From NCBI GenBank assembly GCA_001899315.1, contig MOYA01000001.1, positions 1,712,599 to 1,776,598 on the forward strand: a stretch of 64,000 nt of DNA, read 5' to 3'. Origin of the DNA: Candidatus Obscuribacter phosphatis. GTDB taxonomy: Bacteria > Cyanobacteriota > Vampirovibrionia > Obscuribacterales > Obscuribacteraceae. Positions 1-64,000 of the stretch are shown here, one piece after another. Below the pieces are notes generated by a model that ran no database searches, was not told where the DNA came from, and saw only the letters and a list, made by a program, of their open reading frames with translations. The position numbers and the translations under genes were made by a program. The first letter of the stretch is position 1; every line of letters begins with the position of its first letter.

Positions 1-1
1 G

Positions 2-289
2 GGCGCTGTCATTATCGCCAAAGAACCATTTGAGAAAGCTGAAAATGATGCCGCAAACAGCATATTCTACAAATTCACACCGGCACCGCCCGTCAAAGTG
101 ATTGATTCCACTGCAGCCGGAGACGCCTTTGTCGGCGGTATGGCGGCAGCGCTATCACGAGGAGAATCGTTGTCTCAAGCAGTAGCAGAAGGCTGCGCTG
201 CAGGTTCTCTAGCCTGCACAAAGGCAGGGGCGGCGCCGAGCCTGCCAAGCCGTCTAGAACTGGACAAACTGCTCAAGCTTCCAGCTTAA
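2..289 (+). CDS. PfkB-family sugar kinase (ribokinase-like), C-terminal part
   Basis: The open frame runs in from the left edge, so only about 95 C-terminal residues are visible. They carry the PfkB signature 2, D-S-T-A-A-G-D-A-F-V-G-G, which holds the anion hole and catalytic Asp of ribokinase-type kinases that phosphorylate sugars or nucleosides with ATP. The Ala-rich helix that follows (ALSRGESLSQAVAEGCAAGSL) and the ending after a G-A-A-P-S-L-P-S-R stretch are typical of ribokinase C-termini. The substrate cannot be told from this fragment. The stop is followed after 8 nt by the next gene, so the two may be co-transcribed. Confidence 0.88.
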   Translation, partial: GAVIIAKEPFEKAENDAANSIFYKFTPAPPVKVIDSTAAGDAFVGGMAAALSRGESLSQAVAEGCAAGSLACTKAGAAPSLPSRLELDKLLKLPA

Positions 290-297
290 TAGAAGGT

Positions 298-1122
298 ATG
301 AAGAATCAGTGGAAAAATCACTTCCGGTGTTGTCTGATACTGCTCTGTTTCGTATCAGCCTTTTGCCTGCAGCCAGCCAAAAGTGAGCCAAGGCGCACTG
401 ACAGAGAGCAGTTTCAGAAATATGCCTCATCAAAGCAGGCAAACGGCGAAGCAATTAAAGTGTACAGCGCTGGTCTTAAGGCATATGAGAGGCAAGACTT
501 TGCAGAGGCGATAAAACTGCTAAAGAAAGCAAATGGCATTGACGACAAATGTAGTGGCGCTCTTTATACGCTCGGTGCAGCTTATATGTGGGAAGACGAC
601 TTTCAAAGCGCACTCGAAACCTATACGAAGGGCCTTAAGCTTTGCCCAAACGACGTGGAATTGAACTATAGAAGAGGGTTTGCCAACATTAGTCTGCTTA
701 GATACAAGGAAGCCATTGTTGATTTGCAGAAAGCGCATAAACTAGCCCCCGACCGTGGCGACATTTTGGTCCTAGAAGGCAAGTGTCACAGAGCTCTCGG
801 GCAAACAGGCTTAGCGGTTAAAGCCTATGAGGAGGCAGCCAGGCTTAGTCCCAGGGATGAAGAAACACTCTTAGCCCTAGCAAATCTTTACTTGGACGAT
901 AAAAGCTTCGAAAAAGCCTTAGTGACGGCTCGCACGCTCACTTCATATTACAAGGACATCGGCGAAGCTTATGGAATCGCCGGCAAGGCCCTGATGGCTC
1001 TCAAAAGATACAAAGAAGCTGAGAAAGAATTTGACCGAGCTATCGCCTGCGGCACAGAATTTGGAGCACAATTTCTAGGTCTCAAGAAAGAATGTCATAA
1101 GCTTGCGGGTAAGAATAAATAG
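298..1122 (+). CDS. exported TPR-repeat protein
   Basis: A 274-residue protein with a classic signal peptide (basic MKNQWKNHFR, then a hydrophobic core ending near QPAKS). The mature part is about five tetratricopeptide repeats from roughly residue 55 onward, with recurring A-Y-x-x-x-x-F/Y-x-x-A-I and L-x-P-D/N motifs. TPR arrays bind other proteins; no catalytic domain is visible. It starts 8 nt after the kinase gene, so it may ride on that transcript. The partner and exact role are unknown. It resembles the other exported TPR proteins of this window in organisation. Confidence 0.85.
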   Translation: MKNQWKNHFRCCLILLCFVSAFCLQPAKSEPRRTDREQFQKYASSKQANGEAIKVYSAGLKAYERQDFAEAIKLLKKANGIDDKCSGALYTLGAAYMWEDDFQSALETYTKGLKLCPNDVELNYRRGFANISLLRYKEAIVDLQKAHKLAPDRGDILVLEGKCHRALGQTGLAVKAYEEAARLSPRDEETLLALANLYLDDKSFEKALVTARTLTSYYKDIGEAYGIAGKALMALKRYKEAEKEFDRAIACGTEFGAQFLGLKKECHKLAGKNK

Positions 1123-1152
1123 TCAGAAAAATCTTGCAAAACCTGGCTTATT

Positions 1153-1206
1153 CAGGAAGCAGAATTCAGGAAGTAGAATTCGGGAAGTAGAATTCGGGAA
1201 GCAGAA
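1153..1206 (+). repeat. 14-bp tandem repeat, about 4 units
   Basis: Four near-identical 14-nt units (aggaagcagaattc, aggaagtagaattc, gggaagtagaattc, gggaagcagaaaag) fill the gap between two TPR genes. A related gggaagtaattcgg motif recurs in the gap after the second TPR gene at about 2440. Confidence 0.85.
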
Positions 1207-1257
1207 AAGACAAGGGCAGAAGCGATTATCAAGCCGCTAAGACTATACGCGATCATT

Positions 1258-2376
1258 TTGCTGGCTCAATTGCTTGGGCCATGCCTGCTTTCATTTTTGA
1301 CAGACAGCTTATCTGGAAATTTGCCGTTGATAAAGGGACTTGCTCATCTTGAGCGGCAGATGCAACTGCCTTCGGCTATGGCGCTGCCTCAAGCCAGTAC
1401 AAAAGAGAAAGCTGAAAGAAGTAAAAATGCGGCGACAATGGTGCCGGTTCAGGACAGGGACGCGACCGATCTTTCAAAGTCGAAGGCGAAAACAAGTGCA
1501 AAGGAAACAAGCAATGCGATAAGGCTGAAGGCAAGCACTATAAAGGACGCTTTTAAGCTTGCCGATTCAGCTGAGACTCAAGGGCAAGAACAAGAAGCCA
1601 TATCGCTCTACAAGGACTTGCTCGAACGGTTTAGTAAAACCGATCCGACTAACCCTAAGTTGCCTCGCGCTGAAGCCCGAATTGCCAGATTGCACCTGCT
1701 GAATAACGAATACGATAAGGCGAACGCCTATTACGATAGGCTGCTCAAACATCATCAAAGACTTGATGAAGATCCTGAGCTCATGGTCGATTTAGACGAT
1801 CTTTCTAATGTCTATCAGAAATTTACAAGCAGCAAAGAACATCATTTAGATTGTCTTATGCGCTCACTCAGCATCAGGAACTTTATCAATCCCAAGCATC
1901 CGCATCTACCTGAATCTTATCGATTGATAGCTAACTATCTATTAGGTCAAGGAGACAGCAAGCAGGCGCTTGCCTGGCTGGACAAAGCCATCGCCGTTGA
2001 CAGGACTTATCCTAGACAAAAGAAATCGAAGCTGGTCGAAGATTTGCAGCTGAGAGGCAATATCTTTTTGCAAACCAATAAAGTGCAAGAAGCAGAATCT
2101 GCCTTCAGCGAATCGCTGAAGATTGCAGTGGACAATGCTTGCAGCGACATGCTGGTCGGTCAATCTTATCTGTACCTTGGTTTGGCACAAATGAAAGGGG
2201 CTAAGCACAAAGAAGCCAGTGAAAACTTCAATTTAGCCAAAGGCAGATTGAGACAAACGAGCGGCGAAAGAACCAAGATGCTCTCTGGATATTTGGAAGC
2301 AAGTATAAAGGAAAACGAGAGTCTGCTGAAAGAGCAGACGCGTAAAGCTGGGCGTGGCAAGCAAAAGAATCGCTAG
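1258..2376 (+). CDS. exported TPR-repeat protein
   Basis: A TPR protein of about 372 residues. The N-terminus is hydrophobic (signal peptide or anchor), followed by a Lys/Ala-rich linker to about residue 80. TPR-like helices of the kinesin-light-chain style follow, with Y-x-x-L-L-x-x-x-x-x-L/D-x-x-P spacing. The start is uncertain. TTG at 1258 cuts into the signal peptide; the frame is open upstream, and an ATT at 1225 preceded by AGGG would add a proper basic n-region (IIKPLR). No ATG or GTG is available after the in-frame TAG upstream. The protein is probably exported. Function is unknown beyond protein binding. Confidence 0.75.
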   Translation: MLAQLLGPCLLSFLTDSLSGNLPLIKGLAHLERQMQLPSAMALPQASTKEKAERSKNAATMVPVQDRDATDLSKSKAKTSAKETSNAIRLKASTIKDAFKLADSAETQGQEQEAISLYKDLLERFSKTDPTNPKLPRAEARIARLHLLNNEYDKANAYYDRLLKHHQRLDEDPELMVDLDDLSNVYQKFTSSKEHHLDCLMRSLSIRNFINPKHPHLPESYRLIANYLLGQGDSKQALAWLDKAIAVDRTYPRQKKSKLVEDLQLRGNIFLQTNKVQEAESAFSESLKIAVDNACSDMLVGQSYLYLGLAQMKGAKHKEASENFNLAKGRLRQTSGERTKMLSGYLEASIKENESLLKEQTRKAGRGKQKNR

Positions 2377-2389
2377 ACCTAAATTAGTA

Positions 2390-2475
2390 GAGAAGTGATT
2401 GGGGAAGTGATGGGGAAGTAATTAAGCAGGTGATTGGGGAAGTAATTCGGCAAGAAATTAGGCAGATAAGAAGGG
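2390..2475 (+). repeat. degenerate short tandem repeat, period about 11-13 bp
   Basis: Successive variants of gaagtgattggg / ggaagtaattc fill the gap between the TPR gene and the convergent long gene. The motif resembles the 14-bp repeat at 1153-1206. Confidence 0.65.
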
Positions 2476-2499
2476 ATTGCGACGAAAGGAGTCGCTCTT

Positions 2500-5088
2500 T
2501 CAGCGACCTTCTCTAAATTTGGTTATCTGAGCTGGTGTCGGCAAAAGGATATGAATGCCAGGCTTAAATTGCCTAGAATCTTGAGCCAGCAAGTGGTTAG
2601 GATTTAGCTTGAGCAAAAGGGGCGCCAAATACTGATCAAGAAGTATTTCTCTGGACACAGAGTCGGCTGTATCGCCTTCTTTCGTCAGATAGGAGAACTC
2701 GTGCTCAGAGGCATTGGCTTGACTATGAGATTGAGCATCAATCTCGCTGTCAACTCTAGCTTCGACCGCTGAGTCGGAAGCTTCGACCGCTGAGTCGGAA
2801 GCCCCGCCAGATTGCGATTCATTTTGGTTGAGCTCGGGCTCGATCGGGGTCATGGCTTTAGTTTGCCCTTGGACAGCCAAAGAATCTGATCCGCTCACAG
2901 AAAAAGCCTGAAGGGGCAGAGTTTCGCTTTCTTGCGACTGATCATTGAGTAGCGGAGCTACTTTCTGGCTTCTGTCTACTTGTTGCCCGCCGTAGGTACC
3001 GTCTGGAAGATGCAGCTTTATCTCAGGCTTAGTCTTCAATGGCAGTCCCTCAAATAGTTCCCGAACCAGATCTTGCACTATTACAGTCTTGTCGCCCGTA
3101 TCAGATTTTGTCGAAGAGCTTTGCTCGGAGCTGGCGGCGGAAGCATTCTTAGAATCGGGAGGATTCGGATAAAAAGGAGTATTCGGCGCGGCAATCTCGG
3201 GAGTTTTGGTAACGGGAGTTTTGGTAACGGGAGTTTTAGCAGAGGCATCTTTTGAGTCTATTTTGCCGTTCAGGAAAAAGAGGATTCGATTGCCAAAGTC
3301 TCCGAGTTGCCCCAGACGGTCGACAACAATCTCTACGGCCTTTACGCCAAATTGACGCCTTACCAGCTGAGAGCCGGCTGCTGTTTCGGAGGTTCTATCG
3401 CCCACCTGGTTGCCTTTATCAGCACTATTCTTGTCTTTAGCGGGGGGAAATTTCGCCTCTTTTGGAGCCTTATCGGTGGTTTGCCCAGTCGATCTTTGAA
3501 TGCCATAAATCAAGTTATCAATCTTGGTCTCTAGAGGCGTTTTGCCACTTGCGGAATTCGAGTCTGGTCTGTTCTGACCGGTTGCCGAATCACTAACCCC
3601 GGAAATGTGATGCTGGCTTTTGCCAACGTGGGTATCGCCTTTAACTTGATTGGGCGCCTTTAGTCCAGATTCAGGTCTGGTGGAGGCAGCAGTATCTGGA
3701 GCAAGGCCCAGCTTGATTTGCCAGCTACGAATGGTCTGGGTTGGATCTGAAAAAACAGAAAAACCAAGAATTCGTGGCGATTGATTTTGTGTTTTGTCTG
3801 ATGGTTTATCGGCTGATTTGTCGGAAGATTTGTCTGAGGATTTTTCTCTGGATTTGGAGGTCTCGGACTTAGCGGCGGTTTTGGATTCATCTGTCTTAAG
3901 AACGTCTCCGGCGCGGAGAACAAGGCTTCGCAGTCCTTTGGTGTTCTCCATGATTAGACCAAGCGGTCCATCAGAGCCGCGCATTTCTTTCGGCAGTTCT
4001 AGACGAACCATTGGGCTGCCAGAGGACGAGGACTTATCATTTTTGGGTGAGGCTTTGTCGAAGAACCGATTAGTTTCCTTAGTCAAAAACATATCGGTAT
4101 TACTTTCCAAGCGCCTTGGCTCGCCAGACATTTCAGTCCGAAGAGCCTTACTAATTGGACCTTCTGAGGCAGCACCGGCTCTTAAGCCAGAATCCCCTTT
4201 CTCTAATTTTTCTAATTTTTCTAATCCACCGCTCTTGTCAGGAGTCTTAAATCCTTGGTGATTCTGGAAGTCATTTCGGTTAAAAGGAATGCTGACGTTC
4301 TTAATGCCCAAAGATTCACTCTCTGAATTCTTTGATTGTTTGACCTGACTTACACCTCTGTCATTAGAGGGTGGCGCCGAATTTGCGCCAGGATTCCCAC
4401 TCTTTCCGACGGATGAATCAGGATTATCTGTATCGCTATTCCGCTTGATACTTCTTTCTAAGTCTCCTATTTTTGGCAGCCCAGCAGAATTAAACTGCGA
4501 CGAATCCGGTATGGAAGGTTTGTTGAGGTTCTCTGACTTATTAGCAGGCGGTCCATTTTCTAGGGACTTATCTAGAAGCTTGGGTCCTGAGTTCTCCCGG
4601 CTGCCTGAACCAGGCGAGTCTGCGCGAATAGGTGCAGGCTGACTGTCGCGGTCTGACCGCTGCGGTGGCTGCTCAGAATTGGTCTCTTTGGCAGAAGGAG
4701 AAGGGCCAGTTTTTGGACCTGTAGATGAAACTTCTCCGGACAAAACAGGAATTGAACGCCTATCAGGACCAGACTGCGTCGCACTTTGCTCCGAACTTGC
4801 CAGAACCTGACTTATAGGGTCTTTCGAAGGATGGGCTTTGGAAACTTTGGTTGGATCAGATTGGTCAAGGGAGCGAAGGTCTTGGGTTGGAAGCGCTTTT
4901 CCGGCTTCAGGGATTGAAGTTTGGGGAGTACGGTCGCTGACCGAGGGACTTGACGAATTAGATTCCTCAGAGGTTGAACCACTTATCGATTCATTCTCAT
5001 GAAAACTTCCACCAGCAGCCTCTAAATCGCTGGCGAATTCTCTCGCGGCAACTCGATTCAAGAATGCGGCATCTCTATCGTCAGTCAT
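2500..5088 (-). CDS. long Ser/Asp/Lys-rich disordered protein with LysM-like C-terminal domain
   Basis: An 862-residue protein with no signal peptide. Residues 1-780 are almost entirely low complexity (Ser, Asp, Lys, Pro, Gln). They contain in-frame duplications such as K-T-P-V-T repeated near 3190-3240 and A-S-D-S-A-V-E repeated near 2760-2805. The last ~75 residues look folded: F-S-Y-L-T-K-E-G-D-T-x-D-S-V-S followed by L-x-x-L-N-P-N and K-P-G-I-H-I-L-L-P matches the LysM layout, which usually binds peptidoglycan-like glycans. That assignment is by eye. The gene directly abuts the upstream TPR gene (stop at 5089, start at 5088), so the two are probably translated together. Confidence 0.75.
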   Translation of the reverse strand: MTDDRDAAFLNRVAAREFASDLEAAGGSFHENESISGSTSEESNSSSPSVSDRTPQTSIPEAGKALPTQDLRSLDQSDPTKVSKAHPSKDPISQVLASSEQSATQSGPDRRSIPVLSGEVSSTGPKTGPSPSAKETNSEQPPQRSDRDSQPAPIRADSPGSGSRENSGPKLLDKSLENGPPANKSENLNKPSIPDSSQFNSAGLPKIGDLERSIKRNSDTDNPDSSVGKSGNPGANSAPPSNDRGVSQVKQSKNSESESLGIKNVSIPFNRNDFQNHQGFKTPDKSGGLEKLEKLEKGDSGLRAGAASEGPISKALRTEMSGEPRRLESNTDMFLTKETNRFFDKASPKNDKSSSSGSPMVRLELPKEMRGSDGPLGLIMENTKGLRSLVLRAGDVLKTDESKTAAKSETSKSREKSSDKSSDKSADKPSDKTQNQSPRILGFSVFSDPTQTIRSWQIKLGLAPDTAASTRPESGLKAPNQVKGDTHVGKSQHHISGVSDSATGQNRPDSNSASGKTPLETKIDNLIYGIQRSTGQTTDKAPKEAKFPPAKDKNSADKGNQVGDRTSETAAGSQLVRRQFGVKAVEIVVDRLGQLGDFGNRILFFLNGKIDSKDASAKTPVTKTPVTKTPEIAAPNTPFYPNPPDSKNASAASSEQSSSTKSDTGDKTVIVQDLVRELFEGLPLKTKPEIKLHLPDGTYGGQQVDRSQKVAPLLNDQSQESETLPLQAFSVSGSDSLAVQGQTKAMTPIEPELNQNESQSGGASDSAVEASDSAVEARVDSEIDAQSHSQANASEHEFSYLTKEGDTADSVSREILLDQYLAPLLLKLNPNHLLAQDSRQFKPGIHILLPTPAQITKFREGR

Positions 5089-5730
5089 TCAAGGGGCACT
5101 ACCATTCAGACAGGTGGAGCGATATTCTTCAGAAACCGAATCGTCTAACTCTGCAGCCTTTCTCAAGTCATCACAAACTGAGTCTTTTGACGCATGCAAT
5201 TCCAACTTGGCCAGACCACGATTATAATAGAGTTCATACATCCCTGGATACTGCTTAAGATACTTAGTCGTAAACTCAATACACTCAGAATTTCTCTTCA
5301 ACTTTCTAAGACTCAATGCCATTAGTCCCAGGCTCGCAACGTTGCCATATTTGTAGCCCTTTTCAAAAAATGGAATAGATTCTTTCCAGTCTCCATTTTT
5401 TGATTTGCAATAACCTTTGAAGAACCACAAGAAACCTCGGTCTGCTCTGAGCTTTAGAGCATAATCACAGATATCTTCAGCCTCGCGAGTTCTACCAAGA
5501 ATACTCAATCCTGAAATCTTTATCTCTAGAGCTCTTATGTTCTTCGGATCAATTGCCAAAATCTTATCCATCTCAGCAAGTCGCTTCTCCACTTCCGGGA
5601 CAGACTGAGCCTTTGCTTGTACTACTGTCTTAGCACCTAAACCAAGTAACACGACCATCATGAGACAACCGCAAATCCAAGGAAAGTAAGTCTTCTTTAT
5701 CAAATCAACTCGCAAGCACCTAGACCCCAA
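5089..5730 (-). CDS. membrane-anchored or exported TPR protein (paralogue 1)
   Basis: A 213-residue protein with an N-terminal hydrophobic segment (about residues 17-35), then L-A-E-M-D-K-I-L-A-I-D-P-K-N and three to four TPR-like helix pairs. The start is TTG, supported by an AAGGAA Shine-Dalgarno about 3-5 nt upstream. It is a clear paralogue of the next gene (6110-6733). Both have the order signal, K-R-L-A-E, L-G-R-T/S-x-E-A, G-x-x-x-x-K-x-x-W-K/E-E-S/A-x-P-F-F, a C-L-R/S-R-L-x-R-N-x-E-C motif, and a Cys near the end. It abuts the downstream gene with no gap. Function unknown. Confidence 0.8.
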   Translation of the reverse strand: MGSRCLRVDLIKKTYFPWICGCLMMVVLLGLGAKTVVQAKAQSVPEVEKRLAEMDKILAIDPKNIRALEIKISGLSILGRTREAEDICDYALKLRADRGFLWFFKGYCKSKNGDWKESIPFFEKGYKYGNVASLGLMALSLRKLKRNSECIEFTTKYLKQYPGMYELYYNRGLAKLELHASKDSVCDDLRKAAELDDSVSEEYRSTCLNGSAP

Positions 5731-6109
5731 AGTTCCTTAGACATTCACTAAACTCCAATATACCTCATTAGGTTCCACACCCCTACTCCTCTAGAATAAG
5801 TTCTGATTTGTTTAGGTGTGAAAAGCAACAGGAAGAAGAAGAAGGAATAGTTGTGGCATTGACTAAAGCAGCTCTATGCTACAAACACAAGAATCCAATG
5901 TAAATGTGCTTTCGCACCGAAAATAGTCTGAAGAATCGACTCGACACTAGGAGAACATGGGATCAAGAACCCTTGCTTTCAGGATGAACGAGAAGCACCG
6001 CTGGGACGATACAATCAAAGGATATCGAAAATCCGTACGCCACCACTTCCAGTATCACTCACAGACTCTCTTATGTCCTTATCAACGGTCTAACAATCAA
6101 AACCGTCGT
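5731..6109. other. intergenic region between TPR paralogues
   Basis: 379 nt between two co-directional paralogous genes. An ORF on the other strand (ATG at 5957 behind AGGAG) has low-information sequence and overlaps the end of the next gene, so it is not accepted. No clear terminator was seen. The promoter of the 5089-5730 gene presumably lies here. Confidence 0.5.
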
Positions 6110-6733
6110 TCATTTGCTTGCATCTTCCTCCGAACAGATGCTCCGGTAAGCAACGACTACTTTGGGATCGAGCTGCGCGGCTTTCCAAAGATCTTCGCAA
6201 ACCAATGTCTTTGAATGCTGAAGCGCTTGCCTAGCTAACCCCCTACTAAAGTAAAGGATGGCTTGATCTGGATATTGCGGAATTTTCTCACTGGTGAATT
6301 TCAAACACTCATCATTTCTACCCAACCGTCGCAGGCAGTAGGCCACAAAACCAGCGCTGACAGCATCGCCCGTTCTCTCCGCTCTCTTGAAAAATGGTAA
6401 AGCCTCTTCCCATTTTTTCTCCTTGTACTTGCGGACTCCCAAGCATCTCCAAATATAAGGTCTATCGACTCCGCTCCTCGCTTCACTCTCACAAATTTGC
6501 ACGGCCTCGCTGCTTCTACCTAGCAATTGAAGAGTAGCCACCTTACTTTCCCATTCATCAATATCATGAGGATTCTTCTTTAGATGCTGTTCAATCTCGG
6601 CGAGACGCTTCTCTAGCTCTTCTTTCGAATGAGTCTTACTTTCCGCCATCGCTCCTAGAGGCAAAGAAAGACAAACGACTAAAAGCCATAGGCAGGAACC
6701 CTTAATCTTTGAACTCAGTAAATTAATCAGCAA
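6110..6733 (-). CDS. exported TPR protein (paralogue 2)
   Basis: A 207-residue protein with a good signal peptide (core LWLLVVCLSLPLGAMA) and three to four TPR units. It starts with TTG behind an AGGAG-type site (gaggagcaaggtag). It matches the 5089-5730 product over its whole length: both have K-R-L-A-E near the mature start, the P-F-F motif, R-L-x-R-N-x-E-C and C-terminal A-A-x-L-D. The pair therefore comes from a tandem duplication. Function unknown; probably a periplasmic or surface adaptor. Confidence 0.8.
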   Translation of the reverse strand: MLINLLSSKIKGSCLWLLVVCLSLPLGAMAESKTHSKEELEKRLAEIEQHLKKNPHDIDEWESKVATLQLLGRSSEAVQICESEARSGVDRPYIWRCLGVRKYKEKKWEEALPFFKRAERTGDAVSAGFVAYCLRRLGRNDECLKFTSEKIPQYPDQAILYFSRGLARQALQHSKTLVCEDLWKAAQLDPKVVVAYRSICSEEDASK

Positions 6734-7149
6734 CTACCTTGCTCCTCTAGCTGCACAAAAGTTCCAATCCCAGAATAACACAGCTAGATAAATTACCTCG
6801 CCAACTGACCTGATATCAAAGCCTTCAATTACAATAGGGACCAGCGGAGCTTTCTCAATTAGATAACTCCAACTAGATCCCTATAGCCAGGAGAACGAAT
6901 TTCCTGGTTAGGGCTTGCAACACAAGCGTTGTTTACTGACGTCTCCTGTCTTCGCGCCCCAATTCCAGCATGCACCCTCCAGCAAAAGATGTCGAACCTA
7001 AGAACCACAGCTTTACTCGATAGCACTTCCTCAACTATCAAACTCTCTGGGCTCAAATTGTACCGGCTCAAGCAAGCTTAAACACTGTGTTATCGCACAG
7101 AGCAAAGAAATGACTGCGGCAAGCTCAAATCCAAATCTCACACTCAATC
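6734..7149. other. intergenic region, nothing recognised
   Basis: 416 nt between the start of the TPR paralogue and the end of topB on the same strand. Only short ORFs without supporting sites were seen. The promoter for the TPR gene is expected here. Confidence 0.45.
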
Positions 7150-9924
7150 CTAATCATCAGCCCCCTGGTCCAACTTTTCGGCACCAGCAGCACCGACTCC
7201 TGCCGCACCGGCTGCACCCACACCTTCGCTTGGGCGGGCAGAGTCTTCTGGTTCGGGACCGGTCGGTCTTCTCACAGGCTGAGGGAAAGAGAGATTGACC
7301 TTGAAGTCATCATCCATAACCAGCTTGGCACTGTAGGTGCCAGCCCCAGACTTCTTGGGAAAACCCTCCAGCACCTCGGTAGATTTATTGTCGAGCAAGT
7401 CCTTTATGCTTTTGGCATCTATTTCGCGTCCGTATTGCCGCCGCCAGATGGTAAATTTGCAGCCTTCGCGCCAGCGGCTGCAACCAAGAGCCTTAGGAGA
7501 CAAGCGCAGCTTGCCTTCCTTACACTGAGGACAGGCACCAAAATCAATAGCGGTAGCCGAGCCTTCGCCTTCAGCACCACCATAAGTATCAGCAGCAACA
7601 CCACTAGTGGTGCGGGCATACCCGTTGCCATCCCCCTTCCCACCGCCGTTGCCACCACCGTTGCCACCGCCATTACCGCCGGGCTTTCTCGCCGATGCGC
7701 GCTCATCACCTTCACCGTCACCGGTATCAAATGAGACTTCTACCTTGCCCTCTTCGTTAACAACTAAACGAGCATCATAGGTACCAGAACCATCTTTCTT
7801 CTTGAAGCCTTTGATGACTTTGGTACAGCGATTTTCTACCAGGTCCTTAATCTGGGCATCGGTGAGACTCTTCCCTCGCTGCTCGCGCCAGATATTGAAG
7901 GTGCAGCCCTCTTTCCAGCGATTGCAGCCGGCCCCTTTCGGCGTCGGTCTCACGACCCCGCGCTTACAATGTGGACACATGCCGATGCCTGTGCCAGCTT
8001 TGATCATAGCTTGACCGGCGGATGCAGCCACATCAGGCAAAAGCGCTCTGACAAAATCGGCTATACCTTGATCAAAAACACGGCTCTCAAGCTTCCCGTC
8101 CTGCATATCGGCAAGTTTCTGTTCCCAGTTTGCAGTCAGGGCAATATCTTTGAGATTCTGGTGCACTTGCTCAATCAAAGTTTTGCCTTTCAGGGTAGGC
8201 AAGAGACTCTTCTTCTGCCGCTCTACATAGCCGGTCTGCAAAAGGCGTTCAATAATCGCCGCTCGAGTAGCCGGCGTGCCCAGACCCTTCTGCTTCATAT
8301 AGCTAGCCAAATCTTCGTCGTCTAGTTCTTGACCGGCGTTCTTCATTGCAGTCAACAAGCTGGCATCGTCATAGGGCTTAGGCGCAGATGTCTTGCGCTC
8401 CTTCAGTTCAACCTTATCTTTAACCAGCTCATCACCGACGTTAAGAGCAGGCAGTTCCTGCATCTCATCGTCATCGTCTTTTGAGCCGCCTTCCTTCGAG
8501 TCTTTGCCGTCTTTGTCTTTGGTCTTCTTCTTAGCCCTAGCTTCCTTACCGTCTTTGCCTTCCTTAGACTTAGGATCAACTACAGTCCAGCCCTCATCTC
8601 TTATCACCGAGCCCTTAGCCCTAAACTTGTGCTGACCGAGAGCGATCAATACAACTGTCTCGTCTCGTACTTCAGGCGGCAAAAATATAGACAAAAAGCG
8701 AGCCACTACAAGCTCATAGATATTCTTGAGTTTGTCGTTGAGATTGGCAGGAGCTTGATTGAATGTTGGAATGATGGCGTGGTGGTCGGTTAACTTCGCG
8801 TCGTCAACATAAGCTTTCGAGAGCTTGGGCTTCAACAAACTGGCAGTGATGGCACCAGGGACGATACCTTCTTTTTTGAAGGCATCTTTCACCTTTTGAT
8901 TTGTGATTGGCGCCTTCAAAAGAGATGAAACTATGCGAGGCAGTTCATCTACCATGTCATTTGAGAGATGGCGAGACTCAGTCCTTGGATAAGAAATGAG
9001 CTTTTCGCTCTCGTAAAGGCTTTGGGCCAGGTTGAGAGTCTCTTGGGCTGTATAGCCGAAGCGTTTATTTGCCTCTTTTTGCAATGTCAAAAGGTCGTAT
9101 AGAGCCGGTGCTTTCGACTTCTTTTCGCTATTAACGACAGAAAGAACCTTGCCGGTCTCAATAGGCTTAGTATCTTTGACCACCTGCTCAGCCAGTTTCT
9201 TATCTTTGACTTTGCTCTGGGGGTCATTGCCTTCAGTTATGTATCGGGCACTAAAGCCCGGCTGGAAGGCAGCGAAGATCTCATAGAAAGGAGTCGATTG
9301 AAAGTTATCTATGGCTTTTTGTCTTTCGACAATCAGCGCCAGCGTGGGAGTCTGCACCCGTCCGATGGTGCAAAGTTCGCGATTGATAGATGTATAGGCG
9401 CGGGTAAAATTCAAACCCACCACCCAGTCGGCATGAGCCCGGGCACTGGCGGCACTGGCTAAATTGTCGAATTGGCTTGATGGTTTCAGTTTGGACAGCC
9501 CATCTTTGATGGCGTCTGCGGTGAGCGAGCTAATCCAGAGACGTTCCACTGGTTTCTTACAGGCAGTAAGCATATAAATGAGCCGAAAAATATGCTCACC
9601 TTCGCGTCCGGCGTCAGTTGCACAGATGATCGAATCAGTTTCTGAGGCAAGAAAAAGTTTCTTGATTATATTGAACTGCGATCGCGACTTATCTACTACG
9701 CTGTACTTCCACTGCTCTGGAATCATCGGTAGTTGTTCCAGGCGCCAGGGACTGCCCCAAGCTGGATTCATTTCCTCCGGCTCAGCCAAAGTGACCAGGT
9801 GTCCGAAAGCATAGGTGACGGCATAACCGTTACCTTCGAAGTATCCGTCTTTCTTTGTCTTGGCGCCCACGACACTAGCAATGTCGCGAGCAACCGACGG
9901 TTTCTCGGCTAGAATAACCTTCAT
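7150..9924 (-). CDS. topB: DNA topoisomerase III (type IA)
   Basis: Relaxes or decatenates DNA by passing a strand through a single-strand break. The Toprim start M-K-V-I-L-A-E-K-P-S-V-A, the acidic A-T-D-A-G-R-E-G-E-H motif, G-R-V-Q-T-P-T-L and the catalytic tyrosine motif S-Y-P-R-T-E-S are all present. At 924 residues it is longer than E. coli TopB (about 650). The extra C-terminus holds two copies of a C-P-x-C-x-x-G ... W-x-E-G-C-x-F-x-I-W module, here with fewer Cys than a full zinc ribbon, joined by a Gly/Asn-rich linker encoded by a short tandem repeat near 7640-7680. A Lys/Asp-rich insertion lies in the middle. ATG start. Confidence 0.96.
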   Translation of the reverse strand: MKVILAEKPSVARDIASVVGAKTKKDGYFEGNGYAVTYAFGHLVTLAEPEEMNPAWGSPWRLEQLPMIPEQWKYSVVDKSRSQFNIIKKLFLASETDSIICATDAGREGEHIFRLIYMLTACKKPVERLWISSLTADAIKDGLSKLKPSSQFDNLASAASARAHADWVVGLNFTRAYTSINRELCTIGRVQTPTLALIVERQKAIDNFQSTPFYEIFAAFQPGFSARYITEGNDPQSKVKDKKLAEQVVKDTKPIETGKVLSVVNSEKKSKAPALYDLLTLQKEANKRFGYTAQETLNLAQSLYESEKLISYPRTESRHLSNDMVDELPRIVSSLLKAPITNQKVKDAFKKEGIVPGAITASLLKPKLSKAYVDDAKLTDHHAIIPTFNQAPANLNDKLKNIYELVVARFLSIFLPPEVRDETVVLIALGQHKFRAKGSVIRDEGWTVVDPKSKEGKDGKEARAKKKTKDKDGKDSKEGGSKDDDDEMQELPALNVGDELVKDKVELKERKTSAPKPYDDASLLTAMKNAGQELDDEDLASYMKQKGLGTPATRAAIIERLLQTGYVERQKKSLLPTLKGKTLIEQVHQNLKDIALTANWEQKLADMQDGKLESRVFDQGIADFVRALLPDVAASAGQAMIKAGTGIGMCPHCKRGVVRPTPKGAGCNRWKEGCTFNIWREQRGKSLTDAQIKDLVENRCTKVIKGFKKKDGSGTYDARLVVNEEGKVEVSFDTGDGEGDERASARKPGGNGGGNGGGNGGGKGDGNGYARTTSGVAADTYGGAEGEGSATAIDFGACPQCKEGKLRLSPKALGCSRWREGCKFTIWRRQYGREIDAKSIKDLLDNKSTEVLEGFPKKSGAGTYSAKLVMDDDFKVNLSFPQPVRRPTGPEPEDSARPSEGVGAAGAAGVGAAGAEKLDQGADD

Positions 9925-10067
9925 ATATACACCAGGTAAGGCAAGGCGACCGGTTAACAGTGATACTTTAAAACATTAGCCGAGCTTTTCAAACGGCCCA
10001 AACCGATAAACAAAGTATATTTACTGCATAGCACCATGCGCAACTAGACAGAAGCAATCAAGAGATA

Positions 10068-11093
10068 ATGAGCTCCGAATTATCCAAAGACCAATCTAAA
10101 GAGCTATCTAAAGAGCCATCTACAAAAGAACTAACCATCGACCTAAGCTGGTCGGTCAATGGCACCCTCTATCAACCCCGAGCAGATTCTGAGCCCAAGG
10201 CGCTTCTTATTTTGGTGCATGGCTCTGGTCCACACGCTCGTGAAGAAAAGGTCGGAGGGGTGAGTGTTTTTTCCGACCTGGCGGTGGGTCTGACTGGCAG
10301 GATTAATCTTGCCGTATTTTCATTCGACAAGAGAACCTTCACTCATCAAAGCCGCTTTGCTGCCCTGCCACAAGATCAAATTACTGTCTTTAGCGAGACT
10401 ATAGATGAAGTACTGGCTCTGGTGGAGCATTTTCAAAGCCGGTACGAGAGAATTGCCTTACTTGGACACAGCTTGGGCGGCAGTTGCATCCCCCATCTAA
10501 TGGCTAAAAGCAGCGCCAGCGCAGGCATTATGCTGGCAGCTTCTTATTCACCGCTTGAAGATTTGATCATCAGACAAATGCGCTATCTGCTTAAATATGC
10601 ACCAGAGTCTGGTCTGAGTGAAACTATAGTAGACACCACCGCCAAACAGGTAGATACTCTCAAGTTTTTGCTGGCTACAAGCAGCGAGGAGACTGCTTCG
10701 GCTGCTGAGATACCAGCTGAAGGCGAAGAACGACGGAACGGTCCGTCACCGAATCTTTCTCCGAATCTTCCCCTTGGTCTTCCCTTTGAGTACTTTCAAT
10801 CGCTGCACAAGCTCAATACCAACGCTTTAGCAAAAGCTCTCGATAAGCCGGTGATGATTGTCCAGGGTGAAAGAGACTATCAAGTCAATATGGATGAATT
10901 CGAAGCCTGGCAAGCGCTTTTGTCAGGAAATCCAAACTTCACCTTCAAGTCTTATGAGAAACTCAACCATCTCTTTGTGGAAGGTGATGTCGGTGCTCTA
11001 TCGGTGCCTTCAGAATATACCAAGCAGGCAAACTTGCCTGACTATTTGCTCGATGATATCGCCAATTTTCTCAAGCAATCTCTCAATCTCTAA
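10068..11093 (+). CDS. alpha/beta hydrolase (dienelactone-hydrolase-like or acyl esterase)
   Basis: A 341-residue serine hydrolase. The oxyanion region L-V-H-G-S-G-P-H, nucleophile elbow G-H-S-L-G-G, acid in V-Q-G-E-R-D-Y-Q-V and histidine in L-N-H-L-F complete a triad in the usual order. There is no signal peptide, so it is probably cytoplasmic. The first 20 residues are a small repeat (S-K-E-L-S-K-E-P-S-type). An insertion around residues 210-245 is Glu/Pro-rich, with P-N-L repeats between the core and the last strands. Substrate unknown. Confidence 0.87.
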   Translation: MSSELSKDQSKELSKEPSTKELTIDLSWSVNGTLYQPRADSEPKALLILVHGSGPHAREEKVGGVSVFSDLAVGLTGRINLAVFSFDKRTFTHQSRFAALPQDQITVFSETIDEVLALVEHFQSRYERIALLGHSLGGSCIPHLMAKSSASAGIMLAASYSPLEDLIIRQMRYLLKYAPESGLSETIVDTTAKQVDTLKFLLATSSEETASAAEIPAEGEERRNGPSPNLSPNLPLGLPFEYFQSLHKLNTNALAKALDKPVMIVQGERDYQVNMDEFEAWQALLSGNPNFTFKSYEKLNHLFVEGDVGALSVPSEYTKQANLPDYLLDDIANFLKQSLNL

Positions 11094-11196
11094 GAGAAGC
11101 CGGCTCTAGACTTTGTTTTTTAGAGTTTCAATTTCTGAGTTTTTATTTCTCAAGTCTAGTTCTTATCTAGTCTTTCTCTACTCTCAAGACACTAAC

Positions 11197-12147
11197 TTAC
11201 TTACCGCCGCCATTACCAATAATGGCAAGCCGCAAAGGAAGCAAAGGCGCCTCATCATTCAATCTAAATTCTCCTTGGTCATAGACCAAACCAAGCTTGT
11301 CGTATAGCTCTTGCAAGTCCACCTCCACTTGTTCATCCTGAAACTGCTCAAAGAGCGGCAGCAATACAGGTTTTCCAAGCTTGGCGTCGGCTACTGATAG
11401 AGCTTTTCGAGCCGACCAATCGGAGGCAGAGGTACCGCCGGCTTGCACGATTGAGACAAGAGCGTCTTCAAGCCCCATCCTATTGGAGGTAGACTCTCTT
11501 ATCTTCAAATCGGCCAGCAAACAAAAGAGTGCTCCGCCCCAGTACATCTCGCCGCGGTGGCGAGTGCCTCTAAAATTACCAATTCTCAGATAGGGCGGAC
11601 CGCCTTCGCTAAAGCCCTGGGGCAAGCCCTCCGCCAATTCCTGCCAAACCTGTTCTTCACTGATGAGACCAGTGCGCTTACGCGCTATGGGCTCAACATA
11701 AGTTGCTATGCCTTCAGCAAGCCAGCGGTCTTCTTCATGAACTATGGGGAAAGTCAGGTGAACCATCTCATGGGTGAGAGTCCAGCTGCTAATAAGACTT
11801 TCAAAGCTAGTCTCGCGCCCCACTTGCACTTCTATCTCACCTTGAGCCAGTTCATCGTTAAAAGTGCTCTCGCCATAAAGCACGGTGTCGCCCACCCCGG
11901 CGTGCACAGTGATAACAGTGCGAGCCAGCGGATAGTCTTTATAGAAGGCTTTGATTGAAGAGGCGGCGGTGAGCGCCCACTTATGAAAGTCCGACCTATC
12001 GAGATAGCGGAACTGCTCAGGGCGCTCTACATTAACAATAATCTGGCTTTGCGAGTGCTCTGCGTTTGCAGGAAAAAGCTTAGACCCTGTCAAATGCTGG
12101 GCGCTATGGGGTTCTCCACCGATGAGAGTGAAGATCGATAGAATCAT
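11197..12147 (-). CDS. exported zinc metalloprotease, peptidase-MA type
   Basis: Contains the gluzincin motif H-E-M-V-H (about residues 126-130) followed by W-L-A-E-G-I-A-T-Y-V-E, which supplies the third zinc ligand. This is the peptidase MA-like arrangement. The visible start is ATG with only a short hydrophobic stretch. The frame is open a further 10 codons and would give a better signal peptide (IKTIAILMILSIFTLIGG) starting at an ATC at 12168, behind GAGG. No ATG, GTG or TTG exists there. The protein is likely exported. It faces the hydrolase gene tail to tail. Confidence 0.82.
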   Translation of the reverse strand: MILSIFTLIGGEPHSAQHLTGSKLFPANAEHSQSQIIVNVERPEQFRYLDRSDFHKWALTAASSIKAFYKDYPLARTVITVHAGVGDTVLYGESTFNDELAQGEIEVQVGRETSFESLISSWTLTHEMVHLTFPIVHEEDRWLAEGIATYVEPIARKRTGLISEEQVWQELAEGLPQGFSEGGPPYLRIGNFRGTRHRGEMYWGGALFCLLADLKIRESTSNRMGLEDALVSIVQAGGTSASDWSARKALSVADAKLGKPVLLPLFEQFQDEQVEVDLQELYDKLGLVYDQGEFRLNDEAPLLPLRLAIIGNGGGK

Positions 12148-12405
12148 CAGTATCGCTATAGTTTTGATCCCATCCTCGCTTTAGCGATTCGCGCTCTTGT
12201 TTAGAAATACGAGAATTAACTTCTATTATTCCCAAATCGGCACCAAATCTTGACATCAAGGCAAAAGCTTCACTATTTGGGCATTTCACTTAAACTTATG
12301 TTGCCCCGAAAATGAGAGTTATCAAATAAATGGCCCACCTAATTCAATCTATTGATAACGTATATCCGCTCGACCATCTATTACATAGACTCGAAGGATA
12401 CTTAA

Positions 12406-13653
12406 ATGAGTTCCAGCTTAGAAAAGCTTATTACTGTAATCATGCCGTTGCGGAACGGCGAGAGACATCTGGCTCCGGCGGTCGAGAGCGTTCTCAGACA
12501 AACCCACTGGAATTTGGAATTGATCATAGTCGATGACTTTTCCAATGACGGCAGTGCAGCCATAGTCGATCTCTATGCCCGCAAAGACCCTAGGGTCAAG
12601 TATTTTCGCACTGGTTCGCCGCAAGGCTTTTACGCATCTATCAACCTGGCGATGGAACAGTCCCTCGGCACTTATATAAAGTTATTGAGGCAAGACTCTA
12701 TACTCAGTCCAGAGGCATTAGAAAGCACCGTCAGGTGTTTCGAGAAGAACGATCAGCTCAGCATAGTTGCCACAGGCTATCAACTTATAGATGAATACAG
12801 CGAACCACTATCTTCGCCTCAATTAGCCAATGCCAGTCTCAATGCTTTTCCTGTTTATGGTTTCGAGCCAAATCGCATCCACTATCGCGGTGAAGTGCTA
12901 GATTCCTGCCTTTTCCCATTAACCAATCTAGTCGGCGACTTCGGCACAGTAACATTTAAGGCCGGTCTAGAAAGCAGCGGCTTTGATGAGAGACTGACAA
13001 ATCTCTCCGAATTAGATTACTTTCTGCGCCTGATCATGAAAGGCGATTTCTATTTGATGAGCGACAACTTGGTTGAACTAAGAGAACCAAGCTCTGATGA
13101 GGGCGAACTTTGCCTGATGGAAGGCGCCGATATAATGAAAATGTCGCGCAAATACAGCCGAGTCATTGCCGCCCTCGGCAAATCAGAGAGTAGTTTCATA
13201 GAGATGGCCCTGGAAGGCTTTGTATCTAGAGTGCGTAAACTTCTCGATGCCGGTAAGATTTCAGAAGAGTCGCTGCGCAAAGCCTCCGACCTTTTGGAAA
13301 GAGCGGCTATGGAGCGTTCCACCCATTTCAGTCAGGTAGCTACTGCCACTGTGACATCTATATTCGAAGGACTTTCGTTTGACTTTAGTCCAAACAAAAT
13401 AGCCAGTGTGAAAAATCCATTGGAAGAAGCTGACAGTCGCTCTACCACCCAAGACCTTGTCGATATGCGACTCTTCACCTACTACCTGGTGAAGAGACTG
13501 ATTGCTGAAGAGAAGAAGAAAGAAAAGAGCGACTTGTCTGCTCATCAAAGTGCCGAGTTCATTTCAGAGGCAATGGAGCCGGTCATGACAAAAGGAGCCG
13601 AAACTAGTTCGACTCCCTTTGCCAAGCCTACTTTCTCGGTATTAAACCGATAG
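12406..13653 (+). CDS. family 2 glycosyltransferase
   Basis: 415 residues. The N-terminal ~230 form a GT-A fold: I-T-V-I-M-P-L-R-N-G-E strand, A-V-E-S-V-L-R-Q-T motif, I-I-V-D-D-F-S-N-D-G nucleotide-binding acidic motif, and a later L-S-E-L-D-Y-F-L-R-L acceptor-site segment. It transfers a sugar from a nucleotide-sugar, probably onto a surface glycan or lipid. The C-terminal ~180 residues are helical and charged, without a known domain. The ATG is preceded by GAAGGA. It stands alone, with no neighbouring polysaccharide genes. Confidence 0.88.
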   Translation: MSSSLEKLITVIMPLRNGERHLAPAVESVLRQTHWNLELIIVDDFSNDGSAAIVDLYARKDPRVKYFRTGSPQGFYASINLAMEQSLGTYIKLLRQDSILSPEALESTVRCFEKNDQLSIVATGYQLIDEYSEPLSSPQLANASLNAFPVYGFEPNRIHYRGEVLDSCLFPLTNLVGDFGTVTFKAGLESSGFDERLTNLSELDYFLRLIMKGDFYLMSDNLVELREPSSDEGELCLMEGADIMKMSRKYSRVIAALGKSESSFIEMALEGFVSRVRKLLDAGKISEESLRKASDLLERAAMERSTHFSQVATATVTSIFEGLSFDFSPNKIASVKNPLEEADSRSTTQDLVDMRLFTYYLVKRLIAEEKKKEKSDLSAHQSAEFISEAMEPVMTKGAETSSTPFAKPTFSVLNR

Positions 13654-13704
13654 AGAAAATTAGAGCGGCAAATCAAAAAATAGACTTGCCGACACTGCTT
13701 TACT

Positions 13705-14970
13705 CTAGCCCTTTACACAGACTAGGGGCTTCAAGCGATGAACAATTTCAATCAGCTCCGATTGAGCTTTCATGACAGCGTCCAAAGACTTGTAGGCCGA
13801 AGGTGATTCATCAAGAATCCCTGCGTCTTTGCGGCATTCAACATGGGCTGTATCACGCTTGTGCTTATCAAGCGAGATAGTCGCTTTTGCTTTAGCCCTC
13901 GACATGGTGCGCCCTGCACCATGCGAACAGCTATTGAAGCTCTCGACATTTCCTTTTCCCTTGACGATGAAAGAACCAGTCCCCATCGAGCCGGGAATGA
14001 TGCCCCAGTCACCTTTCTGAGCACGAACCGCACCCTTTCTGGTGACCCAAACATCCTCACCAAAGTGATGCTCTTTGGCCACATAGTTATGATGGCAGTT
14101 GATCACTTCAACTTCGGTTTGAAATTCAGGAATATCTTTCTGTGATTTGAGAGCATCAACGAGCAGTGCCATCATTACCTGTCTATTTAGATAAGCATAG
14201 TCTTGAGCCCATTGCACTGCTTCAAGATACTCATCGAAATGCTGCGCACCCTCGCTCAAATAAGCAAGGTCACGATCAGGCAGATGAATCTGCTGACGCT
14301 GCATGTCTTTCCTGGCCAAGTCGATAAAATAGGTCCCAATACGGTTACCTACTCCGCGGCTGCCTGAGTGCAGCATAAGCCAGACAAAGCCCAAGTCATC
14401 GACCAATACTTCAATGAAATGGTTGCCGGTACCGAGGGTACCCAGTTGCAAACGGCAACGGAGAGATCCATTGTCTAAGTGCTCGTGTTTGGCAACAATA
14501 GCATCAAAGCGATCTGAAAGTTTAGCCCAAGCTTTGTTGATGCGCTTAATGGCAGGATGTGATGAAGAGAGGCTATCTTTCCAGCAGGCGAATCCCACAG
14601 GAATAGCATCTTCAATGGCTTTCCTGAGACCTTTGAGGTTATCGGGCAAAGCATTGGCTTTCAGATCGGTCTTGACCGCAATCATACCGCACCCAAGATC
14701 CACACCAACAGCGGCAGGAATAATGGCACCGGTGGTGGGAATGACACTACCAACGGTGGTGCCTTTTCCCATATGCGCATCAGGCATAACGGCGACATGG
14801 CTGTGAATGAACGGCATAGAGGCCAAGTTGATCAACTGGCGTCTAGCCTCTTCTTCCAGCGGTACGCCCTTTACCCAAGCCTTGATAGGCTTATGCCTGG
14901 GCAAATGAATGATTTCATAATCAGTGCTTTGATGTTCGTTCATTGTTTTAAGCTCAATTTGTTTGTCCAT
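13705..14970 (-). CDS. rtcB: RNA-splicing ligase RtcB
   Basis: Joins 2',3'-cyclic phosphate and 5'-OH RNA ends using GTP and Mn2+. The family landmarks are present: P-D-A-H-M-G-K-G, G-V-D-L-G-C-G-M (metal-binding Asp/Cys), G-N-H-F-I-E-V, H-S-G-S-R-G-V-G, N-C-H-H-N-Y-V and C-S-H-G-A-G-R with the guanylylated His. At 421 residues it is the normal size. Its start overlaps the end of a possible small ORF by 31 nt, and a hairpin-rich segment lies upstream. No archease or RtcA gene is in the window. A tRNA or mRNA repair role is inferred from the family. Confidence 0.96.
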   Translation of the reverse strand: MDKQIELKTMNEHQSTDYEIIHLPRHKPIKAWVKGVPLEEEARRQLINLASMPFIHSHVAVMPDAHMGKGTTVGSVIPTTGAIIPAAVGVDLGCGMIAVKTDLKANALPDNLKGLRKAIEDAIPVGFACWKDSLSSSHPAIKRINKAWAKLSDRFDAIVAKHEHLDNGSLRCRLQLGTLGTGNHFIEVLVDDLGFVWLMLHSGSRGVGNRIGTYFIDLARKDMQRQQIHLPDRDLAYLSEGAQHFDEYLEAVQWAQDYAYLNRQVMMALLVDALKSQKDIPEFQTEVEVINCHHNYVAKEHHFGEDVWVTRKGAVRAQKGDWGIIPGSMGTGSFIVKGKGNVESFNSCSHGAGRTMSRAKAKATISLDKHKRDTAHVECRKDAGILDESPSAYKSLDAVMKAQSELIEIVHRLKPLVCVKG

Positions 14971-15167
14971 TTTACTTGTTCCAGAAAAAGTTGTCGTTTA
15001 TTCGGTGCAGCCCCAATGACACTATTCTCGCCGCCAAAATCCGCGCCGGCGTCATCTTGGGTCTGAACCCGAGAAAGTACCCTCACTTCTCTATTGCACG
15101 GACCATAATCATGGTTGGCAGCAATCACGAAGATCCAGTTTGATATAGCGTCAACTACGTACCTCAT
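14940..15167 (-). CDS. possible small protein upstream of and overlapping rtcB
   Basis: A 75-residue ORF starting at ATG 15167, with a strong AGGAG seven nt upstream. Its end overlaps the first 31 nt of rtcB in another frame, which would allow translational coupling because rtcB itself has a weak ribosome site. The sequence reads like a soluble protein (W-I-F-V-I-A-A-N-H-D-Y-G-P near residue 15, C-terminal Q-L-F-L-E-Q-V-K-W-T-N-K). I do not recognise a family. Conservation would be needed to accept it firmly. Confidence 0.5.
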   Translation of the reverse strand: MRYVVDAISNWIFVIAANHDYGPCNREVRVLSRVQTQDDAGADFGGENSVIGAAPNKRQLFLEQVKWTNKLSLKQ

Positions 15168-15198
15168 ATTGATTCTCCTATTTCTGAGGTCTAACCGA

Positions 15199-15341
15199 TT
15201 TCCAATTCTGGAAACAAGACTTTTGATGGCACCGGCAATCACTCATGTGATATTACCGGTAGTGCCATCAAGAGCCGCCCGAAAACCAGCGTATGCTTTC
15301 GCTACGCTCTTTTCGGCTAGCTGAAGATTGCTATCTTCAGC
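15199..15341. ncRNA. candidate structured RNA: four consecutive hairpins in the rtcB leader
   Basis: Four stem-loops follow each other with 3-5 nt spacers: 15199-15214 (6 bp, ATTC loop), 15220-15274 (about 20 bp with small bulges), 15279-15316 (7 + 6 bp with an internal loop) and 15320-15341 (perfect 9 bp, TGCT loop). On the minus strand this would be the leader of the small ORF and rtcB. The strand is not certain because hairpins are symmetric. The hairpins are read directly from the sequence; calling it an RNA element is inference. Confidence 0.5.
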
Positions 15342-15582
15342 AACACCTTTGCATACTCTTCAGTATCTTTCGATTGGAACAGCAAAGACTTGCACTAACT
15401 CTACTTGTTCCAGCTAATTTTTAGTGGGTGACTTGGCAATCGCAACTGCACTGAACATAGTGCATACACAGGGCTTAGAATACTGAGCCTATTATGTTGA
15501 GCTTAGTATGTCTTGAGACTCGGTATCAGATTGAGCTGCGAATTTTTATTGCCCAAAACTCTTACTTAAGAGTACCACTAAA

Positions 15583-15798
15583 CTAGCGCCCACCCTTGAG
15601 ACTGCCGAATCGACCACTGCCCTTGGGATAATTGCTTAAGGACAAGACACTAAATCTATTAGTGCCGATTGGCGGTTCGACAGAGCCCGTCTCACCATTG
15701 CCAAAGTAGCCTGTTTCGGAGGCGCGTATTTCATCAATACGCAGCGCCGGCTGCGATAGCATCGATTTAAATTGTTCGGATGCATTGATGAACAACAT
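15583..15798 (-). CDS. small hypothetical protein
   Basis: A 71-residue ORF with ATG at 15798, preceded by a good GAGAGGG ribosome site 7 nt upstream. The start M-L-F-I-N-A-S-E-Q-F-K-S-M-L is followed by a Gly/Ser-rich, polar C-terminal half, probably flexible. There are no signal peptide or transmembrane segments. No family recognised. It stands in a 1.3-kb stretch with only small ORFs between rtcB and the next large gene. Confidence 0.5.
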   Translation of the reverse strand: MLFINASEQFKSMLSQPALRIDEIRASETGYFGNGETGSVEPPIGTNRFSVLSLSNYPKGSGRFGSLKGGR

Positions 15799-16063
15799 GG
15801 AAGTACCCTCTCTATAGATCTCCAGAATAAAGTCTCCTTCTGCATTTTGTCAAGCAGAAATTTTAGAAGGTTTAGAACTCGGCAAAGAAAGGCATTAGCA
15901 CCACCGGCAGTGCGCTTGCGATTGCCCTATGCAGCAGGCTGGCCAGGCTGATTTAGATAATTGATTTAGATAACTGATTTAGACAGCTTATTTGCAGAGC
16001 TGACAAAAACAAGTCAGCTTGATCAAGCTGGCTCGGTACAGTTTCCTTTTGTTAGCGCAATTG

Positions 16064-16171
16064 CTAGTGAAAGCCGTCTTCGTTGAACTCGCCACCAACA
16101 GGCAAATAATCATTGACCAAGGTGGTCAAAATTGTGCTCACGAGAATAACCACTACGCTAAGCAATGTCAT
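16064..16171 (-). CDS. small single-pass membrane protein
   Basis: A 35-residue ORF: one hydrophobic helix (T-L-L-S-V-V-V-I-L-V-S-T-I-L-T-T-L-V) followed by a short acidic tail. The ribosome site is weak (GGA about 14 nt upstream). Small one-helix proteins of this shape often regulate membrane partners, but nothing here shows a target. The remaining bases from 15799 to 16272 include a short gatttagata repeat near 15950-15990 and no other gene. Confidence 0.4.
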   Translation of the reverse strand: MTLLSVVVILVSTILTTLVNDYLPVGGEFNEDGFH

Positions 16172-16272
16172 AAGTAATAAATTCCAAAGAGTGCCCTAAT
16201 TATCTCCTCTTCGCATATACATATCGGTAAGGCAATTAGCCACATGAAGTTTTTGTTACACGCGTTTAATCT

Positions 16273-17403
16273 TTGCATGTACTAGGCAACGGAAGAGCCT
16301 TTTACTATATTGAGGTAACTTACCAAGAGTTCAGCAATCCCGTGCCGAGACTTCATTTAACTAGCCCCTATCTCAAGTTCTATAGCTTAGCTCTTTGCTT
16401 GAGCCTAAGCTTGGGTGGCGCCGGCGCCGACTCTTTGCATAAGGTGCCTCACGAGTGGCGCATGAAACCACTAAAGAAAGTAGATACGACAACTAAAATA
16501 GCGCCAACACCAGTTAGAAATTCGGTGCACCCGATAAAGTCTGAACTTGGGCAAATCAGACCGAGCACAAGCCTTAATATTGATGGTAACAGCAACAGAT
16601 TCGGCTCAACAATTGCCGCCTGGACTGTAGCCAACCCAAAAGCAGTGATTCTATCTTTGCACGGCTTTGGTCTATCTAAAGAGTCATTTGCAGGTTTCGC
16701 CTCAGCCATGAATCGCTTTGGCATTTCGTGCTATGCCATGGATGTGAGAGGTTTCGGCTCTTGGAAGGAAAAAGAGAGCGAGAAACTAGACTTTTATAAA
16801 ACACTGATTGATGTCAAAGCAGCGCTCAGTTATTTGCGGCAGCACAACAAAACTCCCATATTTTTGCTCGGCGAGTCTATGGGTGGTGCAGTGGCTCTGC
16901 AAGCTACTTCTATGTTTCCCGATGCGGTTGACGGAGTAATCGTATCGGTGCCAGGTGATTCTTATTACAAGACACTTGAAGCCAGTACAAAGGTCGCCCT
17001 GGAATTTCTCAAGCCGGGCGGCGGCATTGACCTATCTGAACATGTGGTGGGCAACTCTACTAGCAACGAGAAAGTACGCAAAGACTGGCTCAATGACCCA
17101 CAAGCCAGGCTGAGCCTCAGTGCCGGAGAGCTACTAGCCTTCAAGAAATTCATGAGCAAAACCGACGATATGGTGAAAGACATCACAAGCACACCCGTCT
17201 TGATGTTTCACGGCTATAAAGACCAGCTATCTAAACCATCCGGCACTCTGAGAATATTCAGAGAGCTAAAGACCAGTCAAAAAGATTTGATCATGCTGGG
17301 CAGTGCTGAGCATTTGATTTTTGAGAAAGAACAGTTCGACAACCATGTCGTAGAGATGGTGCGCGCCTGGATTGGCAAGCATTGCCAATCCAGTTTTAAA
17401 TAA
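16273..17403 (+). CDS. alpha/beta hydrolase, monoacylglycerol-lipase / lysophospholipase type, exported
   Basis: Catalytic layout: oxyanion L-H-G-F-G, nucleophile G-E-S-M-G-G, acid in G-Y-K-D-Q-L, histidine in S-A-E-H-L-I. With M-D-V-R-G-F-G after strand 4 this matches the monoacylglycerol lipase (Hydrolase_4) group. A signal-like segment (Y-S-L-A-L-C-L-S-L-S-L-G-G) lies about 40 residues in. The TTG start at 16273 is therefore probably too early; GTG at 16342 would put the signal peptide at the N-terminus. The last codons contain the palindrome that is then repeated downstream of the stop. Confidence 0.85.
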   Translation: MHVLGNGRAFYYIEVTYQEFSNPVPRLHLTSPYLKFYSLALCLSLSLGGAGADSLHKVPHEWRMKPLKKVDTTTKIAPTPVRNSVHPIKSELGQIRPSTSLNIDGNSNRFGSTIAAWTVANPKAVILSLHGFGLSKESFAGFASAMNRFGISCYAMDVRGFGSWKEKESEKLDFYKTLIDVKAALSYLRQHNKTPIFLLGESMGGAVALQATSMFPDAVDGVIVSVPGDSYYKTLEASTKVALEFLKPGGGIDLSEHVVGNSTSNEKVRKDWLNDPQARLSLSAGELLAFKKFMSKTDDMVKDITSTPVLMFHGYKDQLSKPSGTLRIFRELKTSQKDLIMLGSAEHLIFEKEQFDNHVVEMVRAWIGKHCQSSFK

Positions 17404-17538
17404 ATATGGCAAGCATTGCCAATCCAATTAAAATAGATCCGGCAAGCATTGCCAATCTAAATAAAGGTTCAAAATAAATCTGGCAAGCATTGCCAATCTA
17501 AATAAAAGCTCAAAATAAATCCGGCAAGCATTGCCAGT
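17371..17538 (+). repeat. five copies of a palindrome, ggcaa-gca-ttgcc, at a gene end
   Basis: The 16-nt core ggcaagcattgccaat occurs at 17374, 17408, 17441, 17482 and 17523, with spacings of 34, 33, 41 and 41. The first copy lies inside the last codons of the hydrolase; the others fill the gap to the convergent sigma gene. Each can fold into a 5-8 bp hairpin. The spacer TAAATAAA is also repeated. It may act as a two-way terminator. Confidence 0.93.
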
Positions 17539-17554
17539 CTATTTAGAGATTAGA

Positions 17555-18568
17555 TTAGACGTAATCGTCGATTGTTCTATTATATAGATGCCGCTTCAAC
17601 CGCTTCAGTGAGCGCTTTTGAATGCGCCGCACTTCTTGCACATCGAGTTTGAGAATAGCCGCTACTTCGCGGGTATCACAAGGCACTCCATCTTCCAGTC
17701 CATATAAATAACGTACTGTTTTATTCTCTAAAGGCGTAAGATGCTTGGTCAGTTTGTCTATGGCTCTGCGCAAGATAACAGCTTCAGCTTGGCTTTCCGG
17801 CTTGGGTGTAAGGTCATCTTCGATGACGCTGCCTAGATTTTCTCTATCTTCACCAGGCAAAGACTCATCCAGCGACAATATTCCCGATACCCCCGAAAGA
17901 AGGCGACCGACCTCTTCTTTGCTGAGACCGGTTTCGGCGCTCATTTCACTGGTGGTAGGAAATCTTCCCAATTTCTGATGATATTCTCTGGCGCAGTTCC
18001 TCAGCTTGAGCACTTGCCCACGCACATGTACCGGGATGCGAATAGTGCGCCCTTTATTGGCAATGGCTCGCATAATCGCCTGCCTGATCCACCAGGTGGC
18101 ATAAGTGGAAAAACGATTGCCCATAGATGGATCAAACTTACGAGCGGCGTGAATCAAGCCGATATTGCCTTCCTGCACCAGGTCTTCCATATCAAGTCCC
18201 TGATTACGAAAACGTTTGGCGATACTGACCACCAGTCTCAAGTTTCCAATCACGAGCTTAGATAAGGCATCCTTATCGCCGGTGGCTATACGTCTGCCCA
18301 GTTCGATTTCTTCATCGGCTCGCAAAAGACTGTTCTTACTGATATTTTGCAGATACGAAAAGAAAGCGGGCTCGCTGGCATTCGATTCTAGTTCAAGTGA
18401 AATGCGGTCTTGATCTTTCGTATTTTTTTTAGGTCGCCCTACTCTGGTCAGAGTTTGAGGTTCTTCTTCCTCCGCCTCCGGATATTCGCGGTAGAAATCG
18501 AAGTCTTCAATTAACAGTCCCTGAACCATGTGGGTATCAAATGTCATATCCTCAATCATAGTTCTCAC
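17555..18568 (-). CDS. RNA polymerase sigma-70 factor (RpoD/group-2-like)
   Basis: 337 residues with regions 1.2 to 4.2: D-E-E-I-E-L-G-R-R-I, the core-binding N-L-R-L-V-V-S-I-A, D-L-V-Q-E-G-N-I-G-L, the -10-reading Y-A-T-W-W-I-R-Q-A-I, I-R-I-P-V-H, and a C-terminal region 4 helix-turn-helix ending K-R-S-L-K-R-L-K-R-H. Short size and lack of a long region 1.1 suggest a cyanobacterial-style group 2 (non-essential, stress or light) sigma rather than the housekeeping one. It starts with GTG overlapping the stop of the LOV kinase gene (GTGA), so it is translationally coupled. An ATG three codons in is a possible alternative start. Confidence 0.93.
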   Translation of the reverse strand: MRTMIEDMTFDTHMVQGLLIEDFDFYREYPEAEEEEPQTLTRVGRPKKNTKDQDRISLELESNASEPAFFSYLQNISKNSLLRADEEIELGRRIATGDKDALSKLVIGNLRLVVSIAKRFRNQGLDMEDLVQEGNIGLIHAARKFDPSMGNRFSTYATWWIRQAIMRAIANKGRTIRIPVHVRGQVLKLRNCAREYHQKLGRFPTTSEMSAETGLSKEEVGRLLSGVSGILSLDESLPGEDRENLGSVIEDDLTPKPESQAEAVILRRAIDKLTKHLTPLENKTVRYLYGLEDGVPCDTREVAAILKLDVQEVRRIQKRSLKRLKRHLYNRTIDDYV

Positions 18569-19791
18569 CGTGCTTCCTTATGGTTGCCCCCTCCTAGTCC
18601 GCAATAAAATTCGAACCAGAAAGTGCTACCCTGTCCAACTACACTATCAACTCCAATCTGACCACCGTGCAATTCGACAAGCGATTTGCTGATGGACAGA
18701 CCCAACCCCGTCCCACCCTTGAGGCGGCTATCGGAGGAGTCCAACTGTTGGAATACTTTGAATAATTTGTCTAGATCTTGCGGAGCGATGCCCGGACCTC
18801 TGTCGATTACAGAAAATCTTGTGGTATCGGTCAAATTTTCTACGCGAACCAAAACAGTCTCGTCACGAGGCGAGAACTTGATGGCATTATCGACAAGATT
18901 GGTTAGTATCTGTGTAGTTCGGTCTACATCTAAAGTAAGCGGCAAGTCAGAGAGAATTTCTTTCTTCAGATGTACTCCACTAGCCTCAGCATAAGAAGAG
19001 GCCGAGTCTACCACCGCATCGACAATAGAAGACGGAAACGCTTTAGTCAGAGCCAGTTTGAACTTACCAGCCTCAATCTTTTTCCAATCTAAAATATCTG
19101 ATATCAGTCGCATCAAGCGCTCTGAACTCTCCAGAGCAATCTTGACCATGCGCATGGCCTGGGGATTGATCTTGCCGGTCGAACCATCGGCTATTACAGC
19201 CAATGCCCCATTGATAGATGAGAGAGGGGTGCGCAATTCATGCGAGACAACTGAGTAAAACTCAGAGACTCGACGCTCAGCTTCTTTTCGAGCCGAAATA
19301 TCATTTTGCACACCAACAAAATTGATCAAGCGACCAGACTCATCATGCACCGGCGAAACAGTCAGCTCATTCCAAAACAATGAACCGTCTCGCCTATAAT
19401 TGCGCAAGACAGTGGTTATAGAAGTCTCTTCCTTGATGGCACGCCTGATTAGATCGATAGCCTGCTGGTCGCGCTCGTCGCGCTGCAAAAATCTGCAATT
19501 TCGGCCCAATACTTGCTCACGCCGATAGCCGGTCATGACCAGAAAGGCATCGTTGACGTAAATAATAGGGTTGTCCGGCAGGCGCGGGTTGGTGATGCAA
19601 ATGCCGTTGCGGGCAGATTCTACTGCTCGCTGCAAAAGCAGCAACTGTTCATCCTTCTCGCGCCCATATCTTTCGAGATCACAGTTGTAGACGAGACTGT
19701 CGACATGGTCCCAGGTTTTCCTGAGATTATGAAGCAGCCCATTCAAGGGCTCATCACGACCATCTCTTCCACCATCATGTGAGCCGGACAT
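18565..19791 (-). CDS. LOV-domain (blue-light) sensor histidine kinase
   Basis: A 408-residue soluble kinase with no membrane segment. Residues 50-165 are a LOV domain, not just a PAS domain: the flavin motif G-R-N-C-R-F-L-Q is intact with Cys99 as adduct former, and the flavin-contacting Asn131, Asn141 and Gln162 (F-V-G-V-Q) are in place. HisKA follows with S-H-E-L-R-T-P-L (His184). The ATPase has L-V-D-N-A-I-K-F, D-R-G-P-G-I and G-G-T-G-L-G-L. It should autophosphorylate in response to blue light. The gene overlaps the downstream sigma gene by 4 nt. No response regulator lies in the operon; the nearest is at 20853 on the other strand. Confidence 0.94.
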   Translation of the reverse strand: MSGSHDGGRDGRDEPLNGLLHNLRKTWDHVDSLVYNCDLERYGREKDEQLLLLQRAVESARNGICITNPRLPDNPIIYVNDAFLVMTGYRREQVLGRNCRFLQRDERDQQAIDLIRRAIKEETSITTVLRNYRRDGSLFWNELTVSPVHDESGRLINFVGVQNDISARKEAERRVSEFYSVVSHELRTPLSSINGALAVIADGSTGKINPQAMRMVKIALESSERLMRLISDILDWKKIEAGKFKLALTKAFPSSIVDAVVDSASSYAEASGVHLKKEILSDLPLTLDVDRTTQILTNLVDNAIKFSPRDETVLVRVENLTDTTRFSVIDRGPGIAPQDLDKLFKVFQQLDSSDSRLKGGTGLGLSISKSLVELHGGQIGVDSVVGQGSTFWFEFYCGLGGGNHKEAR

Positions 19792-19813
19792 TTCGACCTC
19801 CCGGATACCTCAA

Positions 19814-20722
19814 CTAAAATGCCTGGGCAGTCTTGGTCTGAGAAACACCGTTGATTTCTCTAGCCAAGGCATCTTCTACATTTGGATACATAAACTTGAA
19901 GCCGGCGCTTTCAAGTTTCTTTGGCAAAACGCGGTTGCCTTCCAAAAGCATCTCTTTAGCCATATCGCCCAAAATCATCTTTAGGGCAAAGGCAGGAGCA
20001 GGAAGAATAACCGGTCTCTTGAGCACCTTACCCATGGCACTGGTGAATTGACTGTTGGTCACCGGCTTGGGTGAGACCAAGTTGACAGCACCGGTCACCG
20101 AATCGTTCGCCAAAATAAACTCAATGGCTCTGACAGCGTCTTCGATGGCGATCCAACTCATGTATTGCTTTCCGTCGCCCAGTATGCCGCCAGCTCCCAT
20201 CTGAAAGGGCAAAAGCATTTTTGCCAGGGCTCCGCCGTTTCGGCCAAGCACCACGCCTATACGCAGTTTCACTATGCGCAGACCTTCACGGCAAGCTTGC
20301 TCAGCTGCTGATTCCCACTTCTTGCAGGTTTCAGCCAAGAAGCCTTCTCCCACACTGGAAGATTCGTCCAAAACCAAGTCACCGCGATTGCCGTAATAGC
20401 CGACCGCCGACGCATTTATGAAGACCACCGGCTTACCGGTGGTACGGCTAAGACATGAAGCCAGATAACCGGCTGTCGATGTGCGACTTTCTTCAATCAG
20501 TTTCTTCTGCGAATCAGTCCAACGACGACCGGCAATGTTCTCACCGGCCAGATTGACTACCGCGTCAAATTCAGATAAATATTTCTCGTCTACCCCGAGG
20601 AACACCTGGGACGAACCGGGGGCATTCCTTTTGAGCGGAACGACAGTGTGGCCACTGGAACGTAGATGATCTGTGAGAGCCTGCCCGATCATTCCGCTTG
20701 CACCTGCTATAGCAACTTTCAT
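19814..20722 (-). CDS. TIGR01777 / SDR39U1-type NAD(P)-dependent epimerase-like protein
   Basis: 302 residues with the Rossmann start I-A-G-A-S-G-M-I-G and the family motifs V-N-L-A-G-E-N-I-A-G-R-R-W, E-S-R-T-S-T and A-V-G-Y-Y-G-N-R-G-D, plus the C-terminal DUF1731 pattern ending in a K-x-x-x-x-G-F-x-F-x-Y-P motif. The reaction of this family is not established. It ends 22 nt before the LOV kinase start on the same strand, so it probably leads the operon that includes the kinase and sigma factor. Related genes are, as I recall, sometimes found near photolyase genes in light-induced clusters elsewhere. Confidence 0.92.
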   Translation of the reverse strand: MKVAIAGASGMIGQALTDHLRSSGHTVVPLKRNAPGSSQVFLGVDEKYLSEFDAVVNLAGENIAGRRWTDSQKKLIEESRTSTAGYLASCLSRTTGKPVVFINASAVGYYGNRGDLVLDESSSVGEGFLAETCKKWESAAEQACREGLRIVKLRIGVVLGRNGGALAKMLLPFQMGAGGILGDGKQYMSWIAIEDAVRAIEFILANDSVTGAVNLVSPKPVTNSQFTSAMGKVLKRPVILPAPAFALKMILGDMAKEMLLEGNRVLPKKLESAGFKFMYPNVEDALAREINGVSQTKTAQAF

Positions 20723-20852
20723 AGCTCTTCTCCTACAAGACTGTTTTCTTGTTTCCTATGGTCCCTGAATAATATTTACCTACTTAACCGTGAACTGGAA
20801 GTGAACGTGGTAGCGGTAAAATAGAGAGTTGTTCCTTCAATGTTGAAATTAG

Positions 20853-21560
20853 ATGGCAAAGATACTTTTAGTAGAAGACGACGCCTCATTGGCTGAAGTA
20901 ACCAGGTTCGGACTGCAAGCTCAGGGGCACATGGTGCAAGTGGCTAGCGACGGACGCCAGGCTCTCGACAACCTTGTGATCAACAAATACGACCTGATCA
21001 TATTAGATTGGATGATGCCCGGCATGACTGGTCTGGAAGTGCTCACCTCTTATAGACAATCGGGCGGTAAGTTGCCGGTGCTTTTGCTGACGGCTAAGAC
21101 CTTGCTTGAAGATAAGGAGCGCGGATTGGACGCTGGCGCCGATGACTATCTGACAAAGCCCTTCGAGCACCGAGAGTTGCAAGCTCGAATCAGAGCCCTG
21201 CTGCGCCGCCCCTCCTCTCTTGCTTCATCGGTGCTTGAAGTAGCCGATATTTGCCTTGACCCGGCCAGTTGCACAGTCACAAAAGGTGGTAAAGAAGTAA
21301 AACTGAGACCCAAAGTCTATAGCCTGCTTGAATTCTTGATGCGGCACCCCAATCAGGTTTATTCAGCCGACGCCATTCTAGAAAGAGTCTGGCTAGACGA
21401 TGCCATGGTCTCTACAGACACGGTCAGAGCCCATTTTAAGCTTCTTAGAAAGAGTCTTGGCTTGAAAGAGGGCAGTTTGGTAAGAACCGTGCGAAATCGA
21501 GGCTATATGTTGGTTTCAGATGAAAAAGCGGCTGCCCTATCGGGAATAGAATTTGAATAA
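20853..21560 (+). CDS. OmpR/PhoB-type response regulator
   Basis: 235 residues. The receiver domain has acidic pocket E8-D9-D10, phospho-acceptor Asp52 in I-I-L-D-W-M-M-P-G, Thr in L-L-L-T-A-K and Lys in L-T-K-P-F. The C-terminal winged helix (about 130-225) ends with the usual V-R-T-V-R-N-R-G-Y-M-L. It is divergent from the epimerase/kinase/sigma operon across a 130-nt gap, so it may be the partner of the LOV kinase or may share its control region. No kinase is adjacent on its own strand. Confidence 0.95.
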   Translation: MAKILLVEDDASLAEVTRFGLQAQGHMVQVASDGRQALDNLVINKYDLIILDWMMPGMTGLEVLTSYRQSGGKLPVLLLTAKTLLEDKERGLDAGADDYLTKPFEHRELQARIRALLRRPSSLASSVLEVADICLDPASCTVTKGGKEVKLRPKVYSLLEFLMRHPNQVYSADAILERVWLDDAMVSTDTVRAHFKLLRKSLGLKEGSLVRTVRNRGYMLVSDEKAAALSGIEFE

Positions 21561-21566
21561 TCCTCC

Positions 21567-21598
21567 TAATTTAGTGGTTTGCGGGTAAAACCAAATTA
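21567..21598 (+). terminator. possible hairpin after the response regulator
   Basis: tggttt/aaacca with an outer taattt/aaatta arm forms an imperfect stem around a gcgggt loop just after the regulator stop. No U-run follows. Part of the arm (ttagtggttt) is repeated 25 nt later at 21596. Confidence 0.35.
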
Positions 21599-21637
21599 GT
21601 GGTTTAAAGTAATAGTCCCGGCAATGAGTATTTGAGC

Positions 21638-22732
21638 ATGGCTCCCGAAGACAAATCCGCCCTTGAAAATGACCAAGCTGCAAGCCTTGAAGCCCGTGCC
21701 GGCCAGGCTGAATCGCTAAATCAAGGGGCTCAGCAAGAGTCGAAAAAGCGTTCGCAGTATGACCGCAACAAGCGCCGTGCTATGACCCGCATGATCGACC
21801 GAGTCAGCGATGACTTTGTTTCGACCTTTTCCGAAACCGGTGTTGACTCTGGTCCCGACAAAGATAGAAAGGAAGCTCAAAAGTCTCCAAGCGAAGCCCT
21901 CAAGAAAAGAGAAGAGCGGGAAAAGCAAGAATCGGAAAGAGAGGCGGCTCAAGAAAGAGAAGGCACTGCTCTGAAAGGTTTTGGCGCCCTACTCAGTAAG
22001 CGACGCTCCACCCAAGAACTCAAGACAGGGTCTCTTTTTTCAAGACTATTAGCCGACGACGAGGCTGGAATGGCCATTGCTAAGCAAGGCAATGGCTTGG
22101 CCGACTTGCTTGCTCAGCCAGAAAGCAAAGACCAAGACCTAAGCAAGCATGAACAAAACCAGGCCAGCAACCTAGAAGAAAATGAAGAAGCAGTTATTAA
22201 GATCAGAGGCACATCAGGCAAAAGACGAGGTCTCTACACCGCCTGTCTGAAAAAGCCCGTTCTTGCGGTCGAGATTCCAGAACCTACTCCAGAACCTATT
22301 AAAGAAGACTCAAGAAACAATCAGATTGGGGCAGCCTCCGAGACCCTAAATAAAGAAATCGAAAATAGAGAAAGCCAAAATAGAGAGCCCCAGATTTCTG
22401 ATAACAGACCGACAAAGGCACTAGACGGCAGTTTCGTCACACCGCAAATAGCTAATCCACCGGCACCGCCAGTGCGCTCTTCGGCTATGAGTGCTAGAGA
22501 ATTTGAAGTCCCGCAAGTAGACCAAACTACTCAGCGCGATTTTTCCACCCTGCGCAAGTTAGCCAACGACGGCACCAGCCAGGCTGAAAAGGCCAGAAGA
22601 GCCGCCGCCGCTGATGCTGCCTACGAAAGCCAAAATCGTCCCCAAGCAAAAGCGCAAGCGCCAGAGAAGACAACAAAAGGAAATCTCTTCAGACAAATTT
22701 TCGGCTACTTCAAAGGGCTTTTCGGAAAATAG
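21638..22732 (+). CDS. charged low-complexity protein with amphipathic C-terminal helix
   Basis: About 364 residues, rich in Glu, Lys, Gln and Arg, with coiled-coil-like stretches (R-E-E-R-E-K-Q-E near residue 100). The only ordered-looking parts are a G-T-S-G-K-R-R-G-L-Y-T segment near residue 195 and the final ~18 residues (L-F-R-Q-I-F-G-Y-F-K-G-L-F-G-K). That tail would form a basic amphipathic helix able to touch a membrane. ATG at 21638 is preferred over TTG at 21632. It ends exactly where the convergent photolyase gene ends. No family recognised. Confidence 0.7.
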   Translation: MAPEDKSALENDQAASLEARAGQAESLNQGAQQESKKRSQYDRNKRRAMTRMIDRVSDDFVSTFSETGVDSGPDKDRKEAQKSPSEALKKREEREKQESEREAAQEREGTALKGFGALLSKRRSTQELKTGSLFSRLLADDEAGMAIAKQGNGLADLLAQPESKDQDLSKHEQNQASNLEENEEAVIKIRGTSGKRRGLYTACLKKPVLAVEIPEPTPEPIKEDSRNNQIGAASETLNKEIENRESQNREPQISDNRPTKALDGSFVTPQIANPPAPPVRSSAMSAREFEVPQVDQTTQRDFSTLRKLANDGTSQAEKARRAAAADAAYESQNRPQAKAQAPEKTTKGNLFRQIFGYFKGLFGK

Positions 22733-24169
22733 TTAGGTACGGCGACTGCCATGCTTGGCTTGCACCCGGTCGGCCTCAGCCATGGCAAAAGCTGTTTTCC
22801 GCAGGGTAAAGATTCTTTCTTTTGCTCTATTTAAGGCGACTTTCTCATCCACTATCGGCTCCGGATAATCTACCCCGATGCGCACCCCATATAGCTGCTG
22901 CACCAAGGGCGGTGTTAGCTCGGGACGAGCCAAATATTGCGTAGGCAGATTAGCCAGTTCAGGCACATATTGTCTGATGAAGTGCCCTTGCGGATCTTGT
23001 TCAGTTGCCTGCTTAGCAGGAGAGTAGATACGGATTGTATTGATACCGGTCACTCCAGACTGCATTTGAAATTGACTATAGTGAATGCCGGGTTCATAGT
23101 CGAGGAAATGCCTGGCCAGAAAATCGGCACAGGGCTTCCAATGCAGCCAGAGATGATAGGCAGCAAAGGAAACAAGCATGGCTCGCATTCTAAAGTTTAG
23201 CCAACTTGTCTGCAGCAGGGATCGCATACAAGCGTCCACAAAAGGATAACCGGTCATACCTTCACACCAGGCCTGAAAATAGACTGGGTTGAACTCGTCC
23301 TCTCTCAAGCCGTCATAGGCTCTACTAAAATTGTGAAACTCTATCTCAGGCTCGTCTTCCAGTTTCTGCATAAAATGGCAATGCCACCACAGACGACTCT
23401 GGAAAGATCGCATTGAGGGCTGCCAATCGGCTTGCTTGACCTGCCTGGAAGCTTGATAGACTCTCTTTAGTGAAATATTTCCCCAGGTTATATAAGGGCT
23501 CAAACGACTACAACTAGCCTCTGCAGTCACCGGTGAAGACATCTCTTTTTGATAATTTCGCCCTCGACTAGAAAGAAAGCTTGCCAGGGTTTCTTTGGCC
23601 TTAGACTCGCCGCCTGGCTGAGTAACTTTGTCGCTCACCACATGCGGCATCAGACTAAAGCTGAAGTCACCTAAATGAGGCGGCAAAATTAGTCGAGGAG
23701 GAGCTTCGATAATTGGTTTAGTCATGCGCTCAAGCCATTTACCAGCCCAATGGTCTCGACTTTTCAGTCGCCTGACCACACCTGTCTGCGCATACTCATG
23801 CCATTCCACTCCTTTCCTTCTGGTCCAGTCTTTGAGCGCCAAGTCTCGCTTGTAAGTAATGGCATTACCAGTCTCTTCGTGGCTGACTATGCGACTAAAG
23901 GGAATCGCCTCGTGTAGCTTCTCAAAAACCTCAGGAACATTACCGCTGAGAAGCAATAACCGCGCCCCTCTTTGCCTAAGGGCGGCATCTAGTTCAAGGA
24001 GAGATTGATTGATAAAGCGCTGGTGCGAAGCATCGAAATCATGAGCTTGCATAACCGCCGGTTCAAAAACATAAACGGGCAGACAAAGATCATCGGCACT
24101 GAGGGCAAGAGGCGCGTGATCATCGACGCGCAAATCTTTCTTGAACCAGACCAGGGTGACCTTGTTAAT
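22733..24169 (-). CDS. phrB: deoxyribodipyrimidine photolyase (probable ATT start)
   Basis: Repairs UV pyrimidine dimers using blue light and FADH-. The FAD domain is clear: W-G-N-I-S, Q-S-R-L-W-W-H-C-H-F, W-C-E-G-M-T-G-Y-P-F-V-D-A-C-M-R, W-L-N-F-R-M-R, D-Y-E-P-G-I-H-Y-S-Q-F-Q and G-I-N-T-I-R-I-Y-S-P. The conserved N-terminal strand (V-T-L-V-W-F-K-K-D-L-R) lies upstream of the first usual start, a TTG at 24133. The open frame reaches only an ATT at 24169 before a TGA, and that ATT overlaps the stop of ppk by one base (ATTAA). With ATT the protein is about 478 residues, the normal size. Confidence 0.92.
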   Translation of the reverse strand: MNKVTLVWFKKDLRVDDHAPLALSADDLCLPVYVFEPAVMQAHDFDASHQRFINQSLLELDAALRQRGARLLLLSGNVPEVFEKLHEAIPFSRIVSHEETGNAITYKRDLALKDWTRRKGVEWHEYAQTGVVRRLKSRDHWAGKWLERMTKPIIEAPPRLILPPHLGDFSFSLMPHVVSDKVTQPGGESKAKETLASFLSSRGRNYQKEMSSPVTAEASCSRLSPYITWGNISLKRVYQASRQVKQADWQPSMRSFQSRLWWHCHFMQKLEDEPEIEFHNFSRAYDGLREDEFNPVYFQAWCEGMTGYPFVDACMRSLLQTSWLNFRMRAMLVSFAAYHLWLHWKPCADFLARHFLDYEPGIHYSQFQMQSGVTGINTIRIYSPAKQATEQDPQGHFIRQYVPELANLPTQYLARPELTPPLVQQLYGVRIGVDYPEPIVDEKVALNRAKERIFTLRKTAFAMAEADRVQAKHGSRRT

Positions 24170-26678
24170 ATCTCACTTTACCCGAGGCGGCATTGGCTAA
24201 AAACCATTGCTGACAGCTAAAGGGCTCGCCTGCATGAGCAGAAAGACGCACATAGGTGCCGTCGGCTTTCATCTCTCTAGCCTTGGCTGTGTCTACCAAA
24301 TAAGTCTTGAGCACTGCATCTTTTAGATAACGAGCCAATCTTTCATCTAGAACTGGAAAGACAACTTCGACACGGCGATTGAGATTACGCGGCATCATAT
24401 CGGCGCTGCCGCAATAAATTTCTTCCTGCCCACCGTTTCTAAAATAATAGATGCGGCTATGCTCAAGAAAACGCCCCACTACCGAAATCACTCTGATATT
24501 TTCTGAAACCCCTGGTATACCTGGTCTCAGACAACAAATACCACGCACCATCAAGTCGACCTTAACGCCGGCTTGAGAGGCTTCGTAGAGCAGCTGAATG
24601 ATGCGCTCGTCCACAAGAGCATTCATCTTTAAAATGATGCGCCCTTTCTCCCCCTTGCGAGTCTGCTCTATTTCTCGCTTGATTAGATATTCAAAGCGAT
24701 CGCGCAAATTAATTGGAGCAACTAAAAGCCGCTTATAGTCACGCTTGGCAGAATAACCGGTGAGATAGTTAAAGAGGTCGGAGACATCGGAGGCGACATT
24801 TTCATCGGCGGTAAGCAGTCCGACATCTGTATATAAATGCGCAGTAACGGCGTTGTAATTGCCTGTACCCAGGTGCACATAGCGCTTGATTGTATCGCCT
24901 TCTTTGCGCACGACCAAAGCCACTTTAGAGTGAATCTTGAGACCGAGTAAACCGTAGACAACATGCACGCCCTGACTTTCAAGAGCCTTGGCCCATTCTA
25001 TATTACTCTCTTCATCGAAGCGTGCCTTCAGTTCGACCAAGACCGCCACTTGCTTGCCGTTCTCTTGGGCCTTCAATAGAGCTTCGACCACAGGCGAGTT
25101 TTTGCCGACTCGATAGAGGGTAGCCTTAATAGCTAGAACATTAGGATCACGCGCAGCCGTATTGAGGAAATTAACCACCGGCTGGAATGAATCATAGGGA
25201 TGATGGAGAACAATGTCGCGCCTGGAGACAGCTGCGAAGAAATCTTCTTCATTTTCCAATAGCTCAGGATCTAAAGGCTGTGGAATAGCCGGCACAAAAC
25301 TAGGAAATTTCAAATCATGTCGATCTATACCAGCGACAAATTTGAGCGAACTCAAAGAGATTCGCCCTTCAACCAGATAGACATCATAGGGCTCGATTTG
25401 CAGATTGCTCATCAAAATTTCGAGTATGTGAGCCGGCATGGCATGGTGCACCGAAAGCCGTACCACATCACCGAAGCGCCTTTGCTTAACGCCTTCTTCG
25501 GTGGTCTCCAGCAAGTCGCCGGCTTCCCATTCTTGAATTTCGACCTCGGCATCACGAGTGACATGAAATGGATAAGACTCAAGCACAGTCATGCCGGGAA
25601 AGAGACTACCTAAATTAGCCCGAATCAGATCATCCAACCAGACAAAAGTGTTTGGACAGCACTGTATGCGAGAGGAGCGTTGACTGGGAGGCTCTTGCTT
25701 GACCACAGGCACAAGCTGAGGCAGGCTGTCTGGAATCTTCAGACGGGCAAAGCGTTCTTCGCCGCGATGATCGCGAATCAGTACCGCTAAATTGAGAGAC
25801 AAATTGGAGATGTGCGGAAAAGGGTGTCCGGGATCAAAAGCCAAAGGAGTTAGAACCGGGAAGATCTTTTTCTCGAAATAATCACGAGCCAGTTCTTTTT
25901 CTTCTTCAGGCAACTCTTCAAAGCTTGTCAGGTTTATTCCTTTATTCTTAAGCTCTGGAATAAGATTACCGGTTAGGCAATCATGCGCGGTGGCAAGCAA
26001 TCTAGTCACTTCCGAACTGACTGCATCAAGCTGTTCAGAGGGAGTAAGACCATCTAAACCAGTGGTGAAGACACCAGACTCAATCTGTCTCTTTAAACCG
26101 GCCACCCGCACCATGAAAAATTCATCAAGGTTGGAGCCGACGATAGAAAGATAACGAAAGCGCTCCAGCAAGGGGTTGCTCGCATCCATTGCTTCTTCTA
26201 AGACACGCCACTGAAAAGCCAAAAGCGAAAGCTCACGATTGATGTAATAACGACTATCGCTGAGCACTATCGGCTCGCTGGGAGCAGTCACTGCCAGATG
26301 GGGTGGTTCAGTGAGTTGGTTGGCCGGTATCAAGCTGGAATAGACCGAAGACGGCGGCAAAGTATTCTGAGGCATGGTCGATATGCCGGCATTGACGGCA
26401 GCATTGAGTGCCTCAGCCAGCCTTTCTATGGCAGGTTCGGGCAGAGCGCCAGGAGCGGCAGCTGTCGTATTAATTTTGTCTGATGCCTGTCCGCTCTCTG
26501 CTATTGCGGCAAAATCGCCTGGCTGTGCTTGGCGATTCTGCATTCTTGACTGCCCCTCGGCGGGTTCACTCTTTTGGTTATCACCACTTGTTTCATGGTG
26601 GGAAGAGACAAGCGCATCAAGGGCTTCGGAACGCTTGATTTCAGTCGTTTTTCTACTGTTAGAAGGATCTGGTTGCAT
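24165..26678 (-). CDS. ppk1: polyphosphate kinase 1
   Basis: Makes inorganic polyphosphate reversibly from ATP. PPK1 landmarks: Y-I-N-R-E-L-S-L-L-A-F, R-F-R-Y-L-S-I-V-G-S-N-L-D-E-F-F-M-V-R-V, K-A-T-L-Y-R-V-G, the phospho-histidine loop K-I-H-S-K-V-A-L-V, H-L-G-T-G-N-Y-N and G-S-A-D-M-M-P-R-N. At 837 residues it has about 140 extra N-terminal residues of low complexity (Ser/Gln/Ala) before the catalytic start at about residue 147. It is followed directly by the photolyase gene. Polyphosphate storage fits the suggested group. Confidence 0.97.
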   Translation of the reverse strand: MQPDPSNSRKTTEIKRSEALDALVSSHHETSGDNQKSEPAEGQSRMQNRQAQPGDFAAIAESGQASDKINTTAAAPGALPEPAIERLAEALNAAVNAGISTMPQNTLPPSSVYSSLIPANQLTEPPHLAVTAPSEPIVLSDSRYYINRELSLLAFQWRVLEEAMDASNPLLERFRYLSIVGSNLDEFFMVRVAGLKRQIESGVFTTGLDGLTPSEQLDAVSSEVTRLLATAHDCLTGNLIPELKNKGINLTSFEELPEEEKELARDYFEKKIFPVLTPLAFDPGHPFPHISNLSLNLAVLIRDHRGEERFARLKIPDSLPQLVPVVKQEPPSQRSSRIQCCPNTFVWLDDLIRANLGSLFPGMTVLESYPFHVTRDAEVEIQEWEAGDLLETTEEGVKQRRFGDVVRLSVHHAMPAHILEILMSNLQIEPYDVYLVEGRISLSSLKFVAGIDRHDLKFPSFVPAIPQPLDPELLENEEDFFAAVSRRDIVLHHPYDSFQPVVNFLNTAARDPNVLAIKATLYRVGKNSPVVEALLKAQENGKQVAVLVELKARFDEESNIEWAKALESQGVHVVYGLLGLKIHSKVALVVRKEGDTIKRYVHLGTGNYNAVTAHLYTDVGLLTADENVASDVSDLFNYLTGYSAKRDYKRLLVAPINLRDRFEYLIKREIEQTRKGEKGRIILKMNALVDERIIQLLYEASQAGVKVDLMVRGICCLRPGIPGVSENIRVISVVGRFLEHSRIYYFRNGGQEEIYCGSADMMPRNLNRRVEVVFPVLDERLARYLKDAVLKTYLVDTAKAREMKADGTYVRLSAHAGEPFSCQQWFLANAASGKVRY

Positions 26679-26702
26679 AGATTAAATTATAGGGCATGCC
26701 AG

Positions 26703-27830
26703 CTATATACGATACAGAAGTGAAGCGTTCTGGCAGAGCACCGACTCAGTAATCTTCTCTCTTAAAGACGCCTGACAACCCTGCAAGGCTTCACCGAGCG
26801 CTGACCTGTAGTTGAACATCCCCCAGAAATGACTCTCGGGCTGGCTATGCCCATCAGAACCAGCCAAGAGCTTTTCATAGGGCGACATGGCCAGTGCTTC
26901 TTTGATGCCTTGAGCAAGAGCCGGTGCGGCAAGAAATGAACAAAGAGAAAGGTCGAAATAAATCTCTTCGTACATAGAAGCAAGATAGGCTGCTTCTTTT
27001 ACATAGGGGAAAGTATGAAGAAGAACCAGCTTGGGAAGTTTTGCCAGACGCGAAAGGGCCCGGATAAAGGGTTGTAGCCGCAAGGGATTGGACTCTTCTA
27101 AAAGAGCATCATCGTCCCCCAGTCCGCAATGAATCTGCACAGGCAATTGCTCAGCCCGGGCAAAGCGAAAGGCTTCAGCAAGAAGAAGCAAATAGAGAGG
27201 CGCTAGAGACGAATCGATTCGCCCAGATTTGAGCAATGAGCCCCTAAACTTGACATATTCAGCGTCAGTAAGAGAGGAGAGATCGTCAAAGCTCTCAAGT
27301 TCTGCCAACTTGGTAGAAAGAGAAAGCCCACCGCGATAGGCTAAAACTGACTTGAGGGCGACAGTCTTTATCTCACTTTTGCAAAGATTGCTTAGTCTTG
27401 CTTTGACCAAGGCAAGACAGCCTGCGAAGGTATCTTCGCCCTTAATGGCTTCTTCAAATAGAGCCTCAAGCCTAAAAACTCTAAAGATGCGGCGGTTTCC
27501 AGAAATAGAAGAAAATGCCGCAAGATCTAAAAAGCCACGAGAGAAGCCATCATCAATCAGTAAAGTATCGAGACCGGCAAGATCAAAGAGCTGATTTAAA
27601 TGAACATGGGCAGAGCCTGCCCGCAAAGCCATATAGTCATCAAAATTTGAGAGATTGAAGCTTCGGTAAAGTTCGGCTTTTAGCTGTTCGGCATTGAGAC
27701 TACGGCAAGCCATCTCTTTCATTCGGGGCTGGCTTGACTCGGTCAAAAAAGCAAAGAATTCCTTCTCAGGGCAGACTTTCAGATAATCGGCGCTGATGCT
27801 ATGCGCATGGTTATCTATAGCTCTAATCAT
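26703..27830 (-). CDS. amidohydrolase-2-like protein, FluG N-domain type
   Basis: 375 residues. I-D-N-H-A-H at the start supplies the first metal histidines. Q-I-H-C-G-L-G-D-D-D, L-L-H-T-F-P-Y and a late S-D-G-H complete a metal-dependent amidohydrolase barrel. The order and spacing recall the N-terminal domain of fungal FluG and plant nodulin-6-like proteins, where it is fused to a glutamine-synthetase domain. Here the synthetase-like gene sits directly upstream as a separate gene (24-nt gap), so the two products probably work together on an amide or gamma-glutamyl substrate. Confidence 0.82.
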   Translation of the reverse strand: MIRAIDNHAHSISADYLKVCPEKEFFAFLTESSQPRMKEMACRSLNAEQLKAELYRSFNLSNFDDYMALRAGSAHVHLNQLFDLAGLDTLLIDDGFSRGFLDLAAFSSISGNRRIFRVFRLEALFEEAIKGEDTFAGCLALVKARLSNLCKSEIKTVALKSVLAYRGGLSLSTKLAELESFDDLSSLTDAEYVKFRGSLLKSGRIDSSLAPLYLLLLAEAFRFARAEQLPVQIHCGLGDDDALLEESNPLRLQPFIRALSRLAKLPKLVLLHTFPYVKEAAYLASMYEEIYFDLSLCSFLAAPALAQGIKEALAMSPYEKLLAGSDGHSQPESHFWGMFNYRSALGEALQGCQASLREKITESVLCQNASLLYRI

Positions 27831-27843
27831 CTATAGCTCTAAT
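27815..27843. repeat. 16-bp tandem duplication at a start codon
   Basis: ctatagctctaat occurs at 27815 and again at 27831, one copy inside the first codons of the amidohydrolase gene and one upstream of it. Confidence 0.8.
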
Positions 27844-27854
27844 AAAGTCAGTCA

Positions 27855-29225
27855 CTAATAGCGCGCCCGGTGCACAGAATCGCTAAAGGCGGGGTCGTCC
27901 TCAAAAGCAGCTGCTTCTGAAGTTTTTACGATGATGTAAGTGTTAGCCAATTCCTTACCGAGTGTATTCATCAAGAACAGATCTGCTTCAAGCTCGGTCA
28001 AAGCCTCATTAAGACTGCGGGGCAGCGGTTCGACCCCATGAAATTTCTGCCCGGCATCATCAAGATCGGCAGGGTCAACCTCAACAGGAGCAGGCGGCAG
28101 AGCCAAGCGCTTGATCCCGTCCAAACCACAGGCTAGTATCGCCCCCAGTGCCAAATATGGATTGGCGGTGCTATCCACACATTTGATCTCTATATTAGTG
28201 GAATCGCTCTCTCTACCTCGATAAACCGAGGGCACTCGAATGGCTGCTTCTCGATTTTCATAACCCCAGGCTGTGAAAGCCGAACTCCAGGAATGCGGTC
28301 TGAGTCTTTTATAGGAATTAACCGAAGGGCAGGTTAAAGAGACCAAAGCCTTTAGATGACTGTGCACACCGGCAATAAAGTGCATGGCTGTTTTGGAAAG
28401 ACCGCTCTGCCCCGAGGCACTGTCTTTGCCGGCTTCAGAGTGAAAGAACTGATTGACGCGTCCACTTTCATCATAAAGTGAAAGATGTAAATGGCAGCCG
28501 TTACCGGCTTCCTCTACGCTGCGTTTGGGTGTAAAAGTAGCGTGCAGTCCGCGGCTCGCCGCACAAGCCTTGACGGTTTCTTTAAGCAGCAAATATCGAT
28601 CGCAAGCAGAAAGAGGCGAGGCCGGAGCAATACTGAGTTCATGCTGCCCAGGTCCAAGCTCGGGATAATACTGCTCCAAATCCAGACCTTGCAAGGTCAG
28701 CAATCTCACCACTTCAGTGATGAAACCATCGGCCATGTCCATACTTTCGCTTGAAAAACACAAGCCTTTATCTATGTGGCGAAACTCACCGTCTTTCTGT
28801 TCGCCGACAATAAACTCCGGCTCGAAAGCAGCTTTAACCGAAAAGCCCATCTTGCGCGCTTCTTCTACCTGTCTTTCCAGAAAACTGCGACTGCAATGCG
28901 ACCAGGCTTGACCCGACAGCTCCTCCATACGGCAGAACATGGCGGCCGAGGCCTGGGTATAGGGAAGGGCGGTGAATGAATTTGTGTCAGGCATGAGCCT
29001 GACCTCTCCCACCGCACCAAGACCGGTATCAGTCTGTAGTTGATCAAGCAGATTCTGAGCCATAGAACCCTTGACCACACCAATACCGGACACCAGTCTT
29101 TCGGGTAAGGTTTTGAGACTGGAAACCTTACCTCTCAAGATGCCTGAACTATCGCAGAAATAAAAGCGCACAAGCTCTACACCCTTGGCTCGGGCTTGCC
29201 TAACTAGGTTCTCCGCATCACTCAT
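27855..29225 (-). CDS. glutamine-synthetase-family ligase (GlnA-like / gamma-glutamyl ligase)
   Basis: 456 residues with the GS layout: an N-terminal beta-grasp part, then metal-binding F-E-P-E-F, P-G-Q-H-E-L-S, the G-N-G-C-H-L-H-L-S ATP/ammonia motif, the flexible-loop N-S-Y-K-R-L and R-E-A-A-I-R-V-P. Divergence from ordinary GlnA (H-L-H-L-S, S-Y-K-R-L-R-P-H-S-W) and its adjacency to an amidohydrolase point to a GlnT/PuuA/FluG-like amide ligase rather than the housekeeping glutamine synthetase. Substrate unknown. Its start follows the end of the transglutaminase-like gene by 6 nt. Confidence 0.9.
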   Translation of the reverse strand: MSDAENLVRQARAKGVELVRFYFCDSSGILRGKVSSLKTLPERLVSGIGVVKGSMAQNLLDQLQTDTGLGAVGEVRLMPDTNSFTALPYTQASAAMFCRMEELSGQAWSHCSRSFLERQVEEARKMGFSVKAAFEPEFIVGEQKDGEFRHIDKGLCFSSESMDMADGFITEVVRLLTLQGLDLEQYYPELGPGQHELSIAPASPLSACDRYLLLKETVKACAASRGLHATFTPKRSVEEAGNGCHLHLSLYDESGRVNQFFHSEAGKDSASGQSGLSKTAMHFIAGVHSHLKALVSLTCPSVNSYKRLRPHSWSSAFTAWGYENREAAIRVPSVYRGRESDSTNIEIKCVDSTANPYLALGAILACGLDGIKRLALPPAPVEVDPADLDDAGQKFHGVEPLPRSLNEALTELEADLFLMNTLGKELANTYIIVKTSEAAAFEDDPAFSDSVHRARY

Positions 29226-29231
29226 AAATTC

Positions 29232-32200
29232 TCACCGTTTGCGTCTTACCGCTGAGTCAACCGCTTGCATAGACTTGTCTTCGTCTTTCTTTGCTTTCTT
29301 AGCATTCTTGGCTTTACCAGAAGCTGCATGGGGTGAAGACTTAGCACTTCTACTACTGCGAGAGAATTTCACCTGCTTGCAAAGACTGCTCACTCGTTTG
29401 GCTCGATTCTTCAGTTCGTCGAGATTTTCCTTACTGCCCTTGTTGCCAAAGAACATAGCTTCATAGACTTCAAAGAAATCGCCAAGAGCCTGAGGCAATT
29501 CATCGGGCATAGTGCCGCCCTGCTCGCGCCGCTCTTTTGAAATTTCGCCGATTTTACTGACATATTGCTTGCCGCTTTCGGTGGATTCTCGCTCCAGTTG
29601 CGCTTTTTTCAGGTCTTTCATCAGGGCTTTATAGACCGGCCACTCTGGACCACGGGGATAGCTTTCCTTGCGGTTCTTCAAATAGCGCAAAAGGACAATT
29701 ACACCATATATGATACCGGCAAGGGCAATCAAACAAGAGAGAGCAAAAGTGGTGACGGCAAAGACTTTTTTGGGTGTTATTCCTTCACCCTCATCAAGAC
29801 CTAATTGTTCATTGAGCGCCTTGATCAAGGTGCCGAGATTATAACCTTCTTCCCTCTTTTGATCGGGCAAGACACCATCAGGAGTGGCATCAAATGAAAT
29901 CCAACCATAGTCTGGAATATAGACTTCCACCCAAGTCAGACTGTCAGAACCATGGATTTCGTAGGTACCATTTACTTTGTTGAAAGTGCCTGATTGAAAA
30001 CCATTGACCACTCGGCAAGGCAGACCTTGCTGGCGACATAAGACGGCAAGGGCAGTGGCAAATCGTCTGCTGTCTCCAGCCTTGCGCCCAAAGAGAAAAT
30101 CATAGATTTTGTCGCTGGGTGGGCTGGCGGCTTCTTCAGTCGGGGCAGTTTCGCTTGCCGCGTCACTCTCTTGAGTCGGGGGCGCAGCGGCAGGGGGAAC
30201 CTTATCTAGGTCTTCGTTAGATAGACTGGAATTGGCTCGGACCGCGAGGCACAGTTTCTCGGCTTGGGCAAACCAGTTTCCCACACCGCCTATTGCTGTA
30301 TCACCAAACTGCTTCACAGCCGGGTCTATGCCGTCAGGCAATTGCAGGTAGTTTGCCAGCTTTTCGCGCAAGGCTGCTTCATCTTGAGGGTTGAGAGGCT
30401 CGGCTTCTCGCATGGCAGTCAAGTCATTGACCGGCCAGCTGGACGACATTTTGTACTGAGCCCCTTTGCCAACAGGCTCAGGAAAACTCACCCGTCCATA
30501 ATCATCGATAACGGCAGTGCTGCCGGAAAAACCAAGACTCTGGGGAATCCAGCAGGAAGGCAGATCGTTGCCTATATCCATCAATATTTCATAAGACTGA
30601 GTCAGATCGACATAGGGCATCTTTTTAGGGACGCGGAAAGGCTGTGCCTGTCTGAGATCGTACTGCGACTTATCCGACTTGGAGATAAGATAGTGCACGC
30701 TCTCAGTAGGACCAAAGCCGGCTTCTTCCTTTTCTTCTTTGAAGAATTTATCTCGGGCCAGCTCTATATCTGCTTCTTCTTCGGCGCTAAGCTCTTTCAA
30801 GGGTTGCCCATTAGCATCTAATTGCACTCCATCTCTTAAGACAGGCTTGGAGTTTGGCCCGGCATCGGTCTTGATTTCGACTATTTTGTGCGAAAGACTT
30901 TCTTTGCTGCGTGTCCAGGTGGAACCGTCGAAAGTATCATAGGCACTGAGACGCGGATAGAAGATACGGGTGCTCATTACCCGGAAGAGAATCAGCTCAG
31001 AGAGTCTATCGCTATGTCTGGCATCGACATTCAATTGCGAGGGGAAAAGTTCCGGCTTGAAGTCGCGGTAAAGAGCCTCTTTCTGGGCGGGAGTAAGGGG
31101 CTGCAGAGGCTTTGGTTTAGCTTTCCCGGCACCATCTTTGCCCTTCTGCTCCTGCTTGTTCTGTCCATTTTTACCAGCGTTTTTAGAAGCATTTTTGGCC
31201 GCCTCTTTTGCTTTCTTCAAGGCCTCGGCTTCAGCTTTTTTACGGGCTTCTTCCTGCAACTTCTGCACAGCGGCAGCAGCATCAGTCTTAGCATTCTTTT
31301 CGGCATCTTTACGGGCGTTTTTCTCGGCGTCTTTCTTGGCCTTTTCTTTTGCCTCTTTCTCGGCTTTTTTCTTCTCAGCCTCAGTTAGAGGCGGTTTGGC
31401 AGCAGCTTTCTTAGACTTTTCTTTTTCGGCTTTTTCTTTTTCGGCCTTAGCTTTCTCTTGCTTCTTGCGTTCTTCTTCTTTCTTGGCGTCAGGTTTGGGT
31501 GCGTCGGCCTGACCAGGTTTCACCGTGCTCTTTTTCTCTTCTTTCTTGCCATTATCAGGCTTCAGTTCCTTGTTTGGCAGATCAATCTTCTTAAGGCTAT
31601 TTGGATCATATGGATTTTTCTTCACTTCCGATTTCTTATTTAGATCGGGAAGCAGACGCATCAAACCTTTGAAATTGAAATTTTTGAAGCTGGAGACTAT
31701 GACATCGATAAGGTTGTCCGAACGAGGCACAAAGAGAAAGACAACCAGGGCGGTGAGCGGCAAAGCAGCCATTGTCAGAGCTGTCGAACCAGAACGTCTG
31801 CGCTTGCGATCACTGCGCACCAGGGGTGCCGGCAGCATCGGCTTGGTCAACCAATTATGCTGGGTGCGCGACATGCAATCAAAATAGAGCATGGCGCAGC
31901 CAAGGCTGATATAGCTGAAGACGACCATACCAAAGTAAATACCGCGCACAATCGGCGAAAGAGCACAGAGTATGATGGCACCAAGCAATGCCGAGAGATT
32001 TATATCGGAGCGACTCTTCAAATCGAAAGTGTGTAAGGCGAAAATGCCGGCCACAAAGTGTACGACCGGTCCCCAAAAATCAGCAGCTGAGTTGACCGGG
32101 TGCAAAAATTCGTTGAGGGCATTGGCGCCGACAGCCAAAACACCCACAAGAACCACCCATTGCATCCAGCTCTGTCTCTCGTTGCGGTTTTGGTAGGCAA

Positions 32201-32360
32201 CAATTGAACCAATTAAAGATAGGGTGACAAGCAAGATTGAAACACCCCAGCTTGTATTGATGAATACAAGGGAGCTGGCGATGCAAATAAAAGTCATCGA
32301 AAAGACAATCAGTCTCAGCGGAATCGAATCTTCAGGGGCTTCAAGCTCTCGCTGGCTCAT
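29232..32360 (-). CDS. TgpA-like membrane protein with degenerate transglutaminase domain
   Basis: About 1042 residues: an N-terminal multi-helix DUF3488-type membrane part (to about residue 220), a Lys/Ala/Glu-rich insertion (about 260-420), a transglutaminase fold (about 745-830), one more membrane helix and a DUF4129-like tail. The catalytic Cys motif G-D-C-R-R-F-A reads G-D-S-R-R-F-A (Ser at codon 30069-30071). The catalytic His in S-D-A-H-T-W reads S-D-S-L-T-W (Leu at codon 29937-29939). The Asp in F-D-A-T-P remains. It is probably inactive as a protease or transglutaminase. ATG at 32360 overlaps the DUF58 stop (ATGA) and is preferred over 32384. Confidence 0.9.
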   Translation of the reverse strand: MSQRELEAPEDSIPLRLIVFSMTFICIASSLVFINTSWGVSILLVTLSLIGSIVAYQNRNERQSWMQWVVLVGVLAVGANALNEFLHPVNSAADFWGPVVHFVAGIFALHTFDLKSRSDINLSALLGAIILCALSPIVRGIYFGMVVFSYISLGCAMLYFDCMSRTQHNWLTKPMLPAPLVRSDRKRRRSGSTALTMAALPLTALVVFLFVPRSDNLIDVIVSSFKNFNFKGLMRLLPDLNKKSEVKKNPYDPNSLKKIDLPNKELKPDNGKKEEKKSTVKPGQADAPKPDAKKEEERKKQEKAKAEKEKAEKEKSKKAAAKPPLTEAEKKKAEKEAKEKAKKDAEKNARKDAEKNAKTDAAAAVQKLQEEARKKAEAEALKKAKEAAKNASKNAGKNGQNKQEQKGKDGAGKAKPKPLQPLTPAQKEALYRDFKPELFPSQLNVDARHSDRLSELILFRVMSTRIFYPRLSAYDTFDGSTWTRSKESLSHKIVEIKTDAGPNSKPVLRDGVQLDANGQPLKELSAEEEADIELARDKFFKEEKEEAGFGPTESVHYLISKSDKSQYDLRQAQPFRVPKKMPYVDLTQSYEILMDIGNDLPSCWIPQSLGFSGSTAVIDDYGRVSFPEPVGKGAQYKMSSSWPVNDLTAMREAEPLNPQDEAALREKLANYLQLPDGIDPAVKQFGDTAIGGVGNWFAQAEKLCLAVRANSSLSNEDLDKVPPAAAPPTQESDAASETAPTEEAASPPSDKIYDFLFGRKAGDSRRFATALAVLCRQQGLPCRVVNGFQSGTFNKVNGTYEIHGSDSLTWVEVYIPDYGWISFDATPDGVLPDQKREEGYNLGTLIKALNEQLGLDEGEGITPKKVFAVTTFALSCLIALAGIIYGVIVLLRYLKNRKESYPRGPEWPVYKALMKDLKKAQLERESTESGKQYVSKIGEISKERREQGGTMPDELPQALGDFFEVYEAMFFGNKGSKENLDELKNRAKRVSSLCKQVKFSRSSRSAKSSPHAASGKAKNAKKAKKDEDKSMQAVDSAVRRKR

Positions 32361-33871
32361 AGACTTTCCAGATCTCCTTCCCATTCCACCCGCGCCACTT
32401 CGGTACCGGTTGTAGGACCGAATTCAATAGCCTTGTTACGGCGCACGGTTCCTCTAGCGGCCTTAGCATCCGGAACTTTCGATTCTTCGAAATCGACAAA
32501 GTCGGCCCAGTTAGGTGGTACTTCAATTATATCGACCGGACAGCAGACGACATCGCCCTTGCCTGGGCTGTATTTCACTATTTTCTCGTTGGACGGCACC
32601 ACAGTCAGTATCGGTCTATCATTAACATTTGACCAAGTTTCGCGATAGTCGATTACTTCATCTTCTTCATCAAAACTCATACGGTCGGCAGCCAACTTGG
32701 TGATAGGCTCAACCCGGGCCAGTATCTCAGCCACCAAGCCGAGACCGGGTGGCATTTGCGGTAGGTCAAAGAGCATGGCTTGCACATCTTGCGAACTCTG
32801 GGGCGGATTGATCAGCAAGCGAGGCATATGCCCCAGGTTATGACCAAGATGAATCAAAGAGTTAAGTAAGGTGACAGTCAATTCGAACTGGTCTTCGTTT
32901 TTATAACTGCCGCGCAGATTGAGCAATACATCAAAGATGGGCAAGGTTTCTGAATCGAACTCTCGCACAAGAAAACGCCCCAAGCGGGCGGAAGAAGCCC
33001 AGTGTATATGCCGCAAGCTGTCACCGCTCTTGAACTCACGTACAGAGCGGAAGCTCGATGACTGCGGCACTATAACCGAACTAGAGGTGGCATGCCCCAT
33101 GGGTGAGGTGATGCCGCTTAGCCTGTAGAGAAAGTTGCCCGAGATCGGGTGCACATTAGGATAGACGGTAACAGTAGAATTTTCTTTGTTCTGACTGTCT
33201 TTCAAACTGATAGACCTTTGCCACCAGGCTATGCCGAAAGGGAAGCAGGTGGAAATCTCGATGGTCTCGAGGAAATAAATGCCGCGACGCAGACTGGGGG
33301 TGGGAAAGGTATACCAATCATCTTGCGTGAGCCAATCGATATAGCAAGGTTCAGGGTTAAGAGTGACAGTGGAAGGCTTACCATCGGCACCACGCTTAAC
33401 CAGTGACATGGTCAAACGCAGGGCCCTGGTCGGAACACAATTGGAGAAAGGGGCGAGAGGGAAATTTCTAGCCAAATGTATCCTTATATCGGTGGACTCA
33501 GCTGAGCCCATTTCACTGGGCAAGGTATAGGCAGCCTTGATGCCCGAAAGAGACAAAAGTGGAATCAACACCCCTAAGAAAAGGGCTACGAAAAAGCCTG
33601 CCGACAGAAGATAAATCCACTCGCTTGCCACAAAGGCAGCAAAAAAATAGAGGATTATTGAAAGCATCAAGAACTTAACTTGGCGGCTCTCAAAATAGAG
33701 AGTATAACCCCTGCCAACCGGAATCTTTAGATACTTTCCGCCGGTGCCAAATGGCCGATCAGGCATTTCAGAAGGTCTAGACTGAACCTTCTGTTTCTTT
33801 GCTTTCTTGTCACCACCACCGTCAAGCTGGGACGGGGATGGTCTCGACGATTTTCTCGATGAGTTCACCAT
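32357..33871 (-). CDS. DUF58-domain membrane protein
   Basis: 504 residues: a basic disordered head, two membrane helices (about residues 70-115), a beta-rich region, then the DUF58 motif E-F-K-S-G-D-S-L-R-H-I-H-W-A-S-S-A-R-L-G-R-F-L-V-R-E-F. DUF58 proteins are usual partners of MoxR ATPases and TgpA-type transglutaminases; here all three are in one operon with overlapping genes (50 nt with moxR, 4 nt with the transglutaminase). Their joint function (cofactor insertion or envelope-protein remodelling) is known only in part for the family. Confidence 0.9.
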   Translation of the reverse strand: MVNSSRKSSRPSPSQLDGGGDKKAKKQKVQSRPSEMPDRPFGTGGKYLKIPVGRGYTLYFESRQVKFLMLSIILYFFAAFVASEWIYLLSAGFFVALFLGVLIPLLSLSGIKAAYTLPSEMGSAESTDIRIHLARNFPLAPFSNCVPTRALRLTMSLVKRGADGKPSTVTLNPEPCYIDWLTQDDWYTFPTPSLRRGIYFLETIEISTCFPFGIAWWQRSISLKDSQNKENSTVTVYPNVHPISGNFLYRLSGITSPMGHATSSSVIVPQSSSFRSVREFKSGDSLRHIHWASSARLGRFLVREFDSETLPIFDVLLNLRGSYKNEDQFELTVTLLNSLIHLGHNLGHMPRLLINPPQSSQDVQAMLFDLPQMPPGLGLVAEILARVEPITKLAADRMSFDEEDEVIDYRETWSNVNDRPILTVVPSNEKIVKYSPGKGDVVCCPVDIIEVPPNWADFVDFEESKVPDAKAARGTVRRNKAIEFGPTTGTEVARVEWEGDLESL

Positions 33872-34787
33872 GGCTTACCCGGTTGGTCTTAACTTTCGGA
33901 ACGACACGATGGCCAAAAACACAAGGAGCAAGAACCTTGATGTCGTCTGGGGTGACGAAATCTCGCCCATCGACAAAGGCCAGCGCTTGTGCCGCTCTAA
34001 CCAAAAGCCCGCTACCACGAGGGCTGACACCCAAGAGTATAGAAGGGTTTTTGCGGGTTGCCTGCACTATTTGAACGATATAGTTGACTAGGGCATCGTG
34101 CACAAAAATCTTTTTGGCAGCTTGTTTAGCAGCAATGACATCATCCACCGAGAGAATCGAATCTACGTTAAATGAGCCTTCTTGCAGCGATTTCTTGATA
34201 ATTTCGCCTTCCATATCTGATTGGGGATAACCAAGCGACATAGAAATCATGAAACGGTCAAGCTGGGCTTCAGGTAGAGGGAAAGTACCATGATGCTCGA
34301 TTGGGTTCTGGGTGGCAATGACAAAGAACAAGGGAGGCAACTGTCTAGTCGTACCGTCACTGGTTACCTGTCCTTCTTCCATAGCCTCTAGAAGGGAAGA
34401 TTGTGTACGCGGAGTGGCTCGGTTGATCTCGTCTACCAGCAAGATATTGGTGAAAATTGGACCAGGCACAAACTTAAAGACGCCTTCTTTTTGGTCGTAG
34501 ACGTTTACGCCCGAAACGTCTGAGGGCAAAAGGTCAGGCGTACACTGAATACGCTTGAAATTGCCTTTGATAGAGTTGGACAAACTCTTTGCAAGCAAAG
34601 TTTTACCGACCCCGGGTACGTCTTCCAGAAGCACATGTCCGCCGGCAATGAGTGCCACTACGGCAAGCTTGGCGGATTTTGACTGCCCAACCAGTGCTTT
34701 TCCCATATTCTGGACCAGGGCTCTGGCGGCAGCGCTCATGTTCTGACCCTGCCCTTGCGGGTTGGCGACTGACTGCGGTCTATTCAC
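33822..34787 (-). CDS. MoxR-family AAA+ ATPase
   Basis: 321 residues. Walker A E-D-V-P-G-V-G-K-T-L-L-A, Walker B N-I-L-L-V-D-E-I-N-R-A, sensor A-T-Q-N-P-I-E-H-H-G-T-F-P-L-P-E-A-Q-L-D-R-F and G-V-S-P-R-G match MoxR/RavA chaperone-like ATPases. It leads the MoxR-DUF58-transglutaminase operon. The gap upstream (34788-34960) separates it from a divergent small membrane protein gene, so promoters for both should lie there. Confidence 0.95.
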   Translation of the reverse strand: MNRPQSVANPQGQGQNMSAAARALVQNMGKALVGQSKSAKLAVVALIAGGHVLLEDVPGVGKTLLAKSLSNSIKGNFKRIQCTPDLLPSDVSGVNVYDQKEGVFKFVPGPIFTNILLVDEINRATPRTQSSLLEAMEEGQVTSDGTTRQLPPLFFVIATQNPIEHHGTFPLPEAQLDRFMISMSLGYPQSDMEGEIIKKSLQEGSFNVDSILSVDDVIAAKQAAKKIFVHDALVNYIVQIVQATRKNPSILLGVSPRGSGLLVRAAQALAFVDGRDFVTPDDIKVLAPCVFGHRVVPKVKTNRVSHGELIEKIVETIPVPA

Positions 34788-34960
34788 TAAAGGCTCCTTT
34801 CTTGACTAGTCTATGTGGTCAATCCCCTAAATCATACCCCGCGACTCTCGGTCTAAACAGCACTCCACCCAAATAGGGGTAGTCAGTATGGTTTATCCAC
34901 CCAAACTCTCTTATAATGTGAAGTAGTACATATTCGGTTAAACGGTCAAGCGGGTAGACG

Positions 34961-35161
34961 ATGTCCAACAATACCAAGTTAATCCTTCTCGGTCTGGGAG
35001 TCTGTGTGGTCCTTGGAGTAGTACTGCAGTCGATTGTTGCCAATAATTTGTCGAAAACAATGAGCGGTTCAGAGCTATTGACCCCTGATCAAGCTGCCAA
35101 AAAAGCCCAGAAAGAAGCTCTCAAGCAGCAAAAAGAAAGACAACAGAACGCTGGTCACTAA
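34961..35161 (+). CDS. small single-pass membrane protein
   Basis: 66 residues: a short polar head, one membrane helix (L-I-L-L-G-L-G-V-C-V-V-L-G-V-V-L), then a soluble tail that ends in a Lys/Gln-rich coiled-coil-like helix. Divergent from the MoxR operon. The ribosome site is weak. No family recognised; plausible because composition and start fit and nothing competes with it. Confidence 0.6.
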   Translation: MSNNTKLILLGLGVCVVLGVVLQSIVANNLSKTMSGSELLTPDQAAKKAQKEALKQQKERQQNAGH

Positions 35162-35201
35162 TTTAGGCTACAGCCATAGCGCTTCTGCCTAGTGCACTGC
35201 A

Positions 35202-35230
35202 TTAGTTTGGCTCTGCTTAGTTTGGCTCTG
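35202..35230. repeat. 15-bp tandem duplication near a gene end
   Basis: ttagtttggctctg occurs at 35202 and 35217, downstream of the permease gene on the minus strand. Confidence 0.75.
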
Positions 35231-35252
35231 ATTTGTCGCTTGAATTTGCGCT

Positions 35253-36431
35253 TTAGTTAGAAGATGTATGCAAAGATTCGCTAGGAGCTATGGCTGCGCT
35301 CTGTGCTTTTCGATTGCGATGGTCGGACAAAAGCTGCTGATAGATGACATTGACTACGCTCGCCATCGGAATGGCGAAAATGATGCCTAGAATGCCATCC
35401 AGCCTGGCACCAATCATGATGGCCAAGAAAATTGTCACTGGATGCAAGCCGACCTTGTTGCCGATATATCGGGGGGCGACTAGATTATCTTTGATCCACT
35501 GCCCTACATTGAAGAGAACAAGAATTATCAGAAACTGCCAGAGCCTCTCCAATGGCACATTGTCCATGCCGTTTACAAGAACAACCAGAGCAGCTGGAAG
35601 AAAACCCAAAAGCGGTCCCACCACAGGCACTATTTCCCAGACCGCCAAAACCAAGCCGAGCACGAGGGCGTATTGCACCCCCAAGAGTAAATAGATACCC
35701 ATCATCACAAGCCCGAAGGCAAAGCCCATAACAATCTGCCCTCTAAAGAAAGACTGTAAGTTCAAGTCGATTTCATGGGCCATCGAATTGAGCAGATCGT
35801 GAACGCGCGAGGGCAGGCGTTCAATGAGGCGATTCTTCATGGCATGGCCGTCCAAGAGAAAATAAAAGGACAAAACCAATATCGATAGCCCATAAAGAGC
35901 CCATGTCGTGGTCATCATTGCCATCTCGCTCATGCGACCGACAAAGGCACTGCTGTCAATACTGGGCAGACCTTGAGCCATTTTTGAGATCATGTCTATG
36001 GCTCTTACTTGGATTTTCGCCGCCGCCAGTCTCTCATCTAGGGGAGTGAGAGAACGAAGAAAAGTCTCGACCAGATGCGGCACTTGCTTGAATGTGTTGG
36101 AGAAGAACAAGTTGATCTGATACACCATAGACGGTACCACAATCAGAAAGGCGATCACCGCTAAGGTCAAACAAACACCGTAAATAATCACAATAGAGGC
36201 AGCTCGATTTTTAAGATGCCGACTGAGCCAGTCCACCGGATTAATGAACATATATGAAATGAGAATTGAAATGCCCAAGATGCGAAAAACATCGGCGAAG
36301 AAATAGAAAAGGTAAATGACGGCAATTATCAGCAACACTGAAAGCAAGGCGATGGTAAGTCGACGCTGCAAAAGCTCAAGAGACACAACTTTCTCTTGCC
36401 GCTCGCTGGTTTTCTCGGGCTGACTGTCCAT
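35253..36431 (-). CDS. AI-2E family transporter (UPF0118/PerM type)
   Basis: 392 residues with about eight hydrophobic helices: two near the N-terminus, a soluble stretch around residues 95-150, and a C-terminal bundle with G-x-x-x-P-V-V-G-P-L-L-G-F-L-P-A and L-V-A-P-R-Y-I-G-N-K-V-G-L-H-P-V. These match the AI-2E/PerM permease family, some of which are Na+/H+ antiporters or exporters. The substrate cannot be inferred here. ATG start; a single gene with no partner. Confidence 0.92.
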   Translation of the reverse strand: MDSQPEKTSERQEKVVSLELLQRRLTIALLSVLLIIAVIYLFYFFADVFRILGISILISYMFINPVDWLSRHLKNRAASIVIIYGVCLTLAVIAFLIVVPSMVYQINLFFSNTFKQVPHLVETFLRSLTPLDERLAAAKIQVRAIDMISKMAQGLPSIDSSAFVGRMSEMAMMTTTWALYGLSILVLSFYFLLDGHAMKNRLIERLPSRVHDLLNSMAHEIDLNLQSFFRGQIVMGFAFGLVMMGIYLLLGVQYALVLGLVLAVWEIVPVVGPLLGFLPAALVVLVNGMDNVPLERLWQFLIILVLFNVGQWIKDNLVAPRYIGNKVGLHPVTIFLAIMIGARLDGILGIIFAIPMASVVNVIYQQLLSDHRNRKAQSAAIAPSESLHTSSN

Positions 36432-36546
36432 TAATCTTTACAACTACACATAGCTATTCTCTGAGAATAATACCCAGAATACAAAGCTTCCGTTCCCACC
36501 AAAGAGCTTTGTCTGCAAACCTAGATAAGCTATCTTAGTAAAGACA

Positions 36547-37599
36547 ATGCCACTAGAATATAGAATACTAGAGGGTAATAGCCCCAACCAGACAGCACTG
36601 ACATTAATCACCTTAGCCTCAATGATAGACCTGACACACGCATCCTTCTATGATCTAGCCACCAGCAAAGACTTCTGGCTCGAGATGAATCCTGGTTTTT
36701 CCATATCGGAAAAAAGCAGTAACGCTAAACACATAGTGCAAGCCAAGCAAGTCAATTTAGACGATAAGAAGCTGAAACTGGTACAGGAACAGTTACAAGA
36801 AGAAGGCTATTTCAAACTAGATGAAGTCTTGCCCCTGGAAGACATGCAGCGGCTAGCCGGTCTGGTTTCGAAGATTAAGGCGGAGAACTGGCCCTCTGCT
36901 TTTGCCTTTGTCTATGACGAGAGCTGGGAACTATTTTTTCACCTGCACGGGCTTCTCAGCATTCTTCTGGGCGATAAATATCAGGTCATCCCGGCATTTT
37001 GGGCCTTTTGCGTGGAACCCGGTGCGGCCAACACCGGTTGGCGCCCGCATCGTGACCGCACGCGGCAGACCACGGTCGACAAAAAGGGACGGTCCATTTC
37101 TCTCAATGCCTGGATTCCCATCACCGATGCTGATCCGATGAATGGTTGTATGTACATTCTGCCGGCCCATCAAGACGTCAATTATCCAAACAACCTGGCC
37201 ACTATGGGGGTTGATAATCTACAAGACGTAAGAGCGGTACCAGCCAAGGCAGGCTCGGTCATTATGTGGAATGAAGCTGTCTACCACTGGGGCGGACGCT
37301 CCAGCAAATACGCCCAGCATACCAGAATGGCTATGGCTCTCGCCTTCCAGCGAAGAGACCATAGCCCTTTCGAGACTCCGCTTTTAAAATGTCTGGAATT
37401 GCCTTCATTTGAGAGTCGTCTATCTTTGATTGCCTATCAAATGCTGCGCTACCAGGCCCAGGGCGCCCTCTCGCCGGTCTTGCGCCAATTGTCGGTAGAA
37501 CTAGCTAGACTGGGCGAACGTCTGGTCGTTCATGACCAGGGCGGACCCTTCTATTATGACGCTATGGGTGAATACACCGGCGAGTGGAGGGGCATCTGA
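36547..37599 (+). CDS. phytanoyl-CoA-dioxygenase (PhyH)-like Fe(II)/2-oxoglutarate oxygenase
   Basis: 350 residues. The metal triad is visible: H-R-D in W-R-P-H-R-D-R and the distal His in A-V-Y-H-W-G-G-R, with a 2-oxoglutarate-binding Arg shortly after. The segments L-N-A-W-I-P-I-T-D-A-D-P-M-N-G-C-M and A-G-S-V-I-M-W-N are family hallmarks. It hydroxylates an unknown substrate. The first ~25 residues may be untranslated; ATG at codon 27 is a reasonable alternative. Its end overlaps the next gene by 16 nt, so the two are likely one operon. Confidence 0.9.
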   Translation: MPLEYRILEGNSPNQTALTLITLASMIDLTHASFYDLATSKDFWLEMNPGFSISEKSSNAKHIVQAKQVNLDDKKLKLVQEQLQEEGYFKLDEVLPLEDMQRLAGLVSKIKAENWPSAFAFVYDESWELFFHLHGLLSILLGDKYQVIPAFWAFCVEPGAANTGWRPHRDRTRQTTVDKKGRSISLNAWIPITDADPMNGCMYILPAHQDVNYPNNLATMGVDNLQDVRAVPAKAGSVIMWNEAVYHWGGRSSKYAQHTRMAMALAFQRRDHSPFETPLLKCLELPSFESRLSLIAYQMLRYQAQGALSPVLRQLSVELARLGERLVVHDQGGPFYYDAMGEYTGEWRGI

Positions 37600-38609
37600 A
37601 CTCCAAGCCCAAACAACCTGCACTGAAAATGAAGCTGCTGATAGCAGTTTTAGTGCTGGCCATTGGGCTTGATATAGCCGGCATGGTCTTTTTCTTTCTG
37701 TACATGGGCAATCAATCTAAGCTGAAAGGCATCAAAAAAGAAAGAGATGTCTTGACCAGCAATATCAACCAGATGGGCAATATCAACGCCTTTAAGCAGG
37801 GTGAACTGGGCGAGAAAGGAGCACCGGAACGGGAATATTTCGTAGCTGAAATAGACGGCACAGAAAGTCTCTATGCTCTCTCACCGCCGATGATACCACA
37901 GGCAAAAGAACACTCTTATTTAATGCTCTACTTCCATGGCATGGGCTCTACCTATATGGAGCCCTATATGGCGCCTGTGGACAAGCCAATCGCTCATGCC
38001 CTGAGAGAACGGCTGCAATCTGCCGCCTTTCTTTCGGTCGATTATCGAGGCAAGACTTCTTGGCTAAACGACAAAGCCTTGGCTGATACTAATCAAAACG
38101 TGCGTGCTGTTCTAAATCGCTACCCCACTGAGAAAATCATAGTGGTGGGCACTTCCATGGGAGGCGCCTCGGCTCTAGCTTATTCATTTCTAGCGGCACC
38201 CGACATAAAAGAAAAGATTGTCGGTGTGATCGCCTGTGAAGCAGCCGGCGATTTAGCAGAATTATTCAAGACGACAAATTCTAAGATAGTACAAGCAGGT
38301 CTTGCCGAAGCGCTCGGTCTGCCGGAACAAAACCAGGCCTACAAACGGCACAGCCTCTTTGAGAGACTGAAAGACTCCGAGAGCAAAGAAGGTCTTAAAA
38401 AAATTCGCTTTGCCGTGCTCTCGGCGAACCAAGACGATGTGGTGCCGGTGAAGATGCAAAAAGATATCGTGGCGGCCCTTGATAAAGAGGGCATCGCTTC
38501 AGAGCTGATAAGCTTTGACGAGAAGCACGGAGTGCCGCCTTCCAGCCAATATTTGAAGGGTCTAGAATATATTTTGTCAGCAGCACCAGTTAAGGCTGAA
38601 ACTAATTAA
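37584..38609 (+). CDS. membrane-anchored alpha/beta hydrolase
   Basis: 341 residues. An N-terminal membrane helix (about 17-41) is followed by a serine-hydrolase domain with oxyanion Y-F-H-G-M-G, nucleophile G-T-S-M-G-G, acid in S-A-N-Q-D-D-V-V-P and histidine in D-E-K-H-G-V-P. The GTG start overlaps the oxygenase gene. CTG at 37596 follows GGAGG closely and ATG at 37629 is also possible. Linked to the PhyH-like enzyme, so it may act on the same lipid-like or acyl substrate. Its last codons begin the 16-bp repeat downstream. Confidence 0.85.
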   Translation: MEGHLNSKPKQPALKMKLLIAVLVLAIGLDIAGMVFFFLYMGNQSKLKGIKKERDVLTSNINQMGNINAFKQGELGEKGAPEREYFVAEIDGTESLYALSPPMIPQAKEHSYLMLYFHGMGSTYMEPYMAPVDKPIAHALRERLQSAAFLSVDYRGKTSWLNDKALADTNQNVRAVLNRYPTEKIIVVGTSMGGASALAYSFLAAPDIKEKIVGVIACEAAGDLAELFKTTNSKIVQAGLAEALGLPEQNQAYKRHSLFERLKDSESKEGLKKIRFAVLSANQDDVVPVKMQKDIVAALDKEGIASELISFDEKHGVPPSSQYLKGLEYILSAAPVKAETN

Positions 38610-38691
38610 GTCTGGAACTAATTAAGCCTGAAACAAACTAAGCTTGGGACCAACCAAAACTGATACAAACCAAGTCTGGCACCGACTAAGT
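38596..38691 (+). repeat. six 16-bp tandem units starting in the hydrolase stop region
   Basis: Six units of 16 nt (ctgaaactaattaagt, ctggaactaattaagc, ctgaaacaaactaagc and three more diverged copies). Unit 1 contains the last three codons and the stop. Divergence increases away from the gene. Because 16 is not a multiple of 3, the repeated TAA lands in successive frames. Confidence 0.9.
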
Positions 38692-38730
38692 CTCTAATAA
38701 GTCAGCACCGCAAATCAATTTTCAAACAAA

Positions 38731-39351
38731 CTAAGAATCAGCCTTGACGCTTATCTTTTTCCAATTGCTGCGATAGTGCAACTTCTTCCATTTGCCTTCG
38801 TGTTTAACAAAAACATCGGTGCTATGCGATTCCATAGCAATGGGTGTCTTGCCGTTCACAGTCTTTCTGATCACGAAAGTGACAGTGGCCCGGTCGCCAC
38901 TGACCTGAGCATAGGGATGCTCAATATGATAAGACACGGTACCGCCCTCAGAATCTTGCTTCGACTTCTCGTAGCGCCTTTTCATTTCGGCTAAGACTGC
39001 TTCACGACCGACAATCAGCTTTTTGCTGCCTTCATCGAAAGTAGAGATATTCTCGTCCATATATTCGCCGACAGTGGCAAAATCGCCGTCGTTCAGAGCC
39101 TTTACCAAATGGTTGAGAGTATCGATAACCTTTTGAGACTCTTCGCAGGCTGCATGGGGAGAGGTGCATTTAACATGACAGCCATGAGACTTATCGGTCT
39201 GCTCGGTCTTCTCACTGTGCTCGCTCTTCTCGGCTGCTTTGTGGTGACCGGAATCTTCGATTGCCGAGGCTTGTGCTGGCAGACCGGCAAAAGTCCAGAT
39301 TGCCGAGAAGGCGACGACTGAGATAAATCTGTTCATTGCTTTATTTTTCAT
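38731..39351 (-). CDS. exported SnoaL/NTF2-like protein (DUF4440 type)
   Basis: About 206 residues from ATG 39351: signal peptide (M-K-N-K-A-M-N-R-F then a hydrophobic core ending A-Q-A-S-A), a His/Cys/Glu-rich linker (about 30-70) that could bind metal, then a cone-shaped NTF2-like domain with L-V-K-A-L-N-D-G-D-F-A-T and W-K-K-L-H-Y-R-S-N-W. The frame is open upstream to an ATG at 39441 that overlaps the preceding gene stop (TAATG); using it would put 30 residues before the signal peptide. Catalytic role unknown. Confidence 0.82.
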   Translation of the reverse strand: MKNKAMNRFISVVAFSAIWTFAGLPAQASAIEDSGHHKAAEKSEHSEKTEQTDKSHGCHVKCTSPHAACEESQKVIDTLNHLVKALNDGDFATVGEYMDENISTFDEGSKKLIVGREAVLAEMKRRYEKSKQDSEGGTVSYHIEHPYAQVSGDRATVTFVIRKTVNGKTPIAMESHSTDVFVKHEGKWKKLHYRSNWKKISVKADS

Positions 39352-39440
39352 GACTGGTTGTCTCCGGCAATTCAACTCAATTTTGGCGATTTTATTTAAA
39401 GTCTGGTTTACGGTCTCATTAATAGTCTCAATGAAAGTCA

Positions 39441-39740
39441 TTATTGTGCTTGCCTCATTGCCTGCTCAACATCGCGCAGAGCCTTGTCGTTGTCTCGCAT
39501 GTAGGCATTCACCCTGTCAAGTTGCGCCTGCAGACTACTGATTTGCTGACCAAGTCGGTCGGACTCAGCCTGCAAATAACGTCTTTGATCAAGCAAAGAG
39601 TCTCTGCTTCTAGCAAGGCTGTTATAGACCTGTTGCGAACTCTGCCCATAAGCCAGAGAATAGGCTGCAGCCGAAAAGACAAGCTGCACGGTCAAAACAG
39701 AAAAGACCATCCATCTGGATACGGCGCCGGAAGCACGCAT
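39441..39740 (-). CDS. small exported coiled-coil protein
   Basis: 99 residues: a signal peptide or anchor (about 10-31), then a continuous coiled coil with heptad-like Leu/Gln pattern (R-S-R-D-S-L-L-D-Q-R-R-Y-L-Q-A-E, S-L-Q-A-Q-L-D-R-V-N). No enzymatic features. It is just upstream of the NTF2-like gene on the same strand, joined by TAATG, so the two are probably co-expressed envelope proteins. Confidence 0.75.
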   Translation of the reverse strand: MRASGAVSRWMVFSVLTVQLVFSAAAYSLAYGQSSQQVYNSLARSRDSLLDQRRYLQAESDRLGQQISSLQAQLDRVNAYMRDNDKALRDVEQAMRQAQ

Positions 39741-39820
39741 AAACTACTATCTCCCAACAGATATTTGCTACTAGGACAGTTTAACCGAGATATAGCTCTT
39801 TTCAAAGCATTTCTAATAAA

Positions 39821-39931
39821 ATGGACCCTTTCAAAGGCAGCAGTAAAGACAGTTCTATTTCCCTGGACAAGCCAAAAGAAAGAAAGAAAGAAAGAAAGAA
39901 ACGGCTGCTGAAAAAGACAACAAAAGATTGA
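39821..39931 (+). CDS. possible 36-residue upstream ORF before nadC, with GAAA repeat
   Basis: ATG at 39821 opens a 36-codon frame that ends 7 nt before the nadC start. The middle encodes K-E-R-K-K repeats from a (GAAA)n tract. No strong ribosome site. It could be a leader peptide or just an open frame. Confidence 0.3.
   Translation: MDPFKGSSKDSSISLDKPKERKKERKKRLLKKTTKD
39874..39901 (+). repeat. (GAAA)7-like simple sequence repeat upstream of nadC
   Basis: A pure tetranucleotide run, about seven units, in the leader of nadC. Such tracts change length by slippage. Here, losing one unit would end the upstream ORF early rather than fuse it to nadC. Confidence 0.9.
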
Positions 39932-39938
39932 GACAACC

Positions 39939-40892
39939 ATGACCGAAGCACAATTTACTAAAGAACTAATCGACACTCTCATCGCCCTTGGTCTCATTGA
40001 AGACCTTGGCGGTCTGCCGGAACAGGCTTGCCATCTAGAAAGTTTGCTTTCCAAAGAGAAGCTGTCCGCTCTTTTTGCCTTAGATATCACCACCGCGGCC
40101 ACCATAGCCGCAGATAAGCAAGTGCAGGCCAGGCTGCTCCTCAAAGAATCGGCAGTGCTCTCGGGGCTGGAGTTTTGTAGGCGGGTGTTTAGCTGTCTCG
40201 ACAAAGACATCGAAGTCGAAATTCTCAAGCAAGATGGAACCTATATAGATGTAGGCAAAGGAGAGAAGGTCGAGGTTGCTTTGATTAGGGGCTCTGCCAG
40301 GGCAATCTTGATTGCTGAGCGACTATCACTCAATCTTGTGCAGCGCATGTGCGGCATCGCCACCAATACACGCAAATATGCTCAAATAGCCGCACCTTAC
40401 GGCATCAAGATTCTGGACACGCGCAAGACCATACCAGGGTTAAGAGCAATAGAAAAGATGGCGGTTTTAGCCGGTGGTGGAACAAACCATCGTATGGGGC
40501 TTTATGACGCCGTCTTGGTCAAGGATAACCATATAAGGGCGGCCGGTTCGATAACAAAAGCGGTTGAGAATGTAAGACTGTATCTAAAAGAGCATCCAGA
40601 AGCCGGCGTCCGCCTCAAGAAAGACATCGAAGTAGAAGTGGCCAGTTTGGCGGAACTGCAGGAAGCCCTTGATGCAGGAGTTAACGCAGTACTGCTTGAT
40701 AACATGAACCCGGACCAAGTGCGACAAGCTATACAGACGATATCCAATAATAAGAAGAGTTGCTTTGTGGAAGTCTCGGGCGGTGTAAATCTCTCCAATC
40801 TAGCGACATATCTGATTGAGGGAGTAAGCGCTATATCGATTGGAGCGCTCACCCACTCAGCCGTTAACATAGATCTCTCACTTGAATTCTAG
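39939..40892 (+). CDS. nadC: nicotinate-nucleotide pyrophosphorylase (quinolinate phosphoribosyltransferase)
   Basis: Converts quinolinate and PRPP to nicotinate mononucleotide in NAD synthesis. 317 residues. Motifs: L-D-I-T-T, N-L-V-Q-R-M-C-G-I-A-T, L-D-T-R-K-T-I-P-G-L-R, A-V-L-A-G-G-G-T-N-H-R-M-G-L-Y-D-A-V-L-V-K-D-N-H and the C-terminal V-E-V-S-G-G-V-N / S-I-G-A-L-T-H-S. All usual substrate-binding residues seem present. A single gene; nadA and nadB are not in the window. Confidence 0.97.
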   Translation: MTEAQFTKELIDTLIALGLIEDLGGLPEQACHLESLLSKEKLSALFALDITTAATIAADKQVQARLLLKESAVLSGLEFCRRVFSCLDKDIEVEILKQDGTYIDVGKGEKVEVALIRGSARAILIAERLSLNLVQRMCGIATNTRKYAQIAAPYGIKILDTRKTIPGLRAIEKMAVLAGGGTNHRMGLYDAVLVKDNHIRAAGSITKAVENVRLYLKEHPEAGVRLKKDIEVEVASLAELQEALDAGVNAVLLDNMNPDQVRQAIQTISNNKKSCFVEVSGGVNLSNLATYLIEGVSAISIGALTHSAVNIDLSLEF

Positions 40893-41338
40893 ATCTTGGT
40901 TTTTAAGTGATTAAGTTTCAAACATAATCCCCTGCTTCAAGCGGCAACAAGCTCACCAGTTGCCCGATTCAAGCGAAGGAAGGCTTTTCCTTTTGCTGAG
41001 ATGCTTTACATTCCAAAACACTAGCTAAGGGTATACACTTAGATACATCTTCAGGTTGTTTTTATTTTTCAACCGGTCAGCAAATCCGCTCGGCAAAACT
41101 GCTCAGCAAAATCCTAGTAAATCTTCCCCCTCGGGCGGAAGCGTTTACCAGTTTGCTCTGGCATGAAATTGGTTTGTTTAGTAGATTTCCTGAGATTTCC
41201 TGAAAAGTCTTGAAAATTCCTGAGATTCCCTCCCCCAGCTCTATCAGTAACGCCTAGTCCAAAGCATCAGTCCAGAATTCAGTCCCCACCCTATCCCTTT
41301 TAATTTCCGTAATGGGACCAACTAGATAGGACCACAAA
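40893..41338 (+). other. intergenic region before the pseudo-receiver
   Basis: 446 nt without a gene. It contains an AAGGAA/TTCCTT hairpin near 40977-40994 and a run of imperfect tgagatttcctg repeats near 41185-41235. The regulator promoter should lie at its right end; AGGA precedes the ATG. Confidence 0.5.
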
Positions 41339-41755
41339 ATGAATCCCCCGACCAAAATCTTTATTATCGACAGCGACAGGCTTTCACTGGTTACTCTCAG
41401 TCTTTGGCTAGACCAGGTTAGAGACTTCGAGATAGTCGGCACATCTCTTCCCTCGGGCAATCTCGAACGAAGACTCGGCGTCGCTGAACCAGACTTGGTC
41501 ATCCTCAATATTTCCACCCCCTCTATAGACGCAGTTTCGGTTTTGCGCAGACTAAAGCAAAGCAGACAAAATCTGCCGGTCATCTTGCTCTACGACGGCG
41601 CAATGAAAGATCTCGAAGGTCCTTTGGCAACCGAATCGGAAGCCCAGCTTTCTCCCGAAGTTTCTTTGAAAGACTTGGTGGATGTCATAAAAAAGTTCGG
41701 ACTGAAGCAAAAGGTGGTAACAGGCGCACCGCTATACATGGTCAAGGCGGGCTGA
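41339..41755 (+). CDS. stand-alone degenerate receiver domain
   Basis: 138 residues with the overall response-regulator receiver fold (I-F-I-I-D-S-D at the start, L-V-I-L-N-I-S-T-P at strand 3). The phospho-acceptor Asp is replaced by Asn57, and the conserved Lys before the last strand is Pro (Q-L-S-P-E-V-S). It therefore should not be phosphorylated in the normal way; such pseudo-receivers act as protein-binding modules. There is no DNA-binding or output domain. Followed after 33 nt by a membrane protein gene. Confidence 0.85.
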   Translation: MNPPTKIFIIDSDRLSLVTLSLWLDQVRDFEIVGTSLPSGNLERRLGVAEPDLVILNISTPSIDAVSVLRRLKQSRQNLPVILLYDGAMKDLEGPLATESEAQLSPEVSLKDLVDVIKKFGLKQKVVTGAPLYMVKAG

Positions 41756-41788
41756 TTCTTCAGTTCAATAGTTGAACTCTTTACCTAA

Positions 41789-42988
41789 TTGCATCAACTC
41801 AATATCGCCCTATTAATCGTAACGCTTGTCGCCCTAAAAGCATCAGCGACAGTATTGCTCAATGCCTCTAGAAAAGATAAGCCTTCTGCCAATTCAGACG
41901 AGAATTTAGACGAGATAATTCTGCCAGTGGAAGCAGCCTATCTCACTCAACAAAGTGGCGGCTATGCTCTTTTTGTTCTGCTATTCGACCTGGTGCACCG
42001 TGAAGTGAAGGCACCGGGCAATTTACTCATCGAAGATAACAGACAGACTTATGCCGGCAACCTCGCCACCGTAGTGAAAAAGTCGATTACCGACTATTCA
42101 AAGCGAAAAGTAGAAGAGGCGCTTTGCCTAGACATCAAAACCAATCCGCTTGGATTTTTGATGAGGCTGCCCTTATTGTTTAGACTAATCAAAGCAGGTC
42201 TTATTGATACTTTCAGAGAAATCATCAAAGATCCTAGAAATCTGAAGAAGTATGTTTCGCTCTCAGGTCTAGCTAGACTGGCGGCTGAAATCGGAGCAAC
42301 CTCGTACAAGCAAAGACTAACCGATGAATTACGCAAGAATCTTCTTAGTCGCGGACTTATCTACGAAGAGACAGTTAGGCAAAAGATTGCTCAGAAGTTA
42401 GCACTGGCTGCGGTCATTTTTGAAATTGCCGCCGCTCTCATATTGTTCTACACCTTTGGGCCATGGACCTCGGCTCTGGCTGTTTATTTGACTGCAGTCT
42501 TAGGGGCACTTTTTATAAAAATCACAATTGGCGCCAGGCATTACATTCCTTACTATAACGAAGTAATGAATATTCTCTCTCATAGCGGCAAAGCCAACTG
42601 GAGAATGAAACTGCTCACAAGTTTTTTAAAAGTGATCAACTTCCTTCTCTACAGCCTTGCATATTTCGCCTTTGCCATGGTCTTTTCAATTGGCTCTTTC
42701 ATACTCTTTGCTACTCAAATCATCACCGGTCTTGATGGCTATCTCATGCTCTTAGCCCAATTACTGGTACAAATAGCCATCTTTAGCCAGCTTTGGCAGG
42801 CTTACACTCTCTATCAGAACGACTGCGCAACGCCTCGAGGCATGAAGCTAGTCGCCGATATCAAAGCCAAACATCAAGGACTTTCCAGCTTCAATGCCTT
42901 AAAATCAATGTTGACAGACGGCAGTTATAACTCTGAGATGAGTTACATGCTTGCGGTCTACGGTCCTGAGACTCTCCTATTTCTTTAA
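41789..42988 (+). CDS. multi-pass membrane protein, TIGR04222/DUF2207-like
   Basis: 399 residues. A TTG start gives an N-terminal membrane helix. A soluble part follows in which I-L-P-V-E-A-A-Y-L-T-Q-Q-S-G-G-Y-A-L-F-V resembles the winged-helix-like part of TIGR04222/DUF2207-type proteins. Next come two membrane helices (about 205-250) and a second pair (about 290-340). The function of this family is unknown, and my match is by pattern only. It sits between the pseudo-receiver and an SDR on one strand. Confidence 0.75.
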   Translation: MHQLNIALLIVTLVALKASATVLLNASRKDKPSANSDENLDEIILPVEAAYLTQQSGGYALFVLLFDLVHREVKAPGNLLIEDNRQTYAGNLATVVKKSITDYSKRKVEEALCLDIKTNPLGFLMRLPLLFRLIKAGLIDTFREIIKDPRNLKKYVSLSGLARLAAEIGATSYKQRLTDELRKNLLSRGLIYEETVRQKIAQKLALAAVIFEIAAALILFYTFGPWTSALAVYLTAVLGALFIKITIGARHYIPYYNEVMNILSHSGKANWRMKLLTSFLKVINFLLYSLAYFAFAMVFSIGSFILFATQIITGLDGYLMLLAQLLVQIAIFSQLWQAYTLYQNDCATPRGMKLVADIKAKHQGLSSFNALKSMLTDGSYNSEMSYMLAVYGPETLLFL

Positions 42989-43007
42989 TTACTAGAGACC
43001 ATATCAA

Positions 43008-43847
43008 TTGAAACTTCCCAAACAGCCAAGCGTCATCATCACAGGCGCCTCCACAGGCATCGGCAGAGGTCTGGCGCTTTCACTAGCCAATATCTATAAA
43101 GCCCGCATGGTTCTGACAGCGAGAAGCGAAACAGCCTTGCTGGACTTACAAGAAGAAGTTAAGAAACGGGGAGGTGAAGCGGTTGTCATCGCCGGTGATA
43201 TCACCAGTGCCGCCATCAGCGAAAGCCTTGTCGAGACAGCAGTGAAGCAATTCGGCAAATTGAACATCATCGTAAACAATGCCGGTATGGGCATTGGCGG
43301 CAGTTTTTCGAAGCTCACAGAAGAAGATTGGCGTAGAGTTTTCGAAGTAAATTTCTTCAGCGCTCTCAAACTGACCCAGAATGCGCTGCCACATCTCAAG
43401 GCCCAAGACCACTCAAAAATAATCAATATTTCTTCTGTGGCAGGCAAAATCGCCATACCGGGCTCAGTCAGCTATTGCGCCTCAAAGTTTGCGCTTACAG
43501 CTCTATCAGAGGGACTGGCCGCCGAACTGGCCGGTGACAATATCGACGTGATCACGGTCTGCCCTGGCTGGGTTCGAACTGAGTTCTTCGAAAAAAACAA
43601 GTTACCCGACGAGCGCAATCCTACAGTTATTGCTCAGAAGAATGACCTTACCGGTCTAATGATGAAACACTTACTGAGCATCAGCACAGAAGAGTGCGTA
43701 AAAGAAATAATTGAAGCCATGGATAAAGGCGGATCACAAGAAATTATTCTCACCCTGCCCGGTAAAGTAGCAGAGCGTTTACATGGTGTCGCTCCAGGCA
43801 TAATGCGCTTTCTTGCCAAGCAAATCAAACCTACTTATAGAGATTAG
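43008..43847 (+). CDS. short-chain dehydrogenase/reductase
   Basis: 279 residues. Classical SDR motifs: T-G-A-S-T-G-I-G (cofactor), N-N-A-G-M-G, I-N-I-S-S-V-A-G with the catalytic Ser, Y-C-A-S-K (Tyr/Lys), C-P-G-W-V-R-T. Arg near residue 36 (T-A-R-S-E) suggests NADPH. TTG start, weak ribosome site. Substrate unknown. Ends 11 nt before the next gene, so they may be one operon. Confidence 0.93.
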   Translation: MKLPKQPSVIITGASTGIGRGLALSLANIYKARMVLTARSETALLDLQEEVKKRGGEAVVIAGDITSAAISESLVETAVKQFGKLNIIVNNAGMGIGGSFSKLTEEDWRRVFEVNFFSALKLTQNALPHLKAQDHSKIINISSVAGKIAIPGSVSYCASKFALTALSEGLAAELAGDNIDVITVCPGWVRTEFFEKNKLPDERNPTVIAQKNDLTGLMMKHLLSISTEECVKEIIEAMDKGGSQEIILTLPGKVAERLHGVAPGIMRFLAKQIKPTYRD

Positions 43848-43858
43848 CTAGAAGAACA

Positions 43859-45064
43859 ATGCGCTGGTATCTAGCCGAGTATGGAACTGCGGAAGAACAG
43901 AAGAATAAGCGAGAAAAGCTCAGATTGATTGAGGCCTTTTGGGCTCAGTTTGAGCGAGATCATAAGACTCTCAGAGAAGCCTATTATCAGAGAGCAAGTG
44001 ACTTCATGTTGCGCTGGCTGGTGAAGTACCTGCAAGCAATTGATGAAAACTTGATGTGGGAAATAGGCAAAGACATCATTAGCGAGGAAGACAGGCTCAT
44101 TTTGGCGATCACGCCAGAGGAGAATCACCATTTAAGACCAATGACCAACTCAATCATTGAGTTGGCTCCGCAGATTCCCGCTTGGCGCTTCACTCAACAC
44201 AAGACGCCGGTGGCGCTAAATGTCAAAAATTCCAAACACTCAATGGCCAAGCAAAACTGGGACGACCTAGAAGCAGCAATCATAGTCAAGGAAACCAATG
44301 CATTTGACTTAGTTTTTCGCAGTCAATTCATCAAATCCAGAGACAAATATTCTGACTTGCAAGAAGTTTTCCTTGCCGCCGACACTTTCTTGGGACAAGA
44401 GTACATAGATATTTGGATCGACATAATATCAACAGTACCGAAGGACGAAGGACTGCTAGCGAAAGTTTTCGCCCTGGCAAAGAAAGAAGAAGAGCGCCAC
44501 GAGTTCTTTCACCTTGATGAAGTAAGAACTAGGCTGTCTGGGATGATCGCCGATTTGATTGATAATCTTCCGGATTATCCGGTTCTTGATATTGAAAGTG
44601 AAGACTATTCTGTAATGAAGCTTAGTGCTGAGCATCACGGAAGAATCAGCTCTAGCACTAAAGCACCAAATGTGATTATGGCTAAACTAAGTCGCAATCT
44701 GTTTCACTCTAGTAACTTCTCAAAACATGGTGAGGTTTTTGCTTATATCAAGACCTCACTCAGTCCTTTCGATAGCGAATCTGTTGAATGGGTTTATGCC
44801 GTCGAAGAAGCTATAGATGCAAACTTGAGAAAAGAAAAGGTCGGTGCGAGTTTAGGCACCGGCTTTGGGCCCGGAATGGGTTTCATCGACCTGGCTTTGC
44901 TTGATGTGCACGCCTCTCTCAAGATAATAAGGCAAGAGCTCAATCGGGCAGAAGCGTCAAAGTACACCTGGATGCTCTTTTACGACACCTATATGCGCGA
45001 TGAGTGGTGGGGGCTTGGCGAAGACACGCCCCCACCGCCTCGACAAAGTGAATCTGGATACTGA
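43859..45064 (+). CDS. hypothetical cytoplasmic protein
   Basis: 401 residues, no signal or membrane helices, mixed alpha/beta, Trp- and acidic-rich. The second half has a G-T-G-F-G-P-G-M-G-F-I-D-L-A-L-L-D stretch. It begins M-R-W-Y-L-A-E-Y-G and ends with a Pro-rich tail. I do not recognise a family. It follows the SDR gene after 11 nt. The 271-nt gap after it holds nothing I can identify apart from A/T-rich stretches and the promoter region of the next gene. Confidence 0.75.
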   Translation: MRWYLAEYGTAEEQKNKREKLRLIEAFWAQFERDHKTLREAYYQRASDFMLRWLVKYLQAIDENLMWEIGKDIISEEDRLILAITPEENHHLRPMTNSIIELAPQIPAWRFTQHKTPVALNVKNSKHSMAKQNWDDLEAAIIVKETNAFDLVFRSQFIKSRDKYSDLQEVFLAADTFLGQEYIDIWIDIISTVPKDEGLLAKVFALAKKEEERHEFFHLDEVRTRLSGMIADLIDNLPDYPVLDIESEDYSVMKLSAEHHGRISSSTKAPNVIMAKLSRNLFHSSNFSKHGEVFAYIKTSLSPFDSESVEWVYAVEEAIDANLRKEKVGASLGTGFGPGMGFIDLALLDVHASLKIIRQELNRAEASKYTWMLFYDTYMRDEWWGLGEDTPPPPRQSESGY

Positions 45065-45335
45065 GACTCTTTTTTCAGCGATTTAACTATTGACAGCCAG
45101 ACTTGAGACGAACCCTTTTGGACAAGGAAAGAACTACAAAATTTACGGTGCATATCGATTTTGCTTTTTCGAGGTATCGATTTCGCCGGAAACCCAGAAA
45201 AACAGGTATAAAAACTACAGCCAAGATTAACCCACTTAATTTTCCCATTGCAAATAGAAGCCGTTCCCTTTTCGAACAACGACGGTTGTCATATCGACGA
45301 CTTTCGCACATTAGAGATACAGTACAATCGATTTA

Positions 45336-46385
45336 ATGAATAAACTGCGTTATGCCACTAGTCACTCTGCAATATTGCTTGTCGCCGCTTTCGCGACAAC
45401 TAACTGCTCAGCCCTTGCTCAAAATAGCGGTTCGCAATTATCCTCCGTTCAATCTCAAGCACCAATGCAAAATAGAACGAATAGAAGAATTCAGGAGCTA
45501 GGGGGATTAAGCTCGATAGAAAAAAAGCTTTCAGAAGATCCCCATAATCTCAAGAACTATCTTATCAAAGCTGAAATTGAGAGAGAATCGAAGGATTTCG
45601 AAAAAGAAGTACAGACACTTAGTGCGGCAATCAATAACATATCTAAAGCTGAAAGCCAGGCGACTCTGTACGCTTTAAGAGCCGTAGCCGAGATGAAACT
45701 CGCTCAGATGGAAGGACGTGGACGCTGGCAGGCGCTCTCTGAACAAGACATGAGAAAAGCATTGCAGCTCAACCCCCTGCAAGCAGACGCTAATAATCTT
45801 GCCGGTCAAAAACTACTTGAACAAGAGAAAGCTAAAGAAGCACTTGCCGCCTTTAATCTAGCTGTGAAAGCGGCCCCTAAGAATAACGATTTTCTCAAGA
45901 GTAGAGCCCTAGCACTGAGCGCTAATGGCGACAGTCAGGGAGCCTGCCGCGATTTGGAAGAGGCAGCCAAACTTGCCCCTGACCGCTATGACATTGCCTT
46001 GATTCTAGCCAGTCTTTATGAACGAGCAGGCGAATTTAAGAAAGCCGAAACAAGCTACGATAAAGCTATTTCAATTCGACCAAACAAACTAAACTTAAAG
46101 CTTGACAAATGCCAATTCTATTTGCGCACCAAGCACTTTCACGAAGCAATAAAAGACCTAGACAAAGTCTATAACATGGCACCAAGCAATGACGATGTTT
46201 TGAGAATGAGAGGCGAATGCTATTTCAATCTAAAAGAATATAGTAAGGCGATCAAGGACTACACCAGCGCTATTGAAATGTCGCCGGAAGTAGCACCACT
46301 ACTGAGGGCAAGAGCTAAAGTTTACAGAGCTATGGGTAAAGAAAGTTTAGCTAAGGAAGATGAAAGAAGGGCACAGTCGTACTAG
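45336..46385 (+). CDS. exported TPR-repeat protein
   Basis: 349 residues: signal peptide (A-I-L-L-V-A-A-F-A-T-T-N-C-S-A), a linker, then about seven TPR units, best seen from residue 150 on (L-N-P-L-Q-A-D-A, A-P-K-N-N-D-F, A-P-D-R-Y-D-I, R-P-N-K-L-N-L, A-P-S-N-D-D-V, S-P-E-V-A-P). The Cys near the cleavage site is not in a proper lipobox. Role: protein binding, otherwise unknown. The stop codon is duplicated downstream (see the repeat at 46381). Confidence 0.85.
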   Translation: MNKLRYATSHSAILLVAAFATTNCSALAQNSGSQLSSVQSQAPMQNRTNRRIQELGGLSSIEKKLSEDPHNLKNYLIKAEIERESKDFEKEVQTLSAAINNISKAESQATLYALRAVAEMKLAQMEGRGRWQALSEQDMRKALQLNPLQADANNLAGQKLLEQEKAKEALAAFNLAVKAAPKNNDFLKSRALALSANGDSQGACRDLEEAAKLAPDRYDIALILASLYERAGEFKKAETSYDKAISIRPNKLNLKLDKCQFYLRTKHFHEAIKDLDKVYNMAPSNDDVLRMRGECYFNLKEYSKAIKDYTSAIEMSPEVAPLLRARAKVYRAMGKESLAKEDERRAQSY

Positions 46386-46420
46386 ATTTTCCAAACGTAT
46401 ACTAGATGTTCCAAACATAG
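46381..46420 (+). repeat. 20-bp tandem duplication containing the TPR gene stop
   Basis: actagattttccaaacgtat is followed directly by actagatgttccaaacatag. The first copy starts inside the last Tyr codon and holds the TAG stop; the second copy repeats the TAG in another frame. Confidence 0.85.
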
Positions 46421-46429
46421 GCAGATTTG

Positions 46430-47725
46430 GTGAAAAACTTACCGGAAACAAAGAAAATTATTGCCATCGTGAGAGCAGTGGGAATTTTGCTACTCATAAT
46501 ATTGTCTCTTGCCCAAGCTGGAGGTAAACCAGACCTCTTTGCTCTCGGCATTATGCTCTTTCTGGTACCACTTGGTTTTGTCAATCTGCCACCGGCAGTG
46601 TTGTTTGCTCTAGACCTCGGTGCCGCTCTACTAAGTTCATATCTAGCCCCAGGAGAAGATGCCTGTCTATATAGCTGTGTTTTTTCCTTAGTTTATCTCG
46701 CATATGCCAATCCCATGACTGGAATTCTTTCACTTATGCTGGCGCAAGCCACTGCTCTAGCGCTAAAAATGCATCAGCTCAACAGCAATTTTGGCAGCAG
46801 CAATTTTAGCGGCAGCGATTTTAATGGCAGCAATCTTGCCGGCAGCAGTCTTGCCAGTAGTGATGCCCTAGCCCAGCTCTTTCAAACCCTTTGGCACACC
46901 GATTGGTTCAATTTCGCCGGCACTCTCATCGCACTATATGTAGTGGCTTATTCGCTGCATGCAGATAGACGCCGAGAGACTGCTGAAAAGTCTCTGAATG
47001 AATTGCAAGCTCTACAAACAAGACTTGAAGAACAAAAGAAAGCGGCAATAGAGGCAGAGAATCAAGGAGCAACCGAGTTAGAAGCAGGAAAAGGCGAAGT
47101 AGCAGCGCTGGTTGCTTCGATTTCAAAGAATTTGATTGTGTCGCCTTCTGTAATTGTCATCTTGCTATTGACGATTGTCTCTGGTCTGCAAGTAGTCGCC
47201 AACAATTTAGCCAATCAATTCAGATATAAAGGCGAGTTCATCACCGAAGCCAATATGCACAACGTGCCCCTCATTTTGGCTGTGATCATTCTGCTCTTGC
47301 TTGGTCGGTGCAAAGGCAATCTCGCCTTTTTAGGGCTGATTGTCGCCGCCGCTTTCTTTTTGACTGTCGCCGCCACCTATTCATTTCTCAACGGGTTTCA
47401 GACAATATATTTCCTCGCCCTCTGTCGACTGGCGACCCTCAAGCAAGGCATTACCGTGCGTATAGCCCAAGCTCTGATTTTGATGGGCTTTATTCTTTCT
47501 ACCCAGATTAATCCAGCAGGCGTCTTTCCCTATGCCACCACGGGTAGTGGACAGCTTGAGCAGATTTTTCTTTTGCAGTCATTTTCATACCTTCAAATAG
47601 CCGGCATTTTGCTTGCACTGCTTCTTTTAGCCTTGGTTGGACAAACCGGGTTGCGTGCCAGCGAGACCGCCTCTAAACAAATATCAAGTCTAAAGAATGC
47701 CCGTAACTTTCTAGGAAAGTCCTAG
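46430..47725 (+). CDS. multi-pass membrane protein with a pentapeptide-like loop
   Basis: About 431 residues with around ten hydrophobic helices in two groups (residues 10-175 and 240-420), separated by a coiled-coil-like charged segment. Between helices of the first group is a 25-residue loop of five pentapeptide-like units (S-N-F-G-S, S-N-F-S-G, S-D-F-N-G, S-N-L-A-G, S-S-L-A-S). A perfect-phase 15-bp DNA repeat at 46784-46858 encodes it. GTG at 46430 is preferred to TTG at 46427. No known family; perhaps a membrane sensor or transporter. Confidence 0.75.
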   Translation: MKNLPETKKIIAIVRAVGILLLIILSLAQAGGKPDLFALGIMLFLVPLGFVNLPPAVLFALDLGAALLSSYLAPGEDACLYSCVFSLVYLAYANPMTGILSLMLAQATALALKMHQLNSNFGSSNFSGSDFNGSNLAGSSLASSDALAQLFQTLWHTDWFNFAGTLIALYVVAYSLHADRRRETAEKSLNELQALQTRLEEQKKAAIEAENQGATELEAGKGEVAALVASISKNLIVSPSVIVILLLTIVSGLQVVANNLANQFRYKGEFITEANMHNVPLILAVIILLLLGRCKGNLAFLGLIVAAAFFLTVAATYSFLNGFQTIYFLALCRLATLKQGITVRIAQALILMGFILSTQINPAGVFPYATTGSGQLEQIFLLQSFSYLQIAGILLALLLLALVGQTGLRASETASKQISSLKNARNFLGKS

Positions 47726-47759
47726 GACGCCGCAATCACCAAAGCCTATACTTGAAGTA

Positions 47760-47821
47760 ACAGCTAGCCCATAAACTTGGCAGAGATTTTCAGCTCGCGC
47801 AGAGCTATTCCATGAACTTGG
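47760..47821. repeat. stop-containing tandem duplication, 41-bp period
   Basis: On the minus strand, ccaagttcatggaatagct at the end of the TPR gene recurs as ccaagtttatgggctagct 41 nt downstream. The TAG stop is inside both copies. Confidence 0.75.
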
Positions 47822-48755
47822 AACGAATTTCCTGCACCCTTAGATCAATTGCCACAGCTTCCCCAGACCGATTGGTCTTGCGCAAGAGGTCGGCATAGTT
47901 TTCGAGACAGGCAGCGACAAAAGAATGTTCTGGTCCCAGAGCCCGCTCCCATATCTCAATTGCCCTCCGATAGAGACTTTCAGCTCTGGCATGGTTGCCG
48001 TGTTGATGGTAGAGCCAGCCCAGATTATTGAGGCTTTCGGCCACTTTAGGATGGTCGGGGCTGAGCACTTTCTCTCTGATTGCCAGGGCTCGCCGGTGTA
48101 GAGGCTCGGCTTGGTCGAAATGCTCTTTATCGGTAAAGAGGGCGGCTAGATTATTGAGAGCACTGGCGACATTAGGATGGTCGTTGCCGTGGACCCGCTC
48201 TTCTATTTTCAAGACGCGACGGAAAAGAGGCTCGGCATCGAGATTTCGCCCTTGTTCATAATAGATATTGGCGAGACTGTTCAAGACTTCGATGAGACCT
48301 GTGTCCTCCACACCCAAATAGCGTTCTCTGATCTTGATCGCCCGCTTTATTACTTCCTCGGCCTCAGGGAAGCGGCCTAGAGTAATGTACAAATCGCCCA
48401 AGTTGGATAAGGCGGAAGCAATGGCAAGGTGCTCAGGTCCTAAAGTCTTTTCTTGCACAGAAAGAGCACGTTTAAAGAGTGGCTCGGCTTCGGCGTAACG
48501 GCCCTGAGCCAAATAAACCAACCCAAGATGGTTAAGCGCGGCGGCGACATCTGGGTGATCGACCGCCAAAAGTTTCTGCCGCATTGTCAAAGCCCGGCTA
48601 AATAAGTCCTCGGCTTCTTCAAAGCGACTATCGTGGTAGAGCAGAAGCCCGAGCGAAATCAGATAGTCGGCCAGGTCAGGATGCTCCGGTCCCAGCGACT
48701 GCTCCATCTCCGGCAATAACCGGAGCAAAGCGTCCACATTTTCGTCAATAGACAT
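47805..48755 (-). CDS. TPR_12 / kinesin-light-chain-type repeat protein
   Basis: 316 residues, no signal peptide. Seven regular 42-residue repeats of the form A-E-P-L-F-x-R-A-L-x-x-x-E-x-x-L-G-P-x-H-P-x-V-A-x-x-L-N-N-L-x-x-L-Y, as in bacterial TPR_12 proteins. The repeat units are nearly uniform. Cytoplasmic protein-binding scaffold; partner unknown. ATG start. It is separated from ppdK by the 11-bp repeat array. Confidence 0.9.
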   Translation of the reverse strand: MSIDENVDALLRLLPEMEQSLGPEHPDLADYLISLGLLLYHDSRFEEAEDLFSRALTMRQKLLAVDHPDVAAALNHLGLVYLAQGRYAEAEPLFKRALSVQEKTLGPEHLAIASALSNLGDLYITLGRFPEAEEVIKRAIKIRERYLGVEDTGLIEVLNSLANIYYEQGRNLDAEPLFRRVLKIEERVHGNDHPNVASALNNLAALFTDKEHFDQAEPLHRRALAIREKVLSPDHPKVAESLNNLGWLYHQHGNHARAESLYRRAIEIWERALGPEHSFVAACLENYADLLRKTNRSGEAVAIDLRVQEIRSKFME

Positions 48756-48822
48756 CTAGCCAGTGACCTTTCGCTTGAAAAGCTTCACTAACTTACTTAT
48801 TACCACAGGGCCACCAAACTAA

Positions 48823-49045
48823 CCGGAATTATCCAAGTAACCTGGTGTTATTTATCACTTGCGGTCGCCTTGCAGTCGCCTTGCGGTCACCTTGCAGTCG
48901 CCTTGCAGTCACCTTGCGGTCACCTTGCAGTCGCCTTGCGGTCACCTTGCAGTCGCCCTGCAGTCGCCTTGCAGTCACCTTGCGGTCGCCTTGCGGTCAC
49001 CTTGAGCCAGCCGGAATTATCCGACTAACCTACTGTTATTTATCC
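48823..49045 (+). repeat. 11-bp repeat array (about 13 units) inside a 35-bp direct repeat pair
   Basis: gtcRccttgcR is repeated about 13 times from 48864 to 49006. It is flanked by two imperfect 35-nt direct repeats (48823-48857 and 49011-49045, both beginning ccggaattatcc). The right copy contains the ppdK stop codon. The array unit cttgcggtcac differs by one base from ctttcggtcac in the last ppdK codons, so the array seems to come from that gene end. It is not a CRISPR: there are no spacers. Confidence 0.93.
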
Positions 49046-51801
49046 CTTTCGGTCACTTTCAGATTAGCTTGGGCGGCAGCCAGTCTTGCCACTGGCACCC
49101 GGAAAGGCGAGCAGCTCACGTAAGAAAGACCAATCTCGTGGGCAAATCCGATAGAAGCCGGCTCGCCGCCGTGCTCACCGCAAATGCCCAATTTCAGGTC
49201 GGGGCGCGTTTTCTGCCCTAGTTCAACGGCAATCTTCATCAGTTTGCCGACTCCGTCAAAATCCAGCACTTCAAAGGGATTGTTGAGCAAGACTTTTTGC
49301 TTCTTGCCTGAACAATCGACACCGTCCAGGTAGCGCTGCAAAAACTTACCTTCGGCATCATCTCGAGAATAGCCAAAGGTCATCTGGGTGAGGTCATTGG
49401 TGCCGAAGCTGAAAAACTCGGCATGTTTGGCAATAGCGTCTGCCGTTAGAGCGGCGCGGGGAATCTCGATCATCGTCCCAAACTTATAGGCGACTTCAGT
49501 CTTCTCCCTTTCCATCACTTCTCGGGCCACAGCTTCGAGCACTTCTCTGGCTATAGAGAGTTCATTCTCATGACCAACCAAGGGGATCATGATCTCGGGA
49601 TAGACATCCACACCGGCTTTCTTAACAGCGATAGCCGCCTCGAAAATTGCCTGTACCTGCATCTTATTGATCTGAGGGAAGACCAAGCCCAGCCTGCAAC
49701 CACGCAGCCCCATCATCGGATTGGCTTCTTTCAACTCGCGCACTTTTCTAAGCAAGCCTTCCTTCTCGCGCAATGCAGCACCGCTTTCGCCCTTGGTCTT
49801 CATAATCGCCACCTCTTCAATAAGGTGTTCTTCCTTGGGCAAGAACTCATGCAGAGGCGGATCAAGCAAACGAATAGTGACAGGCAGACCATTCATAGCT
49901 TCAAAGATACCTTTGAAGTCTTCTCTTTGCATAGGCAAAAGCTTGTCTAGAGCCACCTGTCTTTCGGCATCGTTGACGGCAAGAATCATCTCTTGCACGA
50001 CCGGCAGGCGATCATGGCTCATGAACATATGTTCGGTACGGCAGAGACCAATGCCCTCGGCACCAAAGCCCCGAGCCAGTTTAGCGTCGGCAGGAGTATC
50101 GGCATTGGTGCGCACTCTCAGCTTACGCACCTGGTCGGCCCAGTCAAGCAAGGTATTGAACTCTTCCGAGAACTTAGGATCTGAGGTGCTTATTTCTCCG
50201 GCAAAAATCTCACCGGTCGATCCGTCTATAGAAATCAGATCACCTTTTTTGTAGGTCTTACCACCCACTACCATCTCTTCTTTATCTAGATCAATCTTAA
50301 GGGCTTCGCAGCCGGCAACGCAGGGTTTACCCATGCCTCTGGCCACCACGGCGGCGTGGCTGGTCATGCCACCACGACTGGTGACGACCCCTTGGGCCGG
50401 CACTAGTCCATGAATATCGTCCGGACAAGTCTCAATTCTGACCAGAATAATTTTCTCGCCAGTCAAAGAACGCTTTTCAGATTCGTCTGGATTGAAAACG
50501 ATCTTGCCGATAGCCGCCCCCGGTGAAGCGTTCAGACCCTGAGCCATCAAGAGTCCAGCTTTGCGAGCCCGCTCTTTATCTTCGCTGATGAAAGAGGGCA
50601 ATAGGAGCTGGTTAAGTTGAGTCGGCTCCACTCGACCAAGCGCTTCTTCTTTACTGATGATGCCTTCATTGACCATGTCGACGGCTACTTTTACGGCAGC
50701 AGCAGCGGTGCGCTTGCCTGTGCGGGTCTGCAAAAGATAGAGCTTGCCCTGTTCGATTGTAAACTCAATATCTTGCATGTCGCGATAATGCTTTTCAAGC
50801 ATGGCGATATTGGTCTTCAATTCATCGAAGACCGACTTCATCTCACCTTCCATCTCGGCTATCTTTCTGGGTGTACGCACGCCGGCGACAACATCTTCGC
50901 CCTGAGCGTTGATCAGATACTCGCCATAGAGCACTTTCTCGCCGGTGCTGGGATTGCGGGTGAAGCAAACCCCGGTGCCGGAATTATTGTCGAAGTTGCC
51001 GAAGACCATAGACTGCACATTAACTGCCGTGCCAAGATTGTGGTCGATTTTATTGAGGTTGCGATAATAGACAGCCCGGCTATTGTTCCAAGAACGAAAG
51101 ACCGCTTCGATAGCGCCGGAGAGTTGTTCACGAGTATCTTGCGGGAAAGATTTGCCGGTGCTCTTTTCAACCAGCTTTTTGTACTTCTCTACCAACTCTT
51201 TCAAGTTGGCCACCGAAAGGTCTGAATCGTTTTGCACCTTCAGTTCATCTTTCATATCTTCCAGGATATCTTCGAACTTGTCTTTGTGCACTTCTAGAAC
51301 AACATTAGAAAACATCTGAATGAAACGGCGATAGCTATCCCAGGCGAAACGTTCGTTGCCGGTCAAAGAGGCAAGAGAATCAACGGTCTTGTCATTGAGC
51401 CCCAAATTCAAAATGGTATCCATCATGCCCGGCATAGAGAACTTAGCGCCAGAGCGGACCGAAAGCAGCAGGGGCTTTTTCAGGTCGCCGAGTTTTCTAT
51501 CTAGCTTAGCTTCCACATGAGCCAGCTCTTTCAAAACTTCATCAAAAAGCCCCTCGGGCATCTTGCCACCAAGGGCGGTGTACTCGCGACAATTTGTGGT
51601 CAATATGGTTAGACCGGGCGGCACATGCACTCCCGATCTGGTCATCTCGGCTAAACCAGCGCCCTTACCGCCCAGCATATCTTTCATAAGATCGCGGTCG
51701 CCATTCATGGCCTCAAAGCCTTCTTCAAAAAGAAAAACTCTCTTTTTTAGCTTGACTGCGGTCTTTTCTTGAGCCTGGGTGCTTGTGCCTGTCATGACCA
51801 T
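49036..51801 (-). CDS. ppdK: pyruvate, phosphate dikinase
   Basis: Interconverts pyruvate + ATP + Pi and PEP + AMP + PPi. 921 residues. The nucleotide-binding N-domain has G-G-K-G-A-G-L-A-E-M and S-V-R-S-G-A-x-x-S-M-P-G-M-M-D-T-I-L-N-L-G. The swivelling phospho-His motif G-G-M-T-S-H-A-A-V-V-A-R is present, and the C-terminal barrel has I-G-L-C-R-T-E-H-M-F and S-F-G-T-N-D-L-T-Q-M-T-F-G-Y-S-R-D-D. The Thr beside the active His is the usual target of the regulatory kinase encoded just upstream. ATG preceded by AGG. Central in glycolysis/gluconeogenesis. Confidence 0.98.
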   Translation of the reverse strand: MVMTGTSTQAQEKTAVKLKKRVFLFEEGFEAMNGDRDLMKDMLGGKGAGLAEMTRSGVHVPPGLTILTTNCREYTALGGKMPEGLFDEVLKELAHVEAKLDRKLGDLKKPLLLSVRSGAKFSMPGMMDTILNLGLNDKTVDSLASLTGNERFAWDSYRRFIQMFSNVVLEVHKDKFEDILEDMKDELKVQNDSDLSVANLKELVEKYKKLVEKSTGKSFPQDTREQLSGAIEAVFRSWNNSRAVYYRNLNKIDHNLGTAVNVQSMVFGNFDNNSGTGVCFTRNPSTGEKVLYGEYLINAQGEDVVAGVRTPRKIAEMEGEMKSVFDELKTNIAMLEKHYRDMQDIEFTIEQGKLYLLQTRTGKRTAAAAVKVAVDMVNEGIISKEEALGRVEPTQLNQLLLPSFISEDKERARKAGLLMAQGLNASPGAAIGKIVFNPDESEKRSLTGEKIILVRIETCPDDIHGLVPAQGVVTSRGGMTSHAAVVARGMGKPCVAGCEALKIDLDKEEMVVGGKTYKKGDLISIDGSTGEIFAGEISTSDPKFSEEFNTLLDWADQVRKLRVRTNADTPADAKLARGFGAEGIGLCRTEHMFMSHDRLPVVQEMILAVNDAERQVALDKLLPMQREDFKGIFEAMNGLPVTIRLLDPPLHEFLPKEEHLIEEVAIMKTKGESGAALREKEGLLRKVRELKEANPMMGLRGCRLGLVFPQINKMQVQAIFEAAIAVKKAGVDVYPEIMIPLVGHENELSIAREVLEAVAREVMEREKTEVAYKFGTMIEIPRAALTADAIAKHAEFFSFGTNDLTQMTFGYSRDDAEGKFLQRYLDGVDCSGKKQKVLLNNPFEVLDFDGVGKLMKIAVELGQKTRPDLKLGICGEHGGEPASIGFAHEIGLSYVSCSPFRVPVARLAAAQANLKVTERDK

Positions 51802-51841
51802 TTCTTACCTCACCTCTCGAGTCGTAATACTGAATCGTAAT

Positions 51842-52702
51842 TTAGTTGGGTTGTTGTTCTCTGACGAGTAAAAATATTTCGGAAGAAGTTTCTTCGATAG
51901 CCTTAGCGGAAACGTCGATAATGTGACATTTCAACTCTCTGAAGAGTTTGCGGGCATTTCTCACTTCTTGCATAATCTTGTCTGGATCGGCATAGTCGCT
52001 CACACCCGGCATGCCAAGCACTTGCGCCCGCGTAGTTCTTATTTCTTGCAATAAATATGGGTCTATGTGCAAGCCAAAAATTTTGCGCGGATTGACTTGA
52101 AAGAGTGAAAGCGGGGGCTCCACACCATAAATCAAGGGCACGTTAGCCGCCTTCAAACCATAATGATGGGCTAGGTACATACAATTGGGTGTCTTGCTGG
52201 TGCGCGAGACTCCAATGAGAACGACATCAGCTTGCAGAATACCGTCTGGATTTTTGCCGTCGTCAAAGCGAATGGCAAAGTCCACCGCTTCGATGCGACG
52301 GAAGTAAGTCTCGTCGAGCAAGTGCAAGCGGCCGGGCTGAGAAAGAGGACTGGCACCGCTCAAATTGGCAATGCGATTGATCAAAGGACCAAGCAAATCA
52401 ATAGTCGGAATTTTGTACTTATTGGCTTCCGCCTCAAGGGTTTCTCTATACTCAGGCAAAACCAAGGTATAGGCGATTATGGCGCGATTGCTGGCTATTT
52501 CTTTCACCAACTGCGGAATCTGCATCGAACTGCGCACCTGGGGAAGCCGATAGATGCTGGCCTTACCTGGTTCGAATTGCACTAGAGCAGCACGTGCCAC
52601 CGCCTCTGCCGTCTCGCCGGAAGAGTCCGACATGGTAAAGATGACCAGATCCGATGTGCCTTGGGGCAACCTGAACTCCGCCTGTCCTTCGAGCCTGGAC
52701 AT
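51842..52702 (-). CDS. ppsR: PPDK regulatory protein (bifunctional kinase/pyrophosphorylase)
   Basis: 286 residues of the DUF299/PPDK-regulator family, which turns PPDK off by ADP-dependent Thr phosphorylation and on by phosphate-dependent release. S-D-S-S-G-E-T-A-E is at the start, and the P-loop-like G-V-S-R-T-S-K-T-P lies near residue 160 with D-V-V-L-I-G before it. C-terminal residues I-D-V-S-x-K-A-I-E-E-T-S match. It lies 40 nt upstream of ppdK on the same strand, so regulator and target form an operon. Confidence 0.94.
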   Translation of the reverse strand: MSRLEGQAEFRLPQGTSDLVIFTMSDSSGETAEAVARAALVQFEPGKASIYRLPQVRSSMQIPQLVKEIASNRAIIAYTLVLPEYRETLEAEANKYKIPTIDLLGPLINRIANLSGASPLSQPGRLHLLDETYFRRIEAVDFAIRFDDGKNPDGILQADVVLIGVSRTSKTPNCMYLAHHYGLKAANVPLIYGVEPPLSLFQVNPRKIFGLHIDPYLLQEIRTTRAQVLGMPGVSDYADPDKIMQEVRNARKLFRELKCHIIDVSAKAIEETSSEIFLLVREQQPN

Positions 52703-52828
52703 ATTTTTTCCTCAGCCGCCTAATTACCGTCTAAGAACCCGTCTAAGTAAGTCCATTTGGATAGATTAACAAAAAAGATTTATCACACTTGCTGATCTTT
52801 CTTATTAATCGCCCAGTTCTTTTAGCAA

Positions 52829-53581
52829 TTAGACTGTCAAAGACAAGCCCTGCTCGGCCAAGCTTTTGTAGAGACTGAGAATATCAAGTCCAGACTCGGT
52901 CATCTTGACTAGATTGCCCTGATTCACCCGGTGTACATTAATTGAGGGAGAATGCTTGATGCAGCCTAGATACGGGGCGCGACAGCGACTTTGAAAGAGA
53001 AGCTCGACATCCTGCCTCGAATATTTTGCTTCCAGTAAGCGACCTTCCCCGGCGGCGGTCTCCACCGTTAGCAAGCCGGCTATGTTTAGGCCGCGGGCTT
53101 CAGCCATGGCGCAGGCCGAGAGTAAGCGCTCGGGAGCATCAAAGCGATGGGCGGCGACAATCAAAACTGGATAGCTCAAACGCTTGGCAAAATCTAGACT
53201 ATCAAAAACAATGATACCGCCATCGGTGTCTTCCACAAAAATGGGCGAAGAGATGGCACCATAGGCCTCAATCAGATTCAATTCCAAGCCTTGCATGGCC
53301 ACAGCCAAGATACTCTGCCATGCAGATCTGTTTAACCGAGCCGGCGGCTCGACATAATTGAAAGCATAACCTCTGGGGGCACCGCTGACAGAAGAAAGAA
53401 AGGATACCTCAGCCTCTGCCCGATCACGCGGACCGCAAAGAAGCGGCTTCACCACCCTGATTGCCTGGTTCTTGCCGAGCAAATAGCCAACAACAGCTGT
53501 TGCCGCGGTTTTGCCGCAGGCAAAGTCGGTGCCCAGCACAGTCAAGCCATTTGTGGCTGTTATCGATTTTTCTTCGGTCAT
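52829..53581 (-). CDS. dethiobiotin-synthetase-like ATPase
   Basis: 250 residues. The P-loop reads G-T-D-F-A-C-G-K-T-A-A, which fits BioD (G-T-D-T-x-V-G-K-T) with two changes. The substrate-side Lys in V-V-K-P-L-L-C-G, the E-A-Y-G-A motif and V-E-D-T-D-G-G are compatible. No other biotin gene is nearby. It could be a BioD or a related P-loop enzyme (cobyrinate amidase-like ligase domain), so I give no gene symbol. It is transcribed with the protease gene that ends 10 nt before it. Confidence 0.72.
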   Translation of the reverse strand: MTEEKSITATNGLTVLGTDFACGKTAATAVVGYLLGKNQAIRVVKPLLCGPRDRAEAEVSFLSSVSGAPRGYAFNYVEPPARLNRSAWQSILAVAMQGLELNLIEAYGAISSPIFVEDTDGGIIVFDSLDFAKRLSYPVLIVAAHRFDAPERLLSACAMAEARGLNIAGLLTVETAAGEGRLLEAKYSRQDVELLFQSRCRAPYLGCIKHSPSINVHRVNQGNLVKMTESGLDILSLYKSLAEQGLSLTV

Positions 53582-53590
53582 GCACCTATA

Positions 53591-54922
53591 TTACTGCTCT
53601 TTGGAAGCAATATTTTCGGCTTCTTGAATTTTCTTGCGAACCAGTTCGAGGGCACTCTTCAGTTGCAGGTCTTTACCGTCTTGGGGAGTTCTGATCAGAC
53701 CGGGTTTGTGTTCATTCCACCAAGGTCCTTGGCTCTCGTCGTCAGCCTTGATTTCCACTTCTACATCAGGACTGATGCCCTTGAGGTGAATGTCATGATC
53801 CGAGGGAGTGAGATAGCGGGCGATGGTGATATTTATACCGGAGCCATCTCTTAAGCGATTGATTCCCTGTACCAAGCCCTTTCCATAGGTCTTTTGCCCG
53901 ACTAAGAGAGCCCGACCGTTATCATGCAAGGCGCCTGATGTAATTTCGGAGGCGGAGGCGCTGTTCTTGTTTATCAGCACAATCAAAGGCTTGCGCCAGC
54001 GTGGGTGCCCTTCGCTCACCGCCGGTGTCTTATAGCCGTCGCGGTCGAGAGTCGAGACAACTGTGCCGCTCTCTAAGAACATATTGGAGATTTCAATGGC
54101 ATTGGAAAGTAGTCCGCCTGGATTATCGCGCAAGTCGAGAATCAAACCTTTAGCCTTGAGTCCTTCGACTTTATCTATGGCATTGAGCATTTCCACATTG
54201 GCTTTCTGAGAGATAAAGCTTGACAGCCTCACATAGCCGACCTCGTCATCGAGCATTTTTACAGTCTGCACTGCCTTGATGGGGATCTCCCGACGAACGA
54301 TGTCTTTCTTCACCCTTGAGCCTGACCTGCCCAAAACCATATGCACCGGCGTATTGACCGGACCGCGAATCAGTTTGGCGGCATCTTCCACCGAAAAGCC
54401 CTTGGTGCTCTTGCCGTTTATCTCGAGAATCTCATCTGATGGCTGTACACCGGCATCAAAAGCGGGAGTGTCTTCGATGGGAGTAATGACAATCACTTGT
54501 TTGCTTTTGTTTAGCCCAATTTGGATGCCGATGCCGCATAGCTTGGCATCGATCTGCGACTTTTCATCATCGAAGGCATCATGGTCGAGAAAGCGTGTAT
54601 AACGATCGCCCAAACTGGCGACCATGGTCTCGACCGCTTTGTGGGCATCATCCAAAGTCTTCAATTTGCCGTCATAGCGATGCTCCCAACGCTCCCAACT
54701 CTGATTGTTGAATTTAACATCATAAAATTCGTTCTTAACCAGCACCCAGACGCTGTGATAGAGGTCTTCGGGGCTGGTGGCATCTTTGAGAACCAGTCTG
54801 TGGGTGACCGGATCTTTGTCTGATAGAGATGCCAGGTACTGACTATGCTTACTCTGCAGGCTCGAACCACCAAGCAAAAAGGCGAGCGAAACCGGTATAG
54901 CTAAAAACTGTTTCCACAACAT
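53591..54922 (-). CDS. C-terminal processing protease (S41, CtpA-like)
   Basis: About 443 residues from ATG 54922 (an earlier TTG at 54976 is less likely because it precedes the signal sequence). Signal peptide, PDZ domain (G-I-G-I-Q-I ... S-D-E-I-L-E-I-N-G), then the S41 catalytic core with S-A-S-A-S-E-I (nucleophile Ser) and K-T-Y-G-K-G (general base Lys). Cleaves protein C-termini outside the cytoplasm. Family members in cyanobacteria process D1, but no photosystem gene is here, so its target is something else. Confidence 0.93.
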   Translation of the reverse strand: MLWKQFLAIPVSLAFLLGGSSLQSKHSQYLASLSDKDPVTHRLVLKDATSPEDLYHSVWVLVKNEFYDVKFNNQSWERWEHRYDGKLKTLDDAHKAVETMVASLGDRYTRFLDHDAFDDEKSQIDAKLCGIGIQIGLNKSKQVIVITPIEDTPAFDAGVQPSDEILEINGKSTKGFSVEDAAKLIRGPVNTPVHMVLGRSGSRVKKDIVRREIPIKAVQTVKMLDDEVGYVRLSSFISQKANVEMLNAIDKVEGLKAKGLILDLRDNPGGLLSNAIEISNMFLESGTVVSTLDRDGYKTPAVSEGHPRWRKPLIVLINKNSASASEITSGALHDNGRALLVGQKTYGKGLVQGINRLRDGSGINITIARYLTPSDHDIHLKGISPDVEVEIKADDESQGPWWNEHKPGLIRTPQDGKDLQLKSALELVRKKIQEAENIASKEQ

Positions 54923-55141
54923 GACTAGAATCTTCCTTATTGATTCCGATTTCGTTTTGTCCGATTTCGATATCAAACCCCAATATGAGACTCATATACC
55001 CACGAGAACAAGGTTTCATGCAGCCAAACCACTTTATTTTGGGGTAAATGGCAGTTTTTTTTGATTTTGTCTGGTGCTACGATATGCATCTTGGCTCAGG
55101 TGAAGACCCTGGCCTGAAAATAGCGACTGAGGAGGCATTAA

Positions 55142-55954
55142 GTGGCTGACGGTAACAAAGCGCTGGCTGATATAGGAATTTTCGGCGGCTCTGGCTTTTA
55201 CAAGCTCTTTGACGACTATGAAGAGAAGATGGTGGAAACCCCCTATGGCGCGCCGGCTGCCCCTGTAGCCATCGGCAAAATGGGTGGCAAGCGAGTGGCT
55301 TTCCTACCGCGACATGGCGAAAGACACCAGTTTCCACCCCACAAGGTGCCTTATAGAGCCAATGTCTATGCCATGAAAAAACTTGGCGTCAGCCGCATTA
55401 TTTCACCCTGCGCCGCCGGCTCGCTGCAACCAGACGTCAAACCGGGCGAATTTGTAGTTTGCGATCAGTTTGTCGATCGCACCTCGGGACGCACCGATAC
55501 CTTTTATGACGGACCCATTGCCACCCACGTTTCACCCGCCGAACTCTACTGCCCAGAGCTAAGAGGATTGGCTGTGGCTGCCGGTGAAAAGTCAGGCATC
55601 AAGATGCACAAGCAAGGTACCGTAGTTGTCATTCAAGGTCCGCGTTTTTCCACCAAAGCCGAGTCGCGCTGGTTTACTTCGATGGGTTGGGAAGTAATCA
55701 ATATGACCCAGTACCCCGAAGCATTTCTGGCTCGCGAACTAGAGATGTGTGTGGTCAACATTTCTTTGATTACCGACTTCGATAGCGGGCTGGTCGGCAA
55801 TGTTGAGCCGGTTTCGCATTCAGAAGTGGTGAAGGTTTTTGGGCAGAACATCTCAAAGCTACAGAGCTTACTCAAAAATCTGATCAGCGAGATTCCCGAT
55901 GTTCGCGAGAAATGCGACTGTCCCGACACCCTCAAGCATGCTCGTATTGAGTAA
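55142..55954 (+). CDS. mtnP: S-methyl-5'-thioadenosine phosphorylase
   Basis: Splits methylthioadenosine into adenine and methylthioribose-1-phosphate (methionine salvage). 270 residues: I-G-I-F-G-G-S-G-F-Y, F-L-P-R-H-G-E-R-H (phosphate and ribose site), S-P-C-A-A-G-S-L, I-Q-G-P-R-F-S-T-K-A-E-S, and N-M-T-Q-Y-P-E-A with the MTA-type substrate pocket. GTG start with GGAGG six nt upstream. A close relative, purine nucleoside phosphorylase type II, cannot be ruled out, but the R-H-G-E-R-H and M-T-Q-Y-P-E motifs fit MTAP. Confidence 0.94.
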   Translation: MADGNKALADIGIFGGSGFYKLFDDYEEKMVETPYGAPAAPVAIGKMGGKRVAFLPRHGERHQFPPHKVPYRANVYAMKKLGVSRIISPCAAGSLQPDVKPGEFVVCDQFVDRTSGRTDTFYDGPIATHVSPAELYCPELRGLAVAAGEKSGIKMHKQGTVVVIQGPRFSTKAESRWFTSMGWEVINMTQYPEAFLARELEMCVVNISLITDFDSGLVGNVEPVSHSEVVKVFGQNISKLQSLLKNLISEIPDVREKCDCPDTLKHARIE

Positions 55955-56005
55955 GCTCAAAGAGATAGTGTCGCAACAGTAAGACTCGCTTAGAGTAAAG
56001 AAATC

Positions 56006-56200
56006 ATGTTCAGAAATCTCTCAGTCAATCATTTAGTGGCGCTCCTGGCCTTCGTTTTGGCCCTGGCTTCCTTTTTGGTCCTGCGCCGCTACCACTTTCC
56101 GGACAAAGTCTGCGTCGGTGGAGCCATACTATCTATATTGGCTGTGGGGATTTTCTGGTCATGTGTTCTTTTAGGCACCGATGATGACGAAGAGGAATGA
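56006..56200 (+). CDS. small two-helix membrane protein
   Basis: 64 residues: two membrane helices (about 9-27 and 38-56) joined by a short basic turn (R-R-Y-H-F-P-D-K) and an acidic tail (D-D-D-E-E-E). Weak ribosome site. Its stop is one base before the best start of the M16 peptidase gene, so the genes are probably co-translated. No family recognised. Confidence 0.65.
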   Translation: MFRNLSVNHLVALLAFVLALASFLVLRRYHFPDKVCVGGAILSILAVGIFWSCVLLGTDDDEEE

Positions 56201-56201
56201 G

Positions 56202-57617
56202 ATGGTCAGCCGTAAAAATAAATGCCGCCAGTCAGCCTTAGCGGCCTTAAGTCTTTTGGCAATGCTGCAGACATCGGCTTTGCCAAGCAAGTCCGCCGAA
56301 CCTGAGAAAAACACTGCGGTCAAAATCGATATCAAAAAACCTTTGATTCCGGTCACTCGTGACTATACTCTCAAGAACGGTCTAAGACTGATTGTCTCAG
56401 AAGATCACTCCGCACCGGTGGCGGCGCTCGTGCTGATCTATGATGTCGGCGCCAGAGACGAGCAGAAAAGTCGCTCTGGTTTCGCCCATTTCTTTGAGCA
56501 TATGATGTTCCAAGGCTCTGACAATGTCGGCAAGATGGACCATTTTAAATATATAGAAAATGTGGGCGGCACACTCAATGCCTCCACTCATGCCGATTTC
56601 ACTAATTATTTCGAAAAAGTGCCGAGTAATCAAATAGAACTCTGCCTCTGGCTTGAATCAGATCGCATGCGCTCGCTCAAGATAAATGCCGAGAATTTCA
56701 AAAATCAGCTTGAGACAGTAAAAGAAGAAAAAAGGATGCGAGTGGACAACCAAGCCTACGCACCGGCATCGATTAGATTGGAAGAGTTGGCCTTCGACAA
56801 TTGGGCCAATGGGCACCCAACCATCGGCTATTTCGAAGACCTTGAAGCCTCGGGTCTTAAGGACGTGAAACAGTTCTTCGACACCTATTATGCACCCAAC
56901 AATGCCACCATGGCTATTGTCGGCGATGTCAATGCCGATGAAATGGTGAAGCTGACCGAGAAATATTTTGGTTCGATTAAGCCGGCCAAATTACCTGCGC
57001 GTCCAGACCTCTCCGAGCCTAAACAAAGCAAGGCAAAAGCTGAAGTAGTAGAAGACAAACAAGCTCAGATGCCTGCTTTTTGGCTGGCATGGAAGGCACC
57101 GGGAAGAAGAGAGAAAGACTTTTATGCTCTCAATATTTTGCAGAATATTCTCTCCACCGGCGAATCTTCCAGACTCTATCAACGCATGGTCAAAGGCGAA
57201 CAGGTAGCTCTATCGGTCAGCTGCTCTTATGAAGAGCGAAGAGGCCCCTCACTCTTTGAGTCTTTTGTCATTCTCAAACCCGGTCATTCACCAGAGAAAG
57301 TAAAAGAGATTATGCTTTCTGAAATTGATAAAGTGCAAAAGGAAAAGGTGAGTGCCGAAGAATTACAGAAGTCGAAGAACCAGATTTTGAGAGGCTTATT
57401 CTCGTCGTCGTCTTACAACTCATTGCAGAGAAGTCTGGGACGAGCCGAATTGCTGGCTGAGTACACCGCCTTTTTCAAAGATCCCACTTTGATAGACAAA
57501 GACCTCGATACTTATATGAGCATCACTGCCGAAGACATCCAAGATTTGGCTCGCCGCCTCTTCACCAAAGAAGGCATGACCACCTTGGATGTTAAGCCCG
57601 TAGCAGCAAAGAAATAG
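56202..57617 (+). CDS. exported M16 zinc peptidase (active subunit)
   Basis: About 471 residues. ATG 56202 is chosen because AGAGGA lies 5 nt upstream and a signal peptide follows directly. The zinc motif H-F-F-E-H (HxxEH) with downstream E-T-V-K-E-E-K-R is intact, so this half is catalytic. The second M16 domain with R-L-Y-Q-R-M-V is present. It works as a heterodimer with the next gene product, as in other bacterial M16B pairs. Likely degrades peptides in the envelope. Confidence 0.93.
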   Translation: MVSRKNKCRQSALAALSLLAMLQTSALPSKSAEPEKNTAVKIDIKKPLIPVTRDYTLKNGLRLIVSEDHSAPVAALVLIYDVGARDEQKSRSGFAHFFEHMMFQGSDNVGKMDHFKYIENVGGTLNASTHADFTNYFEKVPSNQIELCLWLESDRMRSLKINAENFKNQLETVKEEKRMRVDNQAYAPASIRLEELAFDNWANGHPTIGYFEDLEASGLKDVKQFFDTYYAPNNATMAIVGDVNADEMVKLTEKYFGSIKPAKLPARPDLSEPKQSKAKAEVVEDKQAQMPAFWLAWKAPGRREKDFYALNILQNILSTGESSRLYQRMVKGEQVALSVSCSYEERRGPSLFESFVILKPGHSPEKVKEIMLSEIDKVQKEKVSAEELQKSKNQILRGLFSSSSYNSLQRSLGRAELLAEYTAFFKDPTLIDKDLDTYMSITAEDIQDLARRLFTKEGMTTLDVKPVAAKK

Positions 57618-57632
57618 GATTGAGAGACAAAC

Positions 57633-59192
57633 ATGTTGAACAAGAAACTGAACAAACAAGCTTTCGTCGCCCAATCGATTTTGCTGGCGTTAGCATTTAG
57701 CTGGCAAAATGCTGTGGTGGCGGCGGCACCGGTAGTTAAAGAGAAAGCCGGCAAAGCTCTTGAAACAAAGAACAAAGAAAAAAGCCCAAAAGAGACGTTA
57801 CAGACGCAAGCACTGAAGGCTGAAACAATAGACGAGAGTTTCCGCAAATCAGCTCCGGTTCTTCCTAAGCCAAGACCCTTCACTTTGCCGAAAATTGAGA
57901 AACATCGCCTTTCTAATGGGCTAGAGGTGCAGTTTCTAGAAGACCACCGTTTTCCTTTTACTTCTTTCAATTTCGGCTTCAAGACTGGTTCGGCCTATGA
58001 AAGTAAAGACCTTACCGGCGTAGCAGATGCAACGGCCAAGATGCTCAATGAAGGCACCGAAACTCTAAGCAGTAAAGCCCTGGCCGACAAAGTCGAATTT
58101 ATGGGAGGCGCCATCAAAGCCAGTGCCGACTACGACTACAGTATTCTCAGCGCTTCCTGCCTCTCTGCCTATAATCAAAATATGCTCGACTTGCTGGGAG
58201 ATGTCCTTCTTCATCCCAGTTTTCCTGAAGATGAATTGAAGCTTTTCAAAGTCAATTCAATTCAAGCTCTTGCCATGAAAAGGGCTCAGCCGGACTTTCT
58301 TGTCGAAGAGCGCTTTTCTAAAGTGGTTTTCGGCAATCACCCTTATTCATTAGTATCGCCCAGTGAAAGCGATATAAATAAGTTGACTAGGTCTGACCTG
58401 GTGGAATTTCACCACGCCAATTATGTACCAAATAATGCTGTATTAATCATCGTCGGTGATGTTAATCCCAGCGAAACCTTGCAATATCTGGAAAAGACCC
58501 TAGCGAAAAATTGGCTGAGCAAGCCTATCGAAGCCAACAAATTAGAGCTTGCCCCAGAAAAAAGAGAGCGCAAGATCCATCTGGTTGATAGACCCGGCTC
58601 GGTGCAAACTTCAATTAGAGTGGGCAATCTTTCCATCAGAAGAGACGACCCAGATTATTACGCCATGCTGGTGGCCAACCAGATACTGGGCGGCACAGCC
58701 CATGCCCGTCTCTTTATGAATATCAGAGAAGACAAAGGTTACACCTATGGTGCCTACAGCCGTCTGGCTCCGCGCCGTGAACCGGGAGCTTTCTTTGCAA
58801 AAGCAGAAGTGCGTACCGAAGTCACCAATCCATCCCTTCTGGAATTTATTTATGAACTGACCAAGATGCGCACCACAAGGGTTAAACCTGAAGAGTTGAA
58901 CGCAGCTAAAAACTATCTGGCTGGTTCTTTCCAACTAGGTCTAGAGACCCAAGCCGGCATCGCCCAGAGACTATTGGAAGCCAATATTTATAATCTCAGC
59001 GACGACTATCTTGAGAAATACGCCGACAAAATCATGGCGGTAAACGAAGACGATGTACAGAAAGCCGCCCAAAAACTGATTAACGAAAACAATCTAGTTA
59101 TCTGTATCGTCGGCGATGCAGGCAAAATCAAAAATGAGCTTTCGCTCTTTGCACCGGTGGCGGTTTACGACACCGACGGCAAACTAAAGTAA
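57633..59192 (+). CDS. exported M16-family protein (probable inactive partner)
   Basis: 519 residues: signal peptide (A-L-A-F-S-W-Q-N-A-V-V-A-A), a low-complexity linker, then two M16 lobes (L-S-N-G-L-E-V, T-G-S-A-Y-E-S, L-G-G-T-A-H-A-R-L-F-M-N-I-R-E-D-K-G-Y-T-Y-G-A-Y-S). The zinc motif is replaced at the expected place (A-D-A-T-A-K-M-L-N), so it should be the non-catalytic half that helps bind substrate with the R-x-x-x-x-Y pair in its C-terminal lobe. It starts 15 nt after the active subunit gene. Confidence 0.92.
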   Translation: MLNKKLNKQAFVAQSILLALAFSWQNAVVAAAPVVKEKAGKALETKNKEKSPKETLQTQALKAETIDESFRKSAPVLPKPRPFTLPKIEKHRLSNGLEVQFLEDHRFPFTSFNFGFKTGSAYESKDLTGVADATAKMLNEGTETLSSKALADKVEFMGGAIKASADYDYSILSASCLSAYNQNMLDLLGDVLLHPSFPEDELKLFKVNSIQALAMKRAQPDFLVEERFSKVVFGNHPYSLVSPSESDINKLTRSDLVEFHHANYVPNNAVLIIVGDVNPSETLQYLEKTLAKNWLSKPIEANKLELAPEKRERKIHLVDRPGSVQTSIRVGNLSIRRDDPDYYAMLVANQILGGTAHARLFMNIREDKGYTYGAYSRLAPRREPGAFFAKAEVRTEVTNPSLLEFIYELTKMRTTRVKPEELNAAKNYLAGSFQLGLETQAGIAQRLLEANIYNLSDDYLEKYADKIMAVNEDDVQKAAQKLINENNLVICIVGDAGKIKNELSLFAPVAVYDTDGKLK

Positions 59193-59221
59193 GGCGAGAG
59201 TATTTCTCTGATTTAGCTGCT

Positions 59222-60190
59222 TTATCGCAGGCCGGTCTGACAAATGAGGCTGAAAATCTGCTCGGCTTGAATTGTCTCAGGAGCAACTGAATCAAGCTCC
59301 AATAGCTTATTTACATGCTTTTCCATGGCACCGATCTGCCAGGCGGCCAGTTCAATTGTCACTAAGGTGGAATAAGCAAAGATCGAGTTAGCATTCTCTT
59401 TGATTAGTCTTGCCATCAAATCACGAGCCCGCTCTTCCTCGCCGCTGGAGAGTTCAATCAAAGCCAAGCGTGGGTAGACCCAGTCAAAACCGGCTTCGTC
59501 GCGCAATAATTCAAGCAGAAGCGGTCTAGCCTGACTTTCTTTTTTTGTGTAGATAAACTTAAGCGCATCAAGAAACTTAGACATAGACTGATTGCGAATT
59601 TCTCTAAGAGGCAGTCTAGTCTTGCTCAAGACTTTCGCTCTTTCACCTTCGACGCCGCCGCAGGCAATGGCGCGCTGCAAGGCTTTGCGCATCGGCTCGA
59701 CATAGCCAAGTTTCTCAAAACGTTCAGCCATAGTGAGATATTGCCTAGCCGATCCGCCTTCGGGCACATAATGAACAGGCAAGCCGACATGAGGCAGAAC
59801 AACGTCCTCCAAGACCTTGTGCACCGTATCGCCGGCCAGCTTGCCGACAAAGTCAAAGGCAAAAACAGCTTTGTCTTTCGCTTTACGTGTCAGCTCATTC
59901 TTGTCTAAAAGTCTGCCCCCTTCACCAGCAGCATACTTTACCAAGTCAGAGGCTGTTTCCTGTACACCGGTGACAGTATCGGTGACAAAGACAGAAGCCT
60001 GAACAGCAGTCATCAAAGCCAGCATCTTGCGCCTTTCTGCTTCAGGAATAGCGTCCTCAGGCGATAGCCGCAAAACTTGCTTGCTGCAGAAAGACATCTG
60101 CGACAACCAAACAAGAGCCTGGTAACGCAGCATTAGCCTTTGATAGTCGAGTACATCCAGGTCGCCGGGCACTACTTTTGGTGGCAGCAT
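59222..60190 (-). CDS. hypothetical helical repeat protein
   Basis: 322 residues, all-helical in appearance, no signal peptide. The C-terminal 150 residues look like TPR-style helix pairs (A-R-P-L-L-L-E-L-L-R-D, E-E-R-A-R-D-L-M-A-R-L-I-K-E-N-A-N-S). The N-terminal 100 have amphipathic helices with V-T-D-T-V-T-G-V. No family recognised. Followed downstream only by the convergent M16 gene; its own upstream neighbour (60222) may be in the same operon. Confidence 0.7.
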   Translation of the reverse strand: MLPPKVVPGDLDVLDYQRLMLRYQALVWLSQMSFCSKQVLRLSPEDAIPEAERRKMLALMTAVQASVFVTDTVTGVQETASDLVKYAAGEGGRLLDKNELTRKAKDKAVFAFDFVGKLAGDTVHKVLEDVVLPHVGLPVHYVPEGGSARQYLTMAERFEKLGYVEPMRKALQRAIACGGVEGERAKVLSKTRLPLREIRNQSMSKFLDALKFIYTKKESQARPLLLELLRDEAGFDWVYPRLALIELSSGEEERARDLMARLIKENANSIFAYSTLVTIELAAWQIGAMEKHVNKLLELDSVAPETIQAEQIFSLICQTGLR

Positions 60191-60221
60191 TTGATCACGA
60201 CTCTATTTAGGTGACAGTAAC

Positions 60222-60944
60222 TTAGTACCAGGTATACTCAGTTATTGTACCGTCAGTATATGTAATCTCGCCACCGTTGGGGTGGTCTCCAGCCCAAGGC
60301 GAATAGTTATAACGTTTAGCCACCTTGACACGGTTATGACCTTTGCGAGCGATTTTGCGCTTACGCTCTTTTCTGACCGTCTTTTTTTCTGGTTCGGCAG
60401 TATTCTTTTCCGGTTTAGCAGCCTTGACCTCGTCAATAAAGACAGGCTGGTGCGGCTTGAGCGCCGGAAAGACTTTATAGAAACCGGCTGTGAGAGCCTC
60501 CGGCTTGATATTTTGACTGGCTCTATAGAGGTGGTAGGTGGCGAATGACAGAAGCCCAACCAAAGCAATACCAACAAAACTGCGCCCGGCCAAAAAGAGA
60601 AAATCGCGCACCATGGCTTGCCGCGCTATTCTCCAGCCCATATCAGAGGCGGCGGCATCCGGAGCATTAGAGTGAGATTTAGAATCTGGTTCAGAATTAG
60701 TTCTGTTACTAGGACTAAAGTCAGAGTAATAATCTTGAGTTTCTTGAGATTCTTGAGACTCTTTAGTTGCTTGGTCCCTAATCTCTTCAGACTTATAAGA
60801 AACACCGGCAAAATCTATCTTTGCCATTTCCAATGTAGCGGTCAGCCCTTGCAACTCTTCCTCTAATTCAGAGAGTTCCTGGTCGGCGTCTAGATCACTC
60901 TGATAAGAGCCGGGGGCAAAACAAATTGTTTCTGAGCTAGCCAT
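60222..60944 (-). CDS. hypothetical single-pass membrane protein
   Basis: 240 residues: an acidic, Glu/Ser-rich cytoplasmic head, one membrane helix (F-V-G-I-A-L-V-G-L-L-S-F-A-T-Y), a Lys/Arg-rich segment (K-K-T-V-R-K-E-R-K-R-K) and a C-terminal motif W-A-G-D-H-P-N-G-G-E-I-T-Y-T-D-G-T. Family unknown. ATG start; the neighbour at 59222 follows after 31 nt. Confidence 0.7.
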   Translation of the reverse strand: MASSETICFAPGSYQSDLDADQELSELEEELQGLTATLEMAKIDFAGVSYKSEEIRDQATKESQESQETQDYYSDFSPSNRTNSEPDSKSHSNAPDAAASDMGWRIARQAMVRDFLFLAGRSFVGIALVGLLSFATYHLYRASQNIKPEALTAGFYKVFPALKPHQPVFIDEVKAAKPEKNTAEPEKKTVRKERKRKIARKGHNRVKVAKRYNYSPWAGDHPNGGEITYTDGTITEYTWY

Positions 60945-61269
60945 TTCTACCTATATATAGGTTTGGATTTGTGTGCTGGAACAAAGAGCTAAGGTGCCAT
61001 AGATGCCAGTCGATGTCAACATCGAAGCCGGAGACATGCAGCCTGTGGACTGCAGACCAATTTAGAAAGCCCATCCTGAGACTGTAAAGGGCAATATAAA
61101 TCGTCGCTCATCAACTTTGCAAAAGGGCAAAGTCTAGACTAATCTCCTGACAAGCTTCAGTGTTTTTACTAGTATCTCGCCATGGCGCTCTGGAAGAATG
61201 GTAAAGGTTGCCGAAACCAGAAGAAATTCAAGATAAGTAGTTTAAGACAAATAACTCGAGGAGGTAGGA
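60945..61269. other. divergent intergenic region before cpaB
   Basis: 325 nt without a credible gene between two divergent genes; both promoters should be here. A short inverted repeat (gatgtcaacatc) lies near 61012-61023. cpaB has a very strong GGAGG site at 61260-61264. Confidence 0.5.
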
Positions 61270-62223
61270 ATGAATCCACTACGCTCTCTATTTTTGCTGC
61301 TCTCACGCACGCCCCCAGCCCTGATGGTAGCCACCATAGTCGGGCTCTCAGTTGTGATCACTATGGCGATTACAACAAGCTCAGACGCAAGCAAACGAGA
61401 ATTAGAAGAAGCCATAAAGAAAGCCCAGGAAAAGTCATCGGCCAAACTAAAGGTGGTTTATGCCGAAAAAGATATTCCTGCCGGAGCCAATATTGAAGCA
61501 GATTGGCTTAGTGAAAAAGATATAGAAGCAGGAAGAGCCCCGCTGGATGCACTTCCCAGCGCCTCCAGCGCCATTGGTCGTACGACCAAATATGGTGTCA
61601 GCGCCGGTCAACTTCTCTCTTCACACGATCTCGCTCCGCTAGGCATAGCAATAGACTTTAACTCACGCCTCAAGGAAGGCATGAGAGCCGTCACCTTTGC
61701 TGTAGATTCGAATTCGGGCGTGGCCGGCTTTATCGAACCGCAGAGCCATGTTGATGTACTTTCGATGGTGGGCAATGGCGCCGAAACCAGAGTAGCACCG
61801 ATTCTCTCCGACGTTGAAATCATTGCCGTCGGTCAGACCTACGAAAGAGCCCCTAAAGGTGGTGCCAATCCAGCCTCTTCAGTAACAGTGGCAGTGACGC
61901 CGGAAGACACACAGAAACTAGTGAAAGCAGTTGCCGCAAGCAAGCTCTATCTCTCCTTGCGCAACGACAGAGATCACAGTCCTGTAACTACGGTGGACGT
62001 GACCGCGCTCTTTGCTCAACCTAAGAAAACAGTCGCCAACGAGCCTGTGCTCACCGCACTTGAGCCGCCGCCTCTGCCTGGGCTTCCCGATATCACCCCA
62101 GGACCTTCGCCAATGCCAATGAACGGCTCGGCACCATTTGCGGTGAATGTGCCCCCACCCTTGCACGAGATCGAAATTTGGTCTGGCAATAAGAAAGATG
62201 TGCTGCAAGTAGCGAAGCAGTAA
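61270..62223 (+). CDS. cpaB: Flp/Tad pilus assembly protein CpaB (RcpC-like)
   Basis: 317 residues: a membrane helix near the N-terminus, a SAF domain (V-V-Y-A-E-K-D-I-P-A-G-A-N-I then G-R-T-T-K-Y-G-V-S-A-G-Q-L-L), and the RcpC/CpaB part with M-R-A-V-T-F-A-V-D-S-N-S-G-V-A-G-F-I-E-P-Q-S-H-V-D-V-L (the usual G-x-x-x-P-G-x-x-V-D-V) and V-A-V-T-P-E-D-T-Q-K-L. CpaB helps the Tad secretin assemble in the periplasm. No other Tad machinery gene except the pilin-like gene opposite is in this window. Confidence 0.9.
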   Translation: MNPLRSLFLLLSRTPPALMVATIVGLSVVITMAITTSSDASKRELEEAIKKAQEKSSAKLKVVYAEKDIPAGANIEADWLSEKDIEAGRAPLDALPSASSAIGRTTKYGVSAGQLLSSHDLAPLGIAIDFNSRLKEGMRAVTFAVDSNSGVAGFIEPQSHVDVLSMVGNGAETRVAPILSDVEIIAVGQTYERAPKGGANPASSVTVAVTPEDTQKLVKAVAASKLYLSLRNDRDHSPVTTVDVTALFAQPKKTVANEPVLTALEPPPLPGLPDITPGPSPMPMNGSAPFAVNVPPPLHEIEIWSGNKKDVLQVAKQ

Positions 62224-62263
62224 CAACAGAAAATCCCAAAATACATGAATACATAACTACAGA

Positions 62264-62287
62264 GAAGTGAAGGCTAGCTTTCACTTC
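62264..62287. terminator. bidirectional hairpin terminator between cpaB and the pilin-like gene
   Basis: gaagtgaa and ttcacttc form a stem of 8 bp or more (11 with a G-T pair when extended to 61-90), with loop ggctagct. A T-rich run follows on the + side (tttgtctt). It sits between convergent genes. Confidence 0.6.
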
Positions 62288-62297
62288 TTTGTCTTAT

Positions 62298-62330
62298 TCA
62301 CTTATTAGTCTCACTTATTTATTAGTCTCT
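62298..62330. repeat. 17-bp tandem duplication containing a stop codon
   Basis: On the minus strand gagactaataaataagt (last codons and TAA stop) is followed by gagactaataagtgaata. The period is 17 nt. Confidence 0.85.
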
Positions 62331-63073
62331 TCAGGTAGGCTTTGCTCAACCGACTCTTTGTCTTTCTCTTCTTTATAGCCCGCCGGCGGATTAACCTTAT
62401 GGGTGCCCTGACAGTTCTTGGGATTTTTCAGCTTAAAGACATATGTAGTGTGAAACCACATATGCATGCGATCGTTTTCCAGAAGCGAAGCATCACTCAA
62501 TAAAAACGAGGCAGGCACAAGCACTTTGGTGGACATAGTGACTGTGATCTTGCGCAGCTTCGGAGTAATCATATCTTCCAAGCCAGTCAGGCATGGCTTT
62601 TCGATGAACAAACCGGGATTGGCGCAACCATCAAGATAATGCCAGGCGGCATATTGCACATTGCGTGTATCTTTACCGTCCATGGCTGCTTTTCCAGCCA
62701 GATAGGCGGCTGTCTTGCAACAGCGCTTATTGTAATCTTTAGCAAGGCCAAGCACCGCCACATTCATGGCAATGATCGAGAGCAAGGCCAGGAACAAAGT
62801 ACCAAAGCCAAGTTCAAGAATATCTTCTTTCTTCTTTTTGACTTTCTTTGTCTGACCCACTGGCTTCTCAGCGCTGGAGGCGCCATTAGCTTTCACTAGG
62901 TCAGATGACTCTGAGGACAGAGTTTCGCCGCTATCTTGTTTCTCTGGAGTTTCAGATTTAGATTCAGACTTAGATTCTGGTTGAGATTCTGGACCCGAGT
63001 CTAGGCCTGATTCAGCCTGGCTTGCTTCATCATTCTCTGTTTTGTCTGCGTCGTCGCTAGCTAATTCTGACAA
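62315..63073 (-). CDS. TadE/TadG-like pseudopilin-type membrane protein
   Basis: About 252 residues. A disordered Ser/Glu head (about 90 residues), then one membrane helix (L-F-L-A-L-L-S-I-I-A-M-N-V-A-V-L-G-L) after L-G-F-G-T, then a soluble domain with paired Cys (K-R-C-C-K; C-A-N-P-G; P-C-L). The helix-plus-exported-domain layout and the convergent cpaB suggest a TadE/TadG-like minor pilin, but there is no strict TadE motif. TTG 63073 behind AAAAGGG is preferred to TTG 63091, which directly follows the hpt stop. Confidence 0.62.
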   Translation of the reverse strand: MSELASDDADKTENDEASQAESGLDSGPESQPESKSESKSETPEKQDSGETLSSESSDLVKANGASSAEKPVGQTKKVKKKKEDILELGFGTLFLALLSIIAMNVAVLGLAKDYNKRCCKTAAYLAGKAAMDGKDTRNVQYAAWHYLDGCANPGLFIEKPCLTGLEDMITPKLRKITVTMSTKVLVPASFLLSDASLLENDRMHMWFHTTYVFKLKNPKNCQGTHKVNPPAGYKEEKDKESVEQSLPEETNK

Positions 63074-63091
63074 GGCATGCCCTTTTCTCAA

Positions 63092-63643
63092 TTAAGAAGA
63101 CAGTTTTAACTCACCGAGGAAAGGCAACTCTCTGAATTTCTCAGCATAATCGAGACCATAACCGACCACAAAGAGATCTTCGATTGTAAAACCGACATAG
63201 TCGGCTTCTATCGGCACCACTCTTCTAGAGGGTTTATCTAGAAAGACAGCCATTTTTAGAGTAGCTGGATTGAACTGATCTTTGAGATAGTCCATAAAGA
63301 AACGAGCAGTTCTGCCGCTATCGATGATATCTTCCACCACCAAAATATGTCGGCGCGAAATATTGGGCAGCTCTAAATAGGGAGTCTGCACATGACCGGA
63401 ACTTTCGGTGGCGCTACCATAGCTTGCCAGTCTGACAAATTCGATTTGCAAGGGGTCTTCGGTCTTGATATGTCTGACTATATCGGCGAGGAAACAAAAA
63501 GCACCTTTCATCACCCCGATGATTACAGGATTCTCAAGCTTGCAAAGATCTTTACTGATCTCTGCGCCAAGCTCTTTGATTCTCTCTTGAATCTCTTCCT
63601 GAGAGTAAATGGTCTTGATGCTTTCTACTTGTGGTGTCGCCAT
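63092..63643 (-). CDS. hpt: hypoxanthine-guanine phosphoribosyltransferase
   Basis: Salvages hypoxanthine or guanine with PRPP. 183 residues. PRPP-binding motif L-V-V-E-D-I-I-D-S-G-R-T, the flexible loop R-L-A-S-Y-G-S-A-T (usual S-Y) and the base-binding V-G-Y-G-L-D-Y-A-E-K-F-R. ATG preceded by AAGAGGGG. It lies between the pilin-like gene and a guanine-deaminase-like gene, so the right edge is a purine-salvage patch. Confidence 0.96.
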   Translation of the reverse strand: MATPQVESIKTIYSQEEIQERIKELGAEISKDLCKLENPVIIGVMKGAFCFLADIVRHIKTEDPLQIEFVRLASYGSATESSGHVQTPYLELPNISRRHILVVEDIIDSGRTARFFMDYLKDQFNPATLKMAVFLDKPSRRVVPIEADYVGFTIEDLFVVGYGLDYAEKFRELPFLGELKLSS

Positions 63644-63722
63644 AACTGCCCCTCTTGAATGGATGTATATTAGCAGGTGAACAGAAGAAGGTAATTAACG
63701 GGCCAGCTTGAGTTTAGACTAA

Positions 63723-64000
63723 TTATTTTGACTTCACGCATGCTCTAGACTTATCAAATAACAGGCGTCCTCTTACATAGGTCTGGTCTATCAGCCGATC
63801 ATCGCCCAAAAAGACCAAGCAAGAGAGTATCTCATCGGTGGGATGACTCATGATATTGTCCACAATACCGCTCTTGGCACGTGGGTCTACCACAATAAAG
63901 TCAGCTTCTTTACCGACTTCCAGCGAACCAACCTGCTCACCCATATAGAGTGCTCTGGCACCGCCCAAGGTTGCCCTATAAAAAAGTTCACGCGGCTCGA
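63723..64000 (-). CDS. guanine-deaminase-type amidohydrolase, C-terminal part
   Basis: The frame is open to the right edge; about 92 C-terminal residues are visible. They show L-F-Y-R-A-T-L-G-G-A-R-A-L, G-S-L-E-V-G-K-E-A-D-F-I-V-V-D-P and a final V-R-G-R-L-L-F, the C-terminal barrel and composite domain of guanine deaminase / ATZ-TRZ-type hydrolases. Guanine deaminase is favoured by the G-G-A motif and the adjacent hpt gene. The catalytic residues lie outside the window. Confidence 0.82.
   Translation of the reverse strand, partial: EPRELFYRATLGGARALYMGEQVGSLEVGKEADFIVVDPRAKSGIVDNIMSHPTDEILSCLVFLGDDRLIDQTYVRGRLLFDKSRACVKSK

Follow-up and report, generated by a model that had tools for sequence, protein, structure and literature searches.

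The hairpins that lie directly before the rtcB operon of Candidatus Obscuribacter phosphatis, an uncultured relative of the cyanobacteria, are a real and probably functional RNA leader that is coupled to a new small protein, new in its detail although its general kind is known. On balance, we read them as the cis-acting 5' leader of an operon comprising the small protein and RtcB, most likely an intrinsic control element for RNA repair and not a Y RNA.

Position and fold of the hairpins

The hairpins were identified in a window of 64,000 nucleotides, the whole stretch of DNA that was analysed, and are listed here in the direction of rtcB.

15375..15412, minus strand: hairpin H0, -13.3 kcal/mol, with one copy of a 12-nt repeat in its 5' arm
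15345..15374, minus strand: hairpin H1, weak, -3.8 kcal/mol
15320..15341, minus strand: hairpin H2, 9 bp, -11.4 kcal/mol
15279..15316, minus strand: hairpin H3, 15 bp with bulges, -18.0 kcal/mol
15218..15276, minus strand: hairpin H4, the largest, -30.4 kcal/mol
15198..15215, minus strand: hairpin H5, -5.4 kcal/mol
15161..15190, minus strand: start-codon hairpin, weak, predicted fold with the Shine-Dalgarno sequence in its loop

Folding of the rtcB strand gives at least four strong hairpins at 15198-15341, directly before the small ORF that opens the operon. The original prediction had placed stem-loops at 15199, 15220, 15279 and 15320, and these were recovered at 15198-15215, 15218-15276, 15279-15316 and 15320-15341, closely spaced as predicted, although the intervals between H2 and H5 are 2-3 nt rather than 3-5 nt. 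The loops of H2-H5 are 4 nt long. The weak H1 and the good H0 extend the stack on its far side, and H0-H5 together form a series of self-contained and very stable hairpins spanning 215 nt. The fold z score is -6.6 for 15200-15399 and -7.0 for 15151-15350, compared with a mean of -0.54 (sd 1.2) over 426 folding windows of the 64 kb, where the best value outside the hairpin segment is -4.8; no other part of the 64 kb folds as well. When 15190-15420 was folded separately (plus-strand letters), z was -6.9 and 0/200 shuffles folded equally well.

Conservation in the relative G002

The same RNA is present in one relative, G002, with 93% identity across the hairpin segment. In the consensus fold of the two sequences, four one-sided changes and one double change of base pairs are all kept and none is broken, and the fold of the window sequence alone keeps five one-sided changes and one double change, with one pair lost beside a 2-nt insertion in G002. 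H4 carries the double compensatory change, A-U to G-C at 15260/15231, as well as G-U to A-U at 15275/15219. In H0 the pair 15407/15380 goes from C-G to U-G, one U-A pair of H2 becomes U-G, the changes in H3 are confined to loop bases, and the start-codon hairpin has A-U to G-U at 15185/15166. Each one-sided change means that, on the rtcB strand, either the window or G002 has a G-U pair at that position; in an RNA of the opposite strand the pair would be an A-C mismatch, so that selection, if any, acts on the RNA read in the rtcB direction. Changed columns are somewhat rarer in paired (8/172) than in unpaired positions (10/94; p = 0.08), and 51 of the 54 pairs in H2-H5 show no variation at all.

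A covariance model built from the window and G002 found no third member among 50 genomes of the taxonomic family, and since only these two sequences carry the RNA and the changes are few, the covariation is favourable but thin. The analysis that had been proposed with the original prediction thus yielded compensatory changes, in two sequences only. It is likely, on this comparison, that the hairpins form in an RNA transcribed in the same direction as rtcB, with a structure conserved on the strand of the gene as in a structured cis-regulatory leader.

Would a stretch of intergenic DNA that folds well by accident, and has no function, account for these data? The relatives carry unrelated sequence at the same place, and informative changes are few, as such a stretch would have it. 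However, the identity to G002 in the hairpin segment is higher than that of rtcB (91%) and far higher than that of the adjoining 15582-15414 (75%), z is about -7, and all informative consensus pairs are kept, so that we consider accidental folding rather unlikely.

The 2-nt insertion of G002 lies inside H4 and would shift any frame through the stack. A coding explanation of the hairpins, one of the outcomes that would have overturned the original prediction, is therefore excluded.

The 12-nt direct repeat TACTTGTTCCAG, which had been proposed to flank the segment, does exist as exact copies at 14973-14984 and 15402-15413. Its upstream copy, in the 5' arm of H0, is changed from CTGGAACAAGTA to CTGGAATAAGTA in G002, keeping the stem and breaking the repeat. 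The repeat is therefore best read as chance, and we reject it as a meaningful boundary. Several palindromes in series with a direct repeat at the ends could also suggest an action at the DNA level, as REP/MITE-like repeats or recombination sites. Yet the element occurs once in the genome, where membership in a REP/MITE or other transposable family means many copies; the changes in G002 make G-U pairs, which are fine in RNA and weakening for a DNA cruciform; and the repeat itself is altered there. We regard this explanation as very unlikely.

The small ORF and its protein family

15175..15179, minus strand: Shine-Dalgarno sequence AGGAG of the small ORF, from the sequence, predicted unpaired
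14940..15167, minus strand: small ORF, 75 aa (MRYVVDAISN...), new small-protein family
14973..14984, minus strand: the other copy of the 12-nt repeat, within the small ORF and close to where rtcB starts
13705..14943, minus strand: rtcB, RNA ligase of 412 aa when read from the ATG overlapping the small-ORF stop (Pfam PF01139, E 3.4e-128)

As anticipated, the leader ends in AGGAG (15179-15175) and the ATG (15167) of a small ORF. Its TGA overlaps the ATG of rtcB (ATGA), and the stop overlaps or abuts the rtcB start in the window, G002, G027, G011 and G001, which suggests that the translation of the two genes is coupled. Changes in two pairs of relatives number 0, 1 and 7, and 2, 2 and 10, by codon position; the dominance of third positions marks the small ORF as coding. 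Between the window and G002, by contrast, only 3/75 third positions of the small ORF are changed versus 95/413 in rtcB (p = 3e-5). Third positions are thus unusually fixed, and the RNA sequence of the small ORF may be constrained as well, with recent recombination as an alternative.

The small protein has neither a Pfam nor a PADLOC match, and its structure predictions (pLDDT 52 and 57, pTM 0.23 and 0.25) are too low to use. The family, with lengths of 57-110 aa and the pattern MRFxIEAI...IVExVFVxAGxRxYGxC, is new and previously undescribed. A profile search of the 50 genomes of the taxonomic family finds the protein in 12, one copy each, and in 11 of these 12 the small ORF is directly upstream of rtcB; nine have it on the same contig as a complete rtcB. 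In G062 the contig ends early in rtcB, and L122, with an identical leader, shows rtcB residues 9-147 at that place, while in G001 the order of small ORF and rtcB spans an assembly break. The remaining carrier, G029 (L148, G029:C262), has the small ORF from locus position 3750 downwards on the minus strand, before and overlapping a Ro60 (TROVE) gene, and is assigned to the family on a weak profile score (E 3.8e-4) together with its position and overlap. Beyond these, 385 more genomes of the phylum yielded no member apart from one low match inside a long frame, which is taken as chance.

The upstream leader and its promoter

15824..15853, minus strand: promoter-like site TTGACA-18-TATTCT, 10/12 consensus matches, both hexamers kept in G002
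15712..15800, minus strand: 89-nt block without any difference from G002, covering the 5' part of a possible 71-codon ORF, three-way-junction fold, z -2.8

The promoter-like site is separated from the small ORF by about 650 nt, and is followed on the minus strand by the possible 71-codon ORF (15798-15583), the hairpins (15412-15198), the small ORF and rtcB. Judging from the hexamers, the leader likely starts at this promoter, with a transcript that begins near 15817. The hairpins would then make up the 3' portion of a 5' leader that is long and structured, and the leader, small ORF and rtcB would form a single transcription unit, an operon probably read from 15853-15824. The 89-nt block, a three-way junction directly after the promoter, is without synonymous change relative to G002: 0/29 of its third codon positions are changed versus 95/413 in rtcB (p = 0.0015).

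Between the end of the stack and the Shine-Dalgarno sequence of the small ORF there are 18 nt; with the stack present, the Shine-Dalgarno sequence is predicted to be mostly unpaired (0.7-0.95). No intrinsic terminator was found on the minus strand between 15412 and 15167, so that the terminator between leader and first gene that characterizes a transcription attenuator is missing. The 5' arm of H5 is predicted to pair locally (0.42-0.72) or, alternatively, at long range with 14986-14974 just before rtcB (0.19-0.40); a conserved helix joining H5 to the start of rtcB was rejected, being above chance in the window and G002 (p ~0.02) and at chance in nine other leaders.

Since the stack is close to the Shine-Dalgarno sequence and the small ORF is joined to rtcB by ATGA, we propose that the leader acts in cis on the translation entry point for both proteins, the translation of rtcB being coupled to that of the small ORF via the overlap. 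As the hairpins leave the ribosome site uncovered and no terminator follows them, none of the usual switch mechanisms can be seen, which counts against the cis-acting reading. Because the Shine-Dalgarno sequence is predicted to be open, the stack would rather be a stability and insulation module, or a platform for an RNA-binding factor, than a simple lid on the ribosome site. We favour a role in which it keeps the ribosome site clear and either shields the mRNA or serves as the binding site of a factor, holding each of these modes only tentatively; that the leader regulates, and to what signal it would answer, is likewise inferred.

Elsewhere in the window, a unit with the palindrome GGCAAGCATTGCC (GGCAAGCATTGCCAATC) occurs five times at 17373-17544, spaced 33-41 nt apart, and is absent from the rest of the window. 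Of the five copies, the first is at the end of a hydrolase gene that stops at 17403.

Leaders of the relatives

Nine independent leaders have z scores from -0.9 to -7.5 and are more strongly folded than intergenic windows of this genome (37 windows, mean z -0.4, sd 1.7; Mann-Whitney p ~3e-5, with three windows from this leader left out of the test). Their sequences and hairpin layouts differ. The RtcB proteins of the window and G001 are 85% identical and their leaders are unrelated in sequence, and L035 and L066 have the far part of the leader in common, whereas the 200 nt adjoining the small ORF are not shared. When the fold of one sequence was applied to the more distant G013/G063 pair, 7 changed pairs were kept and 18 broken, which is evidence against a fixed structure in those sequences. 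A structure common to the whole family is rejected, since the covariance model finds the window and G002 only. The relatives thus have in common that their leaders are rich in hairpins, and do not share a single RNA family.

Y RNA, Ro60 and RtcR

The original prediction of an RNA element before rtcB drew on the Y-RNA genes that adjoin rtcB in some bacteria. The element holds, as a structured leader on the rtcB strand; an identity as a Y RNA does not, as no Rfam family matches anywhere in 14900-16280, even at E <= 5. The identity as a tRNA is rejected likewise, with no tRNA match at the hairpins at that threshold. A Y RNA or tRNA-like RNA, as linked to RtcB in Salmonella, would be in keeping with the presence of RtcB, Ro60 and a YrlA-like RNA in this genome, and with the tRNA genes that precede rtcB in some relatives. 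However, the same Rfam library, as a positive control, finds all Ro60-adjacent Y RNAs, at E <= 0.003 here and in five relatives. In this genome the YrlA-like RNA (G000:C1:1978358-1978494) lies 8 nt downstream of the Ro60 gene (G000:C1:1976725-1978350), about 250 kb from rtcB (G000:C1:1726306-1727541). Membership of the leader in YrlA (RF02553) is thus refuted, as it neither matches the model nor adjoins Ro60, and a Y RNA or tRNA-like RNA at this site is hardly credible.

The YrlA-like RNAs beside Obscuribacterales Ro60 genes, often in two copies, score 32-47 bits, below the Rfam gathering score of 69. They are located at L144:4359-4495, L145:4334-4464, L146:1767-1836, L147:780-906 and 1073-1200, L148:563-691 and 905-1036, and L150:4843-4943 and 5045-5164. 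Upstream of Ro60 in L147 and L148 (both reverse-complemented), CGAGAAACCG...CGGTTTCTCG forms a long stem with inner hairpins that is common to two genera.

RtcR is the usual regulator of rtcB. Its gene (PF06956) is absent from G000 and from all family and order members searched, with a positive E. coli control, and this genome thus lacks the regulator of an RtcR/sigma-54 rtc operon.

Comparison with known systems

A scan of other rtcB upstream regions gave two that are strongly folded, both from Acinetobacter (z -5.2 and -6.1), which Rfam names AbsR28 (E 3e-17 and 5e-16), with a sub-threshold match in Moraxella.

L105:2784-2934, plus strand: AbsR28 (Rfam RF02606), at -163 to -13 relative to rtcB
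L107:2792-2938, plus strand: AbsR28 (Rfam RF02606), at -155 to -9 relative to rtcB
L113:2733-2891: AbsR28 (Rfam RF02606), weaker match

Like the leader in the window, which precedes the small ORF and rtcB, AbsR28 is a structured RNA immediately in front of rtcB on the same strand, and the rtcB genes concerned belong to one subfamily. AbsR28 holds a ribosome site, a tiny ORF (MPLLLKL, MPLQLNTI) and a terminator-like hairpin at its end, whereas the window leader has no such hairpin and is followed by a 75-codon ORF that overlaps rtcB. No match to the AbsR28 family model was found in the window and there is no sequence likeness; AbsR28 is a positional parallel, not a relative. It is known as an sRNA that is expressed (PMC5320573), and work on it has dealt with manganese binding and with type VI secretion (PMC11796373); the text searched of PMC5320573, PMC11796373 and PMC11426457 contains no mention of rtcB. 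Its place directly before rtcB makes it a transcribed example that is testable in the laboratory species Acinetobacter baylyi.

AbsR28 also bears on the main rival to a cis-acting leader, namely that the hairpins exist as a small RNA of their own, or are released from the leader as one, and act in trans or serve RNA-cutting enzymes and RtcB as substrate or decoy. Besides this expressed sRNA directly before rtcB, the self-contained and very stable hairpins over 215 nt would fit, as would their replacement, rather than gradual change, between relatives (the window versus G001), as in an arms-race decoy. However, no terminator follows the stack and no promoter directly precedes it, the structure reaches the ribosome site of the small ORF, the constraint continues into that ORF, and the loops of H2-H5 have 4 nt versus the 7 nt of an anticodon loop. 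We give a trans-acting or bait RNA a distinct but minor chance.

In the Salmonella rsr-yrlBA-rtcBA operon (PMC7790460) an RNA ligase gene likewise occurs with a structured RNA, and Ro60 and a Y RNA are in the genome; here, in contrast, there is no RtcR, and Ro60 and the Y RNA occupy a separate locus. Operon leaders coupled through a leader ORF also share the structured 5' leader, the short ORF and its overlap with the next gene, but their stalling peptides have 10-20 aa, whereas here the ORF encodes a conserved protein of 57-110 aa and no attenuator hairpin is seen. In Anabaena, of the same phylum, rtcB and a tRNA array are under the repressor TrcR (PMC10272220), again a control of rtcB without RtcR; unlike the window leader, TrcR acts at the promoter. 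Control by TrcR was rejected for this locus, its 8-mer site being absent from the whole window.

tRNA genes are located upstream of rtcB on the same strand in diverse bacteria, some of them in long arrays with odd members: 21 in L116, 8 in L100, 5 in L098, 4 in L094 and 2 in L039. L043, L044, L069 and L070 each have one tRNA-Ser upstream of rtcB, and the tRNA set of Moraxella (L113) looks like ordinary housekeeping tRNAs.

Implications

The small-protein family, standing before both rtcB and Ro60, ties together two RNA-repair genes in a lineage where they sit apart. More speculatively, and with little weight attached to it, the leader RNA and the small protein could constitute one RNA-damage sensing module, placeable before rtcB, as here, or Ro60, as in G029. 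The fast-changing hairpin stack would serve as bait for RNA-cutting enzymes, and its cleavage or its resealing by RtcB would set the output of the small protein and RtcB. As for the cis-acting leader itself, its combination of RNA structure and a coupled small protein would add a route for the control of rtcB in bacteria without RtcR.
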